IMG/VR virus record: IMGVR_UViG_3300020164_000232
Location: 1-31,443 of that record
DNA length: 31,443 bases
DNA from: a virus
Strand: one strand, 5' to 3'
Part shown: positions 1 through 31,443 of the stretch, piece by piece
Layout: each line of letters begins with the position of its first letter
Numbering within the stretch: the stretch's first letter is position 1
Notes under the pieces: generated by a model
Databases searched by the model: none
Seen by the model: the letters and a program-made list of their open reading frames with translations, nothing else
Told to the model about the DNA's origin: nothing
Position numbers and translations under genes: made by a program

Positions 1-234
1 CTATTGCTGAGACGCTTTCTCTGATTCTTTCAGAATTGCAAAGGCTTCGAGCCGAACGTAACCAAGCAGATCGACTGCGTGACGAATATGCTCTTGGGTC
101 AAAGGAATAGCATTTGCTTCGTCTTCGGGAATCCCGTTTTTCTCCATTTCCCGTGACTGGCTTCTTCTGCGCCGTTGGGCAATGTCATTAACCATACTTG
201 CAAAAATGTACTCGTTTAATTCTTCTGTCTTCAT
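1..234 (-). CDS. Small hypothetical phage protein, leftward
   Basis: A 77-residue protein on the minus strand with a good ribosome binding site (CAGGAG, then 7 nt, then ATG at 234). It is charged and probably mostly helical, with an RRRR stretch near residues 22-25 and no cysteines, membrane segment or motif I recognise. The stop codon is at positions 1-3, so the gene is complete but its downstream neighbours lie outside the window. It diverges from the gene starting at 306 across about 70 bp of AT-rich DNA that probably holds the control region for both. The call as a real gene rests on the start context and its place at a divergent junction; the function is unknown. Confidence 0.6.
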   Translation of the reverse strand: MKTEELNEYIFASMVNDIAQRRRRSQSREMEKNGIPEDEANAIPLTQEHIRHAVDLLGYVRLEAFAILKESEKASQQ

Positions 235-305
235 GGTTGGTTCTCCTGTTTTTTCAAGAATTTAAAAAAACTTAAACTAACTACGTTGCAAGGAGCCATC
301 AACAC

Positions 306-533
306 ATGACCATTCAATCTGAACGTTTTTCATATTTTCCTCTTTCGGAAAGCGAGCTCGAAGGCAAGACACGCGGCGAAATATTTGAAATGGCCTTTAT
401 GAAAATCATCAACTACGAGCACAACATCAAGCCAGATATCACGTCAGGAATGGTCAAAAAATATATCAATCATATCGGTGAGCAAGCTCTGGAAGCCGCA
501 ATCAAAACCAGTGACACAGATAAAAACGAGTAA
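306..533 (+). CDS. Small hypothetical phage protein
   Basis: A 75-residue protein with AAGGAG placed 9 nt before the ATG. The middle part (MAFMKIINYEHNIKPDITS, about residues 29-47) reads as an amphipathic helix followed by a second helix, and the C-terminus is charged. I recognise no domain. It is the first rightward gene of the small-gene block and diverges from the gene at 1-234. A role as a small early regulator would fit the location but nothing in the sequence shows it. Confidence 0.6.
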   Translation: MTIQSERFSYFPLSESELEGKTRGEIFEMAFMKIINYEHNIKPDITSGMVKKYINHIGEQALEAAIKTSDTDKNE

Positions 534-584
534 GCCAATTTTACATAGTCTCACTGTATCAAACTATATCATCAAGGAGCCAAA

Positions 585-779
585 ATGCAAGGAACAGAAC
601 AAAAAACACCTTTAACGTTGTTGGAATTCAGCAGGGTTCTTGGCGTATGCAAAGGTACGGTCAAGCGGTGGGTAATGACAGGCAAAATCGAAGGGTTCAA
701 AGTCGGTGATCGTGGTGACTGGCGGGTAATGGCAAGCGAGGCTTCCAAGGTTCGGAAGTGGATGAGGATGGCGGCATGA
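585..779 (+). CDS. Helix-turn-helix DNA-binding protein (MerR/excisionase type)
   Basis: A 64-residue protein after a strong AAGGAG site. Residues about 10-60 read as a winged HTH of the HTH_17/AlpA/excisionase class: LLEFSRVLGVCKGTVKRW is the HTH and MTGKIEGFKVGDRGDWRV is the wing. Single-domain proteins like this serve as excisionases or small transcription regulators in prophages. The stop overlaps the ATG of the KilA-N gene (ATGA at 776-779), so the two are translationally coupled. With no integrase in the window, excisionase and regulator cannot be told apart. The fold assignment is fairly safe; the role is inferred. Confidence 0.75.
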   Translation: MQGTEQKTPLTLLEFSRVLGVCKGTVKRWVMTGKIEGFKVGDRGDWRVMASEASKVRKWMRMAA

Positions 780-1462
780 GTGCACTACAAATTGTTAAAT
801 CCGATTTTCAGGGTAACGAAATTACTTTCAACAACGATGGATGGTTTGACGCGACCAGCGCGGCAGCAAAGTTTGGCAAGCGTCCGGTTGACTGGCTGAA
901 CCTTTCAAGCACCAAAGAATATATAGACGCCTTGTTGGAATTGGATAGAAGTGAGGAAATCTCACTTCTAAATAGAAACCAGAAAAATCGGTTTCTAAAA
1001 GTTCAACGTGGCGGCAAAGGGAAAACAGACTCTACTTGGTTACACCCAAAACTGGCAGTAGCATTTGCGCGTTGGCTTGATATTAAATTTGCTGTTTGGT
1101 GCGACAAACAGATCGACAGCATTATCCGCGGCACACTGAATCAAAAACGAGCCCGCCACGAAGCATCATCCTCTTTCAAAGTCATGACATCAATCCTCCA
1201 ATTCGTCCGTGAAGAGCAAGGCAAAGTCACAGCCTGTCACCACTACAGCAACGAAGCACTCCTGATAAATTGGGCGTTATCCGGCAAGCGGCAAAGCATA
1301 GACCGAGACGCTCTTACATTCGGTGAACTCAACCTGTTGGCAAAATTGGAAGAAAAGAACTCCGTGCTCATTGGGCGGGGAGTTGAATACAAAACTCGCA
1401 AGGGAATTATTGAACAGTATGCGATTGATCTTAGAAGCGACCGGATGCTGATGGCGGCATAA
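776..1462 (+). CDS. KilA-N domain protein
   Basis: A 228-residue protein. The N-terminal half (about residues 1-110) matches the KilA-N DNA-binding domain: GWFDATSAAAKFGKRPVDWL, then a TWLHPKLAVAFARWLD block, then F-A-V-W-C. The C-terminal half contains HHYSNEALLINWALSGKR and looks like a second domain seen behind KilA-N in phage proteins. KilA-N proteins are phage and large-virus DNA-binding proteins, some toxic on overexpression, of mostly unclear role. I chose the ATG at 776 over the upstream in-frame ATG at 758 because it overlaps the previous stop and has GAGG 8 nt ahead. The gene ends 12 bp before an unusual GGC pentamer array. Confidence 0.85.
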   Translation: MSALQIVKSDFQGNEITFNNDGWFDATSAAAKFGKRPVDWLNLSSTKEYIDALLELDRSEEISLLNRNQKNRFLKVQRGGKGKTDSTWLHPKLAVAFARWLDIKFAVWCDKQIDSIIRGTLNQKRARHEASSSFKVMTSILQFVREEQGKVTACHHYSNEALLINWALSGKRQSIDRDALTFGELNLLAKLEEKNSVLIGRGVEYKTRKGIIEQYAIDLRSDRMLMAA

Positions 1463-1473
1463 AGTGAATAGCG

Positions 1474-1553
1474 GGGCATGGCGAGGCCTGGCTCGGCAGG
1501 GCTAGGCACGGCGGGGCATGGCTGGGCTCGGCAGGGCAAGGCGAGGCAAGGGA
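1474..1553 (+). repeat. NGGCN pentamer tandem array (16 units)
   Basis: Sixteen consecutive 5-bp units with the fixed core GGC and variable outer bases (gggca, tggcg, aggcc, tggct, cggca and so on). Only the last unit (aggga) breaks the pattern. The second half partly repeats the first half (gggca-tggc...cggca-ggg), a larger duplication of about 35-40 bp. It lies wholly between the KilA-N stop and the next ribosome binding site. As RNA it is very G-rich. Confidence 0.9.
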
Positions 1554-1578
1554 CAGACTAAAATAAGGGGGCGAACAG

Positions 1579-1776
1579 ATGGAACCAACTCTCATCAGCA
1601 TCAAACAGGTAGGGCAAATATTCCAGCGGCCAAACGGGAAAGGGATCACCCCGCCGACAGTCAGAGAGTGGGAAGCGCAAGGGATCATCCCCCCGCATAT
1701 CAAGATCGGGAAGAACACGTTTTGGTACAGGCAGGAATGTTTTGATTACATCGAAAGGTTAAAGGAGGGGCGATGA
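1579..1776 (+). CDS. Helix-turn-helix protein (MerR/AlpA-like)
   Basis: A 65-residue protein whose ATG follows a GGGGG stretch by 8-9 nt, just after the pentamer array. It reads as a small winged HTH: LISIKQVGQIFQ is the first helix region, TPPTVREWEAQGIIPPHIKI the recognition helix and turn, and GKNTFWYRQECFDYIERL the wing and last helix. This is the MerR-superfamily/excisionase class. It resembles the HTH protein at 585-779 in class but not closely in sequence. The last codons overlap the start of the lytic transglycosylase gene (ATGA), which implies co-transcription. The target is unknown. Confidence 0.75.
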   Translation: MEPTLISIKQVGQIFQRPNGKGITPPTVREWEAQGIIPPHIKIGKNTFWYRQECFDYIERLKEGR

Positions 1777-2363
1777 ACGACTTTAACGACCTTGGCCGTT
1801 ACGACATGATACAGCGGCTGTCCAAAGCCAACGCAGAAGCAGATAGGGAAGCACGCGGCGGCATGGGCGCTATAGCTGTTGTAGCATTGGTTGCAACAGG
1901 CGCCATACTCGGGGCGGGAATACTCACGCTGTCAAAAGGCTGCGTCAGGGAGCCGATGCCAGCAATCAAAGCAGGAATAGAGTGCGGAGGATGCCATGAA
2001 AAAGCAATGTTCACTGCGTATTTCAAGAGAAACGGAAGCAGAAGTCCTCAAGAGATGGCTGAAGCGGTACTCAGAACGAAGAATCCCCGATTGCTGGCGG
2101 CTGTCGCGGTTACAGAATCTAATGGCAATCATAGAGTGCGAAACAGCGGATTTCGCAAGCGCCATTCTGGAGCGTATCAGGTCAACCCCCGGTATCACGG
2201 CAAAGTACCTCACGACGCACTCAACCAGACACTTCAGGCAGAGAGAATACTTACTGAGTTAACACAGAACCTCCCGATTGAAAAAGCCCTTGCAGTATAT
2301 GGTGGAGACAGCACCGATCGGTATAGCAAGAAAATATTAGCTGAATTGATGAGGGCTCCGTGA
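1773..2363 (+). CDS. Membrane-anchored lytic transglycosylase-like protein
   Basis: A 196-residue protein. Residues about 32-54 form one hydrophobic membrane segment after a charged N-terminus, and a CxxC pair (71 and 74) follows. From about residue 100 it resembles the SLT lysozyme-like domain: AVTESNGN with the likely catalytic Glu115, GAYQVNP (133-139) in the place of the usual G-L-M-Q-I-N-P block, and YGG near 176 in the place of the Y-N-G block. Such enzymes cleave the MurNAc-GlcNAc bond of peptidoglycan. The N-terminal anchor should place the domain in the periplasm, as in a signal-anchor endolysin. It sits among small regulatory genes, not in a lysis cassette, and no holin is evident. 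It could alternatively be an entry or exclusion protein. The start overlaps the upstream stop. Confidence 0.75.
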   Translation: MNDFNDLGRYDMIQRLSKANAEADREARGGMGAIAVVALVATGAILGAGILTLSKGCVREPMPAIKAGIECGGCHEKAMFTAYFKRNGSRSPQEMAEAVLRTKNPRLLAAVAVTESNGNHRVRNSGFRKRHSGAYQVNPRYHGKVPHDALNQTLQAERILTELTQNLPIEKALAVYGGDSTDRYSKKILAELMRAP

Positions 2364-2452
2364 TGAGAAGTGATAGTAGACGGGGATTGAAACGGCTGGC
2401 AGATGAGGTCTGTAAACTGGCTGCCGATAAAAGGCGGCTGGATTGGCTCTAG
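2363..2452 (+). CDS. Possible 29-residue ORF
   Basis: A short reading frame whose ATG overlaps the transglycosylase stop (TGATG), encoding a basic, leucine-containing peptide (RRGLKRLADEVCKLAADKRR) that would form an amphipathic helix. The start/stop overlap matches the coupling seen throughout this operon, which is the only support. No homology is claimed. Confidence 0.35.
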   Translation: MRSDSRRGLKRLADEVCKLAADKRRLDWL

Positions 2453-2454
2453 CT

Positions 2455-2589
2455 ATGTACGGGACATTTGGAGTTGACAGCGTAACAGGGGAACCCGGTA
2501 GCAATGGTCAGCGTAGAGTGGCTGCTGTCAGATCGGAAATTGATAAGGCTATGGGGTGCCGTGATGAAAGAGATACGAGAAGCGTTTGA
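2455..2589 (+). CDS. Possible 44-residue ORF
   Basis: A reading frame starting 2 bp after the preceding small ORF and overlapping the next gene by 26 bp. The N-terminus (MYGTFGVDSVTGEPG) looks protein-like, but there is no convincing ribosome binding site. The overlapping frame from 2504 is an alternative, although its ribosome binding site is also poor. Without this ORF the stretch 2453-2563 would be a 110-bp gap in an otherwise gapless operon. Confidence 0.3.
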   Translation: MYGTFGVDSVTGEPGSNGQRRVAAVRSEIDKAMGCRDERDTRSV

Positions 2590-2713
2590 GGAGTGGCTGC
2601 ACTATCAGCTGCCGAATATCCCGACCATACAAGAGGCGTTTTACGCAGGGTACCGAGCACGCGCAGTGGAGGAAGAGGAGGGGAAGGATGATCTGCCCAA
2701 AGTGCGGGAATAG
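2564..2713 (+). CDS. Small phage protein of the EAFxAGYRA type
   Basis: A 49-residue acidic protein. Its core reads EAFEEWLHYQ...TIQEAFYAGYRARA, a pattern common in small phage early proteins with a helical E-A-F-x-A-G-W/Y-x-A motif. I placed the start at ATG 2564, after GGGGTG, where the family pattern begins. An in-frame ATG at 2504 would add 20 residues that do not fit the pattern. The function is not known. The end overlaps the zinc-ribbon gene at 2688. Confidence 0.55.
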   Translation: MKEIREAFEEWLHYQLPNIPTIQEAFYAGYRARAVEEEEGKDDLPKVRE

Positions 2714-3320
2714 AATGTTTCGGGTAACTGGGGTCGGTATCGGCAGCGGTCTATGCGACAGGTACCAAGGGAGTCTGGTTGATGGCTGGCAGTGCAAGCC
2801 TCAGAACTGCGGGAAGTGGGTCGAGGCTGAAGTCGTGCCGGTGCCGATGAGGGAAGATGACGAGTGGAACCTTACCCAGACATCCCAGAAACGCCGGATG
2901 ATCGAGACGCTGCTGAACGCAGAGGATAGAGCAGTCAAGAAGATGCGCCAGGACTGCAAGTCATGGGTGGAGATTGCCGCTAACCTGAACCGGAAATATT
3001 CCACGACGTTCAAGCCGGAATCCATCAGGACGAATTACAACAGGCTCAACGGAGGGCCGGACGGCATCATAGCCGATCAGCGGGCCACGGTGGTAGTAAA
3101 GAAAAAGCAGGTGTCACAAGCTCAGGCGCTGATTCGGCAGAACATGCGGAAGATCAAAGGTATGTTACGAGAGAACAGGAATTGGGGCCAGATAGCAGCA
3201 GAACTGCATGTGTTGTCAAAGGGGATGCATATCACGGCAACTACGGCGCAACGGCTGATTACCAACATGATTGGGGATTATCAAGTCAAATGGACTTCAA
3301 ATACTACTGCGACAGGTTAA
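2688..3320 (+). CDS. Zinc-ribbon protein with two HTH-like repeats
   Basis: A 210-residue protein. The ATG follows GGAGGGGAAGG. The N-terminus has a Cys4 zinc-ribbon pattern: CPKCGNRM at residues 3-10, then two more cysteines around residues 34-40 in the W-Q-C-K-P-Q-N-C-G-K-W segment. This is followed by a highly basic helical region with two similar units, WVEIAANLNRKYST and WGQIAAELHVLSKG, each followed by a probable recognition helix. The two units may be an internal duplication of a DNA-binding HTH. A DNA-binding function is inferred from this layout. The last 31 bp overlap the next reading frame. I know of no named family. Confidence 0.65.
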   Translation: MICPKCGNRMFRVTGVGIGSGLCDRYQGSLVDGWQCKPQNCGKWVEAEVVPVPMREDDEWNLTQTSQKRRMIETLLNAEDRAVKKMRQDCKSWVEIAANLNRKYSTTFKPESIRTNYNRLNGGPDGIIADQRATVVVKKKQVSQAQALIRQNMRKIKGMLRENRNWGQIAAELHVLSKGMHITATTAQRLITNMIGDYQVKWTSNTTATG

Positions 3321-3778
3321 GATTGAAGACTATCAAGCACCCATGCGCGGCCAACAAGGCGACGTTTGACGCACGATGTGTCGGATGCAACGGGCCACAA
3401 GAATTGAAAGGAGAGGAAATGAGCAAAGCGGCAACATGCAAAGCACCTGACTGTAAAAAAGTATATGTCGTGGGCGGGTACTGTTCCGCTCATGCCCGGC
3501 AGTATGTGCCGACACTGCTTGAGGCGAAGAACGCGAAGCTGAGGAAGAACCCGTCAGTACCGAAGCCGGAACCGGTCGGCATGCCGGTAATAGAAGTGAT
3601 CGATGAATCAGGATGGAAACAGCAGGCGCTTCCGGTCGGCACGATTGATTTGCTGGCTATGGTCAAGGGCAAGCTCCAGCGGGATATGGACGCGGAGCTG
3701 GTTGATATCATGGCAGGGCTCGGCAAGCTGCACAGTGACTACGACAAATTCATGTATGTGCAGAAGTATTGTTTCTGA
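3290..3778 (+). CDS. Cysteine-rich phage protein with a possible second start
   Basis: A 162-residue reading frame from ATG 3290, with GGGGAT upstream. The first 43 residues contain a Cys cluster (YCDRLRLKTIKHPC...ARCVGCNG). A second cluster (CKAPDCKKVYVVGGYCSAH) follows the in-frame Met at 3419, which has a far stronger ribosome binding site (AAAGGAGAGGAAATG). Either the gene starts at 3419 (119 residues) or two nested products are made. The upstream Cys cluster looks like genuine coding sequence, which is why the longer form is given. The C-terminal half is helical and acidic. The second Cys cluster resembles a small zinc-binding knuckle (C-x5-C-x8-C-x2-H). The function is unknown. Confidence 0.55.
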   Translation: MDFKYYCDRLRLKTIKHPCAANKATFDARCVGCNGPQELKGEEMSKAATCKAPDCKKVYVVGGYCSAHARQYVPTLLEAKNAKLRKNPSVPKPEPVGMPVIEVIDESGWKQQALPVGTIDLLAMVKGKLQRDMDAELVDIMAGLGKLHSDYDKFMYVQKYCF

Positions 3779-3788
3779 GGGAGATCAA

Positions 3789-4136
3789 ATGACGCCAGAA
3801 CAGTTTGAAAAAATTTGGATAGATCAGGTTGGCATCGAAAAGTCAATGTTACTGGAACGTGCGGCGGCATACGCCACGAATGGCGACCGCTTGGGCAACT
3901 TCTACGAGGGGGCGAAACTCAACGCATGTCACCCGTTGCAGTACGGCTTCAGCCTGGTCAGCAAGCACATCATCGCTTTGCGTGATTTGATCGAAAAGAT
4001 TGGTGCCGGGCAGGGATCGTTCAGCAGCTACGAAGCCGGGAAATTTAACGAATACGTGACTGACATCCGCAATTATGCCGTGCTTATACAGGCCATTTAC
4101 AGCGAGGCGTCAAATGCCAAGACCACCGATCGATAA
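3789..4136 (+). CDS. Phage protein, possibly DUF1599/MazG-like
   Basis: A 115-residue protein starting at ATG 3789 with GAGGGAG at good spacing. The pattern ERAAAYATNGDRLGNF...ACHPLQYGF...KHIIALRDLIEK, about residues 23-68, recalls the small all-helical phage proteins of the DUF1599 (nucleotide modification associated) group: tyrosine-alanine-x-x-x-D-R-L-x-N-F, then K-H-x-x-x-x-x-D. Members are thought to act on nucleotides or to accompany base modification, but are poorly characterised. This assignment is tentative. The C-terminus overlaps the RHH gene at 4114. Confidence 0.6.
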   Translation: MTPEQFEKIWIDQVGIEKSMLLERAAAYATNGDRLGNFYEGAKLNACHPLQYGFSLVSKHIIALRDLIEKIGAGQGSFSSYEAGKFNEYVTDIRNYAVLIQAIYSEASNAKTTDR

Positions 4137-4278
4137 TAAGCCACGCTATCAGATGCTATCTGTTCGGGTAACACGAGAAGAACAGGCTGAAATATGGTGG
4201 GTGTCGCAGCAGGAAAAACGAAGCATCAGCGAGATTTGCAGGGAGAGGATCTTCCGGGATGACCAAGCGAGAACGTGA
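4114..4278 (+). CDS. Ribbon-helix-helix (RHH) type DNA-binding protein
   Basis: A 54-residue protein with GAGG 7 nt before the ATG. YQMLSVRVTREEQAEIWWVS forms the expected beta strand plus first helix, and RSISEICRERIF the second helix, as in small RHH repressors and MobC-like proteins. RHH proteins bind operator DNA as dimers through the N-terminal strand. This is the first of three RHH proteins within about 1.1 kb. The target is unknown. Confidence 0.6.
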   Translation: MPRPPIDNKPRYQMLSVRVTREEQAEIWWVSQQEKRSISEICRERIFRDDQART

Positions 4279-4444
4279 GAGCCAGGGCCGCAGCTGCCCC
4301 GAGAAGGGGAAGAGCCGATACGGCAACAGGAAGCTGGCACTATCGGCAGCAGCGCATCAATCGAAGTATTCGGGGATCGAGCTGCGGGTTTACAAGTGCG
4401 GCTATTGCAAGGACTGGCATCTGACCAAGAGTGAGCAGTTTTAA
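4259..4444 (+). CDS. Small basic phage protein with a CxxC ending
   Basis: A 61-residue, strongly basic protein. The end carries YKCGYCKDWHLTKSE, a pattern seen in many tiny phage proteins (Y-x-C-x-x-C-x-x-W-H-L-T) that may bind zinc. The start overlaps the RHH gene by 20 bp, with GGAGAGG somewhat upstream. Its stop codon overlaps the stop of the leftward gene at 4441-4923, so this is a convergent gene pair. Confidence 0.6.
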   Translation: MTKRERESQGRSCPEKGKSRYGNRKLALSAAAHQSKYSGIELRVYKCGYCKDWHLTKSEQF

Positions 4445-4923
4445 CCTCTTATTATATCATTATTCCTCTGTTTTTTTTGCATGTAGTCAATGAAATCATT
4501 TCCGCATGAAGGGCAAACCCAATGAACACCACGATAGTCATGATCCGCTCGCTTCAGTATAGATTTTTTCTCGGATTGGAAGCAATTGCTGCACAGATAT
4601 TGTCTTGTTATGGCCCCGGCAGATGTGCTGACCGTTTCTGTCGTTATCTTATCTCTATACGCCCAAACGCCGGGGGCAAGTTCGCACGGTTCGCAATCTT
4701 CAAGATGTTCTTTCTTACGCTGAGTCTCTTCAATCTTTCTTTTCAGCTTGGCATTTTCTTCCATAAGCTCAAATGCAAATCCTTGCAGTTTCAGGAGCTG
4801 TCCCATGATTTCAAGTAACTGCTGTTTTTGATCGGCTTCAGTGACCGTTTCGCTGAATTTGGTGATGAGTTCCATAACATTTCTGGCAATCACCGTGGCA
4901 GCGGATATCTCGATAATAGACAT
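4441..4923 (-). CDS. Coiled-coil zinc-ribbon protein, leftward
   Basis: A 160-residue protein. Residues about 20-75 form a long helical, probably coiled-coil region (QQLLEIMGQLLKLQGFAFEL, then ENAKLKRKIEETQRKKEHL). The C-terminal part holds CEPCELAPG, CSNCF and CPSCG, enough cysteines for one or two zinc ribbons. The start has GAAAGG 8 nt upstream. It lies downstream of and on the same strand as the RHH gene at 5055-5222, so the leftward switch promoter may also express it. Phage proteins of this layout are common near immunity regions but have no agreed function. Tying it to lysogeny control is inference. Confidence 0.65.
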   Translation of the reverse strand: MSIIEISAATVIARNVMELITKFSETVTEADQKQQLLEIMGQLLKLQGFAFELMEENAKLKRKIEETQRKKEHLEDCEPCELAPGVWAYRDKITTETVSTSAGAITRQYLCSNCFQSEKKSILKRADHDYRGVHWVCPSCGNDFIDYMQKKQRNNDIIRG

Positions 4924-4951
4924 AAATTTAACCTTTCAGAAGGGGGACAGC

Positions 4952-5110
4952 ATGGGGAAAAACGAAAAGCAGATAAGCGTCAAGTTACCTGGATGGCTTT
5001 ATGACGTAATTAGTTTGGAGGCACAAAATGGAGACAGATCAATAGCGTGGATTGTCAGGAACCAGCTTTCAAAGCTCTATTCGCAAGAGCCTCTTTCACC
5101 AACAACTTGA
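4952..5110 (+). CDS. RHH-type DNA-binding protein, rightward
   Basis: A 52-residue protein with GAAGGGGG 8 nt before ATG 4952. QISVKLPGWLYDVISLEAQ is the strand and first helix and RSIAWIVRNQLSKL the second helix, a typical Arc/CopG-like RHH. The 3' end (5055-5110) overlaps, on the opposite strand, the end of the leftward RHH gene, whose core QISVKFPDDQYKAIMEICE is clearly related. The two are therefore antisense, tail-to-tail RHH paralogs. The longer upstream frame (from 4841) is antisense to the zinc-ribbon gene and is not used. Confidence 0.65.
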   Translation: MGKNEKQISVKLPGWLYDVISLEAQNGDRSIAWIVRNQLSKLYSQEPLSPTT

Positions 5111-5222
5111 CCGCTGCAGCATGTGATCGGTCGTCATGTTCGCAGATTTCCATTATCGCCTTGTACTGATCGTCAGGGAATTTCACAGATATTTGATTGT
5201 CAGGGTTCACTTTCTTTTTCAT
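5055..5222 (-). CDS. RHH-type repressor candidate, probably from a leaderless mRNA
   Basis: A 55-residue protein. After a basic N-terminus (MKKKVNPDN), QISVKFPDDQYKAIMEICEH gives the RHH strand and first helix, and RSHAAAVKLLVKEAL the second helix. The start is ATG 5222, where the protein pattern begins. A -10 box (TATAAA on the minus strand) ends only 6 nt upstream, so transcription should begin at or next to the A of ATG, as for lambda cI from PRM. There is accordingly only a weak AGAAG upstream. Its promoter shares its -35 region with the rightward promoter, so binding there could control both. A repressor role is inferred from family and position. Confidence 0.7.
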   Translation of the reverse strand: MKKKVNPDNQISVKFPDDQYKAIMEICEHDDRSHAAAVKLLVKEALANRALKAGS

Positions 5223-5228
5223 GCTTCT

Positions 5229-5256
5229 TTTATACCACAAAAATATTGATTGACAA
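5229..5256 (-). promoter_or_regulatory. Leftward sigma70-like promoter for the RHH gene
   Basis: On the minus strand: -35 TTGTCA (5251-5256), 16-bp spacer, -10 TATAAA (5229-5234). The predicted start site falls on about 5222, the first base of the RHH start codon, so the mRNA would be leaderless. Confidence 0.65.
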
Positions 5257-5278
5257 TAAAGAATTCTTTTGGTAGAAA
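5250..5278 (+). promoter_or_regulatory. Rightward sigma70-like promoter for the early operon
   Basis: On the plus strand: perfect -35 TTGACA (5250-5255), 17-bp spacer, weaker -10 TAGAAA (5273-5278). It would drive the genes from 5322 onward. Its -35 overlaps the -35 of the leftward promoter by 5 bp, so one protein or polymerase cannot occupy both. Confidence 0.6.
5258..5269. promoter_or_regulatory. Perfect 12-bp palindrome, candidate operator
   Basis: AAAGAATTCTTT is perfectly self-complementary and lies in the spacer between the -35 and -10 boxes of the rightward promoter. This is a classic operator position, and the neighbouring RHH proteins are candidate ligands. Confidence 0.5.
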
Positions 5279-5321
5279 AGAAACAGAAAAGCATAAAAAG
5301 GCACAGAAAGGAGTCTTGCCC

Positions 5322-5522
5322 ATGAAACAGAAACTGTCAATGACGGAACACGTCAGCGACGCCACGAACCGCAGGCTGGTTAATTCGGAGTACCAGCGCG
5401 GATTCATGGAAGGGGAGCACAAGGCAGCAGAGAAGCTGGCGCAGAAGTTGTCTGAAGCGTTGAACGAGATGCTGGCGAAGTACAACGGCGTGGCGACGAT
5501 GAAGAAGATCGGGAGGTACTGA
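5322..5522 (+). CDS. Small helical hypothetical protein
   Basis: A 66-residue protein starting at ATG 5322 with AAAGGAG 10 nt upstream. It is the first gene behind the rightward switch promoter. Residues about 23-60 (EYQRGFMEGEHKAAEKLAQK, then LSEALNEMLAKY) form one long, charged, amphipathic helix, and the end is basic. I recognise no family. In-frame codons upstream of 5322 are in the promoter region and are not expected to be translated. The position suggests an immediate-early gene. Confidence 0.65.
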   Translation: MKQKLSMTEHVSDATNRRLVNSEYQRGFMEGEHKAAEKLAQKLSEALNEMLAKYNGVATMKKIGRY

Positions 5523-5523
5523 C

Positions 5524-5601
5524 ATGCAACTCTTACACATCATAGGCATAGCGATAGTTATCTGGGGTGTTTACGAGGAGGTACGGACATGGGGTTTCTA
5601 A
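5524..5601 (+). CDS. Possible 25-residue membrane peptide
   Basis: An ORF starting 1 bp after the preceding stop. LLHIIGIAIVIWGVY is a hydrophobic stretch long enough to enter or span a membrane, followed by EEVRTW. There is GGGAGG about 10 nt upstream. It overlaps the next small gene by 13 bp. Its size and membrane nature resemble tiny phage membrane peptides, but it has no known relative to me. Confidence 0.45.
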   Translation: MQLLHIIGIAIVIWGVYEEVRTWGF

Positions 5602-5720
5602 GCAGGTACGCCCGGCAGATGTTGTCAGGCCAACAACAGTATGACAACCAGCACGATGCATTGCCTTGCGGATGCGCGCCAGGTTACTGCGAGTGCGGAG
5701 AGGAGGAAGATGATGAGTGA
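5589..5720 (+). CDS. 43-residue Cys-cluster protein
   Basis: The ATG follows an excellent GAGGAGG site. The C-terminal half holds CGCAPGYCECGEEEDDE, that is C-x-C-x5-C-x-C, four closely spaced cysteines followed by a run of acidic residues. This fits binding of a single metal ion. The stop overlaps the start of the next gene. I know of no named family. The strong ribosome binding site and the regular Cys pattern support it as a real gene. Confidence 0.6.
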   Translation: MGFLSRYARQMLSGQQQYDNQHDALPCGCAPGYCECGEEEDDE

Positions 5721-5838
5721 TCAGGAAATTGATGACGAGTTGGAAAGAATCGAGTTGGCAATTATCGAGAAGGAAACGGAGTTGTGGGAGCTGCAGCAGC
5801 AACACAAGAGATTGACCGGTAAAACGTACCACAAATAG
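5713..5838 (+). CDS. Small coiled-coil protein
   Basis: A 41-residue protein from ATG 5713 (ATG 5710 is also possible; GGAGG precedes both). Almost the whole chain (DQEIDDELERIELAIIEKE, then TELWELQQQHKRL) is one heptad-like helix, so it probably forms a dimeric coiled coil. A stem-loop follows 3 bp after the stop. Function unknown. Confidence 0.55.
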   Translation: MSDQEIDDELERIELAIIEKETELWELQQQHKRLTGKTYHK

Positions 5839-5841
5839 AAA

Positions 5842-5861
5842 AACCGCTCTGCAAAGCGGTT
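5842..5861 (-). terminator. Stem-loop with a T-tract on the minus strand
   Basis: AACCGCT/AGCGGTT forms a perfect 7-bp stem with a 6-nt loop. On the plus strand the following bases are AATCC, so it is not a rightward terminator. Read leftward it is followed by TTTTTCTATTT, which fits a Rho-independent terminator. No leftward gene is visible just to its right, so its purpose may be to block antisense transcription toward the switch. Confidence 0.5.
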
Positions 5862-5893
5862 AATCCAAAACAAAACATAAGGAAGGATAGCAA

Positions 5894-5944
5894 ATGTCGG
5901 CTGCAGAGTCAACAAACGAATGGCGGGGTTATTATGCAGATTGA
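5894..5944 (+). CDS. 16-residue ORF coupled to rusA
   Basis: AAGGAAGG precedes ATG 5894, which opens a 16-codon frame (MSAAESTNEWRGYYAD) ending at TGA 5942-5944, 11 bp inside rusA. The rusA start itself has a weaker site (GGGG, 7 nt). Translation of this peptide may deliver ribosomes to rusA. The peptide itself may have no function. Confidence 0.4.
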   Translation: MSAAESTNEWRGYYAD

Positions 5945-6341
5945 ATTTTGGATACCAGGCAAACCGGTTGCGCAATCCCGCCCACGATTCGCCAGGCGCG
6001 GCGCTTTCGTGTCAACGTATGATGCGGCCCCAGCGAAAGATTACAAGTCATGGGTGAAGTCCTGCGCTATCGATTACATGAATACGTTCAATGTCAGCAT
6101 GTTTACACGCGATGTCCCGCTTGTAATGACTCTGACCGTCAACGTGGATCGTCCAAAAGCGAAGAAAAAAGCGCTGTTTCCCGTCTCAAAGCCCGATGCA
6201 GATAATTTCGCAAAGGGGATCATGGATGCACTCGAATCAATCCTTTACCAAGCAGATCAGCAGATAGTCCGGCTGGTCGTATCGAAACATTACTCTGACC
6301 GTCCGGGAGTGACGGTCTCAATCGGGGAGGCAAAATGCTGA
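5934..6341 (+). CDS. rusA: RusA family Holliday junction resolvase
   Basis: A 135-residue protein with the RusA family signature: KPDADN at residues 86-91, then K94, D98 in MDAL, and a DQQIV segment at 108-112. These Asp residues correspond to the metal-binding active site of the dimeric RusA endonuclease. The length is close to the usual 120 residues. RusA cuts four-way DNA junctions in recombination and resolves branched replication products before packaging. The N-terminus (IEFWIPGKPVAQSRPRF) also matches the family. It is the first recognisable gene of the replication module, and its end overlaps the next gene (ATGCTGA). Confidence 0.93.
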   Translation: MQIEFWIPGKPVAQSRPRFARRGAFVSTYDAAPAKDYKSWVKSCAIDYMNTFNVSMFTRDVPLVMTLTVNVDRPKAKKKALFPVSKPDADNFAKGIMDALESILYQADQQIVRLVVSKHYSDRPGVTVSIGEAKC

Positions 6342-6745
6342 AAGAACTTTTAACGCAGCGTTTCGAGCTGGAAACGCAAGCATCAATCATTCAGGGACAA
6401 ATCAACGCTATCAACATTGAAGTAGAGCATGTAATCGCCAGCCAGCTGCTTGAACTCAGGAGATTGCAGGGTAAAGAGTTCGGGACCATCAACCTGGTGT
6501 CAGACGGATACAAGATCACCGAAACCGTGCCTAAGAAAGTCGAATGGGACCAGGACAAGATGAATCAGTTGTTTGATGCTATTGCACAAGCAGGCGACGA
6601 CCCGCGTTCTTACATGAAGATAAAACTGGAAGTCTCCGAAAAGTCATACGCCGGATTTGTCCCCCAAGTGCAAGCCATGTTTGCCGACTGCCGGACGGTT
6701 AAACCTGGCCGGGCAACTCTTGCGTTTGAGGAGGTTCAACCATGA
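6335..6745 (+). CDS. Hypothetical phage protein in the recombination operon
   Basis: A 136-residue protein. The N-terminal 45 residues are helical and likely coiled coil (LETQASIIQGQINAINIEVE). The rest is a compact alpha/beta region ending in VKPGRATLAFEEVQ. It resembles conserved uncharacterised phage proteins encoded beside RecA-like ATPases and SSB-like proteins, but I cannot name the family with confidence. The start overlaps the rusA stop, and the stop overlaps the next start (ATGA), so it is co-translated with recombination genes. A role in DNA metabolism is inferred from this context. Confidence 0.7.
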   Translation: MLKELLTQRFELETQASIIQGQINAINIEVEHVIASQLLELRRLQGKEFGTINLVSDGYKITETVPKKVEWDQDKMNQLFDAIAQAGDDPRSYMKIKLEVSEKSYAGFVPQVQAMFADCRTVKPGRATLAFEEVQP

Positions 6746-6960
6746 ACGGTCTTGACAGCAGATATGACGACAGCAACGAGATTGCCGAGACCGTAAGAGC
6801 GATTGCAACACGCTGCAAGGCTGCGGACAAAACTGAACTGCAGAAAGTGGCATTGCACATCGAGAACCTTTTTATCGCGTATCTCGGTTTGCAGGGCCGC
6901 TACATGCGCAAGACCGGATGCCAGGTGGTAGTTGAAAACAAGGAGGCGTCAAATGCTTGA
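6742..6960 (+). CDS. Small helical hypothetical protein
   Basis: A 72-residue protein with GAGGAGG before the ATG and an ATGA overlap with the upstream gene. It is mainly helical (ETVRAIATRCKAADKTELQK, then VALHIENLFIAYLGL). There is no recognisable motif. The last 8 bp overlap the start of the ATPase gene. The context suggests a replication or recombination accessory protein. Confidence 0.65.
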   Translation: MNGLDSRYDDSNEIAETVRAIATRCKAADKTELQKVALHIENLFIAYLGLQGRYMRKTGCQVVVENKEASNA

Positions 6961-7750
6961 CCAGATCAAACCCGCAAACTCAATTTTCCCGCCCCAAAAA
7001 TTCTTGATTTATGGAGTTCCTGGAATTGGGAAAACGTCCTTTGCTGCCACCTTTGCCGCGCCGGTGCTGCTGCCGATCGAAGACGGCGCTTCAGCTGTCG
7101 ATATCCAGGCTTTCCCTATCGTTACCACATGGCAGCAGATTATTGACGCGATTCAGGCGCTGCATGGCGATCATCAGTTTAAAACACTGGTAATTGATTC
7201 TATGGACTGGCTGGAACCGATCATCTGGCGGGCGACCTGTGACCATTTCGGCAAGGAGTCAATAGAGTCGTTCGGTTACGGCAAGGGGTACATCGAGGTT
7301 GACCGCTGGTGGCGCCACCTGATGGCCGGGCTGGATTCGCTCCGCTTTTCAAAAGGGATGGATATAGTTCTGCTGGCACACAGTGAAATCAAAACTATAA
7401 CCCCGCCAGATACCGACAGTTACGACACCTATCAGCTGAAAATGCAGAAGCGGGCCTTCGCACTATGGGTGGAATGGGCTGAAACGGTCATGTTCCTTAA
7501 TTACAAGGTGATTATTAATAAGACCATTACCGGGATCAACCAGGAGCGGATCCGCGGGACAGGTACCGGGGACAGGATCATCTATACCGCTGAGCGTCCG
7601 TCTTATAAAGCAAAATCACGCTGGCCTCTGCCGGAAGAGATCATCATAGGTAAAGATAAGTCCTGGTCGGCATTCCACGAACACTTTTCCGCAGCAACCA
7701 ACGGTAAATACATCAACCCGGTACCACCCAAAAAGGAGAAAACAAAATGA
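6953..7750 (+). CDS. Phage RecA-fold ATPase (AAA_24, Sak4-like)
   Basis: A 265-residue protein from ATG 6953, with AAGGAGG upstream. Walker A is GVPGIGKTS (residues 21-29) and Walker B is TLVIDSMD (about 78-85, with D82). LLAHSEIK after these corresponds to the sensor region. This is the layout of phage nucleotide-binding proteins of the AAA_24 family, which includes the Sak4 recombinases, short RecA-like proteins that aid single-strand annealing together with an SSB. An SSB-like gene follows directly with an ATGA overlap, as usual for Sak4 modules. The enzyme probably binds ATP and ssDNA during phage recombination or replication. The general class is secure; Sak4 itself is inferred. Confidence 0.85.
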   Translation: MLDQIKPANSIFPPQKFLIYGVPGIGKTSFAATFAAPVLLPIEDGASAVDIQAFPIVTTWQQIIDAIQALHGDHQFKTLVIDSMDWLEPIIWRATCDHFGKESIESFGYGKGYIEVDRWWRHLMAGLDSLRFSKGMDIVLLAHSEIKTITPPDTDSYDTYQLKMQKRAFALWVEWAETVMFLNYKVIINKTITGINQERIRGTGTGDRIIYTAERPSYKAKSRWPLPEEIIIGKDKSWSAFHEHFSAATNGKYINPVPPKKEKTK

Positions 7751-8418
7751 TTGATCTGAATTCTGCAGAAATTCAAAGCGAAGGAACAGGCTCTGCCATC
7801 CCGGAAGATTCCATCGTCGCTTTCAAAATGACTATCCGACCGCCCAAAACAGGCAAAGAGGGGGCACAGCACCCGTTGTTCTGCCGCTCTGCCAAAGGCA
7901 ACGAGTACATTGATGTCGAGTTTGAGGCACAAGGCACGTTTGCCGGCAGGAAAATTTGGAATAACTATACTCTGGCCGGCAGTGATGCTGCGGCTAAGAT
8001 CAGCATGCGCGTGCTGAGGGCAATCGTCGAATCAGCCCGAGGTATCGCCCCTTCCGACGCTTCGCCCCAAGCTACAGCTGGCCGTCAGCTGGCGGATTTC
8101 TCCGATTTCAACGGTATGGTGTTTCTGGCCAAGGTCAAGTGTGTGGTTGAGCAGTCTCAGAAGGATGGCCAGTGGTATGTAAACAACGACATCAAGCGAA
8201 TCATTACACCTGATGATGATGAGTATAACAAGGGCGAGTTTATCAGTGACAAGCCCCTGCCACCTGTCCCGGTTGCTGGGGCGAGTGCTGCGCCAAAAGC
8301 GTCTGCTGCTGCAGCTCCTGCATGGGGCACACCTCCTGCGGCTGCGGCAACTGTAGCGGCCACATCGGCCATGACGCACAATCCTGCCACGGCTATTCCT
8401 GCCTGGGCGACGAGGTAG
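7747..8418 (+). CDS. SSB-like protein (DUF669-like) with an Ala/Pro-rich tail
   Basis: A 223-residue protein. The first about 150 residues resemble the OB-fold phage proteins of the DUF669 type: a polar start, then NEYIDVEFEAQGTFAGRKIWNNYTLAG, then FNGMVFLAKVKCVVEQSQKDGQW. These proteins usually partner Sak4-like ATPases and bind ssDNA. From about residue 172 the chain is Pro/Ala-rich low-complexity sequence ending in AIPAWATR, without the acidic tip typical of bacterial SSB. The low-complexity tail could be a partner-binding linker. The start overlaps the ATPase stop. Function is inferred from fold pattern and context. Confidence 0.72.
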   Translation: MIDLNSAEIQSEGTGSAIPEDSIVAFKMTIRPPKTGKEGAQHPLFCRSAKGNEYIDVEFEAQGTFAGRKIWNNYTLAGSDAAAKISMRVLRAIVESARGIAPSDASPQATAGRQLADFSDFNGMVFLAKVKCVVEQSQKDGQWYVNNDIKRIITPDDDEYNKGEFISDKPLPPVPVAGASAAPKASAAAAPAWGTPPAAAATVAATSAMTHNPATAIPAWATR

Positions 8419-8421
8419 ATC

Positions 8422-9108
8422 ATGTCAAAACATACCCTATGGAAAAATCTATCATGCGACCTGACAACGGAAGAGATAGCAACCTACAGCCAGGAGCTGG
8501 CAAGTATCACCTCAGAACAGTCAGAGATCGAGGCCGAGAAAAAAGAAGTAATGTCGAACTTTGCCGCCAAACTTAACAAATGCATTGCCGACGGCAGAGT
8601 ATTGGCAAGAAAAATCATCACCAAAAAAGAGGACCGCAATATCGAGTGCGATCTGGATTTTGATTATGGCAATGGCATGGTTTACACCGTGCGGACTGAT
8701 ACCTGCGTTACCATTAGCCAGCGTAAACTGTCTGACGAGGAGCGGCAGGAATGGCTTGATTCCGATGCAGAGGAAGGCCGGAAACAGGAAGCAGAGGATA
8801 GTCAGCAACCTGAGCCTGAGATATCATTGGGGGAGAGTCTGCAGACAGAGCATAAACCGGAGGTCGATGTTTGCGGAAATACCAAGTGCTATTATCACGA
8901 CGCGACCGAGGGGAACGGCTGCAAGCAGTATGAAGAGGTTTGGGGGTGTAAGCAGGCTTATCAGGAGGTAGATGACGAAGCCCTTGATTCCAGGTGCTTC
9001 AACAAGTCATGCCCGTCAAATGACCAGAATTCCGGTTTCGGATGCAGTGTCATACCTGAAGGGCAACTGGTTTCTGATTGTAATTCATATAAAGGTTCAA
9101 CACCATGA
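8422..9108 (+). CDS. Phage early protein with two C-terminal Cys modules
   Basis: A 228-residue protein with GAGGT before the ATG. The N-terminal half is a charged helical region (residues about 20-65) followed by a small beta segment (RNIECDLDFDYGNGMVYTVR, then TDTCVTISQRKLSDEERQEW), a known conserved phage arrangement of unknown function. After an acidic linker come two similar Cys units: CGNTKCYYHDATEGNGC...GC and CFNKSCPSNDQNSGFGC...DC, both C-x4-C-x10-C then a further Cys. They are most likely two small metal-binding modules made by duplication. The gene lies between the SSB-like and helicase genes and overlaps the latter. Confidence 0.7.
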   Translation: MSKHTLWKNLSCDLTTEEIATYSQELASITSEQSEIEAEKKEVMSNFAAKLNKCIADGRVLARKIITKKEDRNIECDLDFDYGNGMVYTVRTDTCVTISQRKLSDEERQEWLDSDAEEGRKQEAEDSQQPEPEISLGESLQTEHKPEVDVCGNTKCYYHDATEGNGCKQYEEVWGCKQAYQEVDDEALDSRCFNKSCPSNDQNSGFGCSVIPEGQLVSDCNSYKGSTP

Positions 9109-10793
9109 TCCTCCGCACTTATCAACGCCGAGTAATCGACAAGGCGAAAAAAGCCCTTAAGCAAAAGGGCAATACGATGGTGCAGGCCGCGACCGGAGCA
9201 GGCAAGACCATCATGCTGGCAATGCTGGCGCGGGAGGTGAAGGGCAAAACCCTGATCCTCCAGCATCGCCAAGAACTGGTGCAGCAAAATGCAGCAAAGT
9301 TCCAAAGGATTAATCCAGAATGGTCACTGTCTTTTTTCACGTCAGATCAGAAATCCTTCGGCGGGCAAGCCACATTCAGCATGCAGCAGACACTTTGCCG
9401 TAATCTGGACCACCTGCCGAAGTTTGATCATGTAATCGTTGATGAAGTGCACCATATCATAGCCCCTACCTATAGCAGAATCATTGACGCTTGCCGGGAG
9501 CGTAACCCCGGTATGCTTCTTTCCGGCTTCACGGCCACTCCGGAAAGAGGCGACAAGAAGAGTCTCCGCGCTTATTTCGATAATGTGGCGGGACAGGTGA
9601 CCATCAGGGAACTGGTGTCTCTTGGTTTTCTGGTCCCTCCCCGTGCCTTCGTGGTGAACGTCGGCACACAGGAGAGGCTGGGTCAGATCAAGAGTCTATC
9701 AGCCTTTGGTGATCAGACGGAAGTTGCAAAGGTGATGGATACGCCCGTTATTAATGTCGAAGTGGTTCGCCACTGGCGTGATAAAGCTGGCGATAGAAAG
9801 ACAATCGTTTTCTGTGCGACGGTTCAGCATGCCTTGAGTGTAGCTGATACCTTTAAGTCTGACGGGGTGACTGTCGGAGTCGTAACCGGAGACATGGCCG
9901 ACGGTGAGCGAAAGGCCGTGCTGATTAAATTCGATCGTGGCAACACGCAGGTGTTAGTGAACGTGGCGGTTTTAACAGAGGGGTACGACAGCCAACCGGT
10001 GAGCTGTATAGTCCTTCTGCGGCAATGCAGCGAAAAGGGGCCGATGATCCAGATGGCCGGACGCGGTCTGAGGACAGTGGACCCCGAGCTGTATCCGAAC
10101 GTGACGAAGAAGGATTGTATCATTCTGGATTTCGGCACGTCGCTCTTGACTCACGGCAATCTTGATCAGGCCGACGGGCTTCATCAGGATATGGAAGCGG
10201 GTGAAGGTGAAGCGAAAGTAAAGATTTGCCCTGAAGATGGTGAAGACAAGTTTGGTCTTACCGGGTGTGGCGCCGAGATCCCGGCCAATTCTCGCACATG
10301 CCCGCTGTGCGGATACTCTTTCGCGAAAGAGGATACCGACCAGGAACAACTGACAGAAGTAAACCTGACTGAGATGGATATTTTGAACGCCAGCCCGTTC
10401 AGGTGGGAAGATTTGTTCGGTACGGATACGTGTCTGATGGCGTGCGGGTTTTCAGCATGGGGAGGCGTTTTCTCGCCTGACAGGGGAGAGACCTGGATCG
10501 CTCTAGGCAAGCGACAGGATGAGAAGCGAGTCCACGTGCTGGCCCGTACTGCCAGACTGCCGGCAATGTCTGCAGCAGATGATTTTCTCCGTAATTATGA
10601 AACGGCGAAGAGTGCGACAAAGGGTAAGCAGTGGCTGAATGACCCGGCCACAGAGAAACAGATGGATGTGTTGAATAAATTTGGATACCAGACCGGTAAC
10701 GGACTCTTTGGGTTTACCAAGTACAGAGCCGCATGCCATGCAAATTTTCAGTTTAACAAGTACGCGATTGAACGTGCTTTGGGGGTGGCGTGA
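9105..10793 (+). CDS. SF2 DEAD/DEAH-box helicase with zinc-binding insert
   Basis: A 562-residue protein. SF2 motifs are clear and in order: Q-like R-T-Y-Q-R-R at 4-9, motif I ATGAGKT (29-35), motif II DEVHH (113-117), motif III TAT (143-145), motif V region LTEGYD, and motif VI QMAGRGLR (316-323). A Cys4 cluster (residues about 375-401, including CGAEIPANSRTCPLCG) follows the helicase core. Such phage helicases (RadD/UvsW-like layout) unwind or remodel branched DNA during replication and recombination. The remaining 150 residues contain a domain often found behind phage SF2 helicases, ending with a helical segment that recalls a replication accessory module. The start overlaps the upstream gene (ATGA). 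Confidence 0.92.
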   Translation: MILRTYQRRVIDKAKKALKQKGNTMVQAATGAGKTIMLAMLAREVKGKTLILQHRQELVQQNAAKFQRINPEWSLSFFTSDQKSFGGQATFSMQQTLCRNLDHLPKFDHVIVDEVHHIIAPTYSRIIDACRERNPGMLLSGFTATPERGDKKSLRAYFDNVAGQVTIRELVSLGFLVPPRAFVVNVGTQERLGQIKSLSAFGDQTEVAKVMDTPVINVEVVRHWRDKAGDRKTIVFCATVQHALSVADTFKSDGVTVGVVTGDMADGERKAVLIKFDRGNTQVLVNVAVLTEGYDSQPVSCIVLLRQCSEKGPMIQMAGRGLRTVDPELYPNVTKKDCIILDFGTSLLTHGNLDQADGLHQDMEAGEGEAKVKICPEDGEDKFGLTGCGAEIPANSRTCPLCGYSFAKEDTDQEQLTEVNLTEMDILNASPFRWEDLFGTDTCLMACGFSAWGGVFSPDRGETWIALGKRQDEKRVHVLARTARLPAMSAADDFLRNYETAKSATKGKQWLNDPATEKQMDVLNKFGYQTGNGLFGFTKYRAACHANFQFNKYAIERALGVA

Positions 10794-11050
10794 TGGCAAG
10801 AGAAACCGGAAGCAGAAGAACCCCAGATAGAGTGATAGAGTTGCTAAAATCAGAAGTTAAAAAAACAAGTCAAGCGGCTACGGCGCGTGCAACTGGATTG
10901 ACATTGCGTGGTGTACAAAATTACCTCAAGGGCATCGGTGATCCAACGCAAGCCACGCTTGAAAAACTGGCTGAATACTTCGGGGTGTCGGTGGCCTGGT
11001 TGCGTGGGGATGTTCCATGCTTATGTCCTCATTGCGGTGGTAAGCTATGA
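10793..11050 (+). CDS. XRE/Cro-CI family HTH regulator
   Basis: An 85-residue protein. Residues about 15-70 form an HTH_3 domain: SQAATARATGLTLRGVQNYLK is the HTH and DPTQATLEKLAEYFGVSVAWL the typical closing part. The end carries CLCPHCGGKL, an extra three-Cys tail. I used ATG 10793, which shares a base with the helicase stop (TGATGG), rather than the GTG one codon earlier. Embedded within a replication operon with no promoter of its own, it is more likely a Cro-like or regulatory-accessory protein than the main repressor. Confidence 0.8.
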   Translation: MARETGSRRTPDRVIELLKSEVKKTSQAATARATGLTLRGVQNYLKGIGDPTQATLEKLAEYFGVSVAWLRGDVPCLCPHCGGKL

Positions 11051-11397
11051 TCAACCTGGCGACTTTGTCCGGACATATTAACAGTGCCGGCCTGATGTAC
11101 AAGTCCTTTTTCGATTGTACCCGCTCGGAAATAGAGCTGATTTGCAACGCCGTTCTTTCATCTTTTGATAATGATGTCGTCCCTCCTGACGGATGGGAGA
11201 AACCTTACCTCGATGATAATTGCGATCTTCACATTACCTTTAAAAGTCACCCTAAATACCACTGGTGGACAACTGGGGGGCAAAGCATTCTTGAAACTCT
11301 GGTGGAACTGGATGCCTCATGGTCGGTAGCGAAGAAGTATCTGGATAACAAGTATATGACTGAAGCTGATTATTTGAATAGGTTGATACCGTTTTAG
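11047..11397 (+). CDS. Hypothetical phage protein
   Basis: A 116-residue acidic protein with an ATGA overlap to the XRE gene. It contains two similar hydrophobic segments and a WW pair (KYHWWTTGGQSILETLVELD), but no motif I recognise. It ends 8 bp before the nuclease gene, separated by GGGGGAG, which is the nuclease ribosome binding site. The tight fit within the operon supports it as a real gene. Confidence 0.65.
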   Translation: MINLATLSGHINSAGLMYKSFFDCTRSEIELICNAVLSSFDNDVVPPDGWEKPYLDDNCDLHITFKSHPKYHWWTTGGQSILETLVELDASWSVAKKYLDNKYMTEADYLNRLIPF

Positions 11398-11405
11398 GGG
11401 GAGCG

Positions 11406-12125
11406 ATGCTTGACTTTAACTCGCGGTCTGCACTGACAGACCGGCTGAATTATCTGATTGACAATGCAATTTCAGCTACCGCTGCCGAGTCTCAATCACG
11501 TAATTATCTGGGTGCATCTGTGATCGGTCACGTATGTGAGCGGCATGTCCAATTCCATTATATGGCGGCCATGGGCGAAGTGACCAGACCGATGCCAGCC
11601 CCTCGAATCCTGCGTATATTCGACCGTGGCAATATGTATGAAGAGCGCGTCAGGCAGTGGCTGAAGCAGGCCGGGTTCCTGTTTGGACGCACCAGTAAGG
11701 GCAAGAGTTTTTCCGACTTTGACGGACAGTTCTCCGGCCACGTTGACGGCGTCATAACAGGGTGGAAACAGCAGGGCGTCGTCTGTCCGGTCGAGCTGCC
11801 GGCACTATGGGAAAACAAATGTCTGGGTTCCAAGGGTTGGAAAAAACTGGAAGATGACAAATTGAAGAAATATTCTTCAACATACTTCGCGCAGGTACAG
11901 ATTTATATGTATTACCTCGGTCTGGAACGATGCCTGTTCACAGCGATCAATGCCGACACAATGGATATTTATCACGAACTGGTACCATATGACGTGTTTG
12001 AATGTGAGTTGTACCGTGCCAGGGTACAGGCGATCATGACAGGACAGGCTATGCAGAAGATCAGCAATGATCCTTCATATTATATCTGCAAGATGTGTGA
12101 TTTCATAGGTGCCTGCCATGCTTGA
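11406..12125 (+). CDS. Cas4-like PD-(D/E)XK exonuclease with probable Fe-S cluster
   Basis: A 239-residue protein with GGGGGAG before the ATG. The PD-(D/E)XK core is visible: GHVDG with D114, WENKC with E136 and K138, and the downstream QVQIYMYY with Q163 (the Q-x-x-x-Y motif of the RecB/Cas4 clade). Four cysteines, C44 near the N-terminus and C228, C231 and C237 at the C-terminus, are arranged exactly as in Cas4/AddB-type nucleases that hold a 4Fe-4S cluster. The likely activity is ssDNA or end-directed exonuclease action supplying recombination substrates. There is no CRISPR array, so a phage replication-recombination role is more likely. It overlaps the primase-helicase by 8 bp. Confidence 0.88.
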   Translation: MLDFNSRSALTDRLNYLIDNAISATAAESQSRNYLGASVIGHVCERHVQFHYMAAMGEVTRPMPAPRILRIFDRGNMYEERVRQWLKQAGFLFGRTSKGKSFSDFDGQFSGHVDGVITGWKQQGVVCPVELPALWENKCLGSKGWKKLEDDKLKKYSSTYFAQVQIYMYYLGLERCLFTAINADTMDIYHELVPYDVFECELYRARVQAIMTGQAMQKISNDPSYYICKMCDFIGACHA

Positions 12126-14115
12126 TTTTAACCAGTGGGGTGCTCCTCTTGATGAAAAACCGATAGACTTCCCTTCTATAAAAGCAATCTGCAATGCAAA
12201 TATCGAATTGATACTGCACCGATGGATGCCTGGCGGAAAGATCATCAGCGGAGAATATCTCTGCGGGACAATCCAGGGCGGGGCTGGTCAGTCATGCAGC
12301 ACCAACATATCAACCGGTGTCGGTTCCGATTTTGCCAGCGGGGAATCCTGGGGAGATATGATTGATCTGGTGGCACAGATTGAACAAGTATCTAATTCTG
12401 ACGCCGCAAGGATGTTATCTGATTTTCTCTGTATTACTCATGACACGCCTGTCCCGTCAGTATGTCCTGTTATATCCCCGGAATTGAAATATGAAGCTGG
12501 CAGACTGGCAGCTCTGGAATTGTGGCATTCAGGTGAAATATGCCCGCCTACGCACCCGTATTTGAGGAAAAAAGATGTAACTGCTGACTTAGGTATAAGA
12601 GTTCATCCGGAAACAGGGAATATTCTTATTCCTCTCCGGGACGAAAACGACGAGTTATGGAGTCTGCAAAGGATCAGTCCGGACGGTTCAGAAAAGAAAA
12701 TCACGTTCAATGGCAAGCTGACCGGTAATTTCTACGTTATCGGCGGTGAACGTGACACTGTGTTTATTTGCGAGGGGTATGCCACGGCAATGACTGTCGC
12801 GATAGCAACCGGTAAAACGTCAGTGATGGCGGTCAGCGCCGGCAACCTTGCCGCAGTGGGTGCTAAGATCAGCAAGATGTATCCTGCAGCTCGGCTGGTC
12901 TTTGCTGCTGATAATGACCAGGACAAAGAACTTAACCCAGGGGTTAAGGCTGCCAATGCTGCTGTTGCACATGTGGGCAGAGGTACGGTTATCGCTCCAC
13001 CGTTTCCAGCGGGGCAAAAAGGCGATTGGAACGACTATGCTCTGATTCATGGTGCTAAAGCAGTTAAGTCGCTGTTAGTGACGAAGGTCAAGCAGTTGTT
13101 TGTAGATGTGAACGATATGCAGAATTTAGAACCGGAATTTCTTATTGATGGAGTTATGGAAACTCCATGCACAGCTATGGTGTTCGGAGGATCCGGCACC
13201 GGTAAAAGTTTTTTTGTGATCGACATGGCTTTGCATGTTGCGTCCGGACAAAAATGGCTGAATAAAACCACACAGTCTGGGCCTGTTTTTTACATTTGCG
13301 GCGAAGGTCGTCACGGTATACCACGCAGGAAAAAGGCATGGGAAAAGCATCATGGATACCAGGTACCGTCAGGCAGGTTTATGGTGTCTCAATTGAGAAT
13401 GAGTTTTGAGCCGGAAGAAATGATGGAGATGGTTCACTGTATTGATAGTTGGGCTGATAATGTCGGAAAGCCTAAAATGATTATCATAGATACTATGGCT
13501 CGGGCGTTACCAGGTAATGCTGATGAGAACAGTGCCAAGGATACAAATCTTTTTTTTAACGAATGCGATCGCTTGCAGTCTCTTTACAATTGTGCGGTTG
13601 TAGTGGTTCACCACTCTGGGCATGGTGATTCAAAACGTGCTCGTGGATCGTCGGCTATCAAGGGTGTACTTGATGTGGAAATCATGTTGAATGGTGGCAT
13701 GATTGAGTGGACAAAAACCAAGGATATGGAACCGCATGCGCCAATCAGGTTCAGTCTTGATAAAGTATCGTATGGGGAAGGCAAGCGGGAAAACAGCTGC
13801 GTGGTGATGTACGATCTGAGCGTTGTAAAAGAGAAGAGGGAGACGGCCTCACAGAGTGCTGCCAAATCTTCACTTATTGAAGCTATCAGAAACGACAAAA
13901 TCAGTACTGACAGATGCACGTTTAATACCTGGAGAGACGCTTTTTATAGCAGATATCCGGGTATTTCAGAGCGCGGCCAACGCAAAGCGTTCAAAATTGT
14001 GCTCAACAGCATGTTCGACGATGGATCAGTGGTTAAAGACTGTGACTTCATAGTGATCAGTTCCGCAACGCTAAAAGAGCATATAACTAACGCATTGATG
14101 TTTAACAAGTTTTGA
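12118..14115 (+). CDS. Primase-helicase (Toprim plus RepA/AAA_25-like)
   Basis: A 665-residue protein from ATG 12118. The N-terminus (about residues 30-110) looks like a diverged zinc-binding or primase-associated domain. Toprim follows: FICEGYATA with E219 and AADND with D265 and D267. The C-terminal half is a RepA-like hexameric helicase: Walker A GGSGTGKS (357-364), Walker B MIIIDTMA (D458), and AVVVVHHSGH with ARGSSAIKG. Toprim plus RepA in one chain is standard for phages making their own primers and unwinding the fork. No DNA polymerase is present in the window, so the host enzyme is probably recruited. A dense cluster of palindromes follows its stop codon. Confidence 0.92.
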   Translation: MLDFNQWGAPLDEKPIDFPSIKAICNANIELILHRWMPGGKIISGEYLCGTIQGGAGQSCSTNISTGVGSDFASGESWGDMIDLVAQIEQVSNSDAARMLSDFLCITHDTPVPSVCPVISPELKYEAGRLAALELWHSGEICPPTHPYLRKKDVTADLGIRVHPETGNILIPLRDENDELWSLQRISPDGSEKKITFNGKLTGNFYVIGGERDTVFICEGYATAMTVAIATGKTSVMAVSAGNLAAVGAKISKMYPAARLVFAADNDQDKELNPGVKAANAAVAHVGRGTVIAPPFPAGQKGDWNDYALIHGAKAVKSLLVTKVKQLFVDVNDMQNLEPEFLIDGVMETPCTAMVFGGSGTGKSFFVIDMALHVASGQKWLNKTTQSGPVFYICGEGRHGIPRRKKAWEKHHGYQVPSGRFMVSQLRMSFEPEEMMEMVHCIDSWADNVGKPKMIIIDTMARALPGNADENSAKDTNLFFNECDRLQSLYNCAVVVVHHSGHGDSKRARGSSAIKGVLDVEIMLNGGMIEWTKTKDMEPHAPIRFSLDKVSYGEGKRENSCVVMYDLSVVKEKRETASQSAAKSSLIEAIRNDKISTDRCTFNTWRDAFYSRYPGISERGQRKAFKIVLNSMFDDGSVVKDCDFIVISSATLKEHITNALMFNKF

Positions 14116-14265
14116 TGTGCGGTACTTTTATAAAAGTTCCGGTTCCGGAACTAGTTCCGCATGCGGTACTGCGGTACTTAAGTGTAAAAGTTCCGCATAG
14201 TACCGGAAGTTCCGGTAGCGGAACTTTTGGTACTCTCCCCTTTAGGGGAGTACCAAAGTTCCTCC
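14116..14265. repeat. Nested palindrome and repeat cluster (candidate origin or control locus)
   Basis: The non-coding DNA directly after the primase stop is built from TTCCG/CGGAA (8 copies) and GGTAC/GTACC (6 copies). Perfect palindromes: ACTTTTATAAAAGT (14124-14137), GTTCCGGAAC (14142-14151), CGGAACTAGTTCCG (14146-14159), CCGCATGCGG (14157-14166). AAAAGTTCCGC (14186-14196) pairs exactly with 14218-14228 and encloses an inner 8+8 inverted repeat (14201-14217). A last hairpin has arms 14220-14240 and 14245-14262 with a TTTA loop. The remaining 14266-14357 shows only the ribosome binding site of the next gene. Iterons at a replication origin, an operator array or a structured RNA are possible. 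Confidence 0.8.
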
Positions 14266-14357
14266 AACTTTGCCGGTGACTGCTGTTGCAAAAATAACAC
14301 AATGAGAAACGCATCTGGCTGAACCAAAAATTATACAAAAAAGACAAGGAGGAAACT

Positions 14358-14537
14358 TTGAAAAATAAATTGATCGATTTGAACAATCATCTGTTCGCAC
14401 AACTGGAACGGCTCTCCGATGAAGAGACACAGGGCGAAGGGCTCAAGGAAGAAATTGAACGCTCGAGCGAACGGATTGACAGGGATGGCTATATTGAAAT
14501 GTCTGTGCCGGAACGGAACCCGATAGGATGGAGGTGA
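14358..14537 (+). CDS. Small phage protein with TTG start
   Basis: A perfect AAGGAGG lies 6 nt before TTG 14358; there is no better start. The 59-residue product ([20 protein letters not shown] at the start) matches the pattern of a very widespread tiny phage protein that begins M-K-N-x-L-x-D-L-N-N-x-L-F-x-x-L-E-R-L-x-D. Here the C-terminal part departs from that family after about residue 40. The function of the family is unknown to me. The stop is 1 bp before the Mor-like gene, and its last codons supply that gene's ribosome binding site (GGAGGTGAT). Confidence 0.7.
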
Positions 14538-14538
14538 T

Positions 14539-14841
14539 ATGAACGTAATCACAATGCGTTTTGAGTCGGCAGACGAGGTGATCAAAACTATCTGTCAGGA
14601 CGTGCCTGACGAGCATCACAAAACAATTGCAAACAACATCATTGATAACTTTTCGGGACGTGGGCTGTACTTCCCAAAGTCCCGCATGCGGTACGGTAAT
14701 CTGAGGGATGAGATGCTGGGGCGGTTCTTTGCCGGAGAGTCCCGGTCTGTTTTATGCCGGGAATACCACATCAGCCGCAGCCAGCTGCACCGGATCATCG
14801 TCCAGTATCATATCAGCCAACGTGTAAAATGTCGCATTTGA
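14539..14841 (+). CDS. Mor/C-like transcription activator
   Basis: A 100-residue protein. The second half (residues about 45-95) matches the DNA-binding part of the Mor family: YFPKSRMRYGNLRDEMLGRF, then FAGESRSVLCREYHISRSQL and a recognition helix around HRIIVQY. In Mu, Mor and C bind imperfect dyads upstream of middle and late promoters and recruit RNA polymerase. Exactly such a dyad (14830-14857) begins inside the end of this gene and is repeated at 21733-21760, both ahead of late genes. The protein is therefore the likely late activator of this phage. The N-terminal part would carry the dimerisation domain. The ribosome binding site is GGAGGTGAT, 3 nt before ATG. Confidence 0.78.
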   Translation: MNVITMRFESADEVIKTICQDVPDEHHKTIANNIIDNFSGRGLYFPKSRMRYGNLRDEMLGRFFAGESRSVLCREYHISRSQLHRIIVQYHISQRVKCRI

Positions 14842-14880
14842 GCATAGAAATGACACATTGATCTGTGGAATAGTGGCAGC
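14830..14880 (+). promoter_or_regulatory. Late promoter element, copy 1 (dyad plus extended -10)
   Basis: The dyad arms TGTCGCATTT (14830-14839) and AAATGACACA (14848-14857) are imperfect inverted repeats (8 of 10 positions) 8 bp apart. Six positions on is the conserved block CTGTGGAATAGTG (14863-14875), which includes TGG-AATAGT, a plausible extended -10. The same parts with the same spacing recur at 21733. It lies before the terminase genes and directly after the Mor-like activator. Confidence 0.72.
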
Positions 14881-14923
14881 ATGAAAAACCATAAAATTAA
14901 AAAGCAAATACTTTAGGTGCTTT

Positions 14924-15187
14924 ATGGCTAACCCAAATATCGGACAACACGCAGCTGCTGGCGGGAAAGCAAAGGCGGCCAAGCGGCATGCGCTGACTGT
15001 TGACTTCCTGACTGATCTGCGAAAGGCGTATCAGGAACTTGGCGGAATTGAAGGTTTGGTCACGTTCGGCAAGAAAAACCCGGTTGAGTTTTACAAGATT
15101 ATGGCCAAAACTCTGCCGAAAGACATGAACGTGAGCGTATCAATGCTTGAGCCGATGGTGGTCGTCCTTGCAAATGACGCTGACTAA
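14924..15187 (+). CDS. Terminase small-subunit-like protein
   Basis: An 87-residue protein with AGGTG before ATG. The pattern LRKAYQELGGIEGLVTFGKKNP...FYKIMAKTLPKDM is typical of the small proteins encoded immediately before large terminases in many proteobacterial phages, with the conserved G-G-x-E-x-L, N-P-x-x-F-Y and L-P-K elements. It is shorter than classical TerS and a basic N-terminus replaces a clear HTH. It presumably recognises packaging DNA or helps load TerL. It overlaps the large subunit gene by 14 bp and is the first gene after late promoter copy 1. Confidence 0.72.
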   Translation: MANPNIGQHAAAGGKAKAAKRHALTVDFLTDLRKAYQELGGIEGLVTFGKKNPVEFYKIMAKTLPKDMNVSVSMLEPMVVVLANDAD

Positions 15188-16388
15188 AGCACAAAGCAGG
15201 ATCTTCCGTGACGACAGCCGGTTCAAGGTCGTGGTTGCCGGACGGCGCTTTGGTAAAACCGTGTTGGCGCTCTGTACATTGCTCTACAAAGCCAGCCTGA
15301 AGCCGAATGCTATTTGCTGGTACACAGCTCCGACATACAGACAGGCAAAACAGATATCCTGGTCGATGCTGCAGAAGATGGCGCCGGCCGACCATATCGT
15401 CGGGAAGAACGAAACAGATTTGAGCATGACATTCCGCAATGGGTCAACGATCTCATTGCGGGGTGCTGACAATTACGATTCATTGCGAGGAGTGGGCCTG
15501 GATGCCCTTGTGCTTGACGAATACGCTGACATGGCGGCTGAGGTATGGACTGAGGTGTTACGACCAGCCCTGTCCGATAAACAAGGGACTGCGATGTTCA
15601 TCGGGACTCCGGCCGGTTACAACCACCTCTATGACCTTTGGATAGAGGCTGACAACAAGCCCGGATGGAAAGCGTGGCAGTTTACCACAGCAGATGGCGG
15701 CAATGTCCCCCCGGAAGAATTGGAAGCGGCACGGCTTGATCTTGATTCCAGAACGTTCCAACAGGAATATGAAGCGTGCTTTTCCAGCCTGACAGGTCGT
15801 GTTTACTACGAGTTTGACAGGCTGCTGAACGTGTCGGCTGATGTCCAGGATACCGGGGCGGAGTTGCTTGTCGGCATGGATTTCAACATCAACCCGATGA
15901 GCGCGGTGGTTGGGGTTAAAGCCGGGAACCAGCTACACATCATCGATGAGATTACGATCCAGAATGGCAATACAGAGCTGCTGTCTGAGTCGATCATGAC
16001 CAGGTACCCGAAACGGAGGGTAAAAGTCTATCCGGATCCATCAGGTAAGGCGCGGAAGACCAGCGCTCCGGTAGGGCAGACGGATTTCAGCATTCTGGCA
16101 TCTCATGGTTTTATCGTGCTGGCGCCGAACAGCGCACCTCTGGTTGTAGATCGGAATAACGAAGTCAACGCCATGCTGAAGAATGCATACGGTGACAGGC
16201 GATTGCTGATACATCCGAAATGCAAGCAGCTTATCAAGTGCCTGGACGGATTGACATACAAAGCGGATACGTCACAGCCTGACAAGGGGCTGGGACTCGA
16301 TCATTTACCCGACGCACTGAGTTATCTTGTACATTACGAATACCCGCTTGTCAGGCGCACCGCAACAACAACGGACATGTTCCAATAA
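15174..16388 (+). CDS. terL: Terminase large subunit
   Basis: A 404-residue protein. ATPase: Walker A GRRFGKT (23-29), Walker B LVLDEYAD with D115 and E116, and a coupling motif around FIGTPAGYN. Nuclease: MDFN with D236 and DHLPDAL (D376, D380) supplying metal-binding acids. This is the motor and headful or site-specific nuclease that packages DNA through the portal. I chose ATG 15174, which overlaps the small-subunit stop. The frame is open upstream to 15147, but the family pattern (KAQSRIFRDDSRFKVVVAGRR) starts here. The portal gene follows after a 38-bp gap. Confidence 0.95.
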   Translation: MTLTKAQSRIFRDDSRFKVVVAGRRFGKTVLALCTLLYKASLKPNAICWYTAPTYRQAKQISWSMLQKMAPADHIVGKNETDLSMTFRNGSTISLRGADNYDSLRGVGLDALVLDEYADMAAEVWTEVLRPALSDKQGTAMFIGTPAGYNHLYDLWIEADNKPGWKAWQFTTADGGNVPPEELEAARLDLDSRTFQQEYEACFSSLTGRVYYEFDRLLNVSADVQDTGAELLVGMDFNINPMSAVVGVKAGNQLHIIDEITIQNGNTELLSESIMTRYPKRRVKVYPDPSGKARKTSAPVGQTDFSILASHGFIVLAPNSAPLVVDRNNEVNAMLKNAYGDRRLLIHPKCKQLIKCLDGLTYKADTSQPDKGLGLDHLPDALSYLVHYEYPLVRRTATTTDMFQ

Positions 16389-16426
16389 CAAAAACCATCC
16401 ACCGTCGTGATGACAGGGGAAAACAT

Positions 16427-17878
16427 ATGCAGCAGGCGACAGTAGAAACACCATCACCGACCGTAGCATGTGCCGAAGAAAAACGGCAACTCTGCCGGGA
16501 TATCATTTCTGGGACATCGGGCATGATATCTGCCGGCAAGCGCTGGCTACCTCAGCATCTGGGCGAGTCCGACGCCAACTATAAAGCTCGCCTCGGATCT
16601 AACATCCTGACAAACTTCCTATCTCAAGCCGTAGACAAACAAGTCGGCAAGATCTTTTCGAAACCGATAACGCTCTGCGACAACGTGCCACCTGAAATAA
16701 TCAGTCTCTGTGAAAACATCGACCGGCAAGGGTGCGGGCTCGACTCATTCGCCATGGACGTGTGCAAAGCGGCGTTCGTTGACGGAATCAGCTACATCCT
16801 GGCGGATTATCCGAAGGTTGACGGGGTGCTGACCCTGGCTGATGAGAAGAATCTTGGCGCCAGGCCGTATGCTGTCCATGTCAAAGCCTGCTGTCTGCTG
16901 GAAGTGCTGGCCGAGCAGATCGGCGGAGTTGAGACAATCACGCGCATCCGGGTCAAGGAATGCACGATGCAGCCTGGTGATGGCTGGTCATACAACGAAG
17001 TCGAACAGGTGCGGGTACTGCGCAGAGAACCAGATGGATCTATCTGGTACGAACTCTGGCAGGAAATTGAGAACAACAACGCGTCCGGGGTTTCCGATCA
17101 GTGGGTTAAGATCGAAGAGGGCAAGACGGCGTTTAAAGCGATCTACCTGATACCGATCTACACAAACCGCACCGGATTTATGCAGGGTTTGCCACCGAAC
17201 CAGGCTATTGCAGAACTCAATCTCCGGCACTGGCGCTCGATGAGTGAGCAGATCAACGCATTGTCCTTTCAGCGCTTCGCTATGCTTTCGGCTATTGGTA
17301 TCACGGAAGAGTCCACAGTATTAATCGGACCTTCGAAGCTTCTGCGCAGTCCTAACCCTGAAGCCAAGTTCTCATTTGTCGAACCGACCGGCAAAGGCGT
17401 GGAAATGGGCCGGTTAGATCTTGAATCAATCGAGAAAGCCATCGAAACCGCATCGGCTACATTGAGGGTAGAGCGCGGAGGGCAGGTTACAGCCACCGCT
17501 GCGGCAATCGACAGCAACGAAACAAACGCAGGGCTGAAAGCGATTGCTGGCGGGATCAAAGATAGCCTCGAACAACTGCTGATGGCGTTCGCCGAGATGA
17601 TGGGCAAAGGCGCCGATCAGGGCGGGGAAGTCGATGTCTGCCAGGAATTCGGAGAATCAAAAGGGACGGCTCAAGGGCTGCAGTCACTGGACAAGGCGCG
17701 TGCTCTTGGAGATCTCAGCCGGGATAATTATCTCAAGGCGCTTATCTGGCGTGGCGAGCTAGACGAAGATTTCGACCTGGATATCAACGCAGAAGAGCTG
17801 TCGTCTGAAGGCCCATCTCTCGCAGATATGCAGCAGCAAAAGCCGATGGCAGGAGGTGGCGACAATGCCGGCACTTAA
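16427..17878 (+). CDS. Portal protein (DUF4055 family)
   Basis: A 483-residue protein. Its position after TerL and the pattern match DUF4055 portals: KRWLPQH...YKARL...NFLSQAVDKQVGKIFSKPI near the N-terminus, a long central helix region ELNLRHWRSMSEQINALSFQ, and TATAAAIDSNETNAGLKAIA toward the end. Portals form the dodecameric ring at the head vertex through which DNA is pumped. The last about 40 residues are acidic and Gln-rich, as usual. Its leader contains CCGTCGTGATGAC (16402-16414), which recurs before the MuF gene. The stop lies within the start of the next, frameshifted gene. Confidence 0.9.
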   Translation: MQQATVETPSPTVACAEEKRQLCRDIISGTSGMISAGKRWLPQHLGESDANYKARLGSNILTNFLSQAVDKQVGKIFSKPITLCDNVPPEIISLCENIDRQGCGLDSFAMDVCKAAFVDGISYILADYPKVDGVLTLADEKNLGARPYAVHVKACCLLEVLAEQIGGVETITRIRVKECTMQPGDGWSYNEVEQVRVLRREPDGSIWYELWQEIENNNASGVSDQWVKIEEGKTAFKAIYLIPIYTNRTGFMQGLPPNQAIAELNLRHWRSMSEQINALSFQRFAMLSAIGITEESTVLIGPSKLLRSPNPEAKFSFVEPTGKGVEMGRLDLESIEKAIETASATLRVERGGQVTATAAAIDSNETNAGLKAIAGGIKDSLEQLLMAFAEMMGKGADQGGEVDVCQEFGESKGTAQGLQSLDKARALGDLSRDNYLKALIWRGELDEDFDLDINAEELSSEGPSLADMQQQKPMAGGGDNAGT

Positions 17879-18463
17879 CCAGAACATCATATCATCGAGC
17901 AGGGCGCGACCTTCCAGCGCGAGTTCACGGTAACCGACTCCACCGGGGCCGCGTTTGACTTCAGCGGGTACACGGCCGCCGGGCAACTGAGAGATCTGGC
18001 AGGCACACTGGCTGCCGACTTTGATTGCGCCATCACCGGCAATAAGGTCCTGGCCATGATTGAGGCGGCCACCGACCTGATCAGCGCCGGAATATCGGCA
18101 ACAGATACCCGCCAGATGGTTGAAGCGCTGGTGGATACCATCAGCGCAACCACAACCGTTACCGACCTGGCAATTCTGACCGATAACCTGTCCTGCGCTA
18201 TCACAGCAGCGACGTCGGTGATGGATCTGCAGACGATGGTTGAGAATGTTACCGATCTAGCGCAGTCCGGAGCCAGTGTAACCGCCCTGGCTATCTACCT
18301 TGAGCAGCTCGTCGCATTCTCCACAGGCAGTACAACCGTGCTGGACACGATCAAGGGCAAGCTGATTGCCATCCAGTCCATACGAGTAATCGCCCGCGAC
18401 CCGCTCGCCCTGTCCGTTTCCGCCCGCGACCCGCTTGCGCTCACTATTGCAATATCGGGGTAA
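17865..18463 (+). pseudogene. Frameshifted phage structural protein (BppU-like N-terminus)
   Basis: AGGAGGT precedes ATG 17865, opening MPALNQNII, but this frame hits TAA at 17931. The natural continuation (IIEQGATFQREFTVTDS...FDFSGYTAAGQLRD) is in the -1 frame and stays open to 18463. That matches the common phage pattern N-I-x-I-x-Q-G-A-T-F...T-G-Y-T-A. No start codon exists in the second frame before ATG 18056. A 2-bp AT gain or 1-bp loss in the ATCATATCATC stretch at about 17887-17897 explains the break. Repaired, the protein would have about 198 residues, ending in a duplicated ARDPLALS/T unit of 30 bp. It could be a mutation, a sequencing error or, less likely, recoding. The role is probably head or tail appendage. 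Confidence 0.7.
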
Positions 18464-18696
18464 TGTGGTATGCTCAACGCATGGACGAAAAAATATGGCG
18501 TGAAATGTTCGGTGCAACAGAGCGACAACCGCTCGTGTTCCACCGGAAGCCGGATAACCCGAAGGTGGTACCGATCAGAAAACCGTTTCAATGGCTGGGG
18601 CATGACTGCATCTGCTTCGAATATTGGATCAGGAGCGATAACGTTGTAATCTGCACCAAATGTGAAGCGGAAATGGGGTACTTCACTCCGAAATAA
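18463..18696 (+). CDS. Small Cys-containing hypothetical protein
   Basis: A 77-residue protein. The ATG shares a base with the upstream stop (TAATG), with GGGG just ahead; ATG 18481 is a shorter alternative. The C-terminal half holds CICFEYW and CTKCEAEMGYF, four cysteines in a C-x-C...C-x-x-C layout that could bind zinc. It sits between the broken structural gene and the MuF protein. I recognise no family. Many late operons carry such small genes, so head assembly or packaging is only a guess. Confidence 0.55.
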   Translation: MWYAQRMDEKIWREMFGATERQPLVFHRKPDNPKVVPIRKPFQWLGHDCICFEYWIRSDNVVICTKCEAEMGYFTPK

Positions 18697-18731
18697 ACCG
18701 CATAATTCCGTCGTGATGACGGTAGGGAATC

Positions 18732-20441
18732 ATGCCAACCGAAATAGACAAAGCGCTGTTTAATGATATCATCCATCACAATATTGCCATCGGACGCTAT
18801 TCCGACCAGCAGATCCACGATATTGTCAACCTGCTGAACAAAGCCGACGCCGATATTCTCTCCAAAATCGCCGCTTATGGCGAAAAAGACAACTTCACAT
18901 CAGCTCGTTTAAAAGCACTGCTTAAAGAAATAAAAGCGATGAACGCTGACGCTTACGACGAAGCCAACAAGCGGCTGTCGGCAGAGATGCAGGCGTTTGC
19001 GCAGCACTCAAGCGAAGTGGCAACCGGCATGCTGGCCAGCCAGCTGCCCGTTTCGTGGTCACCAGTGGCAATGACCGCCGAACAGCTGGCGGCTATCGTA
19101 TCGAGCACGCCGATCAGCGTCGGGCCGGACAAGAAACTGCTGCTGGAAGAGATCTTCAGCAAACTGGCTGCCGGCAAAGAAGAAAACATCCGAGGTGCTC
19201 TCAGGCTGGGCATGGTAGAAGGTGAAACCGTAGATCAGATGATCAGGCGGCTACGCGGTACCAGGGCCAACAGGTATAAAGACGGTGTGCTGGAGATCAG
19301 CAGGCGCGATGCTGCCGCTGTAGTCCGCAGCACAGTAATCAGCACCGGCAACCTGGCGAACATGGCCACGTTCGAGGCCAACAGCGACGTACTGAAAGGG
19401 TGGGTGTACATCGGAACGCTTGACAGCCGGATGTGCAGCGTCTGCGCCATGAATTATGGTAAGACATTTCCGCTTGGTGATGGTCCGCTTCCGATCAGGC
19501 ACCTGAATTGCCGATGCATCGCCGGGCCAGCAATAAAGACTTGGGAAGAGTTGGGTTTCAAAGGGATGAAAGAGTTTGATGTTGGCACCAAGGCTAGCGC
19601 GGGCGGGCTGGTACGTGCGGACATGATTTATCCTGATTGGCTGAAGGGTCAACCGGCAAAGGTCCAAGATGAAATACTTGGCAAGGCGCGGGGGCAGTTG
19701 TTCCGGGATGGCAAGATTAAACTTGACAAGTACACCGATGCAAGCGGCAAGATGATAACACTGGATGAGTTGAAGGGTGTCGGTGAAAAAACAGCAAGTT
19801 CAACAATATCATCATTCCCAAAATTAAACGACATCAAGGCGGCAGAACTGCAGGCGAAACAAGAATTTGGATTAAGCCTTGCAAGTTATCGCAAACTGCA
19901 TCCTGAAGTAGCAGATGAGATAAATTCAGCAATCCAAGAATTTAAGGACAAATACGGGGCTGTGCATCTTGACAGCATCAGCACGAAGACGGTAAGGGAT
20001 AAATATGGTAGAGAAAAATTTTGGATGGAAGCATCAGCAATGGGTAAACCTGACGACATAACAAGGAACCATCTAATAATTAATCTCGCTATATTTGAAA
20101 ATCAAACATTAGAGTTAGTGAACGCAAAAATTTCAGAGGTCGCAGCCAAAGGTACGTGGGTACCAACAGAGTTGAAACAAGTCGTAGCACACGAATTAGC
20201 TCATGTAAAAATATCTCAGGGTATTACAATGCAGGAAGCTATGAGAAAAAATCAAAGGTTAGAATATACGTTTTTCAAAAGCAATGGGTTGTCAAGATAC
20301 GGGGCAAAAGACGGAGCCGAGGGGATTGCAGAAAGTTTTGCTAAACACATAAAAGACGGCAATATTGATGGAGTAACACTGCTAAATATGAATAAAACAG
20401 CAAGTGAAATAATTGAAGAGTTTACAGGAGTGAAGTTATGA
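18732..20441 (+). CDS. MuF/SPP1-gp7-like head protein fused to an HExxH metallopeptidase-like domain
   Basis: A 569-residue protein. The first about 170 residues are helical. Residues about 195-275 are the MuF/gp7 minor head domain: [24 protein letters not shown] (235-238), G-K-T-F-P, and RHLNCRC (C260, C262). A linker follows to about residue 360. The C-terminal part contains [11 protein letters not shown] (HELAH, 487-491) and EGIAESFA (E530, E534), the zinc-ligand pattern of a zincin protease. The DNA of this part (from about 19,800) is visibly richer in A and T, with ATA, TTA and AGA codons, than the first part, which suggests separate origin. MuF proteins with exchangeable C-terminal effector domains are known as phage-borne polymorphic toxins. 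Ejection with DNA is inferred. Confidence 0.88.
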
Positions 20442-20641
20442 ATACACTGACTTTAAGCCATGAATGTTTCAGAACTCCATTGTGCATTGATTGTAAACAT
20501 CAGATTGAACTTATACCAGACAAATGGTCTTGTGATGCTTTCCCTTTAGGCATACCGGAAGACATAATACTTTACAGGCATGACCACCACGAGCCATACC
20601 CTGGTGACAACGGCATACAATTTGAGCCGATAAAGTCATGA
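20438..20641 (+). CDS. Cys-rich small protein partner of MuF proteins
   Basis: A 67-residue protein with an ATGA overlap to the MuF gene. Pattern: [20 protein letters not shown] then [29 protein letters not shown]. The elements C-x-x-C-x-H, C-x-A-F-P-x-G-I-P, H-x-x-P-Y-P-G-D-x-G-I-x-F-E belong to a small family that I recall as encoded next to minor head proteins in diverse phages. The His and Cys residues suggest a metal site. Because it directly follows a putative toxin-like domain it could be an immunity protein or a chaperone of that domain, but a plain structural or assembly role is equally open. Confidence 0.7.
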
Positions 20642-21000
20642 CTCGCGACTGGCAGCTAATCAAAACCATTCTCATCAAACTGGAAGCTCTAGAATCCACT
20701 CGCGCCATGTTGCGCCCTGATGCTGTAACCGGCTACGACTCTGAAACAGTATCCTACCACATCCGACTATTGATGCAATCCGGCATGATTGACGGTTCGT
20801 GCAATGCGACTCTGAACGAGCCGCTTTACTGCTATGGACGGACACTCACATGGGAAGGCCACGAGTTTCTCGATACCATCCGTAGTGATACCTCATGGAA
20901 CCGCATTACAAAGACTGCCAGAGAAAAAGGCCTTGATTTGTCATTCGGTATCATCAAAGCCATCGCCGAAGGTGTAACAAAGGCTCTGGTTACAATATAA
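20638..21000 (+). CDS. DUF2513 family protein (winged-helix-like)
   Basis: A 120-residue protein. It follows the DUF2513 pattern closely: [18 protein letters not shown] at the start, [19 protein letters not shown] in the middle (HTH-like), [19 protein letters not shown], then [17 protein letters not shown]. The family is common in phages and genomic islands, appears to have a winged-helix fold, and has no proven function. Finding it in a late operon between the MuF cassette and a reverse-strand moron suggests an accessory insert rather than a virion protein. The start overlaps the stop of the Cys-rich gene. Confidence 0.82.
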
Positions 21001-21003
21001 AGC

Positions 21004-21021
21004 CCCTCCGTCTCCAGAGGG
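21004..21021 (-). terminator. Possible weak terminator of the leftward moron
   Basis: CCCTC/GAGGG forms a 5-bp stem with an 8-nt loop. Read leftward it is followed by GCTTTATATT. It lies about 125 bp after the TPR gene stop and might end that transcript, but the stem is short. Confidence 0.3.
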
Positions 21022-21031
21022 TCCGTTCATC

Positions 21032-21142
21032 CTACAATTTAACGCTTGTCTCTTTCAAATCATACAGTCTTGCAGACGTGGCTATGTGATCATGCCGCTC
21101 CAACAAAATATCCAACGACTCGGCCAGCGCCGGTCGCGGTTG
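21032..21142 (-). pseudogene. Open coding-like fragment without a start
   Basis: On the minus strand a 36-codon frame, read +1 relative to the TPR gene and just beyond its stop, encodes ALAESLDILLERHDHIATSA, then RLYDLKETSVKL and a stop. It has protein-like composition but no ATG or GTG. It may be the lost C-terminus of the TPR protein after a frameshift, or a remnant of a deleted gene. The same DNA on the plus strand has no ORF. Confidence 0.35.
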
Positions 21143-21146
21143 TCAA

Positions 21147-21656
21147 CTATTTTGTATGAAGGTTAAATCTTGCATCATTCGCAATATCGGATTCAGCAGT
21201 GGGGTCAATCTCCACCGCTTTAGCCAGATATTCATCACGCAGCGCATTATCTCCAAGTTTGGAATAAGCGTAGGCAAGATCACAGTAGCCGGCCTTATCG
21301 TAAGGATGCAATTGTATGGCGCTCTTAAAAGCATCGGCTGCTTTCAAGAAATCACCGTGACCAATATAAGCGTAGCCGAGCGAGTTGTAACCGTTAAACA
21401 CAGAAGCATCAATCTGTATCGCCTGCTTTAACAGAGCAATCTTCATTTCATAGTCGGCAACGCCATACGAGGCGATGACCTTGTGTGAAGCCTGCTGGTG
21501 TCGGTAATGTTCGGATGCAAGATCCTCCCTGAACTGTCTGAAATCATTCCGCAGCTGCCGGAGTGAAAAGAATTCATATACTGTCAGAGCGACGAACAGC
21601 ACACCAAGAAAAGCGACCAGAATATTTAATGTTGTCAGGAAATCAGCGGTTGTCAT
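21147..21656 (-). CDS. Membrane-anchored TPR protein, probable moron
   Basis: A 169-residue protein on the strand opposite to the late operon. Residues about 9-29 form one membrane segment and residues 30-50 a charged helix. Three TPR-like units follow: about 71-85, 88-118 (NSLGYAYIGHGDFLKAADAF) and 122-152 (CDLAYAYSKLGD...AVEIDP). TPRs bind protein partners, so this is likely a membrane-tethered scaffold or exclusion protein facing the cytoplasm or periplasm. I used ATG 21656. The GTG 27 nt upstream would lie within the promoter. A sigma70-like promoter (21666-21693) predicts a leader of only about 3 nt. The C-terminal end may be truncated (see 21032-21142). Its own promoter and reverse orientation mark it as a moron. 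Confidence 0.75.
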   Translation of the reverse strand: MTTADFLTTLNILVAFLGVLFVALTVYEFFSLRQLRNDFRQFREDLASEHYRHQQASHKVIASYGVADYEMKIALLKQAIQIDASVFNGYNSLGYAYIGHGDFLKAADAFKSAIQLHPYDKAGYCDLAYAYSKLGDNALRDEYLAKAVEIDPTAESDIANDARFNLHTK

Positions 21657-21665
21657 GACAATATT

Positions 21666-21693
21666 TCTATAGCCGAAAACCACAAAATGTCAA
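21666..21693 (-). promoter_or_regulatory. Sigma70-like promoter of the TPR moron
   Basis: On the minus strand: -35 TTGACA (21688-21693, perfect), 16-bp spacer, -10 TATAGA (21666-21671). The predicted start site near 21659 leaves a nearly leaderless mRNA for ATG 21656. Late promoter copy 2 points the other way 40 bp to the right. Confidence 0.7.
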
Positions 21694-21732
21694 TACGGAT
21701 AATATCCTCCTAAAAACTCCCCCTCATAAAAT

Positions 21733-21783
21733 TGTCGCATTTGCCGGTATAAATGACACATCCACCTGTGGAATAGTGCCACC
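21733..21783 (+). promoter_or_regulatory. Late promoter element, copy 2 (dyad plus extended -10)
   Basis: TGTCGCATTT (21733-21742) and AAATGACACA (21751-21760) are identical to copy 1, again 8 bp apart with an unrelated spacer. CTGTGGAATAGTG (21766-21778) is identical too and at the same distance. It lies 74-124 bp before the scaffold start, so it should drive scaffold, coat and tail genes again after the moron insertion. Confidence 0.75.
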
Positions 21784-21856
21784 GTAGAATAATGGTCGCG
21801 CACATCACCAACAAGCAGCCAAATATAAAAGGTTGTCACCGGAAGGAAGGTATCAA

Positions 21857-22624
21857 ATGGCATGGAAGATCGATGATAAAGGTAGCATGGTTGTGCAGGA
21901 TGGTAACCCCGTATGGATTGGAGATGATGGATCAGAAGTCGCGTTTGACGCAAAGGCCAGCATCGTATCAGCAGCATCTGCCAAGCGTGAAGCCGCTGAA
22001 TCCCGTACCAAGCTGAAAGAAGCGGAAAAGAAGCTGGAATCGTTCACGGGGATTGAAGATCCTGACGCCGCCAAAAAAGCCCTGCAGTTTGCACAGAGCA
22101 TGGACGGTAAGAAGGTGATGGACGATGACAGCATCAAAAAGCTGATCGAAAACAGTGTGAAACCTTGGCAGGACAAGTATGCAGAACAGGAAAAAGCCGC
22201 AGATGCATACAAGAACGCGCTCTACACCGAAAAGGTATCAAAGCAGTTTGCCGCAAGCCGCTTTATCAACGAAAAGACCTTCATGACGCCGGACGCTGCC
22301 GAAGCGATGTTCGGGAGATACTTCAAAATGGAGGAAAACGGCAAAGTGGTCGCCCACGACGCCAGCGGCAACCCGATCTACTCAACCACTAAAACGGGAG
22401 AAACAGCGGACTTTGAAGAGGCGATCAGTACCATATTCGGCGGCTATCAATATAAAGACAGGTACCTGAAGGGCTCCGGACAGTCCGGCAGCGGATCACA
22501 ACAGAGCAACACAGGCGGCAACAACAGCGGGGCAAAGACCATATCCCGCGCCGAGTTTGAGAAACTGACACCAGCGCAGCAATCGGAAATAGCCATTGCG
22601 CGCAAAACTGAGATCATCGACTAA
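21857..22624 (+). CDS. Head scaffolding-like protein (DUF6651-like)
   Basis: A 255-residue protein from ATG 21857, with AAGGAAGG upstream. It opens with a small beta region (MAWKIDDKGSMVVQDGNPVW), then a long charged coiled-coil helix (about residues 40-120: KREAAESRTKLKEAEKKLES, DAAKKALQFAQ). The last 50 residues are Gly/Ser/Asn/Gln-rich and end with a helical tip (TISRAEFEKLTPAQQSEIAI). Highly charged, helical proteins directly before the coat gene are scaffolds that guide procapsid assembly and are then released or digested. The opening matches phage proteins classed as DUF6651. No protease domain is visible. Confidence 0.8.
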   Translation: MAWKIDDKGSMVVQDGNPVWIGDDGSEVAFDAKASIVSAASAKREAAESRTKLKEAEKKLESFTGIEDPDAAKKALQFAQSMDGKKVMDDDSIKKLIENSVKPWQDKYAEQEKAADAYKNALYTEKVSKQFAASRFINEKTFMTPDAAEAMFGRYFKMEENGKVVAHDASGNPIYSTTKTGETADFEEAISTIFGGYQYKDRYLKGSGQSGSGSQQSNTGGNNSGAKTISRAEFEKLTPAQQSEIAIARKTEIID

Positions 22625-22628
22625 ACAT

Positions 22629-22642
22629 GCGCCGGGAGGCGC
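22629..22642 (+). other. Short stem-loop ahead of the coat gene ribosome binding site
   Basis: GCGCC-GGGA-GGCGC, a perfect 5-bp stem with a purine tetraloop, directly before TAAGGAG and the coat gene ATG at 22658. It may protect the mRNA 5' side or limit readthrough of secondary structure into the ribosome binding site. Confidence 0.4.
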
Positions 22643-22657
22643 TAAGGAGAAATTACC

Positions 22658-23803
22658 ATGGCTAATACTATCACCGGTCTGATCGCAGACCTCTACGTGG
22701 CACTCGATGTCGTATCCCGCGAGCAGGTGGGGTTCATCCCTTCAGTCACTGTTGACGCCTCTGTCAATCGTGCCGCTGTCGGCCAAAACGTTACATCCTT
22801 CGTCGCTCCGGCATCTACCGCCAGCGATATTACACCTGGCGTGACTCCGCCCAACGATGGCGACCAGACTATCGGATATGTGACTGCTCAAATCACAAAA
22901 GCACGAAGAGTACCGCTGCGATGGAACGGCGAGCAGACGCTGGCACTCAACAATAACGGACCTGGTCAGCTCAACGTCAAACAGGCACAACTTGCACAGG
23001 CGGTCCGCACGCTGACCAATGAAATGGAAGCTGACCTGGCCGGGCTGCATGCCTATGCATCCCGTGCTTACGGAACAGCCGGGACCGCTCCGTTCGCGTC
23101 CACTCTGGCCGATCCTGCCAACGTTCGCAAGATCCTGACCGACAACGGCGCTCCGCTGGCCGATATGTCGCTTGTGATCGATTCCACGGCAGGTGCGAAA
23201 CTGCGCACTCTGGCACAGCTGACTAAAGCCAACGAGGCCGGTACTGCTGACATGCGGTCACAGGGCACTCTGCTTGATATCCACGGCTTCAAGCTTCGTG
23301 AGTCTGGCAAAGTTGTCACTGTAGCCAGTGTCGGCAACAACACCGGCACCTATGCCGCCAATGGCGCTCATGCTGTCGGGGCAACCACCATCACAGTAAA
23401 AACCGGGACCGGGACGATTCTCGCCGGGGATGTAATCCAGTTCGGAACTGACACCGCCAACAGTTACGTCGTAACCACCGGTTGTGCTGCTGCCGGGACA
23501 ATCGTGATCGGGGCACCTGGGCTTCGTGTCGCACTGGCCGGTAACGAGGCGGTTACCATTATCGCCGCGTCCACCCGCAACCTGGCTTTCGAGCGTACCG
23601 CAATACTGTTGGCAACCCGTATGCCCGCCTTGCCGGAAGAAGGCGATTTGGCCGTTGACCGCGTAACCATTACCGATCCGCGCAGCGGACTGTCGTTCGA
23701 AATTGCGCTCTACCCGCAGTATCGCCAGATGCAGTACGAAATCAGTGCTTGCTGGGGTGTTAAGATGATCAAACCCGAACATTGCGCTATTCTGCTCGGT
23801 TAA
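22658..23803 (+). CDS. Major capsid protein (P22 gp5-like)
   Basis: A 381-residue protein with AAGGAG before ATG. The pattern matches P22-type coat proteins: VSREQVGFIPSVTVDAS, RAAVGQNVTSFVAPA, DITPGVTPPNDGDQTIG, VPLRWNGEQTLALN, then RTLTNEMEADL of the long spine helix. The C-terminal part (EEGDLAVDRVTITDPRSGLS, then YPQYRQMQYEIS) is the P-domain end. Residues about 218-300 form an extra Gly/Thr-rich beta segment (ITVKTGTGTILAGDVIQFG) in the place of the P22 insertion domain. It assembles the icosahedral shell with HK97 fold. A strong hairpin follows the stop. Confidence 0.93.
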   Translation: MANTITGLIADLYVALDVVSREQVGFIPSVTVDASVNRAAVGQNVTSFVAPASTASDITPGVTPPNDGDQTIGYVTAQITKARRVPLRWNGEQTLALNNNGPGQLNVKQAQLAQAVRTLTNEMEADLAGLHAYASRAYGTAGTAPFASTLADPANVRKILTDNGAPLADMSLVIDSTAGAKLRTLAQLTKANEAGTADMRSQGTLLDIHGFKLRESGKVVTVASVGNNTGTYAANGAHAVGATTITVKTGTGTILAGDVIQFGTDTANSYVVTTGCAAAGTIVIGAPGLRVALAGNEAVTIIAASTRNLAFERTAILLATRMPALPEEGDLAVDRVTITDPRSGLSFEIALYPQYRQMQYEISACWGVKMIKPEHCAILLG

Positions 23804-23812
23804 CCCAACACC

Positions 23813-23837
23813 GGGGAGAGGTTCACAGCCTCTCCCC
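23813..23837 (+). terminator. Strong hairpin after the coat gene, probable attenuator
   Basis: GGGGAGAGG/CCTCTCCCC makes a 9-bp GC-rich stem with a 7-nt loop, followed by CCAACTCTTTT. The T-run is late and short, so it is probably a partial terminator or 3'-end stabiliser that lets coat mRNA exceed that of the downstream connector genes. Confidence 0.6.
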
Positions 23838-23858
23838 CAACTCTTTTGAGGTGTCATA

Positions 23859-24005
23859 ATGGTACGGCCAAAAAACAACACTATCGTAACGGAAGATCAG
23901 CCTGACGGGCTGATACCGATGAATAACGGCAACGGGTTTTATATCCGGGTGCATCCGGATCAGCTGCAAAGCTGGCTTAATCTCGGATGGAAGGTAACAG
24001 AATAA
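23859..24005 (+). CDS. Small head/tail region protein of the GW-end type
   Basis: A 48-residue protein with TTTTGAGGTG before ATG. The end (FYIRVHPDQLQSWLNLGWKV) resembles the end of the 55-residue protein at 26072-26239 (NHVLTANVQDYLDSGLWEVV): both have a short strand, a helix and a closing L-x-x-G-x-W/L-x-V. The small phage proteins with this shape occur between coat and connector genes; some are structural. The stop overlaps the next start (TAATG). Confidence 0.65.
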   Translation: MVRPKNNTIVTEDQPDGLIPMNNGNGFYIRVHPDQLQSWLNLGWKVTE

Positions 24006-24550
24006 TGGCGCTCATTTGCGAAACAGGGGCAATTGTTGCCGGTGCAGAATCATACTGTAGCGTGTCTGAAGCTGATACGTACCACGCCAAAAACAGCAAC
24101 ACAACATGGATCGGCGCCGATGCTGTGAAAGAAGCGGCACTGCGTAAAGCGGCACGATATCTGGACGGTCATTACCGCGGCCGCTGGATGGGGTACCGTG
24201 TACAACCAATTACCCAGACAATGGAATGGCCGAGGTTATACGTTCCGTTTGTTGGCGCAGCGCCAGGCCTTGTTCCTGGCCACGAATACGCCAGCTATCT
24301 ACCATCCAACGCCATCCCGCAACGACTCAAAGAGGCACAATGCGAACTGGCACTCCGGGCATTGTCGGGTGATCTTGCCGCAGACCTGACAGCATCCGTC
24401 CGTCGTACTCGCAGCAAAATAGACGTGATTGAAAACGAATACGAATACACGCCTGGCGCAAAAGCGGGGCAGCTTGAATATCAGATAGTCGATCAGCTCC
24501 TGTCCGACTATCTGAAGCCAGCCGGCAGCATCGACCTGGTACGGGGATAA
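24005..24550 (+). CDS. Head-tail connector (putative DnaT-like domain family)
   Basis: A 181-residue protein from ATG 24005. The pattern AESYCSVSEADTYHAKNSNT, W-I-G, LRKAARYLDGHYRGRWMGYR, EWPRLYVP, and IPQRLKEAQCELALRALSG fits the phage family labelled putative DnaT-like domain, which occupies the gp6-like adaptor position after the coat gene. Adaptors attach to the portal ring and start the neck. The helix content and the position support this. The replication-related family name is historical and should not be taken as function. The next 5 bp lead into a 13-codon ORF. Confidence 0.78.
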   Translation: MALICETGAIVAGAESYCSVSEADTYHAKNSNTTWIGADAVKEAALRKAARYLDGHYRGRWMGYRVQPITQTMEWPRLYVPFVGAAPGLVPGHEYASYLPSNAIPQRLKEAQCELALRALSGDLAADLTASVRRTRSKIDVIENEYEYTPGAKAGQLEYQIVDQLLSDYLKPAGSIDLVRG

Positions 24551-24555
24551 CCATC

Positions 24556-24597
24556 ATGGCAACGAAGAAATGTGGTGGTGGCGGTAAAAAGAAGTGA
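24556..24597 (+). CDS. 13-residue Cys/Gly/Lys peptide ORF
   Basis: ATG 24556 opens MATKKCGGGGKKK and stops at 24595-24597, overlapping the GTG start of the next gene (GTGA). GGGG lies 9 nt upstream. It may act only as a translational bridge, but short basic Cys/Gly peptides at this spot between connector genes look familiar in phage genomes. Listed with low confidence. Confidence 0.35.
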   Translation: MATKKCGGGGKKK

Positions 24598-24953
24598 ACG
24601 CATCAGACGTAGCCAAAACGCTGAAATCATCCGGCTTCGCCATGACGCTGACCCGCACCACACCAGGGGCGTACGATCCGATAACCGGATCGGTAGACAC
24701 AGCCATTGAACAGACATGGACTGTCTACGGCATAACCGGCAACTACGGTCGCTTCAACATGGGCAACAGCTTCAATGATGCAAACAGCATGGTTCTTTCG
24801 GGTGACAAAAAGGTAATAATCGGCGCCGGGGTAGTAGAACCGCTACCGGCAGATGTCATAACCATCATGGGCGTGGACTGGATAGCGATATCGGTTGACA
24901 CGCTCTGTCCACGAGGTGAAGCGCTCATGTACACGATACAGGCAAGAAAATAA
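24594..24953 (+). CDS. Head closure-like protein
   Basis: A 119-residue protein. The GTG at 24594 is the only start that preserves the N-terminus and overlaps the upstream mini-ORF. Pattern: FAMTLTRTTPGAYDPITGSV, SGDKKVIIG, DVITIMGVDWIAISVDTLCP, a mainly beta small protein of the gp16/HK97 head-closure type. It should form the stopper ring below the adaptor, holding DNA until the tail attaches. The stop is adjacent to the next ATG (TAAATG). The function is inferred from order adaptor, stopper, neck, terminator, tail tube, which this operon follows exactly. Confidence 0.75.
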   Translation: MNASDVAKTLKSSGFAMTLTRTTPGAYDPITGSVDTAIEQTWTVYGITGNYGRFNMGNSFNDANSMVLSGDKKVIIGAGVVEPLPADVITIMGVDWIAISVDTLCPRGEALMYTIQARK

Positions 24954-25352
24954 ATGGCACTCGGTTCATTCACCATAGCGCTGGACTCGTTCCAGATTAA
25001 AACAGAGCGGCAGCTTGTCAATGTCTGCCAGAAGATAGCGATGGAAGCGTTCAAGGGGGTCATACTTAAAAGCCCGGTGGACACCGGCAGGTTCCGCGCA
25101 AACTGGGGTTGTTCGGTAGGCACACCGTATGCCGGATATGACGTTAATGCGTTCGATAAATCCGGTTCCGGTTCTATGGCAAAAGCTATGCAGGTTGTGA
25201 ACGGATGGAAAGCCAGAATCAACATATCACTTGTGAATAATCTGCCATACAGTCTCCCGCTTGAGTACGGCCACAGCAAGCAGGCGCCTTCGGGGATGGT
25301 CCGGTTGACCCTCACCGAAATGGGCGGGATAGCTACTGGCGGGCAGATTTAA
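24954..25352 (+). CDS. Neck / tail-completion protein (HK97 gp10-like)
   Basis: A 132-residue protein. SPVDTGRFRANW (residues about 40-51) and NNLPYSLPLEYGHSKQAPSGMVRLT (about 89-113, split here as PYSLPLEYGHSKQ then APSGMVRLT) are the signature of HK97 gp10-like proteins, which complete the head-tail joint. There is no intergenic space with the upstream gene. Its last 20 bp overlap the end of a leftward gene. It has an ordinary length for the family. Confidence 0.85.
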   Translation: MALGSFTIALDSFQIKTERQLVNVCQKIAMEAFKGVILKSPVDTGRFRANWGCSVGTPYAGYDVNAFDKSGSGSMAKAMQVVNGWKARINISLVNNLPYSLPLEYGHSKQAPSGMVRLTLTEMGGIATGGQI

Positions 25353-25566
25353 TGGTAGCTTTGAAATCGACAGGGAATACACCCGTTATACGTTCGATAA
25401 GCGCTGATAACAAACCACAACAAGACAGCCCTACTGTAACCAGCGGCAACAAAACAGCCAAAAGGACGCGGAACGGGATAGCTAAAACAGAATTGAAATT
25501 GAACCTTGATTTACCAGGCGTTTCGATATGCCTGAAAACATCTGACAGCCGGATAATTTTAGCCAT
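25333..25566 (-). CDS. Small membrane protein, probable moron, leftward
   Basis: A 77-residue protein on the strand opposite to the tail operon. It starts at ATG 25566 with a perfect GGAGG 8 nt upstream and a sigma70-like promoter (25606-25634). After a polar, basic first 25 residues, a hydrophobic segment (about 31-53, VLLAVLLPLVTVGLSCCGLL) with a CC pair should span the inner membrane. The end is basic. No family recognised. It sits between neck and tail-terminator genes, a typical moron site. The 26 bp upstream and downstream are AT-rich. The opposing plus-strand frame (25352-25591) is poorer and is regarded as a shadow. Superinfection exclusion is a reasonable guess only. Confidence 0.7.
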   Translation of the reverse strand: MAKIIRLSDVFRHIETPGKSRFNFNSVLAIPFRVLLAVLLPLVTVGLSCCGLLSALIERITGVFPVDFKATIKSARQ

Positions 25567-25605
25567 TATTTTCGCCTCCGTTATTTATTAGCTGATTTAC
25601 AGATT

Positions 25606-25634
25606 AGTATAACGGGGAAAAGGTTTATTTGCAA
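25606..25634 (-). promoter_or_regulatory. Sigma70-like promoter of the small membrane moron
   Basis: On the minus strand: -35 TTGCAA (25629-25634), 17-bp spacer, -10 TATACT (25606-25611, 5 of 6). The predicted start near 25599 gives a normal leader of about 33 nt with GGAGG. Confidence 0.65.
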
Positions 25635-25647
25635 TGAGATCAATTAA

Positions 25648-26061
25648 ATGAGCGCCCCATACTCAGCCATACGCAGCGCCTTTGCAACCAAGCTGCAGGC
25701 TTTTGCCGGTCTGCCAAACGTAGCATGGGAAAACGTACCATTCACGCCGGCCACCGGAGCGCCATACCTGCAACCGGTGTTGCTGCCAGGCGAACCGACT
25801 CAGGCTGAAATCGGCGTAAACGGGCTTAATCGACACACAGGCATCTATCAGATATCGGTATTCGCACCGACAGGGACAGGGATATCAGCACTCAACACAC
25901 TCGTGGGCAATCTTTGTGACCACTTCAAACGGGGGACCACACTCTACTATGCGCCGGTCCTGGTAAACATCAAAAAAGCATATCCCGGCCCTGCAATGCA
26001 GGAAACGGATTGGGTACACGTACCGATAACAGTGCAATACACGGCGCTTGCCGCCAACTAA
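25648..26061 (+). CDS. Tail terminator-like protein (DUF4128-like)
   Basis: A 137-residue protein. Pattern: MSAPYSAIRSAFATKLQAF, VAWENVPFTPATGAPYLQPV, HTGIYQISVFAPTGTGI, then WVHVPITVQYTAL. This corresponds to the phage tail terminator type (DUF4128, gpU-like fold), which caps the tail tube and joins it to the head. The ribosome binding site is weak (GAGAT), which is unusual beside the strong sites of its neighbours and may reflect the inserted moron just upstream. The position between neck and tail tube genes agrees. Confidence 0.8.
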   Translation: MSAPYSAIRSAFATKLQAFAGLPNVAWENVPFTPATGAPYLQPVLLPGEPTQAEIGVNGLNRHTGIYQISVFAPTGTGISALNTLVGNLCDHFKRGTTLYYAPVLVNIKKAYPGPAMQETDWVHVPITVQYTALAAN

Positions 26062-26071
26062 AGGAGCAACC

Positions 26072-26239
26072 ATGAGCGGACATGACGGAATAGAATATGT
26101 AGAAGACGAAGCAGAAAACGGACCGGTACCGGTCGGCACCGTCACCATGATCAGACGTTTAGACAGAAGGATCAACCATGTACTCACTGCAAACGTGCAG
26201 GATTATCTTGATTCAGGACTTTGGGAAGTAGTCGAATAA
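26072..26239 (+). CDS. Small tail-region protein of the GW-end type
   Basis: A 55-residue acidic protein with AAAGGAGC before ATG 26072. The last 25 residues (RINHVLTANVQDYLDSGLWE and V-V-E) resemble the end of the 48-residue protein at 23859-24005, so the two may be paralogs. Proteins of this size and ending recur beside tail tube genes. The following 64 bp (26240-26303) contain two related GCGTCG-rich segments, one able to form a 5-bp hairpin. Confidence 0.65.
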   Translation: MSGHDGIEYVEDEAENGPVPVGTVTMIRRLDRRINHVLTANVQDYLDSGLWEVVE

Positions 26240-26303
26240 ACCAGCGTCGCGAGACAGCGGGGACACTTTACACAGCGTCGAGAGGACGCGAAGGAGCATT
26301 AAC

Positions 26304-27449
26304 ATGACAGCCGCACTCGGAGCAGTAGGCGCGAACTCCAGTCTCGCGTACACAGCAGAAGCATCATTCGGGGTTTTGCCCGCATCACCCAGCATGAAAA
26401 CCATCAGAGCGTTATCCGGTTCCAAATTCGAACTGAAGCGTTCAGCATTCACATCCAAAGAAATGAACACGTACCGCCAGACCATGGGCCTGACCTATGG
26501 CAACCGCGATGGTTCCGGATCCATCCCGTTCGAACTCTCTTACGGATCATTCGATGATTTCCTTGAAGCGGCCATGGGCGGCACATGGACAACCAACGTT
26601 CTGAAAGTCGGCAGTGTCAAGCGCTCCTTTGCGTTTGAACAGAGCTGGCCGGACATCAACCTGTCTGAATTCAACATCGGCACAGTTATCACCGGTATGT
26701 CACTGTCGGTCAAACCGAACACCGCTGTAACCGGCTCGTTTGACTTCGTGTTCAAAGACCAGCTTTGCACGCAGATGATTGCAGACGGCGTCCAGACTGT
26801 TGCATTCGACAGCGTCGGTAAAACCCTGACCCGCTCTGCCGGATCATACATCACCGACGGTTTCGCAATCGGGGACGTGATCATCATCAAGGGCGCATCA
26901 AACACGGCCAACAATATCACCACCACCATATCCGGACTATCGGCCACTGTGTTGACCGCATCAACCGCAACGTTTGTCACCGACACCGCCAAAACCGGAG
27001 TGTCCCTGGCTAAAACCATCGGCACACCATCGGCGCCCAACAGCAACCCTGTATTCGATTCGTTCACCGGTGTATTGACCGAAGGCGGGGCAACATTGGC
27101 AATCGTCACTGGCATTGATTTCAAACTCGATCAATCGGCCAGTGTTTCCAACGTACTGTTTGACGCAACCGCGCAGCAGGTGTCGTTGTTAACCGTCAAC
27201 ATTACCGGTTCCATCGTGCTGCGCTTTGTCAGCAACAAACTCAAGTACAAGTTTTTGAACGGTACCGCAACCGACATCTCCTTCACACTGGGGGCAACGT
27301 CAAAAATGTACCAGTTCGACATGTCCAACGTTAAATACACTAGCTCTTCTACCGACTCCGGAGAGAACGAGTTGACACAGACAATGGCGTTCCAGGCACT
27401 CTATGATCCCACTGACGCATCTTCTCTGATGATAACCCGCACACCGTAA
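26304..27449 (+). CDS. Major tail tube protein
   Basis: A 381-residue protein with GAAGGAG before ATG. The pattern LAYTAEASFGVLPASPSMKT, IPFELSYGSFDDFLEAAMGG, SFAFEQSWPDINLSEFNIGT and VTGSFDFVFKD belongs to the lambda/HK97-like siphovirus tail tube class; subunits stack as hexameric rings. Residues about 172-245 (GFAIGDVIIIKGASNTANNI, TTTISGLSATVLTAS) form an inserted beta-rich, Thr/Ala-rich segment, perhaps an exposed decoration domain. This segment and the coat insertion have similar style. The next gene pair (G and GT) follows 116 bp later, as expected. Confidence 0.88.
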   Translation: MTAALGAVGANSSLAYTAEASFGVLPASPSMKTIRALSGSKFELKRSAFTSKEMNTYRQTMGLTYGNRDGSGSIPFELSYGSFDDFLEAAMGGTWTTNVLKVGSVKRSFAFEQSWPDINLSEFNIGTVITGMSLSVKPNTAVTGSFDFVFKDQLCTQMIADGVQTVAFDSVGKTLTRSAGSYITDGFAIGDVIIIKGASNTANNITTTISGLSATVLTASTATFVTDTAKTGVSLAKTIGTPSAPNSNPVFDSFTGVLTEGGATLAIVTGIDFKLDQSASVSNVLFDATAQQVSLLTVNITGSIVLRFVSNKLKYKFLNGTATDISFTLGATSKMYQFDMSNVKYTSSSTDSGENELTQTMAFQALYDPTDASSLMITRTP

Positions 27450-27565
27450 TTAACCCGAAACAGCGCCGGGAACGCCTCTGATACAAGCGCACCATCCCGG
27501 CCACTTGAACCACTACGCTGCCGAAGCGTTTGGGATACCGCAGCAAAAGAAAGGAAACACCGCAC

Positions 27566-27976
27566 ATGGCAACGGAAGCAACAGCATTTGACCTGGACGA
27601 GTTTGAGCAGACTGACGAGGCAACCATCAACCTGCAGCACCCGGTGAACGGCGACACGCTCAAAGCATCAATCACAATTTACGGCACAGACAGCGCCCAA
27701 TTCAAGGCAGCCACGACCAAAATGCGCGCCAGGATGACCGACTACATGAGCCGCAACAAAGGCGCATCAAGCGAACAGAAACAGTCAGCGTTTGACCGCT
27801 TCGAACGCGACCGCAATATCTCGTTGATCAAGTCAATCGACAATCTGAGCTTCAAAGGCATCGCGGTTACCGATGTGCGGGACGCTTGCGACAAGTGGGG
27901 CTGGATCTACACTCAAGCGGTTGCGGCCATGGACTGCACCTCAAATTTTATCAAGGACTTGTCGCCGACTGCGTAG
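27566..27976 (+). CDS. Tail assembly chaperone G-like protein
   Basis: A 136-residue protein from ATG 27566, with AAAGGAAA upstream. It is acidic and helical (EATAFDLDEFEQTDEATIN at the start, RDRFERDRN-like middle). It sits between tail tube and tape measure, the place of lambda gpG. Its end overlaps another frame that continues in -1. The slippery A AAT TTT lies 27 bp before its stop. Chaperone G coats the tape measure protein during tail assembly. Confidence 0.82.
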   Translation: MATEATAFDLDEFEQTDEATINLQHPVNGDTLKASITIYGTDSAQFKAATTKMRARMTDYMSRNKGASSEQKQSAFDRFERDRNISLIKSIDNLSFKGIAVTDVRDACDKWGWIYTQAVAAMDCTSNFIKDLSPTA

Positions 27977-28323
27977 CGTTTGCGAAGAGTCAATTTTATC
28001 TGGACAACAAACTGCCGGGTGCGGATATCACGCGCCGCACCTCGGCAGAACAGTTCTACTACGCAACCGGGGTTTTGCCGGAAGAACTTGACACACCCGA
28101 TTTACCCGAATGCGCTCAGCATATATGGGCCTGGTACTACCAGCTGGCAGCCGGCAGACAATGCGGCATGAGCATCAACCCTTTGGCATGGCCCCAGATA
28201 GCAGCATGGGCGGCGCTGAATCGGATCCAGTTACGAGAGTGGGAACTGCAGGCGATAATGGGGATTGATGGCGCTTATCTGAGTAACTTCCACGACAGCC
28301 AGGAAAAGCCGAAGACCAAGTAG
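27566..28323 (+). CDS. G-T fusion tail chaperone made by -1 frameshift
   Basis: Ribosomes slipping -1 at AAATTTT (27943-27949) continue from the G frame into the frame open to 28323, giving about 252 residues (128 from G plus 124). The T part contains CVAFAKSQFYLDNKLPGAD, RRTSAEQFYYATGVLPEEL and WELQAIMGIDGAYL. In lambda the GT product binds the tape measure and the tail tube protein. The T frame has no good start of its own near the slip, which supports frameshift expression. The stop is 12 bp before the tape measure start. Confidence 0.85.
27943..27949 (+). other. Slippery heptamer A AAT TTT for -1 frameshift
   Basis: The codons in the G frame are TCA AAT TTT, so AAATTTT is in the exact X-XXY-YYZ phase. 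After slipping, the reading is AAA TTT TAT CAA, which is the T frame. Confidence 0.85.
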
Positions 28324-28335
28324 AAAGGGGGCAGC

Positions 28336-31300
28336 ATGGCAGCTACAGACATCGCAACGCTGGGGCTGGAAGTCAGAGTAAACGGGCTTGAACAAGCTGT
28401 CGCCGGTCTTCAGAACCTTACACGCACGGGTAGACAGGCTGAAGAGCAGTCCGGGGCGTTGGCACAAGGGCTCGACAGACTCGGTTACTCCCTGGGCTCG
28501 CTCGAAAAGCTGGCTATGCAGACCGCTGCTGCGCTTGGCCTGGTCAAACTGATGGACATGGCCAAGGAAGCAACACTGCTGGCCGCACGATATGAAACGC
28601 TTGGCGTGGTTATGACCACCATCGGCAAAACTGGCGGGTATACCAATTCACAGATGGCTGGGTTCCAATCCGCATTACAGGCCACCGGTATATCTGCAAT
28701 ATCAGCCCGTCAATCGCTTGCTCTCATGGGACAGGCTCAAATCGATTTCGCCAATTCTTCCAAACTTGCACGCATCGCACAGGACGCCGCTGTCGTTGGC
28801 AACGTCAATTCATCCGAAGCATTCCAGCGTATGATGACCGGCCTTGCAACAGGTCAGACTATCATCCTCCACCACCTCGGCTTGATGACCAACTTTGAAG
28901 AAGCATATTTGAAAGCGGCACATGCCGCCAACAAGACCACAAAAGACCTGACCGAGACGGAGAAAGCACAGATACGAGTCAATGAAGTTATCCGCGCCGG
29001 GGCGGGTATTGCCGGGGCGTATGAAGCGGCAATGGGTACGGTCGGTAAGCAACTTACTTCATTGCCGAGATATTTCCAGGATTTAGCGGTTCAGGTCGGG
29101 AGTATCAGCCAGGGCGTTTTGTTTGAGGCGGTATCAGGTCTTACCAATGCGCTGAAGTGGCTCAGTAAAAACTTTGATGACGTGACCATTGCAGCATCAA
29201 CCGTCGCTGGCGCTTTGGCCGGGATGGCCTTGGCCAGTATAATAACGAATTTCACCCTGTTTGCAACGGCAGTGGAAAGCGTAGGGGCGGCTTTCGTGAC
29301 TATGACCGCTGCAATGAGCGCAAACCCCATTGGTGCCATTGCATCCCTGCTGTCTACTGCTACGTTCGCATGGATCGGGTATATGAAAGCGGCGGGTGAT
29401 GCATTAGAAAAACAGGACAAGGCGGGGGGGTCATACTTTGACAAATTAGCCGCCCAAAATGTAGAAATACGAGAACAAATAAGATTGCATGGCCTTTCAG
29501 AAAAACAGAAGGCAGAATCAAAGGCGGCAGCACACCAAGAAGAAATGAACCGACTTAAAAAAGAGGAGGTGACGCTATCGGCCCAAATCTTGGCAATCGG
29601 TTTAGCAATGCAGGGCGGTGATTATTACGATCTTGACAAACTCGACGCATTACAGAGCAAATTAAATAAAATCAACATGGATTTAGCAAATGGTTTGGCT
29701 ATTGCTAGGGGGAATGCCGACCTGTTGGAGAAACAAGCGAAACTCAAGGCCAAATCCACAAAACCCGACACGGCCCCAGACGACAGCTCCGGCAACTACG
29801 CACAAGAGTTGCGCCGGTCGGAGCAGGAATATCAAGCATATCTGGAATCCATGCGGCAACGCAAAATGGCTGCTGAGAAACACGACCTCGATTCAGAAAT
29901 AGCTTACCTGAAACAGGCCAACGCTGAAAAACTGCTGAGCGACCGTGAAATGATTGCCAACCAACAAGCAGCACAACTCGAATCCGAAAAAAAAACAGAA
30001 GCATCACTAACGCATAAATACCTGCTGGCTGTCCAGTATGCCAACTATCAGGAAGCATTACTGGCAAAAACCCGCCAGCAAGACGACACCTATACCGGGG
30101 ATACTACCGGGTACCATACAGCCAACAAAGCCGAAGAAAATGCCCGGAAAGAAATGGAATCGGCTGCCGCAAAAGTTAAGGCTGCACAAGATCTGATCAA
30201 GCTGACCGGAACGCAGGGCAGAGAGGCCGACAAACAGGCCGAAATACAGAATAAAATATTATTATTGCAGGCGCAGGGCAACACGGTGGAGTCGACCAAA
30301 CTCCAAAATGAAATCAAATATGCGGACATGCTGAAAAAGGATGACAGCCTGTTCGGTCAGCGCCTTGTGGCTCAACAAAAAGAAACCGATGCTGTAACCG
30401 CACACTCGGCAGAATATGCGAAACAACTTGCTATCAGAAATGAGTTAAACGCGCTTGACGAAGCAAATGCCGCAGCATCGGCGGCAATGACCGGCACTAA
30501 TGCATCCGGCGGATTCGATTCCATTGCTGACCAGACTGCAAATGCCCTCGCCATCCAAGAGAATGCCCACGAAGCAAAATTGAGGATGATACAGAAAGAA
30601 TATGAGGCACAGGGCGAAGCGTGGCGGAACAGTAAGATAGACTTTGAAGATTATCTGAATGAAATAGCATCTCTTGATGAAAAAGTTTCTCTTGAAGAAA
30701 GATCAAACAAACAGAAAACAACCAAAATAGCTGAGGATGGGTTCAAGGCCCAGCTCTCCGCCGCCGCCCAGTACACCGGCATGGCCGGCCAGATGTTCAC
30801 CGCGCTGGCATCTACACAGGATCAATCGAGCCGCAGCGGGTTTGAATCCGCCAAAGCGTTTAACATGGCCGCCGCAGTTATGAGTACCGCCGCTGCCGTG
30901 ATGAACGCAATGGCAACGGTACCCTGGCCGATGTCACTGGCCGCCGCCGCACTTGCCGCCGCAACCGGGGCTGTCCAGATTGCGACCATATCCGCTACGT
31001 CGTTCGGTGGTGGGGCATCTGCGCCGAATGTTCCCTCCGGATCTATCAGCGGCGGGTCATCAACCATGTCCGGCGGCTCTGTCGGATCATCAATCGGGTC
31101 ACCGCTCAAGAGCAACGCAGAGAGCCAGACACAGGCATCGTTGCAGACTCTTGCTGCTTCGGCAGAGAACGCCAGCGTAGTAATCGGTCGGATGTCCGAT
31201 ACTATGGCCAGCATATCTTCCCTGTTCGCGGGAGGGGGATCACTGTCAATGGTCGGCGGGGCGATGAGAAGCAACGCATTGGCGGAAGGATCAAGCAAAG

Positions 31301-31443
31301 GATTCGGCTCAGTTATCGGAGAAGCGTTTACCGGTCACGTCGGACAGACGCTTGTTGATTTCTTCAAGAGCGGAAACTTTGCCGCTGCCGTGAAGGACAT
31401 GACCATCAGCGTTGGTCTTAACGGAATCCTGCCCGGTCTCGGT
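28336..31443 (+). CDS. Tape measure protein, cut by the window end
   Basis: An open frame of 1036 codons from ATG 28336 (GGGGG upstream), with no stop before the window end. The N-terminal part (LGLEVRVNGLEQAVAGLQNL, then RQAEEQSGALAQGL) is typical of tape measures. Hydrophobic stretches lie at residues about 285-360 (TVAGALAGMALASIITNF, AFVTMTAAMSANPIGAIASL) and about 838-895 (AAVMSTAAAVMNAMATVPWP, AAALAAATGAVQIATISATS), the usual membrane-active segments. Residues about 380-830 are long charged coiled coil. The protein sets tail length and helps DNA cross the host membrane. The carboxy end and any peptidase domain are outside the window. Confidence 0.92.
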   Translation, partial: MAATDIATLGLEVRVNGLEQAVAGLQNLTRTGRQAEEQSGALAQGLDRLGYSLGSLEKLAMQTAAALGLVKLMDMAKEATLLAARYETLGVVMTTIGKTGGYTNSQMAGFQSALQATGISAISARQSLALMGQAQIDFANSSKLARIAQDAAVVGNVNSSEAFQRMMTGLATGQTIILHHLGLMTNFEEAYLKAAHAANKTTKDLTETEKAQIRVNEVIRAGAGIAGAYEAAMGTVGKQLTSLPRYFQDLAVQVGSISQGVLFEAVSGLTNALKWLSKNFDDVTIAASTVAGALAGMALASIITNFTLFATAVESVGAAFVTMTAAMSANPIGAIASLLSTATFAWIGYMKAAGDALEKQDKAGGSYFDKLAAQNVEIREQIRLHGLSEKQKAESKAAAHQEEMNRLKKEEVTLSAQILAIGLAMQGGDYYDLDKLDALQSKLNKINMDLANGLAIARGNADLLEKQAKLKAKSTKPDTAPDDSSGNYAQELRRSEQEYQAYLESMRQRKMAAEKHDLDSEIAYLKQANAEKLLSDREMIANQQAAQLESEKKTEASLTHKYLLAVQYANYQEALLAKTRQQDDTYTGDTTGYHTANKAEENARKEMESAAAKVKAAQDLIKLTGTQGREADKQAEIQNKILLLQAQGNTVESTKLQNEIKYADMLKKDDSLFGQRLVAQQKETDAVTAHSAEYAKQLAIRNELNALDEANAAASAAMTGTNASGGFDSIADQTANALAIQENAHEAKLRMIQKEYEAQGEAWRNSKIDFEDYLNEIASLDEKVSLEERSNKQKTTKIAEDGFKAQLSAAAQYTGMAGQMFTALASTQDQSSRSGFESAKAFNMAAAVMSTAAAVMNAMATVPWPMSLAAAALAAATGAVQIATISATSFGGGASAPNVPSGSISGGSSTMSGGSVGSSIGSPLKSNAESQTQASLQTLAASAENASVVIGRMSDTMASISSLFAGGGSLSMVGGAMRSNALAEGSSKGFGSVIGEAFTGHVGQTLVDFFKSGNFAAAVKDMTISVGLNGILPGLG

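Follow-up and report, generated by a model that had tools for sequence, protein, structure and literature searches.

Organisation of the locus

The window, i.e., the whole stretch of viral DNA analysed here (31,443 nt), has Pfam-recognised genes for terminase, Mu F-like and tail tube proteins, together with one for a primase-helicase, directly behind which lies a compact array of short repeats that ends in a hairpin (Table 1).

Table 1. Positions of the features at the primase-helicase locus, numbered along the window.
Feature	Position	Strand	Description
Primase-helicase gene	12109–14115	+	668 aa; GTG start at 12109, in-frame ATG at 12118
C-terminal winged-helix domain, coding part	13810–14112	+	Residues 568–668; proposed reader of the array
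Modelled recognition helix, codons	13969–14022	+	Residues 621–638, ERGQRKAFKIVLNSMFDD
Array, left half	14120–14178		Six AGTWCC(G) units, both strands
AT-rich gap between the half-arrays	14179–14188		TAAGTGTAAA; 10 bp
Array, right half	14189–14262		Seven AGTWCC units, both strands, those inside the hairpin included
5′-bulged hairpin	14226–14257	+	Outer stem 14226–14232/14251–14257, 7 bp, built from the motif
Hairpin, bulge	14233–14234		CT
Hairpin, inner stem	14235–14240/14245–14250		CTCCCC/GGGGAG
Hairpin, loop	14241–14244		TTTA
AT-rich block behind the array	14282–14338		21-nt imperfect repeat, 14282–14302 and 14318–14338
Mor-family activator gene	14539–14841	+	Next Pfam-recognised gene after the array; not kept beside the array in relatives

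Pfam, a structure match and modelling divide the primase-helicase into a Toprim primase, a RepA-like RecA-fold helicase and a C-terminal winged helix. The Pfam matches were Toprim_3 (4e-11) and AAA_25 (1.6e-34), the P4/TraC-type Toprim motif CEGYATA is present in the sequence, and the helicase part matched the structure of RSF1010 RepA (1g8y, E 2.2e-5). No match to D5_N or DUF927 was found in this protein, the helicase being an AAA_25 RecA-fold of RepA-like type. The C-terminal domain of about 100 residues was modelled by AlphaFold2 with a mean pLDDT of 78.4 in the order helix-strand-helix-helix-strand-strand-helix, and among its nearest solved folds are the MukF, ORC1 and Cdc6 winged helices (Z 8.3–9.9), a likeness that by itself is no proof of function.

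A small ORF behind the array has 97 bp (14359–14455) in common with many Vibrio phage records at 77% identity and was, among the matches listed in a nucleotide search of phage records, the only region matched within 12109–16109. The closest cellular contigs were metagenome-assembled Deltaproteobacteria/Desulfuromonadaceae, plus one from Chlorobiaceae, from which the host of the window virus can only be guessed.

Repeat array in the window

Thirteen copies of AGTWCC(G), where W is T or A, occur on both strands at 14120–14262, behind the stop codon of the primase-helicase gene, and a fourteenth is found at 14059 inside the coding region. AGTWCCG was counted 17 times in the window, compared with a mean of 4.9 and a maximum of 10 in 100 shuffles (a 3.5-fold excess), and 11 of the 17 copies fall in 14059–14225. 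The first-pass annotation, which had been made from the sequence alone, had described the region as built of two motifs, TTCCG and GGTAC; the repetition was found to be real, but both motifs belong to one unit, AGTWCC(G), read on either strand. All four of its perfect palindromes (14124–14137, 14 bp; 14142–14151, 10 bp; 14146–14159, 14 bp; 14157–14166, 10 bp) and its 11-bp perfect inverted repeat (14186–14196/14218–14228) were recovered, and no other 150-bp stretch contains more than four of the 34 palindromes of at least 10 bp in the window. The large hairpin was likewise present, its bounds being better drawn as in Table 1 than at 14220–14262. Folding z-scores of the region were −5.9 for the plus strand and −7.8 for the minus strand, with 0 of 200 shuffles equally stable.

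The AT-rich gap between the half-arrays is a possible melting site, inferred in the absence of melting data, and the AT-rich block behind the array, of which TTGCAAAAATAACACA was found at the same place in close relatives, is inferred to be a possible unwinding element or promoter. No DnaA box lies at the window array, the sole TTWTNCACA of the window being at 25232.

Recurrence behind homologous genes

Six viral contigs, the primase-helicases of which are 58–60% identical to that of the window, revealed the same layout at the same place but with another repeat unit (GACACA, GACACG, GCACG or GTTCG); a hairpin with a CTTTAG apex is common to all six. In locus L009, an insert of ~400–500 bp (around 7085–7600) with an apparent reverse-strand reading frame divides the array, with the hairpin half beyond the insert.

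For a test of position, the 250 bp behind each homologous gene were compared with controls for an over-represented hexamer in the window's own family (fam1), in a larger family about 30% identical to the window protein (fam2) and in a most distant set. An array was found behind the gene in 65 of 85 fam2 loci, 5 of 11 fam1 loci and 19 of 63 loci of the most distant set, and upstream of the same genes in 4, 0 and 2, respectively; other gene ends gave 17 of 300. Most fam1 arrays failing the strict count test were still visible by eye. The lack of such an array behind some homologs, as in the most distant set, where only 19 of 63 have one, speaks against the interpretation as an origin developed below. 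Hairpins bearing the apex were detected in 41/85 fam2 and 5/11 fam1 regions versus 2/430 controls, and TTATNCACA boxes in 26/85 fam2 regions versus 8/430 control gene ends. Some of these fam2 loci had been fetched via the hairpin pattern; among 67 fetched by protein only, the hairpin (stem of at least 5) was present in 36 and an exact TTATCCACA within 250 bp in 25. Perfect DnaA boxes (TTATCCACA) flank the array in fam2 on one side or on both (e.g., L329, L330, L345, L353 and L360), suggesting from their sequence and placement that host DnaA participates in those phages.

In the converse search, where 240 loci were fetched by hairpin 14-mers alone, a homologous gene ended 77–226 bp upstream on the same strand in 19 loci, was in reverse orientation in 4 and lay elsewhere in 6. 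Most hits of the hairpin pattern, with no homologous gene found alongside, were probably chance 14-mers.

Arrays were also observed behind more distant homologs, among them those of four isolates: Idiomarinaceae phage 1N2-2 (array near 34.2 kb), Alteromonas phages XX1924 (near 24.3 kb) and PB15 (near 19.8 kb) and Salicola phage CGphi29 (near 7.1 kb). Each of the four genomes has a single concentration of its array hexamer, at 6–13 copies in 250 bp, with at most two in any other stretch. Spelling varies by lineage and includes GGAAC, GGTAAC, GGGTCA, AGGGGG, GGTACA and others. Inspection of GC skew, which the first-pass annotation had recommended as a check, revealed no switch at the array, either in the window or in any of the four isolates, an outcome that is not decisive but counts, like the lack of a DnaA box in the window array, against the reading as an origin; in three isolates the skew minimum is ~2–3 kb away from the array, close to where gene direction changes.

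Departures from the common layout were seen as well. Three loci (L018, L113 and L065) have the Toprim N-terminus swapped for a different part, PrimPol-like by eye, and retain helicase, winged helix, array and hairpin, which suggests that the constant partners are the helicase and the winged helix. In L042, L053 and L055, a GATTGC/GCAAAC array behind a helicase-like gene apparently falls within the next gene's reading frame and is followed by a similar bulged hairpin on the opposite strand. Two loci (L168 and L198) carry arrays of TTTCAC and ACATTT type upstream of the primase gene, not downstream. One fam2 subgroup (L382, L385, L388, L399, L376, L398 and L405), in which the C-terminal helix differs, lacks an array directly behind the gene and may have its origin at another site.

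Coupling of repeat spelling to the winged helix

Analysis of 66 distinct fam2 members revealed that repeat similarity tracks the C-terminal domain once the core is controlled for (partial Spearman 0.29, permutation p 0.001), the reciprocal value for the core, given the C-terminal domain, being −0.15. At core identities of 85–95%, repeat similarity was 0.52 where the C-terminal domains were at least 60% identical versus 0.08 where they were 40–60% identical. The 25 columns most informative on repeat class all fall in the C-terminal region, which accounts for 80 of the 388 columns tested, and over 67 rows the repeat class changed at least 32 times on a tree built without the C-terminal part versus 20 times on the tree of that part.

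Single positions could be singled out. V/Q634 (L345 numbering) was the sole protein column splitting GGAAC from GGTAAC arrays (9/9 versus 11/11; 20 arrays). Four columns distinguish GGGTCA from AGGGGG arrays; none lies outside the C-terminal domain, and three are within or adjacent to the helix of V/Q634. L345 and L353, with three residue differences in the displayed C-terminal domain, have arrays that align site by site, where GGAAC falls from 7 copies to 0 and GGTAAC rises from 1 to 6 with the flanking DnaA boxes conserved. The residues linked to specificity in fam2 map to the helix matching window residues 621–638. In the fam2 model (mean pLDDT 74.6), residue 634 lies within domain helix 63–69, i.e., at the position of a recognition helix. 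Since individual matches of the fam2 domain to solved folds were weak (best Foldseek E 0.07, best Z 7.0), it is called only winged-helix-like; comparison of its sequence profile with PDB sequences gave no convincing relative.

Four rules linking helix pattern to repeat were formulated, with one exception (L028) over 67 rows. For GGTAAC, the repeat and its helix pattern, A[KR]Q[YM], switched jointly in all 8 phylogenetically independent pairs (p 0.008); the remaining three rules agreed in every independent pair, the pairs being too few for significance. Because the rules had been chosen after seeing the first data set, they were applied to 69 new distinct loci, 48 of which carry a rule, and the predicted repeat was found in 45 of the 48. 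One of the three misses has no array; the other two (L512 and L517) are pattern matches outside the helix and were still counted as misses. As the new loci are related to the first set, this result is a replication and not fully independent.

We conclude, from covariation in sequence and without binding data, that repeat spelling follows the C-terminal winged helix and not the rest of the protein. Co-inheritance accounts for part of the coupling, because the array and the C-terminal codons adjoin; it leaves the single-residue switches unexplained. The recognition code was derived in fam2, and the window's own spelling has no close pair with which the code could be tested; for fam1, the argument consists of shared anatomy and position together with the winged-helix model.

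These data also bear on the idea that the array is a regulatory operator through which Mor, or the initiator acting as repressor, controls downstream genes. The Mor gene begins ~280 bp downstream of the array, some close relatives have a promoter-like TTGCAA...TATAAT block behind the array, and initiators often autoregulate; yet the repeats track the primase-helicase while the downstream gene differs between relatives, the array lies 3′ of the very gene whose product tracks it, and DnaA boxes stand beside many fam2 arrays. We consider an operator very improbable. A Mor operator in particular, which the first-pass annotation had left as an alternative, is disfavoured because relatives keep the array while the next gene is replaced.

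The bulged hairpin

Across both families, the 5′ arm of the hairpin carries a bulge of 1–3 nt in 44 of 44 distinct hairpins (2 nt, n = 30; 1 nt, n = 13; 3 nt, n = 1). Placing the bulge on the 5′ arm always gave the best pairing, with a mean of 11.3 pairs versus 7.3 for a 3′ bulge and 6.7 for no bulge. Stem sequences differ among the 44 hairpins with pairing preserved; as entry to the set required an inner stem of at least 5 pairs, the inner pairing was partly selected for, the side of the bulge being unselected. Read in the sense of the gene, the loop is TTTA, TATA or TTAA and never TAAA in both main families, and a few more distant loci have a TTTA hairpin on the strand opposite to the upstream gene. 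Polarity and bulge, as conserved in these sequences, argue for recognition as a folded single strand. Its role as a priming or loading signal is inferred.

The strong folding of the region and the fact that, in both main families, the sense strand conserves the hairpin's polarity, its loop and its 5′ bulge would also be compatible with hairpin and array acting as RNA in the primase transcript, be it as terminator, translational element or stability element. No T-run follows the hairpin, a terminator and promoter scan gave nothing at it, and no Rfam match was obtained for 13900–14500. A terminator, as had been suggested earlier, is disfavoured since the T-run is lacking and the conserved features are a bulge and a loop beside an array. 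Repeats on both strands, with irregular spacing and tracking the winged helix, moreover resemble DNA sites, and the opposite-strand hairpins of the distant loci do not fit a sense transcript. We regard an RNA element as very improbable for the region as a whole; the earlier suggestion of a structured RNA, with no support from Rfam, is not fully excluded for the hairpin, as the data do not separate its acting as DNA from its acting as RNA.

A packaging (pac/cos) or partition site, for which the start of the terminase genes ~1 kb downstream in the window might be cited, is hardly tenable, given that the small terminase gene of XX1924 and PB15 lies >5 kb from the array and that the repeat follows the C-terminus of the primase-helicase.

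Interpretation as a probable replication origin

We consider it highly probable that the region is the replication origin of the phage and that its iterons are bound, through the winged helix, by the initiator primase-helicase encoded upstream, although neither binding nor replication data are available. The first-pass proposal of origin iterons behind the primase-helicase is strongly supported by the recurrence of the array behind homologs, by a spelling that follows the winged helix and by the DnaA boxes flanking many fam2 arrays. Comparison shows that array and hairpin are present and keep their position, that spelling is coupled to the winged helix, and that the bulge is conserved.

The steps of initiation are inferred. 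Many copies of the primase-helicase would bind the 13 iterons via the C-terminal winged helix, by which the RepA-type helicase would be gathered and loaded on the 3′ flank of its own gene. The adjacent AT-rich DNA would then be opened and primed by the fused Toprim domain. The 5′-bulged TTTA hairpin would make the origin strand-polar, most likely by marking, when folded as a single strand, the site of primase or helicase action, its exact job being likewise an inference.

Comparison with known origins

In SaPI Rep and SCC Cch2, the C-terminal domain binds iterons directly 3′ of its own gene (PMC7581432), and PICI origins are described as two iteron sets around an AT-rich stretch, where gene plus origin maintain a plasmid (PMC6092414). 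The window shares the array directly 3′ of an initiator helicase gene; its two half-arrays with the 10-bp AT-rich gap may, in the absence of melting data, be a counterpart of the two iteron sets. That the C-terminal domain sets iteron specificity is supported by covariation, mainly in fam2, without binding data. It differs in that the SaPI/SCC helicases are of D5_N or DUF927 type whereas that of the phage is a RepA-like RecA-fold. SaPIs and PICIs are, in addition, satellites needing structural genes of a helper phage, whereas the window encodes its own terminase and head-tail proteins. The window array also ends in a constant 5′-bulged hairpin, of which no description for SaPIs was found in the text consulted.

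The alpha protein of P4 unites a Toprim primase with the motif EGYATA, a helicase and a winged helix binding repeats in a single protein (PMC4234260). The window protein matches it in the Toprim domain (CEGYATA, Toprim_3). The helicase of alpha is of SF3 type, a domain that the window protein does not have, and in the window a single compact array is placed at the gene's 3′ end. Because its helicase is of RepA type, the window origin was not filed as a member of either the SaPI/PICI or the P4 group.

At RSF1010 oriV, which uses RepA, RepB′ and RepC, a RepA-type helicase is combined with iterons and with stem-loops used by a dedicated primase (PMC4234260). The hexameric RepA-type helicase is common to both systems, but RepC and RepB′ are separate proteins in RSF1010 whereas primase and winged helix are fused to the helicase in the window, where one protein appears to do the jobs of RepA, RepB′ and RepC; RSF1010 also has the pair ssiA/ssiB where the window has one hairpin. 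Another close system is the stem-loop origin of plasmid pRN1 and phage BIP-1. An essential stem-loop lies in pRN1 directly 3′ of a primase-helicase gene with a C-terminal winged helix (PMC4234260), but with PrimPol and SF3 domains, a stem-loop of roughly 100 nt and no iterons. DnaA-assisted origins are matched by many fam2 arrays, which have DnaA boxes beside them, but not by the window. By analogy with these systems, the best reading is that the origin would work like SaPI/PICI and P4 origins but with an unrelated RepA-type helicase, i.e., as a variant and not as a member.

Significance

Beyond the window, the data may point to a widespread and apparently undescribed type of tailed-phage origin, where a swappable cassette of winged helix and iterons occupies the 3′ end of a RepA-type primase-helicase gene, where the address is changed by single substitutions in the recognition helix with nearly all iterons changing to match, and where a strand-polar, 5′-bulged TTTA hairpin is a single-strand signal for priming or helicase loading. 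This generalisation is tentative, our doubt slightly outweighing our confidence. No earlier description of such an origin was found in the open-access literature; description elsewhere is not excluded.

If it is true, origin specificity would be seen evolving residue by residue in nature. As every phage supplies a single recognition helix along with roughly a dozen cognate sites, the co-change of initiator and iterons without loss of function, and the reading of bases by residues, would become testable. RepA-type helicases would be added, as a class, to the initiators whose own gene bears the origin at its 3′ end, and the invariant bulged hairpin would be a new structural lead for strand-specific priming. 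Replication incompatibility groups of phages, and the origins open to mimicry by satellites, would become predictable from sequence alone.
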